Shown here piece after piece: positions 1 to 64,000 of a stretch of 64,000 nt of DNA. Where the stretch lies: NCBI GenBank assembly GCA_018823835.1, contig JAHJHT010000002.1:62001-126000 (forward strand), read 5' to 3'. The position numbers and the translations under genes were made by a program. A model generated the notes under the pieces. It ran no database searches. It saw only the letters and a list, made by a program, of their open reading frames with translations, and was not told the origin of the DNA. This stretch comes from Alphaproteobacteria bacterium. GTDB lineage: Bacteria > Pseudomonadota > Alphaproteobacteria > Rhizobiales > Rhizobiaceae. Every line of letters begins with the position of its first letter. The first letter of the stretch is position 1.

Positions 1-1
1 C

Positions 2-1348
2 CAGCTTCGCAGCCAAGGTGTTCTGACGGAGTTCGATCAGACGCAGCGCGGCGCAATAGGCCAGTCGATCGGAAGTGTTCAGTCGCAGCTTGCAGGACAG
101 GCGCCGGTCATCGCGGGCCAGGCGTCCGCCTACGACAACATCCCGGCCGCCTTGCGGGGCAAACGAGATGCCCTCAAGGCTGCGAGCCAGGATGCCTACG
201 AAGGCAGCGTCAACAATCCCGACGTGCTTGTTTCAGGGAGGGCGGTGCAAGCCATTCCCGGCTTCATTCGCGGCAGGCTCAATGCCGATCAGATCCTTAT
301 CGATCCGATGTATCATCAAGGCGCAGCGCGGGCGATGTCGTTCGTCGACAACTATATCGCTCGCATGCCAAAGCCGGGCGGGGACGTGAGCAGCGTCCAG
401 GCTCAGCTTCGCTGGGTCGAGAACCTTCGGGCCGGACTGCGCAAAAACTTCCCGCCGATCGGACAGGACGCTCCCGCTTTGAAGGCGATAAGCGCGGCGA
501 TAGATGACTGGACTGACGAGGTATTCGATCGCGGTCTGGTCAACGCCAGCGACGACGTTCTCACGGAACTGAAAACGGCCCGAGCGAAATGGTCGGAGTA
601 CAAGGGGATGGCTGAACCTCGCTCCAAGCACGGCAGGAAACTCAATCCCCAATATGAGGCTCAGGCCCGCATCCGAAACATAATGGACAAGGATTTCAGT
701 CCAGAGGAGATCGGGCAGTATCTATGGGGCACTTCGGTCGCGTCGCCAAAGAACGCGGCCTTCATGACCGCTCAAGAGCTTCGCCGCCACCTGGGGCCCG
801 ATAGCACTGAATGGGGAGGCATTCGCCAGTCCTTCTGGCTGCGTGCAACGCGGGCCGGAGACGAGGTGCTTAGCCCCGTCCAGATCGCGAAGAACCTTGA
901 GGGTCTTTTGAACGGCAACGGCAAGGGCGTGGCCCAGACCCTCTACAGCGGCACCGAGCTAGAGTTGATGCGCAAGTATGCGTCTGTCATGCGCAACCTG
1001 TCGCCTGCACGGGAAGGTTTCAACAACAGCAATACGGCAAACCGGCTGATGCCCGCGCTCCAGCGTTACGGAATGGCTATAGTTAGCGCCTTGGCGGGCG
1101 GCGGGAGCCTCTACAGCGGCTTGGAGCCTCTGTCGGCTCTCGGTGTCACTGCGGCGACTGGAGGGCTTCTTAAGGGCGCTGGCTCGCTCGCCACTTCGAG
1201 CAGGGCGGCAGCCGCTACCCGCATGCCCGTGCCGATCAATCCAACAGGATCAGGCGGAGCGACCCTCAGGGGTGGCAGCATTCCGCTTGTAATAGGTCAG
1301 GAGAAGAGGCGCCCGTTAGAAATTACTGTTGGGCGTCCAGGTGGCTAG
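2..1348 (+). CDS. Hypothetical (phage/island-associated) protein, 5'-truncated by window edge
   Basis: Frame 2 is open from base 2 (QLRSQGVLTEFDQTQRGAIGQSIGSVQ...) into the listed 152 ORF, so the true start lies upstream of the window; Ala/Gly-rich C-terminus. Confidence 0.7.
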   Translation, partial: QLRSQGVLTEFDQTQRGAIGQSIGSVQSQLAGQAPVIAGQASAYDNIPAALRGKRDALKAASQDAYEGSVNNPDVLVSGRAVQAIPGFIRGRLNADQILIDPMYHQGAARAMSFVDNYIARMPKPGGDVSSVQAQLRWVENLRAGLRKNFPPIGQDAPALKAISAAIDDWTDEVFDRGLVNASDDVLTELKTARAKWSEYKGMAEPRSKHGRKLNPQYEAQARIRNIMDKDFSPEEIGQYLWGTSVASPKNAAFMTAQELRRHLGPDSTEWGGIRQSFWLRATRAGDEVLSPVQIAKNLEGLLNGNGKGVAQTLYSGTELELMRKYASVMRNLSPAREGFNNSNTANRLMPALQRYGMAIVSALAGGGSLYSGLEPLSALGVTAATGGLLKGAGSLATSSRAAAATRMPVPINPTGSGGATLRGGSIPLVIGQEKRRPLEITVGRPGG

Positions 1349-1557
1349 CGTGGCTTGTAGGGCTCGCCTGTCCAGGACCGGACAACCTCATAACCCCAAT
1401 CGCCGAGCGGCAGCGACACGTAGCGGTAGACGAGCGGCAAGACGAAATAGCTGAACAGGGCCATGGCCACGATAAATGTCACCCAGCATAGCGCCTGAAA
1501 AGCCATCCTGCCCAATGGGGAGAAATGCGCCGGCGGGCGGAAATGGTCGTAGCTCAT
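1345..1557 (-). CDS. Small membrane protein
   Basis: Hydrophobic segment FQALCWVTFIVAMALFSYFVLPLVY; ends on the 3' end of the preceding CDS (convergent). Confidence 0.5.
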   Translation of the reverse strand: MSYDHFRPPAHFSPLGRMAFQALCWVTFIVAMALFSYFVLPLVYRYVSLPLGDWGYEVVRSWTGEPYKPR

Positions 1558-1605
1558 TGCGGGAACATAGCCGCTTTCCCCCACGAAATGAAGCGAGGCA
1601 GACGA

Positions 1606-1986
1606 ATGGACATCAAGGCGAATTTCGCGACCAATACGCGCGCGCGCGAAGCCAGCATACCATCCCTCCAGGATCTAGCCGCTGACATTGCCGCCAGCAT
1701 CCTTCGAGACACAACGAATCCAGACCAAGGCGACGCGTCCTTCGAGAAGATGAGCCATATGATGGTCAACGCCGGCATGGCGCATCCAGCCTCATTGCCA
1801 GTCTTGTTCGAATATGTCGCCACGGCTCACGGGCTACATCAAGCGGCCGATGCAATGCAGGGGGCTGGCCAAGCCGATCAGGCGCGTTCGCTGCACGATC
1901 TGGGCCAACTGTTTGTCCAGTACGCCATCACCGATATCGGGCTCCTTATGTCCGACGCGGCCTGGCGAGACGGAGCCGTCAATTGA
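1606..1986 (+). CDS. Hypothetical protein
   Basis: ATG at 1606 (MDIKANFATNTRAREASIP...) in the 1525-1986 ORF, purine-rich upstream. Confidence 0.55.
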   Translation: MDIKANFATNTRAREASIPSLQDLAADIAASILRDTTNPDQGDASFEKMSHMMVNAGMAHPASLPVLFEYVATAHGLHQAADAMQGAGQADQARSLHDLGQLFVQYAITDIGLLMSDAAWRDGAVN

Positions 1987-2017
1987 CGCCTGACAAAGCA
2001 CGGAAACTTACAGACTT

Positions 2018-2458
2018 ATGACCGCAAAGAACGAACCACCCAAGGACACCCGGTTCAAGCCTGGCCAATCAGGCAATCCGAACGGTCGGCCAGCCGGTTC
2101 ACGCTCCAAGGTCTGCGTCGCTCTCGATGCGCTCGGTGAGGGCGAGGCGGAAGCTATCGTCAAGGCCATGATCGAGAGCGCCAAGGCCGGCGACGGCCAG
2201 GCGGGTCGTACAATTCTTGACCGTGTGTGGCCGCCTAGAAAAGGCGCACGGCTCCAATTCGACCTCCCGGAGGTAACACGGGCTGATGACCTTCCTGGCG
2301 CCATTGCCTCGGTGAACAGGCAGGTCGCTGATGGCGAAATCTCGCCCGATGAGGCATCGCTGATCGTTGGGCTGCTGGACGCGCATCGCCGATCCATCGA
2401 AACAAGCGAACTTGCCGGTCGCCTCGACGCGCTAGAAGCGAGGTTGGCAAAGCGATGA
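2018..2458 (+). CDS. DUF5681 domain-containing protein
   Basis: Characteristic N-terminal motif RFKPGQSGNPNGRPAGSRSK. Confidence 0.8.
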   Translation: MTAKNEPPKDTRFKPGQSGNPNGRPAGSRSKVCVALDALGEGEAEAIVKAMIESAKAGDGQAGRTILDRVWPPRKGARLQFDLPEVTRADDLPGAIASVNRQVADGEISPDEASLIVGLLDAHRRSIETSELAGRLDALEARLAKR

Positions 2459-2703
2459 CAATCCGAACACGACTTAACCGACTGGAAAGTCAAGCCACTG
2501 GCAGCCCACTCAAAGCGCTAACCGACGAACAGTTACGACTTGCCATCTCCGAACTCACCACCTCGCTAGAACGCGACACGGGACTTAGCAGCGTCGAATT
2601 GGCAGAGAAAATGGCCAAGGGTGAGACGACGTTTGATCTGGATCTAGCCGAGGTCGCTCAACTGGTTGCCGTTCTCATTAATCCTACAACCCGCCCCGTC
2701 TGA
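2455..2703 (+). CDS. Small hypothetical protein
   Basis: ATGA overlap with the DUF5681 gene; N-terminal RLNRLES motif. Confidence 0.6.
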   Translation: MTIRTRLNRLESQATGSPLKALTDEQLRLAISELTTSLERDTGLSSVELAEKMAKGETTFDLDLAEVAQLVAVLINPTTRPV

Positions 2704-2716
2704 AAGGCTTGAAGCC

Positions 2717-2947
2717 ATGGCAAATACAATTGCAAACCGTCTGGATAGGATCGAGAGCAGCTTTCCGGGTCAGCTCGACCAACCGCGTCGCTTCATAAGC
2801 CTGGTCACCAATGCCGATGAATATGCCAAAGCTCTCGAACAGGCCAGGTCCGAAGGCTACGACCCGTATACGGAGGAGGAGGAGGTCCTAATCATTCGGC
2901 TGGTGCCAGGGCGCCCCTGCGTAGAAGCGCAAGCACGAGAAACCTAG
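2717..2947 (+). CDS. Small hypothetical protein
   Basis: ATG at 2717, same strand and spacing; N-terminal ANRLDRIES motif resembling the 2455 ORF. Confidence 0.6.
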   Translation: MANTIANRLDRIESSFPGQLDQPRRFISLVTNADEYAKALEQARSEGYDPYTEEEEVLIIRLVPGRPCVEAQARET

Positions 2948-3078
2948 GGTCAATCACAGGTGTCACGCGCCACTTGCTAATTGGGCGCTCGAGTTGATGT
3001 TTATCCCCACGGAACCGTCCAGGAAGCCAGTCGTTACGTCAGACCAATCGCCGTCTCCGAATCCGATGGGCGGAACCC

Positions 3079-3627
3079 ATGATCACTTTAAGCGGCCTTT
3101 TCGACAGTTACGGCGAAGCGAAACTCGCCGTCCATGACCTCGAAGACGCAGGCATCTCGTCCGACGAGATTACACTCCTGTCCAAAAAGGCGGATTCTTC
3201 CGACGAGGGTGACCTGAAAACCGCCGGGGCGGGCGTAGGTGTTGCCATCGGCGGGGTCGGGGGACTTCTGGCGGGCATGGCCGGATTGTCCATTCCAGGG
3301 GTAGGAACTCTGTTTGGGACTGGATGGCTAATTTCGGCTTTCATCGGTGCTGCTGCCGGCGGCGTGGCGGGTGGAATAGTCGCAGCAATGATTGAGTGCG
3401 GAATTAATGAGAATGACGCGCACGTTTTTGCTGAAGGGGTCAATCGAGGCGGCGCGCTAGTTACAATCAAGGTACACGAACACGAGATGGATATCGTCAA
3501 GAGGATCTTGAAACGTCACCATTCCGTCGACCTGGCAAAGCGCAGACGTGAATATGAAGAGGATGGATGGTCTGGCTTCACGTCTAGCGATCCGTGGGAT
3601 GATCGGATTGGGCGTGAGGATGACTAA
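3079..3627 (+). CDS. General-stress-protein-17M-like / glycine-rich membrane-spanning protein
   Basis: N-terminal LFDSYGEAKLAVHDLEDAGISSDEITLLSKK followed by Gly-rich hydrophobic stretches and a C-terminal AHVFAEGVNRGGALVTIKV. Confidence 0.65.
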   Translation: MITLSGLFDSYGEAKLAVHDLEDAGISSDEITLLSKKADSSDEGDLKTAGAGVGVAIGGVGGLLAGMAGLSIPGVGTLFGTGWLISAFIGAAAGGVAGGIVAAMIECGINENDAHVFAEGVNRGGALVTIKVHEHEMDIVKRILKRHHSVDLAKRRREYEEDGWSGFTSSDPWDDRIGREDD

Positions 3628-3719
3628 GGCGCATCCACAAGCAGATCGGTCTGGATTGTCAGCGGCAACTCGATCCGATTTACTGGGTGTGGTCAGTCTA
3701 ATCATCGAGCAGGTCGAAA

Positions 3720-4613
3720 GTGTCTATTCGCCACTACCTCTTCCCCGACGACGAAGAGCCGCTGCGGCTATCTCGACGATTGGTTGACGGTCTGGTCCAC
3801 GGAAATGATGCGCTCCCACGATACGCTGGAACCCGTCAGAAGGTCGCCTCGGTGTTGCTGGAGAACGATGGTCTGAAGCCACTTCGAATAGTGACCACGC
3901 AAGGGGCATACTTCGACTTTGACGAGACTGGCGATATCCAAGACGGACTGAACCGCGCAACAGCTGAGATCATGGATATCTCGTTCAGTCATCCCCTGCG
4001 TAGGAATGAGACGGTTGTCGAACTCCGCCCCAGGCTTGCAAAGAAGAGAGTTGACGAGGAGCACCGGTGGACGCTGGGCAAAGCCGAGATTGACCGAATT
4101 GTCCGAGATGTTTGGCCAAAGACCAAGTCAGACACCATCAAGTTCGTAACCAGCGCGTCACGAAAACGCCCGCCACTCACGTACGAGGCACGGAGCGCCC
4201 TTGAGGATGCCTCGCAAGATTTCTGGAAGATCGCGCACGCCATTCAAAGGCTCAAAGAGCCCAGCCAGAAGGCTTTTGGCTTCGAGGCGCGAGAACGTTC
4301 GATTTCCGATCCAGACTTTCCTCACCTGTATCGAGCCCTCGCAGATATGTCCGACTGGCAGCTTGAAGTGCAACGGCGCCATCGAACTGGGAAAGGAACC
4401 TGGTACGCGATCGTGGAGGTGACGGTCTGGCAGGATGGCATTGGAGAGTCGGTGGAGCGACACTGCGAACGCTGCCAAGGGCGCAATAAAGCAGTCCTAG
4501 CCGTCAGGAAACTCCTCGCCGAACACGCGTCAAAATTCAGCGAACATGCGACAGTCGAGGGTGAGATCGTGACCGATCTTGAGTGGCAGCAGCGTGCCTA
4601 CACCAAACTCTGA
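3720..4613 (+). CDS. Hypothetical protein (297 aa)
   Basis: Long ORF with GTG start, non-low-complexity protein. Confidence 0.6.
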   Translation: MSIRHYLFPDDEEPLRLSRRLVDGLVHGNDALPRYAGTRQKVASVLLENDGLKPLRIVTTQGAYFDFDETGDIQDGLNRATAEIMDISFSHPLRRNETVVELRPRLAKKRVDEEHRWTLGKAEIDRIVRDVWPKTKSDTIKFVTSASRKRPPLTYEARSALEDASQDFWKIAHAIQRLKEPSQKAFGFEARERSISDPDFPHLYRALADMSDWQLEVQRRHRTGKGTWYAIVEVTVWQDGIGESVERHCERCQGRNKAVLAVRKLLAEHASKFSEHATVEGEIVTDLEWQQRAYTKL

Positions 4614-4667
4614 GGTGACATCCTTGGGGCTGGGACCCGTCTGCCGTGCGGTGAACCCTTCACTGCA

Positions 4668-5231
4668 TTAGACCTTGCCTACCACTTGCCACGAGACTTC
4701 GACCTGTGCGCCGGGGACTTCGTGAATAAGCCCCGAGCCCGATTTGCCCGAGCCCCAGTCAATCAAGATTGCGACCCCTACGCGGTAACTGTCCATAAGC
4801 CGCAAGCCCTGTAGAGGTATCTCTCGTGTAGTTCCCCGCCGGGTGGTCAGCAGATTCCCGGTCGCGGTCCATTCGCTCCTCTCTAAATCCACGTCGAGCG
4901 TAAGACGACGTGGGCCGTTTTTCTCTCGGAAATCAACTTTCAAGCGCGGCCCCAGCTTGGCGGGCTCTTTGGAGACGGACATTACTTCGCGACCTATCTT
5001 GAGAATCGTCAATGATTCCTCCAGATAGCATCTGCGAACGCAGTGGCAACCACCCGGGTCGTTTTCTTCTGTCATGAGGAAGATTGCGGAGACGACAGTT
5101 CCGATATCACCAGCAGCGATACCTGACCTAGCGTAATTCTGACGGTTCTTGAACAGTAGATCGCCTTCGCCGTCCACCAAGCACCACTGCAAAACTTTCC
5201 GCAATCTGTAGGCGTCGCAAACCATCACCAC
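4668..5231 (-). CDS. Hypothetical protein with cysteine cluster (GGCHCVRRC)
   Basis: 187-aa ORF; minus-strand GGGGGTGG upstream of ATG. Confidence 0.55.
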   Translation of the reverse strand: MVMVCDAYRLRKVLQWCLVDGEGDLLFKNRQNYARSGIAAGDIGTVVSAIFLMTEENDPGGCHCVRRCYLEESLTILKIGREVMSVSKEPAKLGPRLKVDFREKNGPRRLTLDVDLERSEWTATGNLLTTRRGTTREIPLQGLRLMDSYRVGVAILIDWGSGKSGSGLIHEVPGAQVEVSWQVVGKV

Positions 5232-5291
5232 CCCCTATGGGTCGCCCTGGATGAGCGATACTTGGATTTCAGCCAGGCCGCTAGGCGGACA

Positions 5292-5591
5292 CTACATATC
5301 GTTGTTCTCGATTATGCCGGCCTCGCCGCTGAGCACTTTCGACTGATCCGCTGGCGTTGCCCTTTTCAGTCGAACTCCCGCGCCTCCACCGTTCTCAGGA
5401 ATAAACTCGACACCGGACGATTCATAAGCACGCTTGATTGCCTCAATCGTCACGGGTTGGGGCCCACGCGGTCCGAGTGTCTCCTGCTCTACCCTGCTTA
5501 CTGTGTTTGGTGTGACCTTGGCCATCGCTGCGACCTCTCGAACACCGAGTTTGAGTAGAGCTCTAGCAGCTCGCGCCTGACCTGGGGTCAT
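5292..5591 (-). CDS. XRE-family helix-turn-helix transcriptional regulator
   Basis: HTH signature ALLKLGVREVAAMAKVTPNTVSRVEQ. Confidence 0.8.
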   Translation of the reverse strand: MTPGQARAARALLKLGVREVAAMAKVTPNTVSRVEQETLGPRGPQPVTIEAIKRAYESSGVEFIPENGGGAGVRLKRATPADQSKVLSGEAGIIENNDM

Positions 5592-5660
5592 AGATACTCC
5601 GTATATTTTTCAATACATGGTATTGACGATTGCATGTTATCCATATAGATACACCGTATC
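5590..5660. promoter_or_regulatory. Divergent promoter with three ATAC-N3-GTAT palindromes
   Basis: ATACtccGTAT (5594-5604), CAATACatgGTATTG (5611-5625), GATACaccGTATC (5648-5660) between the XRE gene and the 5679 ORF. Confidence 0.7.
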
Positions 5661-5678
5661 GATATTTGGAGCAAGCCA

Positions 5679-5966
5679 ATGTTCAATCGCTCGGAAATCA
5701 TGAAAGTCGCCTGGGCGGTATGCCGTACCCACTACACCTTCAATGGCCGGTTCATCTTCCGCCGCGAGCACTTCGCCAAGGCCCTAAAGCAGGCATGGGC
5801 TTCTGCCAAGTTGGCATCTGGCGCCCTCCCCGCCGCCGAGGTCGCCAAGATTGAGCGCGCTTCGGTCATCCGCGACCAGATCGACGCCCTAAAATACAAG
5901 TCATCACGGATGAACGTCGAGCCGACACGCCAGCGCCTCGAAAGAGAATTGATGTTCTTAGCGTGA
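5679..5966 (+). CDS. Hypothetical protein (95 aa)
   Basis: ATG preceded by GGAG; divergent from the XRE regulator. Confidence 0.65.
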   Translation: MFNRSEIMKVAWAVCRTHYTFNGRFIFRREHFAKALKQAWASAKLASGALPAAEVAKIERASVIRDQIDALKYKSSRMNVEPTRQRLERELMFLA

Positions 5967-6020
5967 GTGCAAAGCTAGCAACCTAGCAAACTACCAACGA
6001 ACCAACGAAGCGAGGATGAT

Positions 6021-6563
6021 ATGATGAATGCCCCCGTTCGGGCCGCCGCCGAAGGCATGCCCACAAAGTCGCCGGAAAGAGATCCGGTTTTTGACATAGC
6101 CGTCCAACTTGGACGAGCCGAACGCAGTCGCGAGGAACTTGATCTGCGCGCGGTTCGTGACAGGCCAAACCGCTACGTTTTCGCGGGACAAGCACAGAAC
6201 GAGCAAGACCGCGTCGACACGCTCCGAGCGGCAATCTCGCAACACAAGGCGACCTCGCTTGAGGGTGCAGCGGTCCAGATTGCCGAGGCTTTGGTCGTTG
6301 CTGATTTCCTCAATGAATGGGTTCGCGAGGATGCGCTAGACGGGAGCGAGGTTTCCCACGCGCAGCGCGACTATCGCGCATTGCAGCGCCTGCTTTTTTC
6401 GGCGCTCGATGTCGTCGAAGCGGCAACGGGACGGAAAATGGCAGACCTCGGCCTGCAGGCATTCCGCAATCCATCGCTGTCCCCCTGGGTTCAGGCTGAC
6501 GACAAGCTCAAGGCAATGAATACAGTCGGCCTCTCTAACGCCCGCTATGAGGAAAGAATATGA
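6021..6563 (+). CDS. Hypothetical protein (180 aa)
   Basis: Overlaps the start of the next ORF by 4 nt (operon-like). Confidence 0.65.
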   Translation: MMNAPVRAAAEGMPTKSPERDPVFDIAVQLGRAERSREELDLRAVRDRPNRYVFAGQAQNEQDRVDTLRAAISQHKATSLEGAAVQIAEALVVADFLNEWVREDALDGSEVSHAQRDYRALQRLLFSALDVVEAATGRKMADLGLQAFRNPSLSPWVQADDKLKAMNTVGLSNARYEERI

Positions 6564-7213
6564 ACCGGCGCGCAATGATAGCGGCAACTGCCGCAACAGC
6601 CATCACCGGGCCAGCGCTCGCCGCGAAGCCTTCAACCCAACTCGCAAACCTGATTGCAGTGCACAAGGAGGCCATGCAGAGGTCGGCAGTGGCCGTCGAC
6701 AACTTCGAGAAAGTCGAGACGGCATATTTCGAGGCCAACACCCCCGAGCTAATCGTCGATCTGTCGATTGGCGGAGCCCAGTCGCTGCATGTGATGTACG
6801 ATATGGAGCGAGGCGAAGACGAATGCCGGCAAGCCATCACGCGCCGGTATGACGAAGTAATTGCGCGCTGCGGCCCCCTTTCGAATGTGGCTCCTGCCCT
6901 AGCGCAGGGCGCTCGTGCACAATTCGTCAAGGGCAGGGCCCGCGACATGGCTCGTCTTCGGGCTGCCATCAAAAAAGAAAACGCCAAGCGTGAGCAGTTC
7001 GGCTTTGCTCAGGCCGACCGCGAGAGGGACGCAGCATGGGAATCTGAGACTGCCGCGATGGACGCGCTGCTAGCGTTCAAGCCGTCAACCTTGGCGGAAA
7101 GCGACGCCAAGGGCCGGTATCTCCTCGGATGCGTCGGCGGTCGCTATATGCAACTCTATGACGACCAGGTCGCAATCCTGCTCCGCTCGCTGACATCTGA
7201 GGGGTTATCATGA
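6560..7213 (+). CDS. Hypothetical protein with twin-Arg-like leader (MNRRAMIAATAATAITGPALAA)
   Basis: NRR + hydrophobic + AxA leader; paralogous to the next ORF. Confidence 0.65.
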   Translation: MNRRAMIAATAATAITGPALAAKPSTQLANLIAVHKEAMQRSAVAVDNFEKVETAYFEANTPELIVDLSIGGAQSLHVMYDMERGEDECRQAITRRYDEVIARCGPLSNVAPALAQGARAQFVKGRARDMARLRAAIKKENAKREQFGFAQADRERDAAWESETAAMDALLAFKPSTLAESDAKGRYLLGCVGGRYMQLYDDQVAILLRSLTSEGLS

Positions 7214-7596
7214 ACCGTCGGAGCATTCTGACTGGATCTGCCGCAGCCCTGCTGGCCGCTCCAGCAACCGTCGGGGCCGACGCGGCCGGCATTTCTTCCC
7301 TGATCGAAACACATAAGGAGGCGGCTGCGCGCGTCGATGCGCTGGTCGCCTTCCTGAACGACCTAGAGGAAGTCGACATTACGCCGGCAGGTTTGCAGGA
7401 GGCCGAACTCAGTGCCGCGCACGATGCGGCTTCTGCGGCAATCCTCGCTATCGTCTGCGCCGTCCCTTCATCTGAGGCAGGGGCCAGGGCGAAAGCGGAC
7501 TATCTCATTGGCCTGCTGACAGGCGAGCGACCACACGACGTCTTGGATGACGGACAACTGATTGCATTACTCAACAGCATAGTTGAACAGCACTAA
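7210..7596 (+). CDS. Hypothetical protein with twin-Arg-like leader (MNRRSILTGSAAALLAAPATVGA)
   Basis: ATGA overlap with upstream ORF; shared leader and HKEA motif. Confidence 0.65.
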   Translation: MNRRSILTGSAAALLAAPATVGADAAGISSLIETHKEAAARVDALVAFLNDLEEVDITPAGLQEAELSAAHDAASAAILAIVCAVPSSEAGARAKADYLIGLLTGERPHDVLDDGQLIALLNSIVEQH

Positions 7597-7630
7597 GGAC
7601 AGTGATATCGCTTCGCCTGTTCTCGAAGTT

Positions 7631-7662
7631 GCCCGCCACGGTTCGCCCTGGCGGGCCTTTTT
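7631..7662 (+). terminator. Rho-independent terminator
   Basis: GCCCGCCA-cggttcgccc-TGGCGGGC followed by CTTTTT, just after the 6021-7596 cluster. Confidence 0.85.
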
Positions 7663-7729
7663 CATGCATGGCTTACTATGGAACCATTGTTACCGGAGAC
7701 AGTTTCCCCGCGACGGCTCGGCCCGTAGA

Positions 7730-7777
7730 CAGAAACTGACGAGGGGTACTTGTCCCTTGACCCCTCGTCAGTTTCTG
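7730..7777. repeat. 18-bp perfect inverted repeat
   Basis: CAGAAACTGACGAGGGGT (7730-7747) / ACCCCTCGTCAGTTTCTG (7760-7777), 12-nt loop. Confidence 0.9.
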
Positions 7778-8005
7778 CACCGAACCGATGATGCCCCAAA
7801 GTCTCTGACTCGCTCAATTGCAATCATGCGGCGATAGAGTCATAGTATTTGCCCGTAAAACGTCGGGCCACTTGCCGAATCGTCAAGTTCAAGTCGCATG
7901 CGCCATTTTGATCTTGGTATGACCACCCTTATTCCCAGTAACTTTCTCACGCCGATGGATATCGGGTAAGGCAGCGAATTCTCACAAACCTCACCCAAGA
8001 ATGCT

Positions 8006-8042
8006 GCTTCTCTGACCTATCGATGAACGTCATAGGAGAAGC
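8006..8042 (+). promoter_or_regulatory. Possible 5'UTR stem covering the Shine-Dalgarno of the 8046 ORF
   Basis: GCTTCT/AGAAGC and CCTAT/ATAGG pairings; AGGAGAAG SD lies in the right arm. Confidence 0.4.
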
Positions 8043-8045
8043 TGC

Positions 8046-8591
8046 ATGCATGGGTCATTTCGAGGTTACCGAGTTCGAGCAATCAGCCCCCGCGATGCCT
8101 GGTCTCAGGCGGAACTAGAACTGCTCAAAACGCACTGGCCAAATGTCAAGATGCTTTGCAGGCTCCTTCCCAGGCGGACAGTGCGTGCCATGCAAGCCAA
8201 GGCAAACCGCTGTGGCCTCACGCCAGAATGGACCAGGCACATGTGGACCGCGCGCGAACACTCGGATCTGAGGCGGATGGTCGCCATGGGGTGCACACGC
8301 CGGCAGATAGCCATGCACTTGGGACTCTCCGTTCAACAAGTCGCCGCAAGGATGCAATACACAGGGATCAAGATGCCGAAGCGGAGACCCGTGCCGTGCG
8401 GTGACGAACGTATCGATTCCATCCGGCAGCGGGCATTCGATCTCAATATGAGTATGACTGAGTTTGACCGTTCACTTGGATACACCAGACGGTTCTCCAA
8501 CTGCTTCAAAGGCAAGCAGATGTCTCTCTCTTCGATTGGACGTGCCGTAGTGGCTCTGGGCGGCAAGTTGCAAATCGAATGGGAAGACTGA
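8046..8591 (+). CDS. Putative DNA-binding protein with SANT/Myb-like/HTH segments
   Basis: WSQAELELLKTHWPN and WTAREHSDLRRMVAMGCTRRQIAMHLGLSVQQVAARM; AGGAGAAG SD upstream of ATG. Confidence 0.65.
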   Translation: MHGSFRGYRVRAISPRDAWSQAELELLKTHWPNVKMLCRLLPRRTVRAMQAKANRCGLTPEWTRHMWTAREHSDLRRMVAMGCTRRQIAMHLGLSVQQVAARMQYTGIKMPKRRPVPCGDERIDSIRQRAFDLNMSMTEFDRSLGYTRRFSNCFKGKQMSLSSIGRAVVALGGKLQIEWED

Positions 8592-8667
8592 GAGATTTAC
8601 CGATGATTTACCGGCCGAGTGCACTCTGCCTGAGCGGACCCGTCAACAGTACCGCAGCAGGCAACAG

Positions 8668-8709
8668 GCCCGTCGCTCTACTTCTGACTTCAACTGTAGA
8701 GCGACGGGC
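8668..8709. repeat. 14-bp perfect inverted repeat
   Basis: GCCCGTCGCTCTAC (8668-8681) / GTAGAGCGACGGGC (8696-8709). Confidence 0.85.
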
Positions 8710-8796
8710 ACTGTTCTGCGAAATCTACGGAACCAACCCCAAGCCTACGAATTGGTGAACCAGCGCCGCTGGGAGGCACGCCCATGGGTGCTGGTA

Positions 8797-8833
8797 GAGA
8801 GCCGAGTGCGTCCAGGAGGAGTGCTCGGCTCTC
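8797..8833. repeat. 10-bp perfect inverted repeat
   Basis: GAGAGCCGAG (8797-8806) / CTCGGCTCTC (8824-8833), just 3' of the 8839-9033 ORF. Confidence 0.8.
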
Positions 8834-8838
8834 CCAAT

Positions 8839-9033
8839 TCACGCTAGGAAGCGCCTCAGTCTCTCCCTCAATGTTTCCTCGTCGGTGACACCGCGCCTAA
8901 ACAGGTTCATTACACTCAAAGCTACATTGTCACGCTCGTTAGCCGTGACGCCGTGGTCTATGCAGTAGTCGTCGAGAACCCTCTGCAGCATTGCCAACTC
9001 TTCGGGGTTGACCTCGTTCCTGAACCGCTCCAT
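8839..9033 (-). CDS. Small hypothetical protein (64 aa)
   Basis: Compact ORF MERFRNEVNPEELAMLQRVLDDYCIDHGV... Confidence 0.55.
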   Translation of the reverse strand: MERFRNEVNPEELAMLQRVLDDYCIDHGVTANERDNVALSVMNLFRRGVTDEETLRERLRRFLA

Positions 9034-9127
9034 GGCCCAATCTCCATCTGAAGCAGCTAATTTGCTCGCATTGACGCCGCCGTGCGAGTCATAGATTCAT
9101 GCCCTTTGGAGAAGGGTTACACGCAGA

Positions 9128-9373
9128 ATGACCGGACTAGCTTGGACCATTGCGGAACTGATAGCCGAGAAAATAACCGTCACCGTTTATTGCCAGGCGG
9201 ACGGCTGCGGCTACAACCAGGAGCTTGACCTCAACCAACTGGCCGCAGAGTTCGGCCCGGATGCACGGGCCATGGCAGCGGACTTGGCGCCCAAACTGAC
9301 GTGCTGGATGTGCGGCTCGAAGGATATCAGCCTAATCTACTCGCCGAAAACACGGACGCCATCGAGGGAATAA
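9128..9373 (+). CDS. Small putative zinc-ribbon-like protein
   Basis: CQADGC ... CWMC cysteine pairs. Confidence 0.55.
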   Translation: MTGLAWTIAELIAEKITVTVYCQADGCGYNQELDLNQLAAEFGPDARAMAADLAPKLTCWMCGSKDISLIYSPKTRTPSRE

Positions 9374-9439
9374 CCTTCCTTCGTCTCGACTACGGACGAT
9401 ATCCAGCATAAAATCGATCTTGTTGCAAAGGAGGTTTGG

Positions 9440-9985
9440 ATGCGACTAGCTACTCTCGCTTTGTTTCCGACGATTCTATTTGCCCTTAACGCTTCAGCTC
9501 AGGCCACTGACTATCCCAGCTTCACAATAATTGGGCTGGTCGGCGGTACGGAATACCTTTTCCAGTCCGACGCCACGGGGGTCGCAAAAGCAAAACCGCC
9601 TGGAAACGACTTCGCATCGTTTCACGCACTATCAGTAGACTCAAACTGGAGTCAGCTTCATTTCAAATACTCCTGCGTCTACAGCAAAGCTCCCTCAACC
9701 AACGTAACTTTGATTGAAACGCCCACGTACGAAGAAGGTACTTCGTGCCCTAAGGACGGGGACTCTGGAAACAGCCATTTTGTCAGAGCAATCAAAATTA
9801 CCCTAGAGGGGGTCGAAGCCCCCAATTACATCATGAGCGCCCAATGCTGGCTGGGTTTTTTTCAGCAGCCTGGCGTGCATGAAACGCTTACGGCGGTGGG
9901 GTCTGGCGAGTGGTGTGGTCGTCAATTGGGTGGGGCCGACAAGGAGTGGATCAGCTGGATAGAGGTGCGGCTACGGAAGAGGTAA
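9440..9985 (+). CDS. Hypothetical secreted protein
   Basis: Signal-peptide-like N-terminus MRLATLALFPTILFALNASAQA; GGAGG upstream. Confidence 0.6.
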   Translation: MRLATLALFPTILFALNASAQATDYPSFTIIGLVGGTEYLFQSDATGVAKAKPPGNDFASFHALSVDSNWSQLHFKYSCVYSKAPSTNVTLIETPTYEEGTSCPKDGDSGNSHFVRAIKITLEGVEAPNYIMSAQCWLGFFQQPGVHETLTAVGSGEWCGRQLGGADKEWISWIEVRLRKR

Positions 9986-10114
9986 TCGCCCAATGCTAGC
10001 TCGGCCACACGGCGCGCTACGTGAGATCATGTCAGAAAAATCCCGCCAGTCTCTACTGAAATGTTGCTATCGCGTTGCTACGCTGGGACTTTTCGAGAAG
10101 AGACTGTAGTTTTT

Positions 10115-11707
10115 TTATAATATTATCAGCGGTTTATAAGACGCAGCAAAAAGGCGCATCCATCCCTTGAACCAGCGGGTCCGCTGCGGCAGCCAGGTGT
10201 CGAAGTTGTCAGGTGCCGGCTCGACGGTCGGACAGGCGATGGTCTGCGTGCGGTAGCTGAAGCGGGCGAGGCGGACGCCGAGATCGGCATCCTCGGTGAC
10301 GTTGAACGGGTCCCAGCCGCCGATACGGTCGAGAACCGAGCGGCGGAAATGGTTCGAGGTGCCGCCGAGCGGCAGCAGAAGCCGGCGGACCGACAGCCAC
10401 GGCAGCAGGGCGCGAAACAGCGAGGCATACTCGAACCCGAACATGCGGGCGACGGGGCCCGCCCCCCAATTGGCGATCTCGAGCGGTGCCTGGACGCATC
10501 CGACATCCGGCCCCGCCGCCTCGAAGGCCTGAAACGCGGCGATGAGTTGCGAGGGGTCGGGACAGTCCTCGGCGTCGTAGAGGGCGACGTAGTTGCCGCT
10601 TGCCAGCGGCAGCGCATAGCAAAGTGCCTTCGGCTTGGTGCGCGGTCCGCCGACCGGGACGCGGACGATCTCGAAATGGCGCGGAAGATCCAGCGACCCT
10701 AACGCGGCAAGCGTGGCCGCGTCATCGGCCTCGCAGACAAGCTTGATGTCGAGGCGGTCCCGCGGCCAGTCGAGCGCCTTGAGCGCGACAACGAGCCCCG
10801 GCACGCTCTCGGCCTCGTCGTATAGCGCGACGAGCACGGAATAGGTCGGCAGGCGCGCCCGTGAAACGGCGGAGATCGGAGCGGTAGCATGCGTCTGCGG
10901 CGAGCAGAGTGCGGCAAACCGCAGCCCGACGCAGGCAAAGAAGAAGAACGACAGGAAAATATGCAGCGCCGTCCAGGCTTCGAAAGGCGCCAGCAGGGTG
11001 GCCGCCGGCACCGCAACGAGGACTGCGCCGACGACGAAGCCCTGCCAGGCATTGGCGACGATGCGCGCAGAGAACTGCGGAAACCTGTCGAAGAGGTCTC
11101 CGGTCGCATGCTGCGCCAGCAGCGGCCGCATGCGCACGGAAAGCGCGCGCCTGAGTTCCTTTGGCAAGACAATCCTGAGACGACCCCTGATCCTCGGATA
11201 GCGCTCGACGAGACGGCGCAGGTGGCCAAGATCGAGTCGGTCCGGCGCAACGAGGTAGGTCGTCGAACCATCGGGCTCTTCCTGCTTGACGGGAAAATGC
11301 CAGGAGGCGCGGCTCAGCAGCGACAGGGCTGCCGCTTCGTTGACGATCAGCCTGTCGGGGTCGATGCGCTCCGTGAAGCCAAGCCCCAGCTCAGCCGCCA
11401 GCGCACGGTAGAAGGCGCCCTCCCCGACAAGCCCGGAGTCGATCAGTTCGAACTGGAAGCTGTGGCCGTTGCGGCGAGCGAGCGCGGCGATCCAGGAGGC
11501 CTGATCGATGGACAGCGGCAGACGCTGCAGCAAGGGGAGCCAGTCCAGCAGCTCGGGGAACAACTGGCAGGCGAGGCGCTGACGCCCGTCGATGCGCCGT
11601 CTGTCGCTGGAGGGGCCAGTAGCGGGCGGGTGCGCCTGCAACCGGTCGCTGTGATGAGCCAAACGTGCAAATGACGGCGGCTCAGACAGCCCCACGGCCG
11701 ACCCCAC
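10115..11707 (-). CDS. GT2-family (cellulose-synthase-like) glycosyltransferase, apparently C-terminally truncated
   Basis: ALYDAEDCPDPSQL, EDADLGVRLARFSYRT and QRTRWFKGWM motifs; protein ends shortly after the QxxRW motif. Confidence 0.8.
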   Translation of the reverse strand: MGSAVGLSEPPSFARLAHHSDRLQAHPPATGPSSDRRRIDGRQRLACQLFPELLDWLPLLQRLPLSIDQASWIAALARRNGHSFQFELIDSGLVGEGAFYRALAAELGLGFTERIDPDRLIVNEAAALSLLSRASWHFPVKQEEPDGSTTYLVAPDRLDLGHLRRLVERYPRIRGRLRIVLPKELRRALSVRMRPLLAQHATGDLFDRFPQFSARIVANAWQGFVVGAVLVAVPAATLLAPFEAWTALHIFLSFFFFACVGLRFAALCSPQTHATAPISAVSRARLPTYSVLVALYDEAESVPGLVVALKALDWPRDRLDIKLVCEADDAATLAALGSLDLPRHFEIVRVPVGGPRTKPKALCYALPLASGNYVALYDAEDCPDPSQLIAAFQAFEAAGPDVGCVQAPLEIANWGAGPVARMFGFEYASLFRALLPWLSVRRLLLPLGGTSNHFRRSVLDRIGGWDPFNVTEDADLGVRLARFSYRTQTIACPTVEPAPDNFDTWLPQRTRWFKGWMRLFAASYKPLIIL

Positions 11708-11986
11708 CTTGAAAGCCTACGCGATACATTGCGGCTCCCCGCCACTCTGCTTTCGTACACTTAACAACTACTTAATCATACTTTAACTTGCGTATTCCCC
11801 GCAATAGACGATTTGTTGTCCTTCCCGATCAGCTTTCTCGACTTGCCTCTCGTTGCCGTCCGGGCGCATTTCCCGGGCAGAGGAGCCATGGAACTTCGGG
11901 CAGTTTTCGGTTGCGGTGCATGGCGTTTCGCCCGAAAAGCCCTATAGGGTGAGCCTTCCTTCCGGACGACACGACAAGGTCGCTGC

Positions 11987-12826
11987 ATGAGATTTCGATC
12001 GATCGTTCTGCTAATGACGGCGCTGGCGTTTGGCACAACCGCCGCGCAAGCGGCCGAGCCACTGGCGCCCATGTTCTGGGACAGCAAGGAGCGGCTTCCA
12101 CGCCCCGATCTCAGCGGACTGAAGCGCCTGCGCTTTCTGACGACGACCGATTTTCCGCCCTTCAACTTTCTCGACGGTGCCGGACGGCTTTCCGGCTTCC
12201 ACATCGACCTGGCGCGCGAGATCTGCACCGAACTCGACATCTCGGAAAAATGCGAAGTCCAGGTTATGCCATGGGCGGGGCTGGAGCAGGCGCTGATCAG
12301 CGGCCGCGGCGAGGCGATCATCGCCGGCATCGCGGTGACCGAGGAATCGCGCTCGAAATACGCCTTCTCGCGGCCCTACCTGCAGTTTCCGGCGCGCTTC
12401 GCCATGCTGAAGACCAAGGCGCTTTCGGAGCCGATCTACGACAAGGTTCAGGGCGAGCGCATCGGCGTGCTAGCCGGCTCGGGCCATGAGCAGATGCTGC
12501 GCGACTATTTTCCCGGCGTGCAGGTGGTGACCTATACCAGGCAGGACTGGCTGCAGGCCGACCTGAAGGCCGGCAAGATCGCCGGCACGTTCGGCGACGG
12601 CATGCGGCTCGCCTTCTGGCTGGCCGGGTCTGACGCCGGCGGCTGCTGTCGCTTTGTTGGCGGGCCCTACCTGGCGCCCGAGTATCTCGGCACCGGACTG
12701 GCGATCGCCACGGAAATCGACGATCCGCTGCTCACCGCCGCCTTCGACTATGCGCTGCAGCAGATTGCCGTAAAGGGCCGGTTCGCCGAGCTGTACCTGC
12801 GCTATTTCCCGGTCAGCTTCTACTGA
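11987..12826 (+). CDS. ABC transporter periplasmic (amino-acid-type) substrate-binding protein
   Basis: Signal peptide, then TTDFPPFNFLDGAGRLSGFHIDLAREIC ... AIIAGIAVTEESRSKYAFSRPY. Confidence 0.85.
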   Translation: MRFRSIVLLMTALAFGTTAAQAAEPLAPMFWDSKERLPRPDLSGLKRLRFLTTTDFPPFNFLDGAGRLSGFHIDLAREICTELDISEKCEVQVMPWAGLEQALISGRGEAIIAGIAVTEESRSKYAFSRPYLQFPARFAMLKTKALSEPIYDKVQGERIGVLAGSGHEQMLRDYFPGVQVVTYTRQDWLQADLKAGKIAGTFGDGMRLAFWLAGSDAGGCCRFVGGPYLAPEYLGTGLAIATEIDDPLLTAAFDYALQQIAVKGRFAELYLRYFPVSFY

Positions 12827-13649
12827 GCCGGCGGCCGACCCGCCTGAACGGCAGGACAAGTGACCACCAGAGGCCGGCAGGCCTGTCGTCGCGATACTCG
12901 TTGAGGCCAATGTTGATGCCCTCCTGGCCGAGCGCAGGAGCATGCACATAGGTGGACAGAAGACGGTCCCAGAAGGCGAAGTTGAAGCCGTAGTTGGAAT
13001 CGGTCTCGGCCGGATTGGTCGAATGATGAACGCGGTGCATGTCGGGCGTCACGATGACCCGCCGCAGGATGGCGTCGACGCGGTCGGGCAGCCTGACGTT
13101 GGAATGGTTGAACATCGAAGTGCCGTTGAGCACGATCTCGAAGATCAGCACCGAGACGACCGGCGCACCGAGGGCGATCACGATGGCCGCCTTCCACAGC
13201 ATGGAGAGCAGGATTTCCAGCGGATGGAAGCGCAGCGCGGTGGTCACGTCGAAACCGGTGTCGGCGTGGTGCATGCGGTGGATGCGCCAGAGCAGCGGGA
13301 TCTTGTGGCTGACGAGATGCTCGAACCAGACGGCAAAATCGAGCACCACGAAGGCGATGATGCCCGCAATGACGCCGTTCAGCCCGGCGAGGCGCATCAG
13401 GCCGTAGCCGTTGGCCTCGGCCCACAGCGCGGCACCAACGGCGGCGGCGGGAAACACGATCCGCAGAAGCGCCGACGACAGGATGACGATCGACAGGTTG
13501 GTGAGCCAGCGGCGCGACTTCAGAGCGCCGCGCATCTCCGGCCTTTCGAGGCGCGGCGACCAGAGCTCAAAAGCGGCCATCGAGCCGAAGATCGCCAGGA
13601 AGGCGACGAGGCGGATCGTCGCCTCGGATTCCAGCATGCCGCCCGTCAT
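12813..13649 (-). CDS. Sterol desaturase / fatty acid hydroxylase family protein
   Basis: Histidine motifs EHLVSHK, HRMHHAD, HRVHHS with TM segments. Confidence 0.85.
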   Translation of the reverse strand: MTGGMLESEATIRLVAFLAIFGSMAAFELWSPRLERPEMRGALKSRRWLTNLSIVILSSALLRIVFPAAAVGAALWAEANGYGLMRLAGLNGVIAGIIAFVVLDFAVWFEHLVSHKIPLLWRIHRMHHADTGFDVTTALRFHPLEILLSMLWKAAIVIALGAPVVSVLIFEIVLNGTSMFNHSNVRLPDRVDAILRRVIVTPDMHRVHHSTNPAETDSNYGFNFAFWDRLLSTYVHAPALGQEGINIGLNEYRDDRPAGLWWSLVLPFRRVGRRLSRS

Positions 13650-13668
13650 CAGCCGGTCCTGCCGGCGA

Positions 13669-14082
13669 TCATGTCAGGCTCCGCGTGCGGGCCTTGTTGC
13701 CGCGCTCGATGGCGGCAACCGTCAGCTGGTCGATCTTCAGATGCTGGCGCAGCATTTGCAGCACGCGCAGTTCCTCCATGCGCATCTCATGGTCGACCGC
13801 GGCGACCTCGAATGCGGCAGCATAGGCGGTGTCATGCAGCCTTTCGGGGATGGCCTGGCGTGCGAGCTTGAGCACTCCGTCGAGCCCGCCATCCTCGTGC
13901 AGAAGCTGCTGGCAGTCCTGCGCCACACGGACCAGGTCGTTCTGCCTGAAATCCTCGAAGACCGGCCAGGTGCGCACCACCTCGCCGATGCGTGCGAGTT
14001 CGGCGTCGGTCATGTCGCGGTCGGACGCCGACGTTACAACCATCAGATAGATCAACGCCTCGTGAGCGCCCGGTCTGGCCAT
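13669..14082 (-). CDS. TerB-like tellurite resistance family protein
   Basis: Acidic helical protein DMTDAELARIGEVVRTWPVF... AAFEVAAVDHEMRMEELRVLQMLRQHLKI; start trimmed to MARPGAHEA. Confidence 0.7.
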   Translation of the reverse strand: MARPGAHEALIYLMVVTSASDRDMTDAELARIGEVVRTWPVFEDFRQNDLVRVAQDCQQLLHEDGGLDGVLKLARQAIPERLHDTAYAAAFEVAAVDHEMRMEELRVLQMLRQHLKIDQLTVAAIERGNKARTRSLT

Positions 14083-14229
14083 ATCTTTCTCCCTCAATCC
14101 TGGAATAGGTAAGAGCCGCGCTGCGGCACCGCAATGAAAAACCGGGTGCATCGTTGACGCACCGGGTCTGGTTTCATAGAGAACGGCGCTACCGACCGGC
14201 CCAGCCGGCCACAATCAGGAATTTCCCAT

Positions 14230-15882
14230 ATGGCGGGATCAACCGACATCGATCTCACTCCCGACGTGCTCGCCGCGGCGGCCGAAAGCAAGGCCTGGCC
14301 GTTCGAGGAGGCGCGCAAGATCATCGCGCGCTACAAGGGCAAGGACTGGCCCGACACCATCCTGTTCGAGACCGGCTACGGGCCGTCCGGCCTGCCGCAT
14401 ATCGGCACCTTTGGCGAGGTTGCGCGCACCACCATGGTTCGGCACGCCTTCCGCGTGCTGACCGGGGACAAGGTGCCGACCAGGCTGCTCTGCTTCTCCG
14501 ACGACATGGACGGCATGCGCAAGATTCCGGACAATGTGCCGGACCGCGCCTTCCTGGAGCCGCACCTGCACAAGCCGCTGACCGCGGTGCCGAACCCGTT
14601 CGGCGGCGACTACAAGAGCTTTGGCGACCACAACAACGCGATGCTTTGCCGCTTCCTCGACACGTTCGGCTTCGACTACGAGTTCGCCAGCGCGACGGAG
14701 TACTACAAGTCGGGCCGTTTCGACGACGTGCTGGTGCGCGCGGTGGCGCACTACGACGACATCATGAAGGTGATGCTGCCGACGCTCGGGCCCGAACGCC
14801 AGGCGACCTACAGCCCCTTCCTGCCGCTGTCGCCGAAGACCGGCCGCGTGCTCTACGTGCCGATGAAGTCGGTGGACGCCAAGGCGGGCACCATCACCTT
14901 CCTCGACGAGGACGGCGAGGAAACCACGCTACCGGTGACCGGCGGCGCGGTGAAGCTGCAATGGAAGCCGGACTTCGGCATGCGCTGGGCGGCCCTCAAC
15001 GTCGACTTCGAGATGTTCGGCAAGGACCACCAGACCAACGCCGTCATCTACGATCGGATTTGCAACATTCTCGGCGGACGGGCGCCGGAGCATTTCGTCT
15101 ACGAACTGTTCCTCGACGACATCGGCCAGAAGATCTCGAAGTCCAAGGGCAACGGCATCACCATCGACGAGTGGCTGGCCTACGCGCCGACCGAAAGCCT
15201 CGGCCTCTACATGTACCAGAAGCCGAAGACGGCGAAGCGGCTCTATTTCGACGTCATCCCGAAGGCCGTCGACGAGTACTACACCTACCTGTCGGCCTAT
15301 TTCCGGCAGGACTGGAAGGACAGGCTGAACAACCCGGTCTGGCACATGCATGATGGAAATCCGCCGAAGGTGGACATGCCGGTGCCCTTCTCGCTGCTGC
15401 TCAACCTCGTCAGCGCCTCGAACGCCCAGAACAAGGACGTTCTGTGGGGCTTCATCTCGCGCTATTCCAAGGGCGCATCGCCCGAGACACACCCCGAACT
15501 CGACCGGCTGGTCGGCTACGCGATCCGCTACTTCGACGATTTCGTGCGGCCGGCGAAGGTGTTCAGGGCGGCCGACGACGTCGAGCGCCATGCGCTGACG
15601 GTGCTGCTCGAGAAACTGGAGACGCTGCCCGACGATGCCGACGGCGAGGCGATCCAGAACGCCAGCCTGAACGCCGCGCGCACCATCGAGCGCTACCAGG
15701 ATCATTCCAAGAAGAGCCCGGAGGGTGGGCCCGGCGTTTCGGGCGCCTTCTTCCAGATGATCTATCAGGTGCTGATCGGCCAGGAGCGCGGTCCGCGCTT
15801 CGGCTCCTTCGCAGCACTCTACGGCATCGGCGAGACCCGGGCGCTGATCGAGAAGGCGCTCGCCGGCAAGCTCGCCGCCTGA
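14230..15882 (+). CDS. lysS: Lysine--tRNA ligase, class I
   Basis: Class I motifs HIGTFGEV and [29 protein letters not shown]. Confidence 0.93.
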
Positions 15883-15884
15883 TC

Positions 15885-16688
15885 TTACTCGGCGAGGATC
15901 GTCTGGTCCTCGAAGACCGGCGCTGCGGGGGCAGGAACCGCGCCCAGTCCCGACGTGTCGGGCGGGGCGCCGAAGATGCCCATGCCGGCGAGCCTCGCCT
16001 TTTCCTCGGCCTCGACATAGGGACCGCCGGGCGCGGCGCGGGCCCAGCCGTTCGAGACCAGCCATGCGCCCGCGTCCTGCTTGCCGAGGCGGCAGGGCGC
16101 GATGATGTGAACGGCATCGACGCCTTCAGGCACCTTGCAGACCAAGGCGCGGCCGCGCAGCCAGAGCCGGAAGGCTGCGCGGGCACGGGCGCCGCACGGC
16201 CATGCCACGCCATCGGTGAGGCAGGTCTCGTCGGCCGCCAGCCCCTCCGTGCCGGCGATCGAGATGGTGTGGTCCATGGACTGGAAGACCGCCGACTCCG
16301 TGGCAACGGGCCGGAAGAAGGGCGTCCCGCTCCACTTGTTCGATGACTTCGGCTTGGGCGGCGGCGGCAGGGCGAGGCTGAGCTGGGAGAGCGGGTCGCG
16401 CGGCGCCTCGCGCTGCAACTCCCGCAGGTCGACCTGCGGCGGCGCGACGATTTTCGGCGCGACAAGCCGCGACTGCGCCGGCGCGGCCGGGACGGCGGCG
16501 GTAGGCGCGCTGTCGGGTGCTCCCGGTGCGATCGGAACGTCTGGCTGATCCGTGCTTACGGCGAGTTCCGCTTGGTCCGGCGGATCGAATGATAGTGCTT
16601 CCTGCGACGCGATCATGCCGCCGCCAAGCGAAATGACGGCACCACCGATGAGGAGAGACAGGGCGGCGAGGATCGGCGCGCTTCGCAT
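15885..16688 (-). CDS. Thermonuclease-like (SNase) family protein
   Basis: C-terminal SNase-like DGVAWPCGARARAAFRLWLRG ... GAWLVSNGWARAAPGGPYVEAEEKARLAGMGIFG; N-terminal TM and Pro/Ala linker. Confidence 0.65.
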   Translation of the reverse strand: MRSAPILAALSLLIGGAVISLGGGMIASQEALSFDPPDQAELAVSTDQPDVPIAPGAPDSAPTAAVPAAPAQSRLVAPKIVAPPQVDLRELQREAPRDPLSQLSLALPPPPKPKSSNKWSGTPFFRPVATESAVFQSMDHTISIAGTEGLAADETCLTDGVAWPCGARARAAFRLWLRGRALVCKVPEGVDAVHIIAPCRLGKQDAGAWLVSNGWARAAPGGPYVEAEEKARLAGMGIFGAPPDTSGLGAVPAPAAPVFEDQTILAE

Positions 16689-16702
16689 CGCGACCGGGGG
16701 AC

Positions 16703-17350
16703 CTACTGGCTCGCCCAGACGATGCGCGCCAGCCATTCGACCTCGGCGGCGTCGAGCCGGCGGTCCGGATGTTCCGGATTGAGCGAGACGAGATCGATGA
16801 TGCTGGCGGTGCGGCGCTGCAGCACCTTGGCCATGACCTCCCCGGAACTCGTCTTGACCACGACGCGGTCGCCCTTGCGGACCGCCGCATGCGGCTGCAC
16901 GACAAGCACGTCGCCATGGCGGTAGAGCGGCAGCATGGAATCGCCCTGCACCTGCAGCGCATAGGAGCCCTCGCCCGACTGCGCAGGCAGTTCGATCAGG
17001 TCCCAGCCCTGCCCGGCCGGAAAGCCGGCATCGTCGAAGAAGCCGCCCGCACCCGCCTGTGCGAAGCCGAGCAGCGGGACGGTTGAGGGCTGGACCGGCA
17101 GCGGGCGATCGCCAGACGGCTTGCCTTCGACCAGCGACAGGAACTCGTCGAGCGAGGAATTGGTCGCCTCGATGATCTTGGCGACCGATTCCGTCGACGG
17201 CCAGCGCGGCCGGCCGTCGGAGGACTGGCGCTTCGACTTGTTGAAGGCGGTCGAGTCGAGGCCGGCCCGCTTGGCAAGGCCGGACGCCGACAGCGAATAA
17301 CGTTCGGCCAGCGCGTCGATCGCGGCCCAGACACGGTCATGCGAGAGCAT
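16703..17350 (-). CDS. HTH regulator with S24 (LexA/CI-like) peptidase domain
   Basis: YSLSASGLAKRAGLDSTAFNKSKR HTH; QVQGDSMLPLYRHGDVLVV ... RKGDRVVVKTSSGEVMAKVL. Confidence 0.88.
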   Translation of the reverse strand: MLSHDRVWAAIDALAERYSLSASGLAKRAGLDSTAFNKSKRQSSDGRPRWPSTESVAKIIEATNSSLDEFLSLVEGKPSGDRPLPVQPSTVPLLGFAQAGAGGFFDDAGFPAGQGWDLIELPAQSGEGSYALQVQGDSMLPLYRHGDVLVVQPHAAVRKGDRVVVKTSSGEVMAKVLQRRTASIIDLVSLNPEHPDRRLDAAEVEWLARIVWASQ

Positions 17351-17440
17351 GGACGCTCCCCGGCAACAGGAAAAAATACCTTTCCTTCCTAGACCAGAGG
17401 AATGCGCTTGTCCAGCCGCCGAGGAAGCCCTGCGCGGGCG

Positions 17441-18061
17441 TCAGGATGCCCGGAACGAAGCACGACCGGTGACCAGCGCGTGCTCCAGCATGTCGAGCCT
17501 GTCCTGGCCCCAGAACGGCTCGCCGTTGAGCACGAAGCAAGGCACGCCGGTGGCGTCGGCGAGGATCGCCTCGCCTGTATTCTGGGTCCGGATGGCCGCG
17601 ACCTCCGGCGTCTTGGCACGCGCCAGCACGGCAGCGGCATCGAAGCCGGCGGCCGACAGGAGGGCGGACAGCGTCGCCTCGTCGGCAATGTCACGCTCGT
17701 CGGCCCAGATAGCGGCAAAGACGCTCGCCATGTAGTCGAGCGGATCGCCGCCATCGGCAATGATGGCGCAGATCGTGTGGTCGGCCAGCGCCGGATTGGT
17801 GGGAAAGAATTTCGGCCTCAGCGTCAGCTTCATGCCGCGCCAGTCGGCGTAGCGCTGCAGCTCGATCAGGCGATAGCGCTGCCGCACCTGGGGGCGATCG
17901 GCAAGGCCGACCTGCCCGGACACCTTGAACATCTCGCCGAGATTGACCGGCTTGACGACAAGATTTGCGCCGTGCCGTGCGGCCAGATCGCAGATGGCGC
18001 CGTGGCCGAGATAGGTCCAGGGTGACACCGAGCTCAGATAGTAGTCGATGGTTGCGGGCAT
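17441..18061 (-). CDS. 2-hydroxychromene-2-carboxylate isomerase (DsbA-like)
   Basis: IDYYLSSVSPWTYLGH ... GVPCFVLNGEPFWGQDRLDML. Confidence 0.88.
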   Translation of the reverse strand: MPATIDYYLSSVSPWTYLGHGAICDLAARHGANLVVKPVNLGEMFKVSGQVGLADRPQVRQRYRLIELQRYADWRGMKLTLRPKFFPTNPALADHTICAIIADGGDPLDYMASVFAAIWADERDIADEATLSALLSAAGFDAAAVLARAKTPEVAAIRTQNTGEAILADATGVPCFVLNGEPFWGQDRLDMLEHALVTGRASFRAS

Positions 18062-18122
18062 GGGGCTTCTCCGTTCAGGCGGACCATAGCCACCGGGTCG
18101 TCCGGCGCAAAGCCCCGGCGGC

Positions 18123-18668
18123 CTAGCTGCCGCCCTTGGCGAGTTGTCGCAGACCGGCGTGCGACCGCATGAAAATGCTTTCGGCCTCGGTCGGCGGGCG
18201 CGGCGAGACCTCGACGCCGAGGGCTGCGTTGAGTTCCTCGACGGCAAGAAAACGCCGGCCGGTGCGGTCGTATATGCCGGCGGTCGTCATCACCAGCGCC
18301 GCCGTCTCGCCATTCTCCAGCACGAAGCGGTGACGGCCGATGACCTGCGTGTCCTCCCAGGTCTCGATGGTGGAGACGACCTCGAACTTTCGCCAGAGCC
18401 GGATCTCGCGCACGAAGACGGCCTGCAGCCCGCCCATCATCGGCGCCCAGCCGTTCTTGCGGGCGAGTCCGAGCAGGCCGGCACGCAGCAGGATGTCGAT
18501 GCGGCCGAGGTCGGCCAGCATCATGTAGCGGGCATTATTGAGATGCATGTTGAGGTCGATGTCGGTCGGCAGGCAGCGGAAGGCCAGCCGGCTTTCGTCG
18601 CCCATGCGGTATTCTCCGCGCGACCGTGCCGACAGCACGGTGCGCGCGAGACGGGCCCAGACATACAT
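18123..18668 (-). CDS. Acyl-CoA thioesterase family (4HBT-like) protein
   Basis: CLPTDIDLNMHLNNARYMMLADLGRIDIL. Confidence 0.85.
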   Translation of the reverse strand: MYVWARLARTVLSARSRGEYRMGDESRLAFRCLPTDIDLNMHLNNARYMMLADLGRIDILLRAGLLGLARKNGWAPMMGGLQAVFVREIRLWRKFEVVSTIETWEDTQVIGRHRFVLENGETAALVMTTAGIYDRTGRRFLAVEELNAALGVEVSPRPPTEAESIFMRSHAGLRQLAKGGS

Positions 18669-18711
18669 GGCTAGCTCCAGTGTCCTCGATGGCGGGGCAG
18701 AGGACGGCCGG

Positions 18712-20928
18712 TCAGGCCGCCTTCTTCGACTGTCCCGCGTAGGGGTCGAAGCGCTGGTAGAAGGTCTCGCCCTTCGCCGCCATGTCGACGAGAAGCTTCG
18801 GCGCCTTGAACTCGGCTCCGTATTTCTTCTGCAGACGCTTGGCGATGGCAACGAACTCCGCCGCACCGATGCTGTCGATGTAGGACAGCGCGCCGCCAGT
18901 GAAGGGAGCGAAGCCGAAGGCGAGGATGGACCCGACATCGGCCTCGCGCGGATCGGTGACGATGCCTTCCTCCATGACGCGGACGGCCTCCAGCGCGATG
19001 ACGACCAGCAGGCGCTGCTTCAGTTCCTCATAATCGATGTCGTCGGCTGCCTTCTGCGGATAGAGGTCCCTGAGGCCCGGCCAGAGCGACTTCTTGGCGG
19101 GCTTTGCCGGATAATCGTAAAAGCCCTTGCCGTTCTTGCGGCCGAAGCGGCCATGGGTGTCGACCATGGTGTCGATGAGCTGCATCTGGGCCGGATCGAC
19201 GGCCTTCTCGCCGAGATCGCGGATGGTCTGCTTCATGATCTTCTGGGCGAGGTCGACGGCGGTCTCGTCGGTCAGCGCCAGCGGGCCGACCGGCATGCCG
19301 GCGGCGCGCGCGGCATTCTCGATCATCGGCGCCGGCACGCCCTCGATCAGCATCTTGTAGGCTTCCGACATGTAGCGCAGCACGCAGCGGTTGACGTAGA
19401 AGCCGCGCGTGTCGTTGACGACGATCGGCGTCTTTTTGATGGCGCGGACATAGTCGATGGCGGTGGCGAGCGCCTTGTCTCCGGTCTTTTTGCCCAGAAT
19501 GATCTCGACCAGCATCATACGGTCGACCGGCGAGAAGAAGTGGATACCGATGAAATTCTTAGGCCGCGCCGAGTTCTTCGCCAGCGCGGTGATCGGGATG
19601 GTCGAGGTGTTGGAGGCGAAGACCGCCGAGGATTTCAGCACCGCCTCTGCATTTTCGGTGGCAAGCTTCTTGACGCCGGAATCCTCGAAAACCGCCTCAA
19701 TGACGAGGTCGGCGCCGTCGAGATCGGCATAGTCGGCCGACGGCGTGATCAGTGACAGGAGCCGCTCGCCAGCTTCAGCCGTGGAACGGCCCTTCTTGAC
19801 GGCGGCGGCAACCAGGCCTTGCGAATGCGCCTTGCCCTTTTCGGCCGCTTCCATGTCGCGGTCGATGAGCACGACCGGAATGCCGGCCTTGGCGGTGACA
19901 TAGGCGATGCCGGCGCCCATGAAGCCGGCGCCGATGACGCCGATCTTCTTGAACTTCGTCTCGGGCTCGCCGACCGGGCGGCGGGCACCCTTGTTGAGCT
20001 CCTGCAGCGAGACGAAGAGCGAACGGATCATGGCCGCGGCTTCCTTCGTCTGCATGATCTCGGTGAAGTAGCGCTGTTCGATCCTCAGACCGGTGTCGAA
20101 GGGCACGAGCAGGCCTTCGTAGACGCATTTCAGGATGGCGGCGGCGGCCGGATAGTTGCCGTAGGTCTCGCGGCGCAGGATGGCGATGGCCGCCGGCCAG
20201 AGATTGGCGCCGGCCGCCGAGTAGATCTGGCCGCCGGGCAGCCGGAAACCCTTCTCGTCCCAAGGAGCGACCGGCTTGAGGCCGCCCTTGATCATCGCCT
20301 TGGCGGCCTCGACGAGGCTTGCGGGCGCGGCGATCTCGTGGATCAGGCCCATGGCCTTGGCTTTCTTCGGCGTCAGCGACTGGCCTGACGTCAGCATCTG
20401 CAGCGCCTGCTGCTGGTCGGTCAGGCGGGGAACGCGCTGGGTGCCGCCGGCGCCGGGGAAGATGCCGATCTTGACCTCGGGCAACGCCATCTTGACCCTG
20501 TCGCTATCGGCGGCGACGCGGCCGTGGCAGGCAAGCGACAGCTCGAAGGCGCCGCCCATGCAGGTGCCGTTGATGGCCGAGACCCATGGCTTGCCGCAGG
20601 TCTCGATCTTGCGGAAGAGACCGCTCATGTAACCGGCATTGTCGAACAGCGCCTTCGTCGCCTTCTCGGGATCCTTGGCCTTGTCGCGGGCGAAGGCCTT
20701 CAGCATCTTCTGCAGCATGGTGATGTCGGCGCCACCGGAGAAACTGTCCTTGCCGGAGGTGAAGACCACGCCCTTGACCTTCTCGTCGGCGACGGTCGCG
20801 TCGACGATGGCGTCGAGCTCCCGCATCACCTCCTCGGTGAAGACGTTCATCGACTTCTCGGGCATGTCCCAGGTGACGAGCGCGATGCCGTCGGCGTCCG
20901 TGTCGACCGTGAAGTTGGTGTAGGTCAT
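18712..20928 (-). CDS. fadJ: 3-hydroxyacyl-CoA dehydrogenase / enoyl-CoA hydratase (FadJ/FadB-like)
   Basis: Crotonase domain GTCMGGAFELSLACHGRVA and HAD domain KIGVIGAGFMGAGIAYVTAKAGIPVVLIDRD. Confidence 0.93.
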   Translation of the reverse strand: MTYTNFTVDTDADGIALVTWDMPEKSMNVFTEEVMRELDAIVDATVADEKVKGVVFTSGKDSFSGGADITMLQKMLKAFARDKAKDPEKATKALFDNAGYMSGLFRKIETCGKPWVSAINGTCMGGAFELSLACHGRVAADSDRVKMALPEVKIGIFPGAGGTQRVPRLTDQQQALQMLTSGQSLTPKKAKAMGLIHEIAAPASLVEAAKAMIKGGLKPVAPWDEKGFRLPGGQIYSAAGANLWPAAIAILRRETYGNYPAAAAILKCVYEGLLVPFDTGLRIEQRYFTEIMQTKEAAAMIRSLFVSLQELNKGARRPVGEPETKFKKIGVIGAGFMGAGIAYVTAKAGIPVVLIDRDMEAAEKGKAHSQGLVAAAVKKGRSTAEAGERLLSLITPSADYADLDGADLVIEAVFEDSGVKKLATENAEAVLKSSAVFASNTSTIPITALAKNSARPKNFIGIHFFSPVDRMMLVEIILGKKTGDKALATAIDYVRAIKKTPIVVNDTRGFYVNRCVLRYMSEAYKMLIEGVPAPMIENAARAAGMPVGPLALTDETAVDLAQKIMKQTIRDLGEKAVDPAQMQLIDTMVDTHGRFGRKNGKGFYDYPAKPAKKSLWPGLRDLYPQKAADDIDYEELKQRLLVVIALEAVRVMEEGIVTDPREADVGSILAFGFAPFTGGALSYIDSIGAAEFVAIAKRLQKKYGAEFKAPKLLVDMAAKGETFYQRFDPYAGQSKKAA

Positions 20929-20945
20929 GTCTGGTCTACCTTTGC

Positions 20946-21596
20946 TTATGGTTTCGCGGCGGGCACGCGCCCGCTCTCAAGCCCGCGCATCAGCGCGGAG
21001 ATGGCTTGCGCGTCAGTATCCGTTTCGGCGGCAAGGCCGGCCTGAACGCCCGTCCTGTCACCGTCCGATTTGTGCTGGTTGAGCTTCCAGCTGCCTTCGA
21101 GGCGCTCGACCTTCATGCGCAGGCCGACAATGGCGCGCGTCATGCCCTGGATGTATTTTTCCGGCGCGTCCGACACGGCCCAGGGCTCTTCGCGCCCGGC
21201 CTCGTTGCGGCTGGTGAGCTGGTTGAGATGGGCGAGCAGTTCGGCCTCGCTTTCCATCGCGGCCAGAGTACCGTGGGCGTGCACCATGACATAGGTCCAG
21301 GTCGGCACCACCCGTCCGTGCTCGGCCTTGCTCAGGTACCAGCCCGGATGGATGTAGGCCTGCGGTCCCTGGAACATCGCCAGGGATTTTTGCCCGGCCA
21401 GCTGCCAGTGCGGGTTCTGCCGCGCGACGTGGAATTCGAGCAGCAGTTCGTCCCCCTCCTCGCGCACCACGACCGGCGCATGCGTCGCGCAGGGGCCGTC
21501 GGCATCCTGCGTGACGATGGCCGCCAGCTGGATGTCGCGCATCGCCGCGACCAGCACGTCGCGGCGCTCCTCGCGGAATTGCTGGGGGACGTACAT
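20946..21596 (-). CDS. FMN-binding negative transcriptional regulator (PaiB family)
   Basis: [29 protein letters not shown] ... [29 protein letters not shown]. Confidence 0.88.
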
Positions 21597-21603
21597 CGCC
21601 GGA

Positions 21604-22812
21604 TCAGACCCGTTCGATGATCGTCGCCGTGCCCATGCCGGCGCCGATGCAGAGCGTGACCAGCGCGGTGTTGAGATCGCGGCGCTCCAGCTCGTCGAGA
21701 ACCGTGCCGAAGATCATCGCGCCGGTGGCGCCGAGCGGGTGGCCCATGGCAATCGCACCGCCATTGACGTTGATTCTGTCGTGGGGAATGTCGAAGGCCT
21801 GCATGTAGCGCAGCACGACCGAGGCGAAGGCCTCGTTGAGCTCGAACAGGTCGATGTCGGAAATCTTCATCTTGGCGCGCTTCAAGAGCTTTTCGGTGAC
21901 GTCGACCGGGCCGGTCAGCATCAGCACCGGCTCCGAGCCGATATTGGCGAAGGCGCGGATGCGGGCGCGCGGCTTCAGGCCGAGCGTCTTGCCTGCCTTC
22001 TTGGAGCCGAGCAGCACGGCGGCAGCGCCGTCGACGATGCCGGACGAATTGCCGGCATGGTGGACGTGATTGACCGATTCGACTTCCGGATGCTTCTGGA
22101 CGGCGACGGCGTCGAAGCCGCCCATTTCGCCCGGCATGACGAAGGAGGGGTTGAGCGAGGCCAGCGACTGCATGTCGGTGGTCGGGCGCATATGCTCGTC
22201 GCGGTCGAGAATGGTCAGGCCGTTCTGGTCCTTGACCGGAATGACGGAGTTGTTGAAGCGGCCATCGTCCCAGGCCTTGGCGGCGCGCTTCTGGCTCTCG
22301 ACGGCATAGGCGTCGACGTCGTCTCTGCTGAAGCCATACTTGGTGGCGATGAGATCGGCCGAGATGCCCTGCGGCACGAACCAGCCAGGCAGCCCGACGG
22401 ACGGGTCCATGTACCAGGCGCCGCCCGAGGCGCCCATGCCGACACGCGACATGCTCTCGACGCCGCCGGCAATGACGATGTCGTCGGCGCCCTGCGCGAT
22501 CTTGGCGGCGCCGAAATTGATGGCGTCGAGACCCGAGGCGCAGAAGCGCGAGATCTGCATGCCGGGTGCGGCCATGTCGTAGCCGGCCTCGAAGGCGGCC
22601 GAGCGCGGGATGACGGCGCCGGCCTCGCCGACCGGGTCGACGCAACCGAAGATGATGTCGTCGACCTTGGATGTGTCGATCCCGTTGCGGTCGCGCAGCG
22701 ATTCCAGGACCTTCGCGCCGAGGCGCACGGCCGGCACCTCGTGCAGGGAACCATCCTTCTTGCCGCGACCGCGCGGGGTGCGCACGGCGTCATAGACATA
22801 GGCTTCGGCCAT
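21604..22812 (-). CDS. fadA: Acetyl-CoA C-acetyltransferase (thiolase)
   Basis: [45 protein letters not shown]. Confidence 0.93.
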
Positions 22813-22844
22813 TTTCGTTCTCCTGATTTCCTGACCGCTCGCGC

Positions 22845-24017
22845 TCAGAGGCTGCGGGCGATCAGCAGTTTCATGATCTCGTTCGTGCCGCCGTAGATGC
22901 GCTGCACGCGCGCGTCGCGGAACATGCGGGCGATCGGGTATTCATTCATGTAGCCATAGCCGCCATGCAATTGAAGGCACTCGTCGACCACTTTTCCTTG
23001 AAGGTCGCTGAGCCAGTACTTCGCCATCGAGGCGGTGACCGGATCGAGCCCGCCGGCGATGTGGCGGGCGACGCAATCATTGTAGAAGACACGCCCGACG
23101 GTGGCCTCGGTCTTCAGTTCGGCGAGCTTGAACTGGGTGTTCTGGAAGTCGATAACCGCCTTGCCGAAGGCCTTGCGCTCCTTGACGTAGTCGATGGTGA
23201 GCGACAGCGCGCGCTCGATCATGCCGATGGCGCCGGTGCCGATCTGCAGGCGCTCCTGCGGCAGCTGCTGCATCAACTGGACAAACCCCTGGCCCTCCGC
23301 GGCGCCGAGCAGGCAGGAGGTCGGGACGCGCATGTCGTTGAAGAACAGCTCGGAGGTGTCGTTCGTCTTCAGGCCGATCTTGTCGAGGTTGCGGCCGCGC
23401 TCGAAACCCTCGAGCCCGTCAGTCTCGACAACGATCAGCGACGTGCCCTTTGCGCCAGCCGCCGGATCGGTCTTGGCGACGACAATGATCAGGTTGGCGT
23501 GCTGGCCGTTGGTGATGAAGGTCTTCGAGCCGTTGATCTTGTAGTGGTTGCCATCCTTATCGGCACGCGTCTTGACGCCCTGCAGGTCGGAGCCGGCACC
23601 GGGTTCGGTCATGGCGATGGCGCCGATGAGTTCGCCGGTCGCCATCTTCGGCAGCCACTTCTTTTTCTGCTCCTCCGAGCCGTAGTGAAGGATGTAGGGC
23701 GCGACGATGGCGTTGTGCAGCCCGATGCCGAAACCGTCGACCCCGACATGGGCCATGGCCTCGATGATGGCGCTCTCATGCGCGAAGGTGCCGCCCGAAC
23801 CGCCATATTCCTCAGGCATCGAGGCGCAGAGCAGCCCGGCCGCACCCGCCTTTTCCCAACTCGCGCGGTCGACCATCTCGTTCTTCTCGAACTCGTCGTA
23901 GCGCGGCGCGATTTCTTCCAACATGAAGCGCGTCGCCATGTCGTAGAGCATGGCGACGTCGTCGGCGGCCCAGGCTGGCTTCGGCAGACCAAGAATGTCG
24001 GCTGGCGCGGTCGTCAC
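22845..24017 (-). CDS. Acyl-CoA dehydrogenase
   Basis: IGAIAMTEPGAGSDLQGVKTRA; CLQLHGGYGYMNEYPIARMFRDARVQRIYGGTNEIMK. Confidence 0.95.
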   Translation of the reverse strand: MTTAPADILGLPKPAWAADDVAMLYDMATRFMLEEIAPRYDEFEKNEMVDRASWEKAGAAGLLCASMPEEYGGSGGTFAHESAIIEAMAHVGVDGFGIGLHNAIVAPYILHYGSEEQKKKWLPKMATGELIGAIAMTEPGAGSDLQGVKTRADKDGNHYKINGSKTFITNGQHANLIIVVAKTDPAAGAKGTSLIVVETDGLEGFERGRNLDKIGLKTNDTSELFFNDMRVPTSCLLGAAEGQGFVQLMQQLPQERLQIGTGAIGMIERALSLTIDYVKERKAFGKAVIDFQNTQFKLAELKTEATVGRVFYNDCVARHIAGGLDPVTASMAKYWLSDLQGKVVDECLQLHGGYGYMNEYPIARMFRDARVQRIYGGTNEIMKLLIARSL

Positions 24018-24027
24018 GGGCTCCTCC

Positions 24028-25824
24028 TCAGAACGCCTCGGCCGGCAGCGCCATCATGGTGTCCGCGCCGCTGGAGATGCGGGCGAGATGCGCCGCCGTC
24101 TCGGGCATCACACGCTCCATGAAATAGCGGCCGGTGACAAGCTTGTTCTCGTAGAAGGCGGCATCACCGGAAGCGCCGTCGGCAAGGTTCGCATTGGCGA
24201 CCTTGACCATCTGCGCCCACATGTAGCCGAGCGCGACGAGGCCGAAGAGATGCATGTAGTCGGTCGAGGCGGCGCCGGCATTGTCGGGCTTGGCCATGGC
24301 GTTCTGCATCAGCCACATGGTGGCGGCCTGCAGGTCGTTCAGGCCCTTCTTCAGGCCCTTGGTGTAGGGCGCCATCTTCTCGTCGGAACGGTTCTCCTCG
24401 CAGAAGTCGCCGACCTCCTTGAAGAAGGCCTGCACGGCGCGACCGCCGTTCAGCGCCAGCTTGCGGCCGACGAGGTCGAGCGCCTGGATGCCGTTGGCGC
24501 CCTCGTAGATCATGGCAATGCGGGCATCGCGCACGAACTGGCTCATGCCCCATTCCTCGATATAGCCGTGGCCGCCGAAGACCTGCTGGGCCATCACGGC
24601 ATGCTCGAAACCCTTGTCGGTCAGCACGCCCTTGACGATCGGGGTCATCAGGCCGGTGTAGTCGCTGGCAATCTCGCGGTCGCCCGCGTCGGCCGAACGG
24701 TGGGCGATGTCGGACTTGATGGCGGTCCACAGCACCAGCGCGCGGCCGGCCTCGTTGAAGGCCTTCATGGTCATCAGCGAACGGCGGATGTCGGGATGGA
24801 CGATAATCGGATCGGCCGGCTTGTCTGGAGCCTTCGGCCCCGACAGCGAGCGGCCCTGCAGGCGGTCGCGGGCATAGGCGACGGCGTTCTGATAGGCGAC
24901 CTCGGAAATCGACAGGCCCTGCAGGCCGACGCCGAGACGCGCCTCGTTCATCATCGTGAACATGGCTTTCAGGCCGCCATGCTCCTCGCCGAGCAGGTAG
25001 CCGGTCGCCTCGTCGTAGTTCATGACGCAGGTGGCGTTGCCGTGGATGCCCATCTTCTCTTCCAGCGAGCCGCAGGACACGCCGTTACCCTCGCCCGGAT
25101 TACCCTCAGCATCGAGTTTCAACTTCGGCACGATGAACAGCGAGATGCCCTTGACGCCCTTCGGCGCACCCTCGATGCGGGCGAGAACCAGGTGGACGAT
25201 GTTCTCGGCCATGTCATGGTCGCCGGCCGAGATGAAGATCTTCTGGCCGGAAATCCTGTAGCTGCCGTCGTCGGCAGGCACGGCCTTGGTGCGCAGCAGG
25301 CCAAGATCGGTGCCGCAATGCGGTTCAGTCAGGTTCATGGTGCCCGTCCACAGGCCGTCCACCATCTTGGGCAGCCACTTCGCCTTCTGCTCGTCGGTGC
25401 CGTGGGTGACGATGGCCGCGATGGCGCCCTGGGTGAGCCCCGGATACATCATCAGCGACATGTTGGCCGAAACCATGAATTCAGAAACGGCCGTGTGAAC
25501 GGTGTAGGGAAGCCCCTGCCCGCCAAACTCGGCAGGTGCAGCAAGTCCCATCCAGCCGCCTTCGCGGTACTGCTGATAGGCCTGGCCGAAGCCTTCTGGC
25601 GTCGTGACAGAGCCGTCGTCGGCGCGTACGCAGCCCTCGAGGTCCCCGACCCGGTTGATCGGCTGCATGACGTTTTCGGCGATCTTCGCGCCCTCGGCCA
25701 GGATGGCTTCCAGCACATCGGGCGGCGTGTCGGCAAAACCGGGAAGGTTGTTGTAGCGCTCGTAGCCGAAGACTTCATTCAGCACGAATAGCGAATCGCG
25801 GACGGGAGCCGTGTAGGTCGGCAT
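24028..25824 (-). CDS. Long-form acyl-CoA dehydrogenase
   Basis: MNLTEPHCGTDLGLLRTKA; QVFGGHGYIEEWGMSQFVRDARIAMIYEGANGIQALDLVGRKL; start trimmed to MPTYTAPVRDSL. Confidence 0.93.
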   Translation of the reverse strand: MPTYTAPVRDSLFVLNEVFGYERYNNLPGFADTPPDVLEAILAEGAKIAENVMQPINRVGDLEGCVRADDGSVTTPEGFGQAYQQYREGGWMGLAAPAEFGGQGLPYTVHTAVSEFMVSANMSLMMYPGLTQGAIAAIVTHGTDEQKAKWLPKMVDGLWTGTMNLTEPHCGTDLGLLRTKAVPADDGSYRISGQKIFISAGDHDMAENIVHLVLARIEGAPKGVKGISLFIVPKLKLDAEGNPGEGNGVSCGSLEEKMGIHGNATCVMNYDEATGYLLGEEHGGLKAMFTMMNEARLGVGLQGLSISEVAYQNAVAYARDRLQGRSLSGPKAPDKPADPIIVHPDIRRSLMTMKAFNEAGRALVLWTAIKSDIAHRSADAGDREIASDYTGLMTPIVKGVLTDKGFEHAVMAQQVFGGHGYIEEWGMSQFVRDARIAMIYEGANGIQALDLVGRKLALNGGRAVQAFFKEVGDFCEENRSDEKMAPYTKGLKKGLNDLQAATMWLMQNAMAKPDNAGAASTDYMHLFGLVALGYMWAQMVKVANANLADGASGDAAFYENKLVTGRYFMERVMPETAAHLARISSGADTMMALPAEAF

Positions 25825-25910
25825 GAAATCTCCTCCAAGACGCGGTGTGCACGCCTTGTGGAACACTCCTAGGCGCACTGCAAGACCGCCACGGCGGCCG
25901 CGCTCAAAAT

Positions 25911-25934
25911 ATTGACGTTTGCGTAAACGTCAAT
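25911..25934. promoter_or_regulatory. Palindromic operator upstream of the beta-oxidation operon (MerR/LiuR-like)
   Basis: ATTGACGTTT-gcgt-AAACGTCAAT, perfect 10-bp arms. Confidence 0.8.
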
Positions 25935-26033
25935 GGGATTCTTGAAGCAGTTGCGCCGCGGGACCAGAGGCTCCGCGGCGCAATTGGGGCAGCGCTGCCA
26001 GGCAGCTGCCGCCGGTCAGATTGTCGGTCGGTT

Positions 26034-26510
26034 CTAGCGCGCGGCCACGGCCGAAGCCGGAGTGCGATCGGCCAGCTTGGCGCGCACGTCAGCCATCAGA
26101 TTGGACAGTTCGCCGACGGCGTCGTCAATGACGGCCCGCTGCTTCTGCAGGCGCGCCATCTGCTTCTCGGACTTGTCCAGCGCAAGGCGCAGCTGCTTGA
26201 TGTTGGCGCCCGACGGATCGTAGAGATCCATGATCTGCTTCACATCGCGCAGCGAAAAGCCGATCTTGCGGCCAAGGAGAATAAGCTTCAGCCGCGCATT
26301 GTCGCGACGCGAATAAAGACGGGTCGACCCTTCACGCTTGGGAGCGATCAGCCCCTTGTCTTCGTAGAAGCGCAGGGCGCGCAACGTGACGCCGTACTTT
26401 CTCGCCATTTCGCCGATTCGAACGAATTCTTCTTCAGCGCTCATGGTTGCATCGTTGTTGTTATTGTTGTTGGCCACGGCTTCGCCAGCCCTCTTAAGCA
26501 TGGTTGTCAT
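26034..26510 (-). CDS. MerR-family transcriptional regulator (LiuR-like)
   Basis: VRIGEMARKYGVTLRALRFYEDKGLIAPKREGSTRLYSRRDNARLKLILLGRKIGFSL; start may instead be 26444 (MSAEEEF). Confidence 0.88.
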   Translation of the reverse strand: MTTMLKRAGEAVANNNNNNDATMSAEEEFVRIGEMARKYGVTLRALRFYEDKGLIAPKREGSTRLYSRRDNARLKLILLGRKIGFSLRDVKQIMDLYDPSGANIKQLRLALDKSEKQMARLQKQRAVIDDAVGELSNLMADVRAKLADRTPASAVAAR

Positions 26511-26622
26511 TTTGGCTTTCCCCGTTTGTGGCGTTCAAGAACGCCTGACCGGATCCGGCGGGGGCGGTGTCCGATCGTGGTTTCGTTGAGAAAAATCGCA
26601 AGACGCGTCTCGCAAGACGCTG

Positions 26623-26638
26623 CTTACGTTTACGTAAG
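26623..26638. promoter_or_regulatory. Second MerR-type palindrome upstream of the merR gene
   Basis: CTTACG-ttta-CGTAAG; shares the ACGTTTACGT core with the 25911 site. Confidence 0.7.
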
Positions 26639-26967
26639 GGATATATTGATTGCCGCCCGGTCATGCAAGCGCGCTATGGTTGAAACTGATGCGGCAGTTT
26701 GAAACACCCCCTCAGGTGCAGAAATCGTCACATCCGCCGATAGTTCCCAATTCTTAAGTTTGGTTAACGCCTTGTTTACCACGTTGGGGGAAATGTGCGC
26801 ATGTCGGTCCCCCGTGTTTATCCTGTATCGAATTGTTCACGGTTTCCCGGAGTTCGCAGGCGAAAGCCCGGAAGTCCTCTTCCGCCTCAAGTGCGGCCGC
26901 TCCGGTCCCGGCAGGGAACTATACGGAAACTGGTCGAAAACCAGCAAACTGGCAAACGGGCGTTTCG

Positions 26968-29900
26968 ATGAACAGCAAGCGGTCTTACATAGACGCAATC
27001 AACGCGGGCAGACAGCGCCGTTCCTATGCGTCGCTGGAGCAACTCAACCGGTCGCTCGAAACGCTGGAGCAGCGAATCGACCGCAACCGGGAAGAGGTGG
27101 CAGGCTATTCGCGTGCCCCGGCGCGGCAGGATTCGCCGCCGGCCTACGAGGCCCCCCGCCGGCCAGAAATGCCACGCTCCAGTGAGAATCGCAGCGCTTT
27201 CGAGCAGCCCTACCGTTCCATTGCGCGCGACATCGAACGCGTACGCAGCCAGGAGGACGGTGTCGCCGCCTTCGGCAAGATTTCCGAAGAGATAAAGGGA
27301 TTGCGGGAAGAACTGCGCAACCAGGTCACCTCGGGCGTCAGGCGTGAATTCGAAACGCTGCGCCAGGAGATCGAGCGCGCCGCGGCCGCTGGCTCCGGCA
27401 GGGCGCTTGCCCAGCTCGGCCAGGATGTCGAAAGGCTTTCGGGAACCGTGCAGTCGCTTGCCGAACGCAGCGATGACAAGAACGTCAACATGCTGCGCCT
27501 CGAGATCGAACAGATGCGGGACGCGCTGGATATGGTGGCGCGGGAGGAGACCGTGCGTTCGGTCGACCGGCGCTGGGACGACTTCGACCGCCGCTTCAGC
27601 GATTTCCAGGACCACGTCTCGTCGGTCGCCGCCCAGCGGCCGGGCGAGATCGACCTGTCCGGCCTGACCAGCCGAATCGAACAGATCAACGATGCCGTCG
27701 GCAGGCTGCCCGAATCGCAGTCGATCCGGTCGCTCGAGGACAAGGTGCGCACGCTTGCCGGCGCACTCGATCACTTCATTGAGCAGCAGGGTGGCAAAAC
27801 GACAGAGACTTTCGGCCAGATCGAGGAGCGGCTCGACGAGATTTCGCGCGCCATCGTCAGCGCGACGGTGGCGGCACAGACGCCGCAGTTCGACCCCGAA
27901 CCCTTCGAGCGCATAGAGGCGCGCATGTCGGCGCTGGCGCGGCAGATCGAGGAAGTTGTCGAGGACCGCCCGACCGGAGAGATCATCAGCCGCCTCAACA
28001 TGCTGTCGGAGCGGGTCGACGAAATGGCCGCGCACAACGCGCTGCCCGACGAGACCCTCGAACGTCTGGCACACCAGATCGCGTCGATCGCCGACAAGAT
28101 CGACCGGGCGCCACCTATGCCCGACGCCAACGAGATCTTTTCGGGCATAGAGCAGCGGTTCGAAGTTCTGTCGGGCTTGATGGAACGCCGCCAGGGCGAC
28201 GCGCTGGAACAAGGCAACATGCTGTTTCGTGAACTCGAGCGGCGTCTGGACGAGGTTGCAGAGCGGATCGAGCGCCGGCAGGGCGAAGCGACGCTCGACA
28301 ATTCCGGCATCATGAGCGTGATCGACGAACGCTTCTCGGCAATGGCCAAGCAGCTTGAGGGAAACAAGCCGGACAAGGCCGCCGAGGCGGCGATCCGCGG
28401 TCTTGAGGCTCGTCTCGAAAGCATCGCCAGGCAGATCGACCAGTCGGCCAGCCAGTACACCGGCATCGACCCCGACCTGGTGCGCAACCTGGAGTCCCAG
28501 GTCGCCGGGCTTTCGGCGCACCTGTCGCAGCCGAATGCGCCACTGCCGGCCTACGAGGACATCTCGCCCCGGCTGGAAGAAATCGAGAAGTCGATCGCGG
28601 GCAGCCGCGAGACCGTTCTGGAGGCGGCGCGTGACGCTGCCGAGAATGCCGCCAAGTCACTGGCCGGCAGCCAGGCCGAGTCGGCCGCGGTGGCCGGCCT
28701 GGCGCAGGACCTGAAATCCCTGGAGGCGCTGACGCGTCGCTCGGACGAACGCAACAGCAAGACCTTCGAGGCGATCCACGACACGCTGCTGAAGATCGTC
28801 GACCGGCTGGGTTCGCTGGAAGGTGACGGCGACGTGGACGGCGAGGACGACGAGCCGGCGCCGCTGCCGCGCAAGAAGACGATCGAGGACGCTCCGTCCA
28901 TCGATGCCGAGGGCACGCTGGCGCTGGACGAGCCGCTGCAGCGCGACGATTCGACCGTGGCACCGCCACCCGCGTGGGCCAGGACAGAACGCACGCCGGC
29001 GGAAGCCGCTGCCGCTGCCGCCATCGCCGCACTGGGCGACGAGCCCCCAGCCGATGCGGCAGAAAGCGGACGCGGTCGCTCGATGCTCGGCGCTCTTACC
29101 CGCGCGCTCGGCAAGAAGAAGCAGGCGCCCGCGACCGTACTGGCCGGACCGGACCTGCCCGACGACGATAACGACGTTGCACCGAGCGTCGACCTCGATG
29201 CACCGCTTGATCCAAAGATTGCCAACCGTCCCCTCGAGCCGGGCTCAGGCACGCCGGACCTCAACGCCATCATGAAGCGGGTGCGCGACGAACGCGGCCA
29301 GACGGCCCGCGTTAACGACTCCGACGCCGCCAAGTCCGACTTCATCGCCGCAGCGCGGCGGGCTGCCCAGGCGGCGGCTGCCGAGTCGCAGATCAACCGG
29401 CGCAAGACCGACATCGGCAGCCCGGTCAAGGCGCTGCGCATCGGCGACCTGCTCAAATCGCGGCGCAAGCCGATCCTGATGGGCACCGCCGTTGTCATGT
29501 TGGCGCTGGCCGGCCTGCAACTCGGCAAGGCTTTCATGCAGGACGAGCCCAACGGCTCTTCCGATCTTTCTGCCAAGGCGCAGCTCGGCGCCACGGCGGA
29601 GCCGGAAATGGCAGCGCTCGACGACGCTACGATACAGGACATGGACTCCGAGCCGGAAATGGCGGCCGGCGACCAGGCGTTGGAGGATGCCTCGGACGAC
29701 CTCGAGGGCTCCGACATGGACATGATGGCCGGTGCCACCGAAGAGCAGCCCATGGACGACGTCGCGGCCGCAATGGACGAGATGGAGCCGGCGATGCCGG
29801 AACAGTCCGCCGCCGAGACCGAGGAACCGGAAGCCATGGAACAGGTCAAGGTCGCCGCGGTATCGCCGCCGGAGACGGTGACCGCGTCGCTCGGCGACAC

Positions 29901-30774
29901 CGGTGAAACCGCCGAGATCGTCATCGACGTGCCGGCGGAAGCCGGTCCGGTCCTGCTGCGCGAAGCCGCCGAATCCGGTGACCCCAAGGCACTTTTCGAG
30001 ATCGCCACGCGCTATGCGGACGGACGCGGTGTGAAGTCCGACATGACGCGGGCCGCGTCGTGGTACGAAAAGTCGGCCGAATTCGGCTTCGCGCCCGCGC
30101 AGTACCGCATCGGCAATCTTTACGAGAAGGGCCTCGGCGTACAGCGCGACCTGAAAAAGTCGCGCCAGTGGTACCTGCAGGCCGCCGAGCAGGGCAATGC
30201 CAGCGCCATGCACAATCTCGCCGTGCTCGACGCCATGGGCGCCGAAGGCGTTTCCGACAACGACTCGGCCGCCAAGTGGTTTACCCGCGCCGCTGAACTC
30301 GGCGTCAAGGACAGCCAGTTCAATCTCGGGATCCTGACCGCCAAGGGCGTCGGCATGCCGCAGAGTCTGGAAGAGTCCTACAAGTGGTTCGCGCTGGTGG
30401 CCAAGACCGGCGACAAGGACGCTGCCGACAAGCGCGACGAGATCGCCAACGCGCTGCGCCCGGAACAGCTGGAGCGCGCCCGCGCCGCCACGGAACTGTG
30501 GAAGGCCAAGGAACTGAACGCCGAAGCGAACTCGGTCGATATCCCGGACTCCTGGCGCGAGGCGCAGGACCAGACCGCCAGCGTCGACATGACCAAGGCG
30601 ATCAAGAACATCCAGGTCATCCTGAACAAGAACGGCTACCAGGCAGGCAATCCCGACGGCGTTCTGGGTGGCAAGACGAAGTCCGCGATCGCCGCCTTCC
30701 AGAAGGATAACGGGATGAAGCCGACGGGCGAGATCGACCAGCAGGTTGCTCGCGCGCTTCTGGATCGCAAATAA
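26968..30774 (+). CDS. podJ: PodJ-like polar localization protein (coiled-coil, SEL1 repeats, peptidoglycan-binding domain)
   Basis: Long coiled coil, TM LMGTAVVMLALAGLQLG, SEL1 repeats (GDPKALFEIATRYADGRGVKSDMTRAASWYEKSAEFG), C-terminal PG-binding IQVILNKNGYQAGNPDGVLGGKTKSAIAAFQ. Confidence 0.88.
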   Translation: MNSKRSYIDAINAGRQRRSYASLEQLNRSLETLEQRIDRNREEVAGYSRAPARQDSPPAYEAPRRPEMPRSSENRSAFEQPYRSIARDIERVRSQEDGVAAFGKISEEIKGLREELRNQVTSGVRREFETLRQEIERAAAAGSGRALAQLGQDVERLSGTVQSLAERSDDKNVNMLRLEIEQMRDALDMVAREETVRSVDRRWDDFDRRFSDFQDHVSSVAAQRPGEIDLSGLTSRIEQINDAVGRLPESQSIRSLEDKVRTLAGALDHFIEQQGGKTTETFGQIEERLDEISRAIVSATVAAQTPQFDPEPFERIEARMSALARQIEEVVEDRPTGEIISRLNMLSERVDEMAAHNALPDETLERLAHQIASIADKIDRAPPMPDANEIFSGIEQRFEVLSGLMERRQGDALEQGNMLFRELERRLDEVAERIERRQGEATLDNSGIMSVIDERFSAMAKQLEGNKPDKAAEAAIRGLEARLESIARQIDQSASQYTGIDPDLVRNLESQVAGLSAHLSQPNAPLPAYEDISPRLEEIEKSIAGSRETVLEAARDAAENAAKSLAGSQAESAAVAGLAQDLKSLEALTRRSDERNSKTFEAIHDTLLKIVDRLGSLEGDGDVDGEDDEPAPLPRKKTIEDAPSIDAEGTLALDEPLQRDDSTVAPPPAWARTERTPAEAAAAAAIAALGDEPPADAAESGRGRSMLGALTRALGKKKQAPATVLAGPDLPDDDNDVAPSVDLDAPLDPKIANRPLEPGSGTPDLNAIMKRVRDERGQTARVNDSDAAKSDFIAAARRAAQAAAAESQINRRKTDIGSPVKALRIGDLLKSRRKPILMGTAVVMLALAGLQLGKAFMQDEPNGSSDLSAKAQLGATAEPEMAALDDATIQDMDSEPEMAAGDQALEDASDDLEGSDMDMMAGATEEQPMDDVAAAMDEMEPAMPEQSAAETEEPEAMEQVKVAAVSPPETVTASLGDTGETAEIVIDVPAEAGPVLLREAAESGDPKALFEIATRYADGRGVKSDMTRAASWYEKSAEFGFAPAQYRIGNLYEKGLGVQRDLKKSRQWYLQAAEQGNASAMHNLAVLDAMGAEGVSDNDSAAKWFTRAAELGVKDSQFNLGILTAKGVGMPQSLEESYKWFALVAKTGDKDAADKRDEIANALRPEQLERARAATELWKAKELNAEANSVDIPDSWREAQDQTASVDMTKAIKNIQVILNKNGYQAGNPDGVLGGKTKSAIAAFQKDNGMKPTGEIDQQVARALLDRK

Positions 30775-30849
30775 GGCCGCGATCCGTCGCGACTGGACCA
30801 TCATGCAATAGCGAAACCAGCGTTAACTGGTTGAAGATGTTTTTTGTTT

Positions 30850-30886
30850 CGACAATGCGGCGAAGTTTGACTTCGCCGCATTGTCG
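30850..30886. repeat. 17-bp perfect hairpin between podJ and tauE-like gene
   Basis: CGACAATGCGGCGAAGT-ttg-ACTTCGCCGCATTGTCG. Confidence 0.9.
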
Positions 30887-30970
30887 GCGCAAGAACGGCT
30901 TAAATCCTCGAAGCATTCTACTCGTACGGGACGGGTCGACGCCGACAGGCAGCAACAATCGAGTCAGCGG

Positions 30971-31894
30971 GTGGGCATCTATCTCCCGATCGCGGAGTTA
31001 TCCGTCAACGTTTTCGTACTGCTTGCCATGGGCGCGGCGGTCGGGTTCCTCTCGGGCATGTTCGGGGTCGGCGGCGGCTTCCTGATCACCCCGCTGCTGA
31101 TCTTCTACAACATTCCCCCGGCCATCGCGGTGGCCACCGGCGCCAACCAGGTCATCGCCTCGTCCTTCTCGGGCGCGCTCGCGCATTTCAAGCGGGGGAC
31201 GCTCGACTTCAAGCTCGGGACGGTATTGCTCGGTGGCGGCATAGTGGGCTCGACAGTCGGCATCTACGTATTCTCGCTGCTGCGCGACCTCGGTCAGCTC
31301 GACCTCTTCATCTCGCTGCTTTACGTGGCGCTGCTCGGTTCGGTCGGCGGCCTGATGCTGGTCGAGAGCGTCAACGCGATCCGCCTGTCGCGCGGCGCGG
31401 CGACGCCGGCCACGCTGAAGAAGCCCGGCCAGCACAACTGGATCCACCGGCTGCCCCTCAAGATGCGGTTTCGCGCCTCGAAGCTTTTCGTCAGCGTGAT
31501 CCCGGTAATCGCGCTCGGCGCCGGCATCGGCTTCCTGTCGTCTATCATGGGCGTCGGCGGCGGCTTCATCATGGTGCCGGCGCTGATCTACCTGCTCAAG
31601 GTTCCGACCAACGTGGTCGTGGGGACATCGCTGTTCCAGATCATCTTCGTCGCCGCCTATACGACCGTCGTACATGCCTCGACCAACCAGACCGTCGACA
31701 TCGTGCTGGCCTTCGTGCTGATGGTCGGCGGTGTCGCCGGTGCGCAATACGGTGCCAAGGCGGGGCAGAAGCTGCGCGGCGAGCAGTTGCGCGCGCTGCT
31801 CGCGATACTGGTGTTGGCGGTGGCGCTGAGGCTCGGCTTCGACCTCTTCGTGCGCCCCAGCTCGCTCTTCTCTCTGGCCGGGGCGGACAGCTAG
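30971..31894 (+). CDS. Sulfite exporter TauE/SafE family membrane protein
   Basis: GFLSGMFGVGGGFLITPLLIFYNIPPAIAVATGANQ ... GFLSSIMGVGGGFIMVPALIYLL; likely GTG start at 30971. Confidence 0.9.
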   Translation: MGIYLPIAELSVNVFVLLAMGAAVGFLSGMFGVGGGFLITPLLIFYNIPPAIAVATGANQVIASSFSGALAHFKRGTLDFKLGTVLLGGGIVGSTVGIYVFSLLRDLGQLDLFISLLYVALLGSVGGLMLVESVNAIRLSRGAATPATLKKPGQHNWIHRLPLKMRFRASKLFVSVIPVIALGAGIGFLSSIMGVGGGFIMVPALIYLLKVPTNVVVGTSLFQIIFVAAYTTVVHASTNQTVDIVLAFVLMVGGVAGAQYGAKAGQKLRGEQLRALLAILVLAVALRLGFDLFVRPSSLFSLAGADS

Positions 31895-32704
31895 ATGAGG
31901 CGCCACCTCCCATTCCTTGCACTTGCTGCCGCGCTGGCACTCGCGATGCCGGCCGCAGCGCAGGACGCGGTGCAGAACCCGTTGCAAGTGCAGAACCCCG
32001 AATCGATCCAGATCGGCCTGTCGACGGACCGGATCGCCATTACCGCCGATTTCACCGGCGCCGACCTGACCATCTTCGGATCGCTGGAAAACGCCGATCC
32101 GCTGATCAACCGGCAGGGCCGCTACGACGTGATCGTCGTGCTTGAGGGTCCGTCGCGCCCCGTCGTGGTGCGCAAGAAGGATCGCTTCCTCGGCATGTGG
32201 ATCAACATGGAATCGGAGACCTTCGTCAACGTGCCCGTGTCTTACTCGGTGGCGACCACGCGGGTGATGCAGGACATCACCGATCCCAACAACTACAAGC
32301 AACTGGCACTCGGCGCCGACAATCTGCACATCGAGCCGCTCGACAAGGAAGGCAACCCGGCGACGATCGATGCCTTCGAGGCGGCGCTGCGCGAACGCAA
32401 GACGGCGCTCGGCCTGTTCAGCGTGCGCGTCGGCGGTGTCGAGTTCCTGTCGCAGAGCCTGTTCCGCGCCTCGCTTCCCCTGTCGCCCAACGTGCCGGTC
32501 GGCACGCACAAGGCACGCGCCTTCCTGTTCCGCAACGGCGTCTTCATCAAGGAAAACTCCGCCCAGCTCGCCATAGTCAAGTCCGGCTTCGAGCAGTCGC
32601 TCGCGCGCTACGCGGGCGAACACAGCTTCTTCTATGGTGCATTTGCGGTAGCGCTGGCGATGCTGACCGGCTGGCTCGGCCGCGTCATTTTCCGCCGGGA
32701 CTGA
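31895..32704 (+). CDS. TIGR02186-type transmembrane protein
   Basis: Signal peptide, ADFTGADLTIFGSLENADPLINRQGRYDVIVVLEGP, C-terminal TM; immediately follows TauE-like gene. Confidence 0.85.
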   Translation: MRRHLPFLALAAALALAMPAAAQDAVQNPLQVQNPESIQIGLSTDRIAITADFTGADLTIFGSLENADPLINRQGRYDVIVVLEGPSRPVVVRKKDRFLGMWINMESETFVNVPVSYSVATTRVMQDITDPNNYKQLALGADNLHIEPLDKEGNPATIDAFEAALRERKTALGLFSVRVGGVEFLSQSLFRASLPLSPNVPVGTHKARAFLFRNGVFIKENSAQLAIVKSGFEQSLARYAGEHSFFYGAFAVALAMLTGWLGRVIFRRD

Positions 32705-32710
32705 GATCCG

Positions 32711-33427
32711 TCAGCCCGGCTGCAGCAGGCCGCCGGCAATGGCGAAAACGCGACGCGCACCGATCATGTAGGCCATCAGCCCGTCACGCCGGAACAGCCC
32801 GGCATAGGCGCGGTCAAGCACGTTGAGCGATCCCGTATAGGCCCCGAAGGCCGGCATGATGGCCCGCGCTCCGTCGGTGGCGAAGCAACGCCGGCGCACT
32901 GAACGGCCGCGCTGCACGATGCGGGCACAAGGATGCAGGTGGCCGGCGATCTCGCCCGCAGGCGCAGCCGCCGTGGGCTCATGCCGGAAGGTCAACGCGC
33001 CGACGGCAAGCGCATCGACGGTGTCGCCCGGCAGGCCGGCCGGTGGGCGCGGGTCGTGATTGCCGGCAACCCAGAACCAATCGCGGCCCACGGTGAGAGC
33101 CGCGAGATCGGCGCGCAAGGCAGCCGGCAGGCGGGCCGAGGCATCGGCGTCGTGAAAACTGTCGCCAAGGCTGACCACCGTCTTAGGGCGGTAGTGGTCG
33201 ATGACCGCCTGCAGCCTGAGCAGCGTCGCGGCGGTGTCATAGGGGGGCACCAGCATGCCGCGCCGGGCAAGCGAGGAACCCTTCTCCAGATGCAGGTCCG
33301 AAACGCAAAGCAGGCCAATCGCAGGAAAATAAAGCGCGCCGCGCGGATCGCACCACGCGCGCTCGCCGGCAATGGCGATCTCCGTGCCGTCGCCACGCTC
33401 GCCTGCCAAAGCACCTGCCGCCATCAA
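32711..33427 (-). CDS. pdeM: Ligase-associated DNA damage response endonuclease PdeM (calcineurin-like phosphoesterase)
   Basis: CVSDLHLEKGSSLARRGMLVPPYDT; SLGDSFHD; WVAGNHDPR; GHLHPCARI. Confidence 0.9.
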   Translation of the reverse strand: MMAAGALAGERGDGTEIAIAGERAWCDPRGALYFPAIGLLCVSDLHLEKGSSLARRGMLVPPYDTAATLLRLQAVIDHYRPKTVVSLGDSFHDADASARLPAALRADLAALTVGRDWFWVAGNHDPRPPAGLPGDTVDALAVGALTFRHEPTAAAPAGEIAGHLHPCARIVQRGRSVRRRCFATDGARAIMPAFGAYTGSLNVLDRAYAGLFRRDGLMAYMIGARRVFAIAGGLLQPG

Positions 33428-35940
33428 CGTCCCATCGCCTCTTCGATCAATCCTTCCGCCTCCGACAGCAGAGACTCGCTCGCCTCGCCATCGACCCGCT
33501 CCCTGCCGACCTCCAGCATGATCGGCACCGCGAGCGGCGAAATGCGTTCGAGGTCCTTATGCATGATTCGACCGCGAATGCGCGAGAGCATGTCGGCGAG
33601 CCTCCTGACATCGAGAAGCCCGGCCGCGGCATCGGCGCGCGTCGCCTTCAGCAAGATGTGGTCCGGCTCGTGGGTGCGCAGCACGTCGTAGATCAGGTCG
33701 GCCGAGACGGTCACCTGGCGGCCGCTCTTCTCCTGGCCGGGATAGCGCTTCTCGATGAGGCCAGAGATCATGGCGCAGGCACGGAAGGTGCGCTTCAGCA
33801 TCCAGCTGTCGGCAAGCCATGCATCGAGATCGTCGCCGAGCATGTCCTCGTCGAACAGTTCGCCGAGCGGGATCTTTCCCGACTTGAACATCTGCCCCAT
33901 GTCGCCAAGCGCCCAGACGCCGAGCACATAGTCGGTGGCGACAAAGCCGAGCGGGCGAGCACCCATGCGCTCGAGGCGCCGGGTCAGGAGCATGCCAAGC
34001 GTCTGGTGCGCGAGGCGCCCCTCGAAAGGGTAGGCGACCATGTAGAAGCGCTCGGCGCGCGGAAAGGTCTCGACCAGGAGGTCACCGCGTTTGGGCAGCA
34101 CCGAGACCTTCGCCTGCAGGCGCAGCCAGTCGGCGACCTGGCCCGGCAGCGCCTTCCAGCGCTTCGGATCTGCCAGCATGCCGCGCACCTGGTCGGCCAG
34201 ATAGGTCGAGAGCGGGAACTTGCCGCCACCGTAATACGGCACCTTGGCGTCCTTGCCGGGCGCGTTGGAGACATAGCACTCGTTCTCGCGGATACCCTCG
34301 AAGCGCAGGACCTTGCCGGCGAAGAGAAAGGTGTCGCCGTAGACCAGCGTCTCCAGAAACGCCTCCTCGATCTTGCCGAGCGTCGGGCCGCCGCGCGATG
34401 CCGCCCCCCTGCCGGCGCGGACATAGCGCACGTTGAGCGCCGGCACCTCGATGATGGTGCCGACATTGAGGCGGTATTGCTGGGCAACACGCGGGTGGCT
34501 GACCCGCCACAGCCCGTCCTTGGTCTTGCGGATACGGGCATAGCGCTCATAGGCCTTCAGCGCATAACCGCCGGTGGCGACGAAATCGACGACGCGGTCG
34601 AAGGTCTCGCGGTCGAGGTCGGCATAGGGCTCGGCGGTGACGACCTCGCGGTAGAGCTCGGTGGCGTCGAAGGGTGCGGCGCAGGCGGTGCCGAGGACAT
34701 GCTGCGCCAGCACGTCGAGCGCGCCGTCGACGAGCGGCGGCGTGTCCTGCGCGCCGACGGTCGAGGCCTCCAGCGCGGCGCGGCACTCCAGCACCTCGAA
34801 GCGGTTCGAGGGAACGAGGATTGCCTTGGACGGTTCGTCCATGCGGTGGTTGGCGCGGCCGATGCGCTGGGCCAGACGGCTGGCGCCCTTGGGTGCGCCG
34901 ACATGAATGACGAGGTCAACGTCGCCCCAGTCGATGCCGAGATCGAGCGTCGACGTGGCGACGACGGCACGCAGGCTGTTGGTCTCCATCGCCTTCTCGA
35001 CGCGGCGGCGCTGGCTGACGTCGAGCGAGCCGTGATGCAGCGCAATCGGCAGCGAATCCTCGTTGATCCGCCACAGTTCCTGGAACAGCAGTTCCGCCTG
35101 GCTGCGGGTGTTGACGAAGAGCAGCGAGGTGCGATGCGCCTTGACCAGTTCGTAGATCTCCGGGATCGCGTAGCGCGAGGAATGCCCTTGCCACGGCACG
35201 CGCTCGCGCGAATCGAGTACTGAGACATCGGGGCTGGCGCCGCCGGTGACGGTGATCAGCCCGGCCATGCCGCCGCGAGGCGCCTGGCCGATGAGCCAGC
35301 GGCGAAGCTGGTCGGGCTCGGCCACCGTCGCCGACAGGCCGATGGCCTGAAGGCCGGGCACCAGGGCTCGCAAGCGGGCGAGGCCGAGCGCGAGCAGGTG
35401 GCCGCGCTTGGAGGTGACCAGCGAATGCAACTCGTCGAAGACGACGTAGCGCAGGTCGGCGAAGAAGCGGGCAGCGTCCGGCCCGGCGAGCAGCAGGGCG
35501 AGTTGCTCGGGCGTGGTCAGCAATATGTCGGGCGGTGCGAGCTTCTGGCGCTGGCGCTTGTGGGCGGGGGTGTCGCCGGTGCGCGTCTCGATCACGACAG
35601 GCAGGTTCATTTCGCTCACCGGGCGGGCGAGGTTGCGCTCGATATCGACGGCGAGTGCCTTCAGCGGCGAGATGTAGAGCGTGTGGATGCCGCGCCGGGC
35701 CTCGCCTGGACGGCGTTTCGGCCTGCCGGCGAGATCGGTCAGGCTGGGCAGGAAGCCCGCCAGCGTCTTGCCGGCGCCGGTAGGAGCGATCAGGAGCAGC
35801 GAACTGCCGCGCTGCGCCTCGGCAAGAAGCTCGAGCTGGTGGGCGCGCGGCGCCCAGCCGCGTTCGGCGAACCACCTGGTAAATGGCGCGGGCAGGATGG
35901 CGGTGCTGACCGCTTGCTCGATGGGTTTCTGGCTCGTCAC
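33424..35940 (-). CDS. Ligase-associated DEXH-box DNA helicase (Lhr-like)
   Basis: LLIAPTGAGKTLAGFLPSL; FDELHS (DELH); HVGAPKGASRLAQRIGRANHRMDEPSKA; overlaps pdeM. Confidence 0.92.
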   Translation of the reverse strand: MTSQKPIEQAVSTAILPAPFTRWFAERGWAPRAHQLELLAEAQRGSSLLLIAPTGAGKTLAGFLPSLTDLAGRPKRRPGEARRGIHTLYISPLKALAVDIERNLARPVSEMNLPVVIETRTGDTPAHKRQRQKLAPPDILLTTPEQLALLLAGPDAARFFADLRYVVFDELHSLVTSKRGHLLALGLARLRALVPGLQAIGLSATVAEPDQLRRWLIGQAPRGGMAGLITVTGGASPDVSVLDSRERVPWQGHSSRYAIPEIYELVKAHRTSLLFVNTRSQAELLFQELWRINEDSLPIALHHGSLDVSQRRRVEKAMETNSLRAVVATSTLDLGIDWGDVDLVIHVGAPKGASRLAQRIGRANHRMDEPSKAILVPSNRFEVLECRAALEASTVGAQDTPPLVDGALDVLAQHVLGTACAAPFDATELYREVVTAEPYADLDRETFDRVVDFVATGGYALKAYERYARIRKTKDGLWRVSHPRVAQQYRLNVGTIIEVPALNVRYVRAGRGAASRGGPTLGKIEEAFLETLVYGDTFLFAGKVLRFEGIRENECYVSNAPGKDAKVPYYGGGKFPLSTYLADQVRGMLADPKRWKALPGQVADWLRLQAKVSVLPKRGDLLVETFPRAERFYMVAYPFEGRLAHQTLGMLLTRRLERMGARPLGFVATDYVLGVWALGDMGQMFKSGKIPLGELFDEDMLGDDLDAWLADSWMLKRTFRACAMISGLIEKRYPGQEKSGRQVTVSADLIYDVLRTHEPDHILLKATRADAAAGLLDVRRLADMLSRIRGRIMHKDLERISPLAVPIMLEVGRERVDGEASESLLSEAEGLIEEAMGR

Positions 35941-36078
35941 GATGGAGACCTAGCGCGGGGCACACGTCCGGCCAAGCAGATTCTGGAACAAAAGGGGATC
36001 AGTGGTTGCACAAGCTGCGATGGCAGCATGATTCCCGGGAGCCCTTCCCTGTCGCCGGGAAGCACCTATCTTCTGGCA

Positions 36079-37089
36079 ATGCGCCCTCGCGACCTGCTTC
36101 ACCCCCGACCCGAAGGGCTCTACTGCCCGCCCGGCGATTTCTATATCGACCCGGTACGACCGGTCGAACGCGCGCTCATCACGCACGGCCATTCCGATCA
36201 CGCGCGCTCGGGCCACCGCTCGGTTCTGGCGACGCAGCAGACGCTCGACATCATGGCGCTGCGCTACGGCGCGGACTTCGCCGGCACGACACAGGCGGCA
36301 GCGCTTGGCACTCCGCTCGACGTCAACGGCGTCTCGATCACCTTTCACCCCGCCGGGCACGTGCTCGGATCGGCGCAGATCGCCGTCGAGCACGGCGGCA
36401 TCCGAATCGTCGCATCCGGCGACTACAAGCGGCAGGCGGACGCGACCTGCGCGCCTTTCGAGCCGGTGGCCTGCGACGTCTTCATCACCGAGGCGACCTT
36501 CGGGCTGCCGGTGTTTCGCCATCCGCCCGACACGCACGAGATCGACCAGCTGCTGAAGTCCACTCAGCAGTTCCCCGAGCGGGCGCACCTCGTCGGCGCC
36601 TATGCGCTCGGCAAGGCACAGCGCGTTATCAGGCTGATCCGTGACGCCGGCTACGACAGGCCGATCTTCATCCACGGCGCGCTGGCAAAGCTCTGCGATT
36701 ACTACGAGGGCGAGGGAATCGCGCTTGGCGAGTTGCGGCCGGCAACCGTCGAGGGCGGCTCAAAGGGAGATTTTGCCGGCGCCATCGTCGTCGGGCCGCC
36801 GTCAGCCTTCGCCGACCGCTGGGCGCGGCGGCTTCCCGACCCGATGTCGTGTTTCGCGTCCGGCTGGATGCGCATTCGCCAGCGCGCCAAGCAGGGCGGC
36901 GTCGAACTGCCGCTGATCATCTCCGACCACGGCGACTGGGACGAGTTGACGCGCACCATCGAGGAGACCGGGGCCAGGGAGGTGTGGGCGACGCATGGCC
37001 GCGAGGAAGCGCTGGTGCGCTGGTGCGAGTTGCAGGGCATCGCAGCGCAGCCGCTGCATCTCGTCGGCTACGAGGACGAGGGCGACTGA
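36079..37089 (+). CDS. Ligase-associated DNA exonuclease (metallo-beta-lactamase/CPSF-like)
   Basis: ALITHGHSDHARSGH; FHPAGHVLGSAQIAVEHGGIRIVASGDYKRQ; start trimmed to ATG 36079. Confidence 0.9.
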   Translation: MRPRDLLHPRPEGLYCPPGDFYIDPVRPVERALITHGHSDHARSGHRSVLATQQTLDIMALRYGADFAGTTQAAALGTPLDVNGVSITFHPAGHVLGSAQIAVEHGGIRIVASGDYKRQADATCAPFEPVACDVFITEATFGLPVFRHPPDTHEIDQLLKSTQQFPERAHLVGAYALGKAQRVIRLIRDAGYDRPIFIHGALAKLCDYYEGEGIALGELRPATVEGGSKGDFAGAIVVGPPSAFADRWARRLPDPMSCFASGWMRIRQRAKQGGVELPLIISDHGDWDELTRTIEETGAREVWATHGREEALVRWCELQGIAAQPLHLVGYEDEGD

Positions 37090-38693
37090 TGCAGCGCTTC
37101 GCCGAACTGCTCGACCGTCTCGTGCTGACGCCCGCCCGCAACGGCAAGCTTCGGCTGCTGACCGATTATTTCCGGACGGTCGAGGACCCCGACCGCGGCC
37201 TCGCGCTCGCCGCCATAACCGGCGACCTGTCGATCGCGTCGATCAAGCCGGCAATGCTGCGCGCGCTGGTCGCCGAACGCATGGATCCGGTGCTGTTCGG
37301 CTATTCCTACGACTATGTCGGCGACCTTGCCGAAACCGTCTCGCTGGTCTGGCCGGAACCCGGGCCTGAACGGCGCGCCAACCGCACCCCCACACTCGAC
37401 GAGGTGGTGACGAAACTGCAGACGGCCAGCCGCTCGGACGGGCCGACCGTTCTGTCTGCCCTGCTCGACAGCGCAAACATCGAGGCGCGCTACGCGATCA
37501 TCAAGCTGGTGACGGGCGGCCTACGGGTCGGCATGTCGGCAAGGCTCGCCAAGCAGGCTCTGGCCGAATTCGGCGCGGTCGACGTCGGCGAGATCGAGGA
37601 GCTCTGGCACGGGCTGACACCGCCCTACATAGAGCTCTTCGCATGGCTGGAGGGCCGCACCGGCAAGCCGGAGCGCACGGCCAAGGCGATGTTCAGCCCG
37701 GTTATGCTGTCGACGCCGGTCGGCGACAACGACCTCGAGAAGCTCGACCCGGCGGACTACGCGGCCGAGTGGAAGTGGGACGGCATCCGCGTGCAGGCCG
37801 TGTCGGAGGGCGGCGTCCGGCGTCTCTATTCGCGCACCGGCGACGACGTGTCGGGCGCCTTTCCCGACCTTGTCGACGCGATGGATTTCGAAGGGGCGCT
37901 CGACGGCGAGTTGCTGGTCGGCAATCCGGCGGAGGCCACGGGCACCTTTTCCGACCTGCAGCAGCGGCTTAACCGCAAGACGGTTTCGCCGAAGATCCGC
38001 GACCGGTTTCCCGCCTTCATGCGCTGCTACGACGTGCTGATGATCGGCGGGCAGGACATGCGTGCCCTGCCCTTCGTCGAGCGACGGCCGAGACTGGAGG
38101 CCTTTGTGGCCGAGCTCGACCCGACGCGCTTCGACCTGTCGCCGCTGGCGCCGTTCACCGGCTGGGAGGCACTCGACGGGATGCGCAAGAACCCGCCGCA
38201 CCCGGTGATCGAGGGGGTGATGCTGAAGCGCCTCGACTCGGCCTATGTCGCCGGGCGGCCGAAAGGGCCATGGTTCAAGTGGAAGCGCGACCCGCACACG
38301 GTGGACGCGGTGCTGATGTACGCGCAGCGCGGCCACGGCAAGCGCTCGAGTTTTTACTCCGACTACACGTTCGGGGTGTGGACCGGCCCGGAAGGGGCAG
38401 AGGAACTGGTACCCGTCGGCAAGGCCTATTTCGGCTTCACCGACGAGGAGCTGAAGCAGATCGACAAATATGTGCGCGACAACACGATCGAGCGCTTCGG
38501 GCCGGTGCGCTCCGTGCGCGCCGACCGCAAGCAGGGGCTGGTGCTCGAGGTTGCCTTCGAGGGCCTGAACCGCTCGACGCGCCACAAGTCCGGCGTCGCC
38601 ATGCGGTTCCCGCGCATTTCGCGGCTGCGCTGGGACAAGCCGCCGAACGAGGCGGACCGGATCGAGGTGCTGAAGGCGCTGCTCGATGCCTGA
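37089..38693 (+). CDS. ATP-dependent DNA ligase (ligase of the Lhr/PdeM/exonuclease cluster)
   Basis: AAEWKWDGIRVQAVSEGGVRRLYSRTGDDVSGAFPDLVDAMDFEGALDGELLVG; 1-nt overlap (TGATG) with exonuclease gene. Confidence 0.93.
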   Translation: MQRFAELLDRLVLTPARNGKLRLLTDYFRTVEDPDRGLALAAITGDLSIASIKPAMLRALVAERMDPVLFGYSYDYVGDLAETVSLVWPEPGPERRANRTPTLDEVVTKLQTASRSDGPTVLSALLDSANIEARYAIIKLVTGGLRVGMSARLAKQALAEFGAVDVGEIEELWHGLTPPYIELFAWLEGRTGKPERTAKAMFSPVMLSTPVGDNDLEKLDPADYAAEWKWDGIRVQAVSEGGVRRLYSRTGDDVSGAFPDLVDAMDFEGALDGELLVGNPAEATGTFSDLQQRLNRKTVSPKIRDRFPAFMRCYDVLMIGGQDMRALPFVERRPRLEAFVAELDPTRFDLSPLAPFTGWEALDGMRKNPPHPVIEGVMLKRLDSAYVAGRPKGPWFKWKRDPHTVDAVLMYAQRGHGKRSSFYSDYTFGVWTGPEGAEELVPVGKAYFGFTDEELKQIDKYVRDNTIERFGPVRSVRADRKQGLVLEVAFEGLNRSTRHKSGVAMRFPRISRLRWDKPPNEADRIEVLKALLDA

Positions 38694-38699
38694 GGTGGG

Positions 38700-39851
38700 C
38701 TATTCTACGACCGAGACGCGGATCTGGTAGATGTCGACCGCATTGCCCTCATTGGCAAAGTCGGAATTGATCGCCAACGAACCGCCCGACCCCGGACGGC
38801 CCTCAGGCAGTTCGACATCGAAAAGGTACTCGGCGCGCTCATAGCCGACGACGTAGCGACGTCGCCCGCAGTCTCCGAGCTCGCCGAAATCGCAGCTGAT
38901 CGAGATCTCCGTCTCCTTGCCTTCTTCCGCCCGCGCGACGATGTCGAAGACGACCTTGCGACCGGCGATCTGCTCCAGAATGCCCTGCCCGACGTCGAAG
39001 ATGACGGACGCGCCGCCGCCCGACCTGATGCTCAGGTAAGGGCCCGATTCATCCTCGCTCACTTCTGCGGTGGCACCGGAGGGCGCATTGACAGCCGAGG
39101 AATCGGCGGGCGCGAAAACGGTGATCCAGTTGCGGCGATCCTGCGCGGCTCCCGGCTCCGAAAGGCCGGGGGGCGTGGCGTCGGGATCGAAGTCCTCGCC
39201 CTCCATGACCATGGGCGGGTTATGCACCGAAGTGTCGATTTCGGACGGCAGCTTGAACAAGTCGACCTCGAAAGCCCACCAGCCGGCGATGGCAGCCGCG
39301 GCGAAGAGCGTGACGGCGACGAACATCGCAGCCAGCGGCCGACGCCTCGGGCGGGCACGCCGCTCGTCACGATCGGGCGCTACCTCGGCGCCAGGCAGCG
39401 CAGACTTCGCGGCTCCCGGACGGCGGGCCGGCGCAACGCCGATATCGACGCGGGGCTCGGGTCCGGCAGCAGGATTGACGGCACCGCCGTTTGACGGCCG
39501 CTCGAGATGCACGGGCGGTGCAGCCGCCTCGGCGCGAGCGGGCGCCTGGCGGTCCGGCGAGACCTCCGGCACGGCGGCCCCGGGCTGCGGGCCTGCCTGG
39601 GTTGCCGCGGGTTCCGGCGAATCAACCGGCTCTGGCGGCAGGGCCGGCATGAATTCCGATTCGATGCTGGTGATGCGTGCCTGCAGGTTCTTGCGACGCT
39701 TGATTGCGACCTCGACCGTCAGGTTCGGCTGGGACTGCGTGGCGCGCTCCAGCGCGGCGAAGGCCGAACGGTACACCTTCTCGCGGAAGGCGCGGTCTTC
39801 GGCATTCCCCTTCTCAAGCGCGTTGCGGATCGCCTTCTCGATCGGATCCAA
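38700..39851 (-). CDS. Hypothetical membrane-anchored protein
   Basis: Central TM MFVAVTLFAAAAIAGWWAFEVDLFKL between Pro/Ala-rich and globular parts; likely TTG start at 39851 with GGGGAA upstream. Confidence 0.6.
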   Translation of the reverse strand: MDPIEKAIRNALEKGNAEDRAFREKVYRSAFAALERATQSQPNLTVEVAIKRRKNLQARITSIESEFMPALPPEPVDSPEPAATQAGPQPGAAVPEVSPDRQAPARAEAAAPPVHLERPSNGGAVNPAAGPEPRVDIGVAPARRPGAAKSALPGAEVAPDRDERRARPRRRPLAAMFVAVTLFAAAAIAGWWAFEVDLFKLPSEIDTSVHNPPMVMEGEDFDPDATPPGLSEPGAAQDRRNWITVFAPADSSAVNAPSGATAEVSEDESGPYLSIRSGGGASVIFDVGQGILEQIAGRKVVFDIVARAEEGKETEISISCDFGELGDCGRRRYVVGYERAEYLFDVELPEGRPGSGGSLAINSDFANEGNAVDIYQIRVSVVE

Positions 39852-39945
39852 ACAATTTTCCCCATTGCGGCAGTTCGCCTCGGTGATCGTTAGCCGCCGC
39901 GGCGCAATGAGGCAACGCCTTGCCGGTCGAACAGGCGATTTTCCG

Positions 39946-40995
39946 CTAGTCGATCGCGATGCGGCAGCCTGAGGCGGCACTTTCGAAGGCGGCGTCGATC
40001 AGCCGCTGCATGTCGGCGGCGCGCCGGAAGGTGGGGTCACCATTGACGCCCGAGGTCAGCGCATCAGCGAATCGGCGCGCGTTGCGGGGCACAGGAGGCG
40101 GCGCCAGCTCGCGCCAGCGGGCAGGCTCGACATCCGCGCCGAGGCTGGCGGTGAGGCGCGACGCCTGGCCGTCGGTCTCGACCCTGAGGGCGCCAAGCGT
40201 GCCGTGCAGCGTCAGCGAGAGATCGTTGGTGTGGCCGGTGGCGTAACGGGTCGCCACGATGGTCGCCAGCGCGCCCTTGCGAAAGCGCGCCGTCATGGCC
40301 ACGCTGTCATTGGCGTCGAGCACGTAGTCGCCGATGCGCTCGCCATCGGCCTTGGGGAAGGTGACCAGCTCGGCCTGCAGGCTGGCGAAATCATCGGCCG
40401 CGCCGAAGCTCGCAAGATCGAGGATGTGAATGCCGACGTCGCCCAGGACGCCGGTCGAGCCGTGACCCGTAGAGAGGCGCCACAGCCACTGGTCCATTGT
40501 GCGCCAGTCACCCCAGGCCTTGCTGACCAGCCAGCTCTGGCGGTAGGCGGCCTCGACATGGCGCAGTTCGCCGATCTCGCCGGCCTGGACCATGGCCCGC
40601 GCCTGCTGCAGCGCCGGCGAATTTCGGTAGGTGAGGTTCACCATGTTGACGACGCCTGCTGCTTCCGCAGCCTCCGTCATGGCAAGCGCGTCTGCATGGT
40701 TCGGCGCCAGCGGCTTTTCGCAAAAGACGTGCTTGCCGGCGGCGAGGATCGCCAGCGTCGTCGCCTTGTGGGCACCGTCGGGCGTCGCGTTGATGGCGGC
40801 ATCGAAACCGTCCCAGGCAATTGCCGCCTCGAGGCTTTCGAAATGCTGCGCAATCTTGTGCCTGGCGGCGAAGGCCTCGGCCTTGCCGGGGAGGAGATCG
40901 ACGCAGGCGACGATCTCGCATTCGGGAATCTTTGCGAAATCCTCGACATGGGTGCCGGCGATACCGCCGGTGCCGAGCAGCAGCAGACGATTCAT
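39946..40995 (-). CDS. Gfo/Idh/MocA-family oxidoreductase
   Basis: RLLLLGTGGIAGTHVEDFAKIPECEIVACVD; KHVFCEKPLAPNHADALAM. Confidence 0.92.
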   Translation of the reverse strand: MNRLLLLGTGGIAGTHVEDFAKIPECEIVACVDLLPGKAEAFAARHKIAQHFESLEAAIAWDGFDAAINATPDGAHKATTLAILAAGKHVFCEKPLAPNHADALAMTEAAEAAGVVNMVNLTYRNSPALQQARAMVQAGEIGELRHVEAAYRQSWLVSKAWGDWRTMDQWLWRLSTGHGSTGVLGDVGIHILDLASFGAADDFASLQAELVTFPKADGERIGDYVLDANDSVAMTARFRKGALATIVATRYATGHTNDLSLTLHGTLGALRVETDGQASRLTASLGADVEPARWRELAPPPVPRNARRFADALTSGVNGDPTFRRAADMQRLIDAAFESAASGCRIAID

Positions 40996-41005
40996 GAAAT
41001 GGTCC

Positions 41006-41791
41006 TCAGCTCAGACCCCTGTCGCCATCGGCATGGAGACGGGCACCCTTCTGCACGATCTTCTCCTTGGCCGAAGCGACCGGCACATTGGGCGCCTCGG
41101 TGATCGCGGACCAGGCCGGTGCCGGGTTGTGCGCCCAGCGAACGGCGTTGCGCAGCACCTGCTGGACGCCTCGATTGTGATAGATGGGATAGGTCTCGTG
41201 CCCTGGCGAGAAGTAGAAGATGCGCCCGGCGCCGCGCTGCCAGGTCATGCCGGAGCGGAACACCTCGCCGCCTTCGTACCAGGATACGAATACCGTCTCC
41301 ATCGGCTCAGGCACGGCGAAGGGCTCGCCGTACATCTCGGTCTCGGCGATCTCGAGGCATTCGCCGATGCCCTGCGCGATCGGGTGGCCGCGGTTGATCG
41401 CCCAGACGCGCTCGCGCTCGCCGGCCTCGCGCCACTTCAGAGAGCATGGGGTGCCCATCAGGCGCTTGAAAATCTTGGAGTAATGGCCCGAATGCAGGAC
41501 GATCAGGCCCATGCCTTCCCAGACGCGCTTCTGCACGCGCTCGACGATTTCGTCGGCGACGTCGCCATGCGCCGCATGGCCCCACCAGAGCAGCACGTCG
41601 GTTGTGGCGAGACGCTCCGTGGTCAGGCCGTGCTCGGGCTGCTGAAGAGTTGCCGTGGATGCCTCGATGGCCCCGTCGCCGGCAAGGGCGGCGGCTATCG
41701 TCGCATGCATGCCATCGGGATAGAGGGCGCGCACTTCCTTGCTGGTCTGCTCGTGGACATTTTCGCCCCAGACCACCGCTCGAATCGTCAT
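41006..41791 (-). CDS. thuA: ThuA-domain protein (trehalose utilization family)
   Basis: [33 protein letters not shown] ... [20 protein letters not shown]. Confidence 0.9.
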
Positions 41792-41797
41792 GTTTCA

Positions 41798-41817
41798 CTC
41801 CCAAAGCGCTTTGGGAG
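41798..41817. promoter_or_regulatory. 20-bp perfect palindrome, LacI-type operator candidate
   Basis: CTCCCAAAGCGCTTTGGGAG, 6 nt upstream of thuA ATG; contains the GGGAG ribosome-binding site. Confidence 0.8.
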
Positions 41818-41962
41818 GCATAGTAGTGGGTGCAGGTGACGATGAGAAGGCGCCGCCGCGGCGTTCAGGTGAATTTTCAAATGGGCCACGCGCCCGCTTG
41901 AATTCGGCACGCAATGAAGCTATCACCCGCGCAATCCGTCGTAACGACCATGGCGGACGGCG

Positions 41963-42038
41963 GCCGCTTTAGCTCAGTTGGTAGAGCACATCATTCGTAA
42001 TGATGGGGTCAGGTGTTCGAGTCACCTAAGCGGCACCA
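41963..42038 (+). tRNA. tRNA-Thr (anticodon CGU), CCA encoded
   Basis: Acceptor GCCGCTT/AAGCGGC, D-loop AGCTCAGTTGGTAGAGC, anticodon stem-loop CATCA-TTCGTAA-TGATG, GTTCGAGTC T-loop, ACCA end. Confidence 0.95.
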
Positions 42039-42185
42039 ACAATCTCGCCAGATCTTCCATATCGCCCTCCACCGGATCGGGCTCTGTCGGCCCGCGGCTA
42101 TCGCCCGGCCGAAATGAGCGTAGTATCCCGGGCACGGGGCGTCGCCCTCAATTGGCATCGTGCAGTCATACGGGGCAATGGGATC

Positions 42186-42410
42186 ATGAGCGCTGCGGGC
42201 AGGATGGCGCTGGCATTTCTCGGCCTGGTGCTGGGTGGCGGTCTGGGCGGCGGCATCGGCCTCCTTGCCGGTCTTCTTTACACCGAACTTGCAGGCACCT
42301 CGGGCTTCGAGGGCTATTCCGGCTATGTCGTGGTCGTCTGGATGCTCGGCGGGATCCTCGTCGGGCTGATCGCGGGGCCCGTGGTCGCGCTAAAATGGTC
42401 ACGGCGCTAG
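42186..42410 (+). CDS. Small glycine-rich membrane protein
   Basis: Two hydrophobic Gly-rich helices; MSAAGRMALAFLGLVLGGGLGGGIGLL. Confidence 0.55.
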   Translation: MSAAGRMALAFLGLVLGGGLGGGIGLLAGLLYTELAGTSGFEGYSGYVVVVWMLGGILVGLIAGPVVALKWSRR

Positions 42411-42588
42411 CAACACACAGCTTGGCCGTTCCGCCAGCCCGCCGGTCATTCGCCGAGACAGCTTTGCGCTTCACTCCCCCTCCGGCAGTTCGAACCGACG
42501 GGCAGTTCCCCGCGCCGATCTCTGCCGGCTTGTCACATCTCTGTTGCAAATGCCGGCTCCTTGTAGGGCCACAACGGGGACATGCGCC

Positions 42589-43503
42589 ATGAACGACAGC
42601 CAGACCTACGACCTCAACCGCATCAAGGACGAGATCGCCGACAGTTTCGACGAGGAACTGGAGATGCAGATGGAGGAGGACCGGCTCGACGAGCTGGTCG
42701 CCGATGGCATGTCCGGCCCGGCCGATCAGACGCTCGACCGCAAGATCTACTTCCGCGAGCTGTTCCGGCTGCAGCACGAACTGGTGCGCCTGCAGGACTG
42801 GGTGCAGCACAAGCAGCTGAAGGTGCTGGTGATCTTCGAGGGCCGCGACTCGGCCGGCAAGGGCGGCGCCATCAAGCGCGTGACGCAGCGGCTCAACCCG
42901 CGCATCTGCCGCGTCGTCGCCCTGCCCGCGCCGACCAACCGGGAGAAGAACCAGTGGTACTTCCAGCGCTACGTGCCGCATTTGCCGTCGGCCGGCGAGA
43001 TGGTGCTGTTCGACCGCTCCTGGTACAACCGGGCGGGCGTCGAGCGCGTGATGGGCTTCTGCACCAGGGAGGAGCTCGAAGAGTTCTTCCGTTCGGTGCC
43101 CGAGTTCGAGCGCATGCTCGTGCGCTCCGGCATCGTGCTCGTCAAATACTGGTTCTCGATCACCGACGAAGAGCAGCAGTTCCGCTTCACGATGCGCATC
43201 CACGACCCGCTGAAGCAGTGGAAGCTCTCCCCGATGGACATGGAGAGCCGGGTGCATTGGGAAGACTACACCAGGGCCAAGGAAGAGATGCTGGCGCGCA
43301 CCCATACGGAAGATGCGCCCTGGTGGGTGGTGCAGGCCGTCGACAAGAAGAAGGCGCGGCTCAACTGCATCGCGCACCTGCTCGAGCAAATCCCCTATGG
43401 CGACGTGCCCAAGCCCGAGATAGAGCTGCCGCGGCGGGTGCACCACGACGACTATGTGCGCCACCCGGTGCCCGGCGAAATGTACGTGCCGCAGCGCTAC
43501 TGA
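42589..43503 (+). CDS. ppk2: Polyphosphate kinase 2 (PPK2)
   Basis: VLVIFEGRDSAGKGGAIKRVTQRLNPR; FDRSWYNRAGVERVMGFC. Confidence 0.94.
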   Translation: MNDSQTYDLNRIKDEIADSFDEELEMQMEEDRLDELVADGMSGPADQTLDRKIYFRELFRLQHELVRLQDWVQHKQLKVLVIFEGRDSAGKGGAIKRVTQRLNPRICRVVALPAPTNREKNQWYFQRYVPHLPSAGEMVLFDRSWYNRAGVERVMGFCTREELEEFFRSVPEFERMLVRSGIVLVKYWFSITDEEQQFRFTMRIHDPLKQWKLSPMDMESRVHWEDYTRAKEEMLARTHTEDAPWWVVQAVDKKKARLNCIAHLLEQIPYGDVPKPEIELPRRVHHDDYVRHPVPGEMYVPQRY

Positions 43504-43524
43504 GCGTTCAGGGCCGGGCCGCGG

Positions 43525-44352
43525 TCAGGCCGCGGCCTTCCTTGCCAGGCGCGCCTTGATCGAAGCGACGTCGGCGCGCGGCGTCGCGGCGAAAAGCGTC
43601 TTCGTGTAGTCGTGCTTCGGGTTGGCGAAGACCTCGTCGCGCGGGCCGTATTCGACGGCCTCGCCGAAATACATGACCATCACCTCGTCGGCGATGTAGC
43701 GCACCACCGAGAGGTCGTGGCTGATGAAGACGTAGGTGAGCTGGAACTCGTCCTGAAGGTCGGCAAGCAGGTTCAGCACTTGCGCCTGCACCGACAGGTC
43801 GAGCGCCGAGACCGGCTCGTCGAGCACCAGCAGGCTGGGGTTCAGCATCAGCGCTCGGGCAATCGCGATACGCTGGCGCTGGCCGCCCGAGAACATGTGC
43901 GGATAGCGGGCGAAATGTTCCTCAGCCAGGCCGACTTTCTTCAGCATGGCCATGGCGCGGTCGCGTCGCTCCGAGGCCGGCATATCGGTGTTGATGAGCA
44001 GCGGTTCGCCGAGCACGTCACCGATCTTCTGGCGCGGGTTGAGCGAGCCGTAGGGGTTCTGGAAGATGATCTGCACCTTCTGGCGCATCTCAGGCGTCAG
44101 CTTGTCCTTGGCGATGTCGACCTTCTGGCCCTCGATGAACAGCTCGCCGGCGGTCGCCGGATCGATCAGCGTGACGATGCGGGCGAGTGTCGACTTGCCG
44201 CAACCACTCTCGCCGACGATGGCGAGCGTCCTGCCCTTCTCGACCGAGAAGCTGACGCCCTTCACGGCATGGACGGTGCGCGGCTTGGCGAACAGGCCGC
44301 CGCCGACATGGTAGTCGCGCACCAGGTTGCGGGCTTCGAGGACTGCTGTCAT
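43525..44352 (-). CDS. dppF: Dipeptide/oligopeptide ABC transporter ATP-binding protein
   Basis: Walker A GESGCGKSTLA, FSGGQRQRIAIARAL, LLVLDEPVSALD. Confidence 0.92.
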   Translation of the reverse strand: MTAVLEARNLVRDYHVGGGLFAKPRTVHAVKGVSFSVEKGRTLAIVGESGCGKSTLARIVTLIDPATAGELFIEGQKVDIAKDKLTPEMRQKVQIIFQNPYGSLNPRQKIGDVLGEPLLINTDMPASERRDRAMAMLKKVGLAEEHFARYPHMFSGGQRQRIAIARALMLNPSLLVLDEPVSALDLSVQAQVLNLLADLQDEFQLTYVFISHDLSVVRYIADEVMVMYFGEAVEYGPRDEVFANPKHDYTKTLFAATPRADVASIKARLARKAAA

Positions 44353-45203
44353 GACGCGGCTCCGGCGGCAGGCTGTTCGTCGACGAGATAGTCGGAGATG
44401 GTGGGCAGGCGGTCGCCCGTCGCATTGTCGGGCAATGCCGACAGAAGCGCACGCGTGTAGTTGCTCTTCGGGTTCTCGAACAGCGACAGCACGTCGGCCT
44501 CTTCCATCTTGCGCCCCTTGTACTGGACGATGACGCGGTCGGCGGTCTCGGCCACCACGCCCATGTTGTGGGTGATCATGATCAGGCCCATGCCGTACTT
44601 TTCCTGCAGGCTGACAAGCAGGTCGAGGATCTGCTTCTGGATTGTGACGTCGAGCGCGGTGGTCGGCTCGTCGGCGATCAGGAGCTTGGGATTGCAGGCG
44701 ATCGCGATGGCGATCATGACGCGCTGGCACTGGCCGCCCGACATCTGGTGCGGGAAGGAACTGAGACGATCGGCCGGGTCGGGAATGCCGACGAGGTCGA
44801 GCAGTTCTATGGCGCGCGCGCGGCGCTCTGCGCGGCTCATGCCCATGTGCACGGCCAGCACTTCCTCGATCTGGAAGCCGACGGTGAAGCAGGGATTGAG
44901 GCTTGCCATCGGCTCCTGGAAGATCATCGCCATGTCCTTGCCGACCATCTTGCGGCGCTCGGCCGGCGTCAGCGTCATGAGGTCGACGCCGTCGAACTCC
45001 ATGCGGTCGGCGGTGACCTTGGCGCTCCAGGGCAGAAGGCCCATGACAGCCAGCATCGAGACCGACTTGCCGGAACCGGATTCGCCGACGATGGCCAGAA
45101 CCTCGCGCGGCTCGACCGACAGCGAGACGCCGTCGACGGCGCGGAACTGTCCAGCCGCGGTGGCGAATTCGACGACGAGGTTTTCGATTTCAAGCAGGGG
45201 CAT
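44349..45203 (-). CDS. dppD: Dipeptide/oligopeptide ABC transporter ATP-binding protein
   Basis: GESGSGKSVSMLAVMGLL; MSGGQCQRVMIAIAIACNPKLLIADEPTTALD. Confidence 0.92.
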   Translation of the reverse strand: MPLLEIENLVVEFATAAGQFRAVDGVSLSVEPREVLAIVGESGSGKSVSMLAVMGLLPWSAKVTADRMEFDGVDLMTLTPAERRKMVGKDMAMIFQEPMASLNPCFTVGFQIEEVLAVHMGMSRAERRARAIELLDLVGIPDPADRLSSFPHQMSGGQCQRVMIAIAIACNPKLLIADEPTTALDVTIQKQILDLLVSLQEKYGMGLIMITHNMGVVAETADRVIVQYKGRKMEEADVLSLFENPKSNYTRALLSALPDNATGDRLPTISDYLVDEQPAAGAAS

Positions 45204-45207
45204 GGGC

Positions 45208-46116
45208 TCAGGACCTCTTCAGCTTGGGATCGAGCGCATCGCGCAGGCCGTCGCCGACCAGATTGATCGCCAGGACGGTGATCAGGATCGCGATGCCGGG
45301 GAAGGTGACGACCCACCAGGCGCGCAGGATGAACTCGCGCGCCTCGGCCAGCATGGTGCCCCATTCTGGCGTTGGCGGCTGCGCGCCCATGCCCAGGAAG
45401 CCCAGTGCGGCGGCGTCGAGGATGGCGCTCGAGAAGGAGAGCGTCGCCTGCACGATAAGCGGCGCCATGGTGTTGGGCAGGATGGTGCGGAACATCAGGC
45501 GCATCGGCCCGGCGCCGGCGACCCGCGCCGCGGTGACGTATTCGCGGCCCTTCTCGGTCATCACGGCAGCGCGCGTCAGGCGTACGAAATGCGGCTGCAG
45601 CACCAGCGCGATGGCGATCATCGCATTGGTCAGGCCAGGCCCGAGAACCGCCACCAGAACAAGCGCCAGGAGCAGCGACGGGAAGGCCAGGATGACGTCC
45701 ATGATGCGCATGATGACGGTGTCGATCCAGCCGCCGAAATAGCCTGCGATGACGCCGATGAAGATGCCGCCCAACAGCGCTATCGTGGTGACGACGACGC
45801 CGATGAAGAGCGAATATTGTGCGCCGTAGAGCAGGCGCGATAGCATGTCGCGGCCGACCGGATCGGTGCCGAGCGGGAAGACGGCGCTGCCGCCCTCCTC
45901 CCAGAACGGCGGCACGAGCACGGCGTCGCGGTACTGCGCGTTGGGCAGGTGCGGCGCGATGACCGGTGCCAGCAGCGCCACGATGACGAGCAGCACGAAG
46001 AGCCAGAAGCCGAGAACCGCGCCGCGGTTTTCGGAGAAATAGAACCAGAACTCGGCCAGCCGGCGGCGGCGGGACGGGTCGAGCGAGACGGGCTGGACAG
46101 CGTTGGTTTCGGCCAT
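45208..46116 (-). CDS. dppC: Dipeptide/oligopeptide ABC transporter permease
   Basis: LGTDPVGRDMLSRLLYGAQYSL; EYVTAARVAGAGPMRLMFRTILPNTMAPLIVQ. Confidence 0.92.
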   Translation of the reverse strand: MAETNAVQPVSLDPSRRRRLAEFWFYFSENRGAVLGFWLFVLLVIVALLAPVIAPHLPNAQYRDAVLVPPFWEEGGSAVFPLGTDPVGRDMLSRLLYGAQYSLFIGVVVTTIALLGGIFIGVIAGYFGGWIDTVIMRIMDVILAFPSLLLALVLVAVLGPGLTNAMIAIALVLQPHFVRLTRAAVMTEKGREYVTAARVAGAGPMRLMFRTILPNTMAPLIVQATLSFSSAILDAAALGFLGMGAQPPTPEWGTMLAEAREFILRAWWVVTFPGIAILITVLAINLVGDGLRDALDPKLKRS

Positions 46117-46127
46117 GCGCGTTGCTC

Positions 46128-47132
46128 CTAGTGCCGGATTCGCGGGTTGATCAGCCCGTAGAGCAGATCGACGATGAGGTTGACGATCATGATGATGCCG
46201 GCGATCAGCAGCAGCCCGCCCTGGATGACCGGGTAGTCGCGCCGGAACACCGAATCCACCATCCACTTGCCGATGCCCGGCCAGGAAAAGATGGTCTCGG
46301 TCAGGATGGCGCCGGCCAGCAAAACGCCGACCTGCAGACCGATGGTGGTGATGACCGGGATCATGGCATTGCGCAGCGCGTGGATGCCGACGACGCGAAA
46401 CGGCGCCAGTCCCTTTGCGCGCGCGGTGCGGACATAGTCCTCTCCAAGCACCTCCAGCATGGCCGAGCGGGTCTGTCGGGCAATCACCGCGAGCGGAATG
46501 GTGCCGAGAACGATGGTCGGCAGGACGAGGTGGCTGACCGCCGACTTGAAGGCGCCGGCCTGGCCCGACAGCAGCGAATCGATCAGCATGAAGCCGGTAA
46601 CCGGCGGAAAGAAGTAGAGCAGCGAGATGCGGCCCGAGACCGGCGTCCACTGCAGGATGCCGGAAAAGAAGATGATGAGCAGCAGGCCCCACCAGAAGAT
46701 CGGCATGGAATAGCCGACGAGGGCGGTGCCCATGATGGTCTGGTCCCAGAAACTGCCGCGCTTGATGGCCGCGAAGATGCCGGCCGGGATGCCGAGGAAG
46801 ACCGCGAAGATGATGGCGCAGACCGACAGTTCGAGCGTCGCGGGGAAGAGCGTCAGGAACTGGTCGAGAATCGGCTGCTTGGTGACGATGGAGTTGCCGA
46901 AATCGCCGGTCAGCACGCCGCCGAGATAATCGAAATACTGCACCACGATCGGCCGGTCGTAGCCGAGCTCGTGCGAGATCTGCGCGTGCCGCTCGGGCGA
47001 CATGACCCGTTCGCCAGACAGCAGCGCGACCGGATCGCCCGGCAGCAGGCGGATGAACGAAAAGGCGATGATGGAAACGCCGATGAAGGTCGGCACGAGA
47101 ACGGCCAGACGTTTCACGAGATAGCGAAGCAT
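46128..47132 (-). CDS. dppB: Dipeptide/oligopeptide ABC transporter permease
   Basis: MLRYLVKRLAVLVPTFIGVSIIAFSFIRLLPGDPV; EDYVRTARAKGLAPFRVVGIHALRNAMIPVIT. Confidence 0.92.
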   Translation of the reverse strand: MLRYLVKRLAVLVPTFIGVSIIAFSFIRLLPGDPVALLSGERVMSPERHAQISHELGYDRPIVVQYFDYLGGVLTGDFGNSIVTKQPILDQFLTLFPATLELSVCAIIFAVFLGIPAGIFAAIKRGSFWDQTIMGTALVGYSMPIFWWGLLLIIFFSGILQWTPVSGRISLLYFFPPVTGFMLIDSLLSGQAGAFKSAVSHLVLPTIVLGTIPLAVIARQTRSAMLEVLGEDYVRTARAKGLAPFRVVGIHALRNAMIPVITTIGLQVGVLLAGAILTETIFSWPGIGKWMVDSVFRRDYPVIQGGLLLIAGIIMIVNLIVDLLYGLINPRIRH

Positions 47133-47181
47133 TGAACAACCCCTGCCGCTAGCCCCTTCGGGCAGTCCGAAAATATGCAAA

Positions 47182-47209
47182 AGGGGGCGTTCGTGTTGGA
47201 ACGCCCCCT
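47182..47209 (-). terminator. Hairpin plus U-tract between dppA and dppB (attenuator/terminator)
   Basis: 11-bp perfect stem AGGGGGCGTTC/GAACGCCCCCT, minus strand followed by TTTTGCATATTTTC. Confidence 0.8.
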
Positions 47210-47228
47210 CCTGAATTGCGGCCGCTAG

Positions 47229-48824
47229 TTACTCGGTGATGTCGACGCCGTCAAAGGCAAAATCACCAAGCGGGCTCTGGACGAAGCCTTCGACTTCCTT
47301 GCGCATCGGAACAACCGAGAGCGAGTGGTCGATCGTTGCCCAAGGTGCCTCGCGCTTGAAGACGACCTGCGCCTCTTCATAGAGCTTGGTGCGCTCGGCC
47401 TTGTCCGAGGACGTCTTGGCCTTGGAGACGAGATCGTCGAACTCCTGGTTGCACCACTGCGCGCGGTTGTTGCCGCCGACGGCATCGCAGCCGAGCAGCG
47501 TGTCGAGGAAGTTGTCCGGGTCGCCGTTGTCGCCGGTCCAGCCGAGCATGACGGCGCCGTCACGATCCTTCGCCTTGGAGCGGTCGAGGTACTCGGCCCA
47601 CTCGTAGGAGACGATCTCGACCTTGACGCCGATCTTGTCGAAGTCGGACTGGATCAGCTCGGCGGCGCGACGCGCGTTGAGCATGTAGGGACGCGCAACC
47701 GGCATCGCCCAGACCTTCATCGAGAGGTCCTTGACGCCAGCGTCCTCGAGCATCTTCTTGGCTGCTTCCGGATCGTAGGTGTCGTCCTCGATGGCCTTGT
47801 TATACGACCACATGGTCGGCGGGATCGGGTTCTTGGCGGGCGTTGCAGCGCCCTGGAACACGGCGTCGACGATGGCCTGCTTGTTGATCGCCTTGTTCAG
47901 CGCCTTGCGCACTTCGACCTTGTCGAAAGGCGCCTGGGTGGTGTTGTAGGCGAGGTAGGCAACGTTCAGGCCTTCCTGCTCCAGAACCTTGAGCGCCGGG
48001 TCGGCCTTCATGGCCTCGACGTCGGCCGAGTTCGGATAAGGCATCAGGTGGCATTCGCCGGCCTTCAGCTTCTGATAGCGCACGGCAGCGTCCGTCGTGA
48101 TCGCGAAGACGAGATCGTCGATCTTCTGCTTGCCGCCCCAGTAGTCCGGGTTGGCCTTGTAGCGGATCACGGCGTCCTGCTGATAGGCAACGAAGGCGAA
48201 GGGGCCGGTGCCGAGCGGCATCTGGTTCAGCTGTTCCTTCTTGCCGTCGGCATCGAGCTTGTCGGCGTATTCCTTCGACATGATCGAGGCGAAGGGCATC
48301 GCCACGTTGGCCAGGAACGGCGCTTCCCTCTGCTTGAGCACGAACTTCACGGTCATGTCGTCGACCTTCTCGATCGACGAGATCAGGTCGGGCATGCCCA
48401 TGCCGGAGAAATATTCCCAGGACGTGCCGGGGACGTACTGGTTCCAGGCGTTGTCGGCGCTGAACTGGCGCTCGAACGAGAAGATCACGTCGTCGGCGTT
48501 GAGGTCACGCGTCGGGGTGAAGAACTCGGTAGTCTGGAACTTGACGCCCGGGCGCAGCTTGAAGGTGTACTCCAGGCCGTCGTCTGAAATCTCCCAGCTC
48601 TCGGCAAGGCCCGGCTCGGTCTCGGTCGTGCCCTTCTTGAACTCGAGAAGGCGATTGTAGACCGTGTGAGCCGCCGCATCGAAAGTGGTGCCGGCAGTGT
48701 AAAGGCCGGGGTCAAAACCCTCCGGCGAACCTTCCGAGCAATAAACGAAGGTCTTCGCACTTGCTACGCCACTCAGGACGGTCGCGGCTGCCAGCGCAGC
48801 AGCGAAGGTCAATTTTCTTATCAT
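47229..48824 (-). CDS. dppA: Dipeptide ABC transporter substrate-binding protein
   Basis: Signal peptide; FVYCSEGSPEGFDPGLYTAGTTFDAAAHTVYNRLLEFKKGTTETEPGLAESWEISDDGLEYTFKLRPGVKF. Confidence 0.93.
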   Translation of the reverse strand: MIRKLTFAAALAAATVLSGVASAKTFVYCSEGSPEGFDPGLYTAGTTFDAAAHTVYNRLLEFKKGTTETEPGLAESWEISDDGLEYTFKLRPGVKFQTTEFFTPTRDLNADDVIFSFERQFSADNAWNQYVPGTSWEYFSGMGMPDLISSIEKVDDMTVKFVLKQREAPFLANVAMPFASIMSKEYADKLDADGKKEQLNQMPLGTGPFAFVAYQQDAVIRYKANPDYWGGKQKIDDLVFAITTDAAVRYQKLKAGECHLMPYPNSADVEAMKADPALKVLEQEGLNVAYLAYNTTQAPFDKVEVRKALNKAINKQAIVDAVFQGAATPAKNPIPPTMWSYNKAIEDDTYDPEAAKKMLEDAGVKDLSMKVWAMPVARPYMLNARRAAELIQSDFDKIGVKVEIVSYEWAEYLDRSKAKDRDGAVMLGWTGDNGDPDNFLDTLLGCDAVGGNNRAQWCNQEFDDLVSKAKTSSDKAERTKLYEEAQVVFKREAPWATIDHSLSVVPMRKEVEGFVQSPLGDFAFDGVDITE

Positions 48825-49131
48825 TGGTTACTCCCTGATATTTTTCCAAGCCCCTCAATCAGGCCGGAGAAGCCGGCATATAATCATCCTTTCTCACGGT
48901 TTGGAACTCCCCCCTCTCTGCCGTACGGGAAGCCAGTATTTTGGCGTCGATAACCGCATTTGCGGGCTACAGGAGACTTGCGCATGGCTTGCTTGTGGCG
49001 GGCGCCTCGCAATAGATTGCGCAGGCCTGTCGCAGGTCCGGGGGGAGTGGATCCGCAGCCCCTGGCTGTCGATGCCCGGAGCGGACAGGGTCAAAACAAG
49101 GCGGCAACCGCAGCCGCCATGGGAGGAAGAA

Positions 49132-51129
49132 TTGGCAAAAGCGACCAGCAAGACACCCGCCCGGGCTGCCGGCAAGTCTAGCACCAAGGGCAGGAAGCCG
49201 GCCGCGGCGATAAAGGCCGAGGCGGCGAAGCCCGCCGCAACGGGCGCGGGCGCGGCCAAGGCGAGAAAGCCGGCAGCGGCAAAACCGGCCGCGCAGAACG
49301 CAGGCCCAGCCAAGACCAGGAAGCCGGTCGGGGCCAAGCCAGTGACGGCGCCAAAGGCACCCGCCAAGGCAGCCAAGACCACCAAGACAACCGCAGCAAG
49401 GAAGCCTGCCGCAACGAAAGCGGCAACCGCGGCACGCGGCCGTGCTGCCAGCAAGACGACTTCGCGAGACAAGCCCTGGCTGAAGAGCTACCCCGAGAGG
49501 GTGGCTGCCGAGATGCCGCCTCTTGCCGCCGCCTCGATCGGCGACCTGCTGGTCGGCGCGTGCAAGCAGTTTGCCGGGCGCCCGGCCTTCACCTGCATGG
49601 GCAAGTCGATCAGTTTCGGCGAGCTGGAACGGCAATCCTCGGCGATCGGAAGCTGGCTGCAGGGACGCGGCCTCGCCAAGGGGGCGCGCGTGGCGATCAT
49701 GATGCCGAACGTGCTGCAGTATCCGGTGGCAATGATGGGCGTGCTGCGGGCCGGCTACACGGTGGTCAACGTCAATCCGCTCTACACGCCGCGCGAACTC
49801 GAGCACCAGCTCAAGGATTCGGGCGCCGAAGCGATCATCGTGCTCGAGAATTTCGCCAAGACCCTGCAGACGGTCGTCTCTCGGACCCAGGTGAAGCATG
49901 TCGTAGTTGCCACCATGGGCGACATGCTGGGCATTAAGGGGCTCCTGGTGAACTTCGTGGTGCGGCGGGTGAAGAAGCTGGTTCCCGCCTGGGCCCTGCC
50001 TGGCCACGTCAGTTTCAATTCAGCGCTGAGCGAGGGGGCAGAGCGCCCGTTCAAGCCCGCCAAGGTCGGGCCCGACGACGTCGCCTTCCTGCAGTATACG
50101 GGCGGGACGACCGGTGTGGCCAAGGGCGCCACGCTGTCGCACCGCAACGTGCTGGCTAATGTCAGCCAGCTCGCCATGTGGGTGGAGGAGGCCTACCGGG
50201 TAAAACCAAAGCCCGCCGATCTCGTCTACATCTGCGCGCTGCCACTCTACCACATCTTCGCGCTGACGGTGAACGCGATGATGGGGATGCAGCAGGGCGC
50301 GCAGAACGTGCTGATCCCCAATCCGCGCGACATTCCGGGCTTCGTCAAGGAGCTGCAGAAGTACAAGTTCCACATCTTTCCGGGCCTCAACACGCTGTTC
50401 AACGCACTTTTGAACAACGAGCAGTTCCGGGCACTGGACTTCAAGCCGTTGATCCTGACGCTGGGCGGCGGCATGGCGGTGCAGAAGGCCGTGGCGGAGC
50501 GCTGGAAGGCGCTGACCGGCAACATCATCACGGAAGGCTACGGCCTGTCGGAGACGTCGCCCGTTGCGACGGCGAACTACGTGACGGGCGCCGACTTCAG
50601 CGGCACGATCGGCCTGCCGCTGCCGTCGACGGAACTGTCGATCCGCGACGACGACGGCAAGGAAATGCCGCTCGGCGAGGTCGGCGAGATCTGCATCAAG
50701 GGTCCGCAGGTGATGGTGGGCTACTGGAACCGGCCGGACGAGACGGCAAAGGTCATGACGCCGGACGGCTTCTTCAAATCGGGCGACATGGGCATCATGG
50801 ACGAACGCGGCTTCACCAAGATCGTCGACCGCAAGAAGGACATGATCCTCGTCTCCGGCTTCAACGTCTACCCGAACGAACTGGAAGACGTGGTGGCGAT
50901 GCACCCCGGCGTGCTGGAGGTGGCAGCGATCGGCGTGCCTGACGAGCATTCGGGCGAAGCGCCGAAACTCTTCATCGTCAAGAAGGACCCGGACCTGACC
51001 GTCGAGGCGCTGAACGCCTTCTGCAAGGAAAACCTGACCGGCTACAAGCGGCCGAAATACATCGAGTTCAGGACCGAGCTGCCGAAGACCAATGTCGGCA
51101 AGATACTGCGGCGGGAACTGCGGGGATAA
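49132..51129 (+). CDS. fadD: Long-chain fatty-acid--CoA ligase with Lys/Ala/Pro-rich N-terminal extension
   Basis: TTG start after GGAGGAAGAA; AMP-binding YTGGTTGVAKGATLSHRN, EGYGLSETSPVA, KSGDMGIMDERGFTKIVDRKKDMI. Confidence 0.9.
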   Translation: MAKATSKTPARAAGKSSTKGRKPAAAIKAEAAKPAATGAGAAKARKPAAAKPAAQNAGPAKTRKPVGAKPVTAPKAPAKAAKTTKTTAARKPAATKAATAARGRAASKTTSRDKPWLKSYPERVAAEMPPLAAASIGDLLVGACKQFAGRPAFTCMGKSISFGELERQSSAIGSWLQGRGLAKGARVAIMMPNVLQYPVAMMGVLRAGYTVVNVNPLYTPRELEHQLKDSGAEAIIVLENFAKTLQTVVSRTQVKHVVVATMGDMLGIKGLLVNFVVRRVKKLVPAWALPGHVSFNSALSEGAERPFKPAKVGPDDVAFLQYTGGTTGVAKGATLSHRNVLANVSQLAMWVEEAYRVKPKPADLVYICALPLYHIFALTVNAMMGMQQGAQNVLIPNPRDIPGFVKELQKYKFHIFPGLNTLFNALLNNEQFRALDFKPLILTLGGGMAVQKAVAERWKALTGNIITEGYGLSETSPVATANYVTGADFSGTIGLPLPSTELSIRDDDGKEMPLGEVGEICIKGPQVMVGYWNRPDETAKVMTPDGFFKSGDMGIMDERGFTKIVDRKKDMILVSGFNVYPNELEDVVAMHPGVLEVAAIGVPDEHSGEAPKLFIVKKDPDLTVEALNAFCKENLTGYKRPKYIEFRTELPKTNVGKILRRELRG

Positions 51130-51137
51130 GCCAAGCG

Positions 51138-51902
51138 TCAGCCTGCGGTGTAGCCGCCGTCGACCGGGAATATGCCGCCGCTCGTCCAGGCAGCCTCGTC
51201 GCTCGCCAGATAGACGGCGATGCCCGCCAGGTCGTCAGGCCGGCCGATGCGGCCGAGCGGGTAGCTGCGCTCGACATAGGCCTGCAGTTCGGCCTTGGCC
51301 GATTCCGGAAGGTTGTCGACGGACTTGCGGCGCATCGGCGTATCGACGGTTCCGGGCGCGATGGCGTTGACGCGGATGCCGCGCGGTCCGAGTTCGAAGG
51401 CCAGCGACTTGGTCAGCGAGTTCACGGCCCCCTTGGACAGCGAATAGAGACTCGACGGCCGCTTCGGGATCATCTTGCCCGCGAAGTAGGATGACAGGTT
51501 GATCACGGAAGCGCCTGCGGGAGCGAAAGCGGGAAGCAGCCGCTGGGTCAGGAAGAACATCGCCGTGACGTTGAGGGAAAGGGACTGGTGGAACTGTTCC
51601 TGCGTGACCGCGTCGAACGGCACCAAGAAGGCGACGCCGGCATTGTTGACCAGAATGTCGACAGGCCGGCCAGAACCGGCAATGCCCGCGCTTGCCTTGT
51701 CGATGCCCGCCTGCGTCGCGAGATCTGCAGATATCGTCTCGACCGATCCGGCACCAAGCTGCTGGCGCGCCGTCTCCAGCTTCCCGGCATCGCGACCAAT
51801 CAGGCAGACATCGGCCCCCTCGCGAACGTATGCCTCCGCAATCGACAGGCCAATGCCCTGCGAGCCGCCTGTCACGATCGCACGCTTCCCTTGCAGTCTC
51901 AT
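51138..51902 (-). CDS. SDR-family oxidoreductase
   Basis: AIVTGGSQGIGLSIAEAYVREGA; ILVNNAGVAF; SSLYSLSKGAVNSLTKSLAFELGPRGIRVNAIAPGTVDT. Confidence 0.93.
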   Translation of the reverse strand: MRLQGKRAIVTGGSQGIGLSIAEAYVREGADVCLIGRDAGKLETARQQLGAGSVETISADLATQAGIDKASAGIAGSGRPVDILVNNAGVAFLVPFDAVTQEQFHQSLSLNVTAMFFLTQRLLPAFAPAGASVINLSSYFAGKMIPKRPSSLYSLSKGAVNSLTKSLAFELGPRGIRVNAIAPGTVDTPMRRKSVDNLPESAKAELQAYVERSYPLGRIGRPDDLAGIAVYLASDEAAWTSGGIFPVDGGYTAG

Positions 51903-51926
51903 GCCCCCCCCTTGTCGCCGCCTTCG

Positions 51927-52634
51927 TCAGCCCGTGCCGAGATAGTCCGGAAGTTCAGCGATCGATCCCAGGATGACGTCGGCCAGGGGCTGCAGCGTCT
52001 CGCGCGTGCCCGTCCCCGACAGGACACCGATGGCAAGCCCGGTGCCGCCGGCGCGCGCCATTTCGAGGTCGTGGCGGTTGTCGCCGACCATGGCGATCTC
52101 CGACGGTTTCAGGCCGGTCAGGTCGCAGAAGGCGTGGATGGCATCGGGCGCCGGCTTCGGATTGGCCACGGCGTCATAGCCATAGGCGGCATCGAACATC
52201 TGCGCGATGCCGAGTGCCAGCAGCGTCTTTTCGGCGCCGGCGGTGGAATCGTTGGTGGCGACGCCGAGCCGGAAGCCGGAACGGTGAAGCCTGGCGATGG
52301 TCTCGTGAGTACCCGGCAGGGCGACCGACTGGGCAGCACCTTCCTCCGCGGTGACCGCGTCGAAGATGCCGGTCATGCCGTGACGGGCGACCGAGTCGGC
52401 ATCAGGATACCAGAGCGCGACGATGTCCGCATTGGTGCCGGCCGCAAACACCGAATCGGCGCGAAAACAGTGGCGCTCGAAATCATAGCCGGCGGCGGTC
52501 ATAAGGTCGTCGGCGCGCGCACGGTCGCCGTCGGCCGCGCGCAACGCCATCAGGTCGCCAATGGCGAACCAGGTCTTCTGGAAGTCGACCAGCGTCCCGT
52601 CCTTGTCGAACAGGATTCCCTTGATGTCAGGCAA
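51927..52634 (-). CDS. HAD-family hydrolase (phosphatase)
   Basis: KGILFDKDGTLVDF; LGVATNDSTAGA; EIAMVGDNRHDLEMARAGG. Confidence 0.92.
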   Translation of the reverse strand: MPDIKGILFDKDGTLVDFQKTWFAIGDLMALRAADGDRARADDLMTAAGYDFERHCFRADSVFAAGTNADIVALWYPDADSVARHGMTGIFDAVTAEEGAAQSVALPGTHETIARLHRSGFRLGVATNDSTAGAEKTLLALGIAQMFDAAYGYDAVANPKPAPDAIHAFCDLTGLKPSEIAMVGDNRHDLEMARAGGTGLAIGVLSGTGTRETLQPLADVILGSIAELPDYLGTG

Positions 52635-52639
52635 ATCGG

Positions 52640-54280
52640 CTACTCCCCGCGCAGCCCATGGATATGGCGCACGAGGCCGGCTGTCGAGGCGTCACTCGCG
52701 GCTGCATCCTCCTTGCCCTCGACGACGGGCAACAGGCCGGTCGCAAGCTCCTTGCCGAGCTCCACGCCCCACTGGTCGAAGGAGTTGATGCCGAACAGCA
52801 CGCCCTCGACGAAGACGCGATGCTCGTAGAGCGCGATCAGCCTGCCGAACGTATAGGGATCGAGCGTCCTGTAGATGAGGGTGACGGACGGGCGGTTGCC
52901 GGTGAAGACGCGGTGCGGCGCGATCTTCTCGACCTCGGTTGCGGCGATGCCCTTTGCGAGCATCTGGGCGCGCGCCTCCTCGAGCGTGCGGCCCTTCATC
53001 AGCGCGGCGGACTGGGCAAGCACGTTGGCAAGCAGCAGGTCGTGATGATGGCGCAGCTCCGGCTCGTGGCCGACGGCGGCGGCGAGAAACTCGACCGGGA
53101 TGATGTCGGTTCCCTGGTGGAGGAGCTGGAAAAAGGCGTGCTGGCCATTGGTGCCGGGCTCGCCCCAGACAAGCGGGCCGGTCGGGGTAGCCGCGGCAGC
53201 ACCGTCGAGCGTGACGCGCTTGCCGTTCGATTCCATGTCGAGTTGCTGGAGATAGGCGGGGAAACGCGAAAGGCGCTGATCGTAAGGGATGACCGCGCGC
53301 GCCGGATAGCCGCAGACGACCCGGTGCCAGTAGCCGACCAGACCGAGCAACACGGGGATGTTGCCGTCCAGCGGCGCGCTGCGGAAATGCTCGTCCATGG
53401 CATGCGCGCCGGTGAGGAAGGCACGGAAGTTCTCCGCGCCGACAGCGATCATGATCGGCAGGCCGATGGCGCCCCACAGCGAATAGCGGCCGCCGACCCA
53501 GTCCCAGAAACCGAAGACGCGGTCCGGCGCGATGCCGAATTTCGAGACCTTGTCGAGCGCGGTGGAGACTGCGGCGAAGTGCTTTGCCGTGGCGGCCTTG
53601 CCGAGCGCGGCCTCGATCCATTTCTGCGCCGTTTCAGCGTTGGTCATGGTCTCGACGGTGGTGAAGGTCTTGGAGGCAATGATGAAGAGCGTAGTCTCCG
53701 GGTCGAGCCCCTTCAGCGTGTCGTGGATATGCGCGCCGTCAACATTGGAGACGTAGTGGGCGCGCGGGCCGTCGTGCCAGGGGGCCAGCGCCAGCGTCGC
53801 CATGGCCGGGCCGAGATCGGAGCCGCCAATGCCGATGTTGACGATGTCGGTGATCTTCCTGCCGGTCGCGCCGGCCGCCTTGCCGGACCGCACGGCGTCG
53901 GAAAAGACGGCCATGGCGTCGAGCACGGCATGGACATCGGCGATGACGTCCTCACCGTCGAGCAGCAGCTCTGCGCCGCGCGGTGCGCGAAGCGCTGTAT
54001 GGAGAACCGCCCTGCCCTCGGTAATGTTGATCTTTTCACCAGAGAACATGGCGTCGCGGCGCTGCGGCACGCCGGCGGCGAGCGCCAGGTCGGACAGCAG
54101 GCGCATCGTTTCCCCGTCGACGGCGCATTTCGACCAGTCGAACAGCAGGCCGTCATCCTCGGCCGAGAACCGCTCGAACCTCTTTGGATCGGCTGCGAAG
54201 GCTGCGCGCATGTCCTTTGGCGCACGCGCATGGTGATCGCGCAGCGCCGCAAGCTGCGCCGAGGTCGTAGAAACTGTCAC
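52640..54280 (-). CDS. pgi: Glucose-6-phosphate isomerase
   Basis: [58 protein letters not shown]. Confidence 0.95.
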
Positions 54281-54526
54281 TGACGGACTCCATGATCGAC
54301 GGATTCCGGCGCACCTTAATGGAGATTGACGCCAACGCGAAGATTACATGTCCGGGCCTTGGCGCGAAATTCTGCAGCGCAGTAGGTCACGACCAGCTTG
54401 GACCAGATGCCAAGCATCATTGGTATAGATCATAACAATAAGAAAAATTCATTGGCTTAACGATTTGGACCAGCGCTACAAATCGATGGTCCAGAAATCC
54501 ACACCGGACGACGGGAGGAGCGCATC

Positions 54527-56017
54527 ATGCCACAGCGAAACGACGCCGCCATCTGGTCAGGCCTTTTCCACATCTCTGCGGAATCGGGCCAGACCCTGCA
54601 GGCGCAGATCCGGCAGGCGATCGTCGCCGCGATTCTCGACCGGCAGATAGCCGCCTCGATGCCGCTGCCCTCCTGCCGCATCCTGGCGGAAAAACTCGGC
54701 GTTGCGCGCGGCACGGTGGTGCTGGCGTTCCAGCAATTGGTGGACCAGGGCTTCCTGGTAGCACGCGAACGGCGCGGCCACTTCGTCAATCCGGAAGTGC
54801 TGGCAACGCCGGCCAAGCCGCATCAGAAGGCCGACAACGTCAACGAGATCGACTGGAAGGCGCGCCGCCAGATCGCGGCGAGCGACATGCCGGGACCGTC
54901 CAATCACCAGAACTGGATCAAGTCTTCCTATCCCTTCGTCTACGGCCAGTTCGATCCGGCGCTGTTCCCGACCGCCGAGTGGCGCGAGTGCAACCGCATG
55001 GCGCTGGCGGTGCTGGAAATCCGTAACTGGGCGGCCGACATGGTGGACCGCGACGATCCGCTGCTGATCGAGCAGATCCAGGCGCGCCTGCTGCCGCGGC
55101 GCGGCATCTTCGCCAATCCGGACGAGATCATCGTCACGCTCGGCGCGCAGAACGCGCTCTACATGCTGGCCCACCTGCTGATGACCAAGGGCTCCAAGGT
55201 CGCCATGGAGGACCCCGGCTATCCGGATGCGCGGTCGATCTTCCGGCTTGCTGGCGCCGACATCCACGCCACGCCGGTCGACAGCCAAGGCATTGTTACC
55301 AATGAGATTCCCAACGATGCCGGCTTCGTGTTCGTGACGCCCAGTCACCATTGCCCGACGATGGTGCCGCTGAGCACGGAGCGGCGCGCCGACCTTCTGG
55401 CGCGCGCCAGCCGCAACAACCAGATCATCATCGAGGACGGCTATGACAGCCAGCTGATCGACGAGGCGCCGCAGCAGGCGCTGAAGAGCCTCGATCGCTC
55501 GGGCCGGGTCATCTATGTCGGCTCGATGTCGAAGACGCTGGCACCGGGACTGCGGCTTGGCTACATCGTCGCCGACGCCGGACTGATCGCGGAACTGAGG
55601 GCGCTGCGCCGTTTCATGCTGCGCCATCCGCCGGCAAACAACCAGCGCGCGGTGGCGCTGTTCCTGTCGCTCGGCCACCACGAAGCGCTGGTCAGGCGGC
55701 TTTCCTCGGCCTTCGACGAACGCCGCAAGCGGCTGGTGCAGGCAATCACTGCCTTCCTGCCCGAATGGCGCTCGACGGATTCGGCAGGCGGCGCATCGCT
55801 GTGGCTCGAGGGTCCGCGCGGCATCAACGCCCGCGGTCTGGCCGAGGCGGCGGCGGCGCGCAGCGTCATCATCGAACCGGGCGACCGTTTCTTCGACAGC
55901 GCCAGCCAACCCTCGCGCTTCATGCGGCTCGGCATCTCCTCGATCGCGCTCCAGCACATCGAACCGGGGATTCGCGAACTCGCCACCGCGGCGGGGCGCC
56001 GGCCGGCGGCGGCATAG
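54527..56017 (+). CDS. MocR/PdxR-type regulator (GntR HTH + aminotransferase-like domain)
   Basis: LQAQIRQAIVAAILDRQIAASMPLPSCRILAEKLGVARGTVVLAFQQLVDQGFL; VIYVGSMSKTLAPGLRLGYIVA. Confidence 0.92.
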   Translation: MPQRNDAAIWSGLFHISAESGQTLQAQIRQAIVAAILDRQIAASMPLPSCRILAEKLGVARGTVVLAFQQLVDQGFLVARERRGHFVNPEVLATPAKPHQKADNVNEIDWKARRQIAASDMPGPSNHQNWIKSSYPFVYGQFDPALFPTAEWRECNRMALAVLEIRNWAADMVDRDDPLLIEQIQARLLPRRGIFANPDEIIVTLGAQNALYMLAHLLMTKGSKVAMEDPGYPDARSIFRLAGADIHATPVDSQGIVTNEIPNDAGFVFVTPSHHCPTMVPLSTERRADLLARASRNNQIIIEDGYDSQLIDEAPQQALKSLDRSGRVIYVGSMSKTLAPGLRLGYIVADAGLIAELRALRRFMLRHPPANNQRAVALFLSLGHHEALVRRLSSAFDERRKRLVQAITAFLPEWRSTDSAGGASLWLEGPRGINARGLAEAAAARSVIIEPGDRFFDSASQPSRFMRLGISSIALQHIEPGIRELATAAGRRPAAA

Positions 56018-56169
56018 CCGCCGGCACCACCCGGATTTCTGGCCCACCCCGCGGCAGACCGTGGCCCTATTTGCGGCCAATGGCTCGCGCATAGTCGGCG
56101 CAAGAGCGGGTCGATGCCGGTCCAGCCTGGACCAATCGGAACCAGCCTTCGCCACGGCAGGAGGGTCGC

Positions 56170-57759
56170 ATGACGGTTGTGTTGGAGCAGCAGGACGGCG
56201 CACCCGAAAAGACGACGCGCCGGTCCGGCGGTCGAGAGGCACGGCGCGCGATGCGCGCGGCACCGCTGGCCGACGACATCCGCCCGATCCGCGCCGGTCT
56301 CGAAGGCGGAACCTACAAGGCACTTGCCGATAACGATCTCGAGCGCGTGCACGAAGCGGTGCTGACGCTGCTTGAGACTGTCGGCTTCGCCAATGCCATT
56401 CCAAGCTGCATCGAGGCGCTCACGCGGTCTGGCGCCAGCCATGACGCGGACGGCCGCATCCGGTTTCCGCGTGCCCTCGTGCTTGAAACGATCAAGAACG
56501 CGGCCCGCAATTTCACGCTGCACGGGCAGGACCCGAAGCACGACATGCTGATCCAGGGCAAGCGCGTGCATTACGGCACGGCGGGCGCCGCCGTGCACCT
56601 GGTCGATGTCGAGAACCGCGAATACCGGGAATCGACGCTGCAGGACATCTACGACGCGGCGCGCATCGTCGACGGGCTCGACAACATCCACTTCTTCCAG
56701 CGGCCGATGGTGCCGCGCGATATCCCCGATCCCGCCGAGATGGACTTCAACACGCTCTATGCCTGCGTCATGGGCACGTCGAAGCATGTCGGCACCAGCT
56801 TCACCGTGCGCGAGAACGTCGCCCCGGCGCTGGAACTGCTCTATGCGATTGCCGGCGGCGAAGAGAATTTCCGCGCCCGGCCCTTCGTGTCGAATTCGAA
56901 CTGCTTCGTCGTGCCGCCGATGAAGTTCGCCGAGGACGCCTGCGGCGTGCTCGAGGCCTGCGTCGAGGGCGGCATTCCAATCCTGCTCCTGTCGGCCGGC
57001 CAGGCCGGCGCCACGGCGCCGGCGGCGATTGCGGGCGCGGTGGTGCAGGCGGTGGCCGAAGTGCTCGCCGGCCTTGTCTACGTCAATGCCATCGCGCCGG
57101 GGCACCCCTGCATCTTCGGCACCTGGCCCTTCGTTTCTGACCTGCGCACCGGCGCGATGTCGGGCGGTTCGGCCGAGCAGGCGCTGCTGACCGCGGCATG
57201 TGCCCAAATGGCGCAGTTCTACGACCTGCCGGGCGGCTCCGCCGCCGGCATGGCCGATTCCAAGCTGCCCGACATCCAGTCCGGCTACGAAAAGGGCATC
57301 ACCAATGTGATGGCCGGACTTTCGGGGCTCAACCTCGTCTATGAATCGGCTGGCATGCACGCCTCGCTGCTCGGCTTTTGCCTGGAAAGCCTCATCATCG
57401 ACAATGACATGCTTGGCCATTGCCAGCGTTGCGTGCGCGGCATTGAGGTGACGGACGCGGCGCTGTCGATCGACACGATCGCCGAAGTCTGCATGCAAGG
57501 GCCCGGCCACTATCTCGGCAACGAGCAGACGCTGAGGCTGATGCAGACCGAGTATTTCTACCCGGCGATCGGCGACCGCTTCTCGCCCAAGGAATGGAAC
57601 GAGAAGGGCAAGCCCGACATATTGAGCCGCGCCATCGCCGAGAAGAAGCGCATTCTCGCCGAACGGTTTCCCAGCCATGTGCCGAAGGCGATGGACGACA
57701 GGCTGCGGCTGCGCTTCGGCGACCTGATCAAGCTGCCGCGCGGCGGCATGGGCCACTGA
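56170..57759 (+). CDS. Trimethylamine methyltransferase (MttB)-family protein, non-pyrrolysine form
   Basis: HYGTAGAAVHLVDVENREYRESTLQDIYDAARIVDGLDNIHFFQRPMVPRDI ... GLSGLNLVYESAGMHASLLGFCLESLIIDNDMLG. Confidence 0.88.
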   Translation: MTVVLEQQDGAPEKTTRRSGGREARRAMRAAPLADDIRPIRAGLEGGTYKALADNDLERVHEAVLTLLETVGFANAIPSCIEALTRSGASHDADGRIRFPRALVLETIKNAARNFTLHGQDPKHDMLIQGKRVHYGTAGAAVHLVDVENREYRESTLQDIYDAARIVDGLDNIHFFQRPMVPRDIPDPAEMDFNTLYACVMGTSKHVGTSFTVRENVAPALELLYAIAGGEENFRARPFVSNSNCFVVPPMKFAEDACGVLEACVEGGIPILLLSAGQAGATAPAAIAGAVVQAVAEVLAGLVYVNAIAPGHPCIFGTWPFVSDLRTGAMSGGSAEQALLTAACAQMAQFYDLPGGSAAGMADSKLPDIQSGYEKGITNVMAGLSGLNLVYESAGMHASLLGFCLESLIIDNDMLGHCQRCVRGIEVTDAALSIDTIAEVCMQGPGHYLGNEQTLRLMQTEYFYPAIGDRFSPKEWNEKGKPDILSRAIAEKKRILAERFPSHVPKAMDDRLRLRFGDLIKLPRGGMGH

Positions 57760-57777
57760 CCCGCGACTTGCATCAAA

Positions 57778-58695
57778 CTACATGCCTGCCCGGGCGAGGT
57801 CTGCCCGCAGACGGGGTGCGGCGAAATCGAGAAAGGCCCTGAGCTTGATCGGCAAGGGCCCCTGCCCTGCATGGACAAGGCTGACCTGCCAGGGCTCGGG
57901 CTCGAAGTCCGCCAGCACGATCTCCAACTGTCCGGCCCGCGTGGCTGCCGCCACCTGGTAGGAAAGCACGCGCGTCACGCCGAGGCCGGCAGCAGCCGCA
58001 TCAATCGCCGCTTCCGCCGTGTTGACCACGAGCCGGGAGTGAACCGCCACCGTCTCTTGCGCCCTGCCCGAGCCGAACGTCCAGTTCGCCGGCGAGGACA
58101 GTCCGTCGAAGGTGACGCAGGCGTGGGATGACAAGGCTTGAGGCGTCCCGGGAACGCCGTGTTCCTCGAAATAGGCGGGACTGCCGCAGACGACGCGGCG
58201 GATATCGCCAAGCCTTATCGCCACAAAGCTGCTGTCCAGCAGGGCACCGATCCGCAAGGCGACATCGACATGGTCGTCAACGAGGTGCACCACCCGATCC
58301 GCCAGCACCAGCCTGATGTCGATCTCGGGATAGGTCGACAGGAATTCGTTCACCAGCGGCAGGACGTGAAGGCGGCCGAAGACGACGGGCGCGGTAACGA
58401 CAAGGTCTCCCCGGGGCGCGCTGTATTCGCCTGACGCGGCGCGCTCGGCCTCCTCGACATCGGCCAGTATTCTCTTGCAGGCGGCAACGTAGGACTGTCC
58501 CGCCTCGGTCAGCAGGATCTTGCGGCTCGAGCGGATGAACAGGCGTGTCCCTAGCAGCGCCTCCAGGTCGGAGATCTTTCGGCTCACCGTCGACAGCGGC
58601 GCGCCGACCTGTCGTGAGGCAGCGGACAGGCTGCCGGCATCGGCGACGGCCAGCAGCACCGACATTGCATCCAGGCGATCCATATAAACTCCCAT
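57778..58695 (-). CDS. LysR-family transcriptional regulator
   Basis: MDRLDAMSVLLAVADAGSLSAASRQVGAPLSTVSRKISDLEALLGTRLFIRSSRKILLTEAG. Confidence 0.93.
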   Translation of the reverse strand: MGVYMDRLDAMSVLLAVADAGSLSAASRQVGAPLSTVSRKISDLEALLGTRLFIRSSRKILLTEAGQSYVAACKRILADVEEAERAASGEYSAPRGDLVVTAPVVFGRLHVLPLVNEFLSTYPEIDIRLVLADRVVHLVDDHVDVALRIGALLDSSFVAIRLGDIRRVVCGSPAYFEEHGVPGTPQALSSHACVTFDGLSSPANWTFGSGRAQETVAVHSRLVVNTAEAAIDAAAAGLGVTRVLSYQVAAATRAGQLEIVLADFEPEPWQVSLVHAGQGPLPIKLRAFLDFAAPRLRADLARAGM

Positions 58696-58798
58696 TTTTC
58701 GGAAGAGAACTTGCCAATATTGAGGGATGGTTGATGATTTTGGAAGGGATTAGTTGATGCGGGTGGCCCCGAGGCCGATGACAACCAAGGAGAACAGC

Positions 58799-59350
58799 AT
58801 GTCCCGTCTTCCAATCCCCGCGACGATCGCCGACGCACCGGAGCCCTCACGTCCGCTGCTCGAGTCGGTGAAAAAGCAGTTCGGCACCGTGCCCAACCTG
58901 TTCCGGCTTGCTTCGACAAGCCCAGCGGCACTCGAGGGATATCTGGGCGTTGCAGGCGCGCTGTCGAAGGGAAGCCTGCCTGCCGCGACCCGGGAGCGGA
59001 TTGCCCTTGCCGTGGCCGAGATCAACGGCTGCGACTACTGCCTGTCGGCGCACAGCTATATCGGCAAGAATCTCGCTAAGCTTGACGACGCCGAGATAGC
59101 CGCCAATCGGTCCGGCCGCTCGAACGATCCGAAGGCGGATGCGGCGGTCCGCTTTGCAGCGAAGGTTACGTCGCAGCGCGGGCGCGTCAGCGAGGACGAT
59201 CTGCGCGCTGTGCGGCTTGCCGGTTATGACGATGCCCAGATCGTCGAGATCGTTCAGCATGTCGCCCTCAACGTGTGGACGAACTACCTCAACATCGTCG
59301 CCGAAACCGACATCGATTTTCCTGTCGTCAACGCCCGAGCTGCTGCTTGA
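58799..59350 (+). CDS. Carboxymuconolactone decarboxylase / alkylhydroperoxidase (AhpD-like) family
   Basis: EINGCDYCLSAHSYIGKNLAKL (CxxC-x3-H-like active site). Confidence 0.88.
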   Translation: MSRLPIPATIADAPEPSRPLLESVKKQFGTVPNLFRLASTSPAALEGYLGVAGALSKGSLPAATRERIALAVAEINGCDYCLSAHSYIGKNLAKLDDAEIAANRSGRSNDPKADAAVRFAAKVTSQRGRVSEDDLRAVRLAGYDDAQIVEIVQHVALNVWTNYLNIVAETDIDFPVVNARAAA

Positions 59351-59431
59351 GGCCGGGGCGCTGAACCAATCTCGTCGGCGGCGGTGCCGTTCACGCGGTG
59401 ACGCCGCCCGAGCAACCTGTCGGAGCAACCC

Positions 59432-59896
59432 ATGGACCGCCCTCCCTTGCCACCGTTCACCGCCGAGACCGCGGCCCGAAAGGCGCGCAGAGCAGAAGAC
59501 GCCTGGAATTCGCGCGATCCCGCGAAAGTCGCGCTCGCCTATACCGAGGACAGCGTCTGGCGCAACCGCTCGGAGTTTCTCACCGGCCGCAAGGCAATCG
59601 AAGAGTTCCTGACGCGCAAATGGGCGAACGAGCTCGACTATCGCCTGGTCAAGGAAGTCTGGGCCTTCCACGAGAATCGGATTGCCGTGCGCTTCGCCTA
59701 TGAATGGCACGACGCCAGCTGTCAGTGGTACCGCGCCTATGGCAACGAGAACTGGGAGTTCGACGCGCACGGCCTGATGCGCCGGCGGATCGCAAGCATC
59801 AACGACCTGCCGATCACGGAAAGCGACCGCAAATTCCACTGGCCGCTCGGCCGCCGGCCCGACGATCATCCGGGCCTGAGCGCGCTCGGCCTCTAG
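59432..59896 (+). CDS. DUF1348 / NTF2-like protein
   Basis: [49 protein letters not shown]. Confidence 0.88.
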
Positions 59897-59912
59897 CAAG
59901 CAGGAGGGAGCA

Positions 59913-60524
59913 ATGACTTCCGTCTATTCGAGCGACGTGGCGTTCACGCCATCCGTGAAGGCAATCCAGGCGCGCAAGGGTTCGCGCCAGGGCTATGCGC
60001 ATATGGAGGAGAAAGGCGGCTGGGCTACGCATATCCCCGACGATCTCAAGGCATTCGTCGAAGCACAGACCAGCGTGTTTCTGGCAACGGTGAACGCGGA
60101 AGGACAGCCCTACATCCAGCATCGCGGCGGACCGGCTGGCTTTCTGCGGGTGATCGACGAACAGACCATCGGCTTCGTCGATTACGCGGGAAACCGGCAG
60201 TACATCACCGCCGGAAACCTTGCTGAAAACGCCAAGGCGCATCTGTTTCTCATCGACTACGCCCACAGGCGGCGGGTGAAGATCTGGGGCACGGCCAGGG
60301 TAGTAGAGGGCGATGAGGAATTGATCGACAGGCTGATGCCCGAGCACTACCGGGCCCGCCCCGAACAGGTGGTGCTGTTCACCGTGACGGCCTGGGACGC
60401 CAATTGCCCGCAACATATCCCGCAGCGCTTCGAGGCGGCCGACGTCGCGGCGGCCCTGGCAGAACGCGACAAGCGTATCGCAGCGCTGGAGGCCGAGGTG
60501 GCGAGATTGAGCGCGCCCGCGTGA
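59913..60524 (+). CDS. Pyridoxamine 5'-phosphate oxidase-family flavoprotein
   Basis: FVEAQTSVFLATVNAEGQPYIQHRGGPAGFLRVIDEQTIGFVDYAGNRQYITAGNLAENAKAHLFLIDY. Confidence 0.85.
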   Translation: MTSVYSSDVAFTPSVKAIQARKGSRQGYAHMEEKGGWATHIPDDLKAFVEAQTSVFLATVNAEGQPYIQHRGGPAGFLRVIDEQTIGFVDYAGNRQYITAGNLAENAKAHLFLIDYAHRRRVKIWGTARVVEGDEELIDRLMPEHYRARPEQVVLFTVTAWDANCPQHIPQRFEAADVAAALAERDKRIAALEAEVARLSAPA

Positions 60525-60562
60525 CGGGCGACCGGCATCACGCCGGTGGCGAGTCGTCGCCT

Positions 60563-61768
60563 CTATTCGACAGAAGTGCCGAAGACCGCGATCAGGACTC
60601 CGAGCAGCGACAGTGCCAGATAGGCGGGCGCCCGGCGTCGATGGCCGGCGCTGCGCCAGGCGGCCGCGGCGGCGATCAACGCCTGCAGCGCGTAATACAG
60701 CGCAAAGGCGCGCGATGCGAAGCTGATGATCTGAAAGACATCGAGCGACCAGGTCAGCAGCAACCCGACACCGACGAGCAGTGCATAGGCCATCCTGGCA
60801 GGCACGGTTCCCCGGGTAAGCTCGCTGATCAGCCCGCCCGACCCGCTGGTGTCGGCAACCGCAGCGCTGAACTGGGCGCTTAGGGCTGCCGCGACCAGCA
60901 GGACAGGAAGAATTGGCGCCACGATTTCCATCATCGTGATGATCGCCGTTTCATCCAGAGCGAGCGCCTTTGGTGGCAGGGCGAAGGACAGAAAGCCGAT
61001 ATAGATCATGTATATGAGCGTCGAAATGCCCTGAGCCCAAAGCATCGACCTTATGCGCATCCCGGTTGAATAGCTGGCGCCGAGATAGCGCGAGGTCTCG
61101 AAACCCTGCACGGTGACGATCAACCCGAAGGCCAGGGTAATGCCTGCCCACCCCGTCAGAGCCGGTGGATCGAGTACCAGTTCGCCCGCTCCGGCCTGTC
61201 GGAAGAAGAAGCAGCCAAGCCCGACCAGCAAGCCCCCGATAATGGCAAGCTTGATGCCGACGGACACTTGCTCCATTCGCTCGAGCGCCTTGAAGCCGCG
61301 CGTCCAGCCGACCGCCAGGATCAGCAGCAGCACCCCGCTGGTGAGCATCTTGGCATGCAGATCGTCATTGACCGGCGTCAGGCTGACGCCGAACGCACCG
61401 AACAGGTTGAGGTAGTAGGCAACCGAAATGAAGTAGGCGAAGGCGAGAGCCCAGGAGGCAAGCGTTTCGACCCGGACCTCCAGTTCAGGCCGCTTGTCTA
61501 CCTCGCGGTCGATGACTTCGATGTTGAAGCGAATGGCGCTGCCGAATGCCCATGCGACGGCGCATAGCGCCGCCATGACCAGCGGCGCATACATGCCGTA
61601 GGAAGCATCGAGGATAGGCCCCAGAACCAGGAAACCGCTGCCGATGATCGAGGCAAGCGGCGTGATGGTCGCCCGCCAGGTCGGCGCCCGGGCCAGTCGT
61701 GGATAGACGAGAAGTGCCGCCACCGCGAGGGTGGCGAGCAGAACCAGAGCGTTTTGCATGCCCGGCAT
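60563..61768 (-). CDS. Multi-TM transporter-like membrane protein (APC-superfamily-like)
   Basis: About ten hydrophobic helices; PLASIIGSGFLVLGPIL and related motifs. Confidence 0.6.
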   Translation of the reverse strand: MPGMQNALVLLATLAVAALLVYPRLARAPTWRATITPLASIIGSGFLVLGPILDASYGMYAPLVMAALCAVAWAFGSAIRFNIEVIDREVDKRPELEVRVETLASWALAFAYFISVAYYLNLFGAFGVSLTPVNDDLHAKMLTSGVLLLILAVGWTRGFKALERMEQVSVGIKLAIIGGLLVGLGCFFFRQAGAGELVLDPPALTGWAGITLAFGLIVTVQGFETSRYLGASYSTGMRIRSMLWAQGISTLIYMIYIGFLSFALPPKALALDETAIITMMEIVAPILPVLLVAAALSAQFSAAVADTSGSGGLISELTRGTVPARMAYALLVGVGLLLTWSLDVFQIISFASRAFALYYALQALIAAAAAWRSAGHRRRAPAYLALSLLGVLIAVFGTSVE

Positions 61769-61820
61769 GGCTACGTGCGGACGGGCTTGCCGATTGAGCT
61801 AAGCCCGACCGCCTCGTGCG

Positions 61821-63623
61821 TCAGTGGTTGTCCCTCGGCACGCCCCTGGTGTGGGCGACGTCCTGGTACTTGATTGCCGGCTTCAGCACCATGCCATCCG
61901 AAAACTGGTCGACGATGCCGCGCTGGATCTCCTGCCAGGGGGTCTGGTGTTCCGGGTACTTGTAGCCGCCATTGTTCTGCAGTTCGGCGCGGCGACGCGT
62001 GATCTCGTCATCGGTGACCAGGATGTCGGCCGTGCCCTTGCGCAGATCGATCCGGACGCGGTCGCCGGTCCTGACCAGCGCCAGCCCGCCGCCGATGGCG
62101 GCTTCAGGGGAGGCATTGAGGATCGACGGCGACCCCGAAGTGCCCGACTGGCGGCCGTCGCCGACGCAGGCGAGAGCGTGAATGCCCTTCTTGATGAGGT
62201 AGGCCGGCGGCTGCATGTTGACGACTTCCGCACCGCCAGGATAGCCGACCGGACCGGCGCCGCGCATGAACAGGATGCTGTGCTCGTCGATTTTCTCTGC
62301 GGGATCGTCGATGCGGGCGTGGTAGTCCTCCGGACCGTCGAAGACCACGGCGTTGCCCTCGAAGGCCTCCGGATCCTTGGGGTTGGAGAGGTAGCGCTGG
62401 CGGAATTCCGGCGACACGCCACTGATCTTCATTATGGCGCTGTCGAAGAGATTGCCCTTCAGGTTGATGAAGCCGGCGTCCGCCATCAGCGGCTTGCCGG
62501 CGGAATAGATCACGTCGGGATTCTCGTTGGTGACGTTCTGGCAGTTCTCGCCCATCGACTTGCCATTGACGGTAAGGGCACCGGGATGCGGCAGCAGGCC
62601 GCCCTTCATCAGTTCCATGACGACGGCCGGAACGCCGCCCGCATGGTGGTAATCCTCACCGAGGTATTCGCCGGAAGGCTGCAGATTGACGAGCAGCGGG
62701 ATCTTGTGGCCGACCTTCTGCCAGTCGTCATTGTCGAGCTTGACGCCGAGGTGACGGGCGATGGCGTTGAGGTGGATCGGCGCGTTGGTGGAACCGCCGA
62801 TCGCCGAGTTGACGACGATGGCGTTCTCGAAGGCTTCGCGTGTCATGATCTGCGAAGGCTTCAGGTCCTCGTGGACCATGTCGACGATGCGCTTTCCGGT
62901 CTCGTAAGCGACCTGGCCGCGCTCGCGGTAGGGAGCCGGAATTGCCGCCGATCCCGGAAGCTGCATGCCGAGCGCCTCGGCAAGCGAGTTCATGGTGGTC
63001 GCCGTGCCCATGGTGTTGCAGTAGCCGACGGACGGCGCCGAGGAAGCAACGATGTCCATGAATTCATCATAGCCGATCTCGCCGGCCGACAGGCGCTGGC
63101 GCGATTCCCAGACGATGGTGCCCGAACCGGTGCGCTTGCCCTTGTGCCAGCCGTTCAGCATAGGGCCGACCGACAGCGCGATCGCCGGAATGTTGACGGT
63201 CGCAGCGGCCATGAGCAGCGCCGGGGTGGTCTTGTCGCAGCCGATTGTCAGGACGACGCCGTCGAGCGGATAGCCGTAGAGCACCTCCACGAGCGACAGG
63301 TAGGCGAGGTTGCGGTCGAGCGCTGCGGTGGGGCGCTTGCCGGTTTCTTGGATCGGGTGGCAGGGAAACTCGAAGGGCACGCCGCCAGCCGCCTCGATGC
63401 CGGCGCGCACGCGCTTGGCAAGCTCAAGATGGTGGCGGTTGCAGGGCGACAGGTCGGAGCCGGTCTGGGCGATGCCGATGAGCGGCTTGCCGGACTGCAG
63501 TTCCTCGCGCGTCAGCCCAAAATTGAGATAGCGCTCCAGATAGAGCGCCGTCATGCCCGGATTGTCGGGATTGTTGAACCATTCCTGCGAACGGAATTTC
63601 TTCGTGGTGGTCGGGCCTGTCAT
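61821..63623 (-). CDS. IlvD/Edd-family dehydratase
   Basis: [62 protein letters not shown]; start trimmed to [15 protein letters not shown]. Confidence 0.9.
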
Positions 63624-63833
63624 GATGGTCTCCGGAATGCTGCCCCGCATCGATATGACAAGGACACTGCCGCAGCAAGGGGGCGCGGACGGCGGGCGTC
63701 CGCGAATCGTCTCTTTTGTCGGACAAATAGCATCTTTTTGGAGTTTTCACGCGAACATTGCTGCACTTTGGTGCGATAGACAGGGACAGAGCGCTGCGCT
63801 ACGGGTTCGGCCAAACGGATGCTGGAGAGACAG

Positions 63834-64000
63834 ATGGCGTTGGTGATCGAAGGTGAAGAGCGCGTCGACGCGCCTGTGGAAAAAGTCTGGGCGGCCCTCA
63901 ACGATCCCGACACGCTGCAGACGTGCATTCCGGGGTGCCAGAGCCTCGAAAAGAAGTCCGACACCGAGCTGGCGGCCAAGGTCGTGCTGAAGGTCGGGCC
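63834..64000 (+). CDS. CoxG/SRPBCC-family protein (carbon monoxide dehydrogenase subunit G-like), 3'-truncated by window
   Basis: MALVIEGEERVDAPVEKVWAALNDPDTLQTCIPGCQSLEKKSDTELAAKVVLKVG; open to window end, absent from the ORF track. Confidence 0.85.
   Translation, partial: MALVIEGEERVDAPVEKVWAALNDPDTLQTCIPGCQSLEKKSDTELAAKVVLKVG

Follow-up and report, generated by a model that had tools for sequence, protein, structure and literature searches.

A predicted two-promoter MocR regulon links mocR to a divergent MttB-superfamily gene in Mesorhizobium and related genera

Does one MocR regulator control both its own gene and the mttB-like methyltransferase gene behind it, and on what kind of amine would that enzyme act? 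These questions are raised by a 64,000-nucleotide stretch of alphaproteobacterial DNA, here called the window, which belongs to a genome of 4.65 Mb (15 contigs, 88% complete). The two genes, mocR (54527..56017, plus strand) and the mttB-like gene (56170..57759, plus strand; its sequence-predicted ribosome-binding site AGGAGG at 56159..56164), are separated by 152 bp, and pgi (52640..54280, minus strand) is the divergent neighbour of mocR. A preliminary description had read TGGACCA motifs before both genes as the operators of a quaternary-amine regulon. Both start codons it gave were correct, and all of its motif positions were confirmed (TGGACCA at 54399-54405 and 54466-54472, TGGTCCA at 54487-54493 and GGTCCAGCCTGGACC at 56119-56133).

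The 496-aa MocR protein has the domain order of the MocR subfamily, with a GntR winged helix at the N-terminus (PF00392, E-value 1.7e-10, residues 25-87) and a class I/II aminotransferase domain at the C-terminus (PF00155, E-value 6.8e-18, residues 180-451). GabR is its closest solved relative. The PLP lysine, K336, lies in SMSKTLAPG, and a matching motif occurs in 101/101 orthologues. MocR regulators characterised so far combine a lysine-bound PLP with an amine ligand, as in EnuR (PMC8739950).

Judged by its domain content, the 529-aa mttB-like protein is a divergent, non-pyrrolysine member of the MttB superfamily (COG5598/PF06253). The PF06253 MTTB domain spans residues 18-513 and scores 392 bits, while identity to the canonical MttB-family copies of the same genome is about 26%. 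A pyrrolysine trimethylamine methyltransferase is not indicated, as the gene has no in-frame TAG and the protein reaches 367.7 bits with TIGR02369, where the cut-off is 525 bits. Could it instead be an orthodox MtgB-type glycine betaine:corrinoid methyltransferase, which would make the locus a glycine-betaine regulon? Besides the domain score, this reading draws on the closest solved relatives, which include glycine betaine methyltransferase, on an MtgC-like corrinoid protein encoded in the genome, and on a clade member in one genome (G005) that lies beside choline and betaine genes. We nevertheless consider it unlikely. The glycine-betaine residues of DhMtgB, which were predicted from docking only (Y94, N199, R309, H345 and Y/F353; PMC6855144), correspond to G139, F246, G356, E392 and S399 in the window protein, with the same replacements in 36-37 of the 37 clade members, whereas all four other MttB copies of the genome keep the equivalents of R309 and H345. 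The score below the TIGR02369 cut-off also argues against it, and so does the position of the corrinoid gene, which adjoins a canonical paralogue; no corrinoid protein gene adjoins the mttB-like gene itself. That corrinoid protein (230 aa, MtgC-like, with its MttB neighbour at L227:7238-9762) has no PF02607 companion elsewhere in the genome, whose methionine synthase may thus be split and not a full-length MetH.

The likely partners of the divergent enzyme were found through its orthologues in other genera (about 60-73% identity), which share their operons with two FAD/GcvT dehydrogenases, each about 815 aa long and akin to demethylases of the dimethylglycine/sarcosine type. Orthologues of both dehydrogenases are present in the window genome at C15:304217-306649 and 307924-310371 (83 and 78% identity), where they flank an aminotransferase gene without an mttB gene. 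Of 22 genomes with the mttB clade, 19 had the second dehydrogenase (C0B), versus 4 of 29 genomes lacking the clade (Fisher p = 3.7e-7, an optimistic value as the genomes are related); among MocR-bearing genomes the figures were 10 of 12 versus 0 of 8. G005 has mttB grouped with the dehydrogenase and aminotransferase genes, beside betBA (the choline dehydrogenase and betaine-aldehyde dehydrogenase genes), choline-transport and choline-sulfatase genes. Considering the operon partners, the phylogenetic profile and the G005 context, a role of the mttB clade in N-demethylation is likely. The quaternary-amine proposal therefore stands in part: the profile ties mttB to demethylase-type dehydrogenases, but the glycine-betaine residues are lost and an adjacent corrinoid protein is missing.

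Two further MttB copies of the window genome (L228:4590-8853 and L229:5239-9354) each adjoin an FAD/GcvT-type dehydrogenase, and the pairing of these two enzymes thus recurs in the genome. The co-localised MocR and mttB genes of G005 and G098 were not taken as support for the regulatory link: those MocR proteins are 41-45% identical and lie beside taurine-like genes (xsc- and tpa-like, by eye).

Counting both strands, the window has 13 copies of TGGACCA, compared with a mean of 5.05 expected, and none of 100 shuffles reached 13. Four of these occurrences fall in the two short intergenic regions before mocR and mttB. The motif is thus real and above chance, but it makes up only part of an array of TGGnnYAa boxes, and every operator box in the window fits this form or nearly so. 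TGGACCA as the operator in itself was rejected as too narrow, being one form of TGGnnYAa, and its copy at 54399 is not universal. TGGACCA and TGGTCCA were noticed first because both fit the TGGnnYAa core on both strands. The boxes that had been missed, at 54421 and 54453 before mocR and at 56040 and 56062 before mttB, are more degenerate and better conserved. In about 100 related loci, the boxes at both promoters are ordered "-> -> <-".

Before mocR, the predicted MocR box 1, TGGTATAG (54421..54428, plus strand), lies 32 bp before box 2, TGGCTTAA (54453..54460, plus strand). Box 2 is the left arm of a 20-bp inverted repeat, TGG-N14-CCA, of which the predicted box 3, TTGGACCA (54465..54472, minus strand), is the right arm; box 3 contains the TGGACCA of 54466. 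Two outer boxes accompany this array. Box 4, TGGTCCA (54487..54493), follows 34 bp after box 2 and has the Mesorhizobium form CTGGTCCAG. Box 0, TGGACCA (54399..54405, plus strand), precedes box 1 by 22 bp, and although it is not universally conserved, a counterpart with the same spacing and relative place was found in two other genera (G016, L179; G008, L180). Alignment of representatives gave the conserved core as TGGCATAA, 32 bp start-to-start to TGGCGCAA-N4-TTGTGCCA, and then TGGTCCA.

The array before mttB is similar. Its predicted boxes are box 1, TGGCCCAC (56040..56047, plus strand), box 2, TGGCCCTA (56062..56069, plus strand), 22 bp further on, and the inverted box 3, TGCGGCCA (56072..56079, minus strand), which ends 10 bp before a -10-like hexamer. 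The latter belongs to GCATAGT (56089..56095, plus strand), the probable -10 element of mttB. A consensus scan found no sigma-70-like promoter. Downstream boxes, GGTCCAgccTGGACCA, occupy 56119..56134 of the mttB leader and include a TGGACCA at 56128-56134, which is the Mesorhizobium form. The conserved core here is TGGCATAT, 22 bp start-to-start to TGGCTCATAGGCTGTGCCA, followed by GCATAGT and by TGGACCA near the ribosome-binding site. The direct boxes are therefore spaced 32 bp apart at mocR and 22 bp apart at mttB, a difference close to one turn of the helix. Compared with its relatives, the window has more degenerate boxes, with TGGTATAG in place of the consensus at mocR box 1 and an inverted repeat of 18 instead of 19 bp at mttB.

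To see how well these arrays are conserved, we took representatives of about 100 loci and aligned the sequences that precede mocR and mttB. The direct repeat of 32 bp was found in 92/101 mocR loci, the inverted repeat of 20 bp in 100/101 and box 4 at its 34-bp spacing in 84/101, while the direct repeat of 22 bp was found in 88/90 mttB loci. Since most of the 101 loci are from Mesorhizobium and are not independent, the counts were repeated with near-duplicates thinned. The inverted repeat before mocR then remained in 21 of 22 regions (0.29 expected) and the full three-box array in 13 of 22 (0.00 expected). Before mttB, the 22-bp direct repeat was retained by 12 of 13 representatives, compared with 0.03 expected in shuffles, and GCATAGT by 11 of 13, compared with 0.05. 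The intergenic length before mttB ranges from 62 to 504 bp across loci, and the boxes thus survive in DNA that is otherwise diverging.

The arrays are also specific. Across 20 whole genomes with this MocR, a strict three-box pattern had 10 matches, all at a mocR or mttB promoter (the latter in two genera), whereas the reversed pattern had none. The window's own sites miss the strict pattern and need a relaxed one, and relaxed three-box patterns gave 34 matches genome-wide, no more than their reversed controls. When the relaxed matches were narrowed to the two functional spacings, the sites at mocR and mttB alone also had a convincing promoter position. For TGGTCCAnnnTGGACCA (up to two mismatches, whole 4.65-Mb genome), the best match, and the only one with a single mismatch, was the site before mttB. 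Boxes were present before 0/19 mttB orthologues located away from mocR, the full array was found at 0/10 distant MocR genes, and none in a promoter-like setting were found near the C15 dehydrogenase cassette or the other mttB copies. No further convincing sites were found genome-wide, and the proposed regulon accordingly shrinks to two transcription units, mocR and mttB.

Linkage of pgi, mocR and mttB was found in Mesorhizobium loci and in about ten other genera among the loci compared; almost all of the named relatives were Mesorhizobium. The mocR-adjacent mttB genes form one clade in the tree (support 100/99), and the mocR-mttB pairing therefore probably arose once. The pgi-mocR linkage is kept even without mttB: eight genera have a pgi-adjacent mocR, mostly with a recognisable operator, and no mttB orthologue (L012, L016-L018, L020 and L022-L024; genomes G016, G009, G033, G037, G036, G008, G040 and G019). 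This implies that mttB is not the sole purpose of MocR, or that MocR has another role.

Several loci depart from the common arrangement. In G008 and G019, mocR is followed immediately by a CoxG-like gene (SRPBCC-looking, by eye), and in G040 such a gene lies nearby (L180, L181 and L182). One mttB orthologue (L057, genome G039) has an internal TGA stop and is probably a pseudogene or a sequencing error. The mttB gene beside mocR in genome G029 (L011 and L064) has an unusually high rate of evolution (62% identity, long branch), the -10-like motif has been lost from its promoter and the second dehydrogenase is absent; the pathway is apparently decaying there. In the window, a LysR-type gene (57778-58695) adjoins mttB; no locus compared from another genus had this arrangement.

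Could MocR regulate only itself, with mttB expressed by read-through from mocR and the mttB boxes incidental or inherited? The two genes share a strand and are only 152 bp apart, and eight genera have retained mocR, mostly with a recognisable operator, but have no mttB, which fits autoregulation. However, the 22-bp direct repeat and GCATAGT are conserved before mttB despite the 62-504 bp range of intergenic lengths, and the strict pattern itself matches the mttB promoter in two genera, which makes this account improbable. MocR could alternatively be a PdxR regulator of vitamin B6 metabolism with mttB as a minor target, as it scores just over the cut-off of the NCBIfam PdxR model (325.8 versus 320 bits), but this is highly improbable given that the box arrays were found genome-wide only at mocR and mttB. 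Finally, binding of MocR to the boxes is a prediction and mttB is closely followed by a LysR-type gene, but operators of another regulator would hardly track mocR with or without mttB and be missing before mttB orthologues without mocR, nor show a layout typical of MocR (main text of PMC5320631), and among the loci compared only those of the window's own genus had the neighbouring lysR. That MocR controls both genes is thus well supported as a prediction: conserved arrays, linkage, genome specificity and negative controls all strongly favour the original proposal that one regulator governs itself and the methyltransferase.

We therefore prefer a joint explanation, which we regard as probable, in which MocR operates the mocR and mttB promoters, an MttB-type enzyme starts N-demethylation, and the dehydrogenases and aminotransferase finish it. 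The PLP-dependent MocR would bind the TGGnnYAa arrays of two direct boxes and one inverted box, with extra TGGWCCA boxes, at both promoters, boxes 1-3 being its presumed contact sites. At mttB, the inverted pair would abut the -35 region of a promoter with the conserved -10 element GCATAGT and no recognisable -35. Box 3 ending 10 bp before the -10, with no -35, suggests that MocR activates mttB. The presumed promoter of mocR is overlapped by its array, an arrangement that suggests repression of mocR by its own product. PdxR likewise acts in both directions from intergenic sites that its targets share, activating an operon and repressing its own gene, according to the main text of the MocR survey (PMC5320631).

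The divergent MttB-superfamily enzyme would most likely carry out the first N-demethylation of an amine, and the FAD/GcvT dehydrogenases and aminotransferase at C15:304-310 kb would then complete the route. Primary amines are the presumed signals of PLP regulators, and a quaternary amine cannot form a PLP aldimine. The quaternary-amine proposal is weakened here too, as a PLP-type sensor needs a primary amine. If demethylation runs to completion, the primary amine that it leaves is a natural candidate for the MocR ligand, bound through PLP. Tentatively, the mttB clade may be a distinct demethylase for a new substrate, with a fixed G139/F246/G356/E392/S399 pocket, whose demethylated primary amine MocR senses as a PLP aldimine. 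If true, the first demethylation step would be under product-fed control in a pathway split over two loci.

These results define a predicted two-promoter MocR regulon with precise boxes, conserved in the Mesorhizobium loci examined and in several related genera. They point to an aerobic N-demethylation route comprising a divergent MttB, two FAD/GcvT dehydrogenases and an aminotransferase. In the available text of one report (PMC4302635), an mttB-named gene of Mesorhizobium alhagi (copy not stated) rose about 14-fold in 0.4 M NaCl, while its knockout had no salt phenotype and its function was reported as unknown. Identifying the mttB substrate would answer that standing question.

The predicted regulon appears to be a new local one of an established type: both the regulator and the layout of its operator have precedents. 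In the main text of the survey by Suvorova and Rodionov (2016, PMC5320631), MocR operators have 2-4 TGG-type boxes, most commonly laid out "-> -> <-" with two or three turns of the helix between the direct boxes, and the arrays described here agree both in the number of TGG/TGT boxes (2-4) and in their spacing by whole turns. The local GabR, TauR, PdxR and EnuR/EutR regulons share the same domains, autoregulation with an adjacent target and box layout, but the target here is an MttB-superfamily gene. No such target of a MocR regulator was found in the literature searched, which for this survey means its main text, where neither "methyltransferase" nor "trimethylamine" occurs; an earlier prediction is possible. 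MtgB of Desulfitobacterium and the MtgBCDE system of Ruegeria (PMC12478193) share the PF06253 fold family, the lack of pyrrolysine and a corrinoid protein in the genome. Unlike MtgB, the window protein has all predicted betaine-binding residues replaced and no adjacent mtgC, and the partners of its clade are instead FAD/GcvT dehydrogenases and an aminotransferase, as judged by gene linkage. Those dehydrogenases, of the dimethylglycine/sarcosine dehydrogenase type, are orthologous to the ones in the mttB operons of other genera, but in the present lineage they lie apart from mttB, which sits under predicted MocR control.
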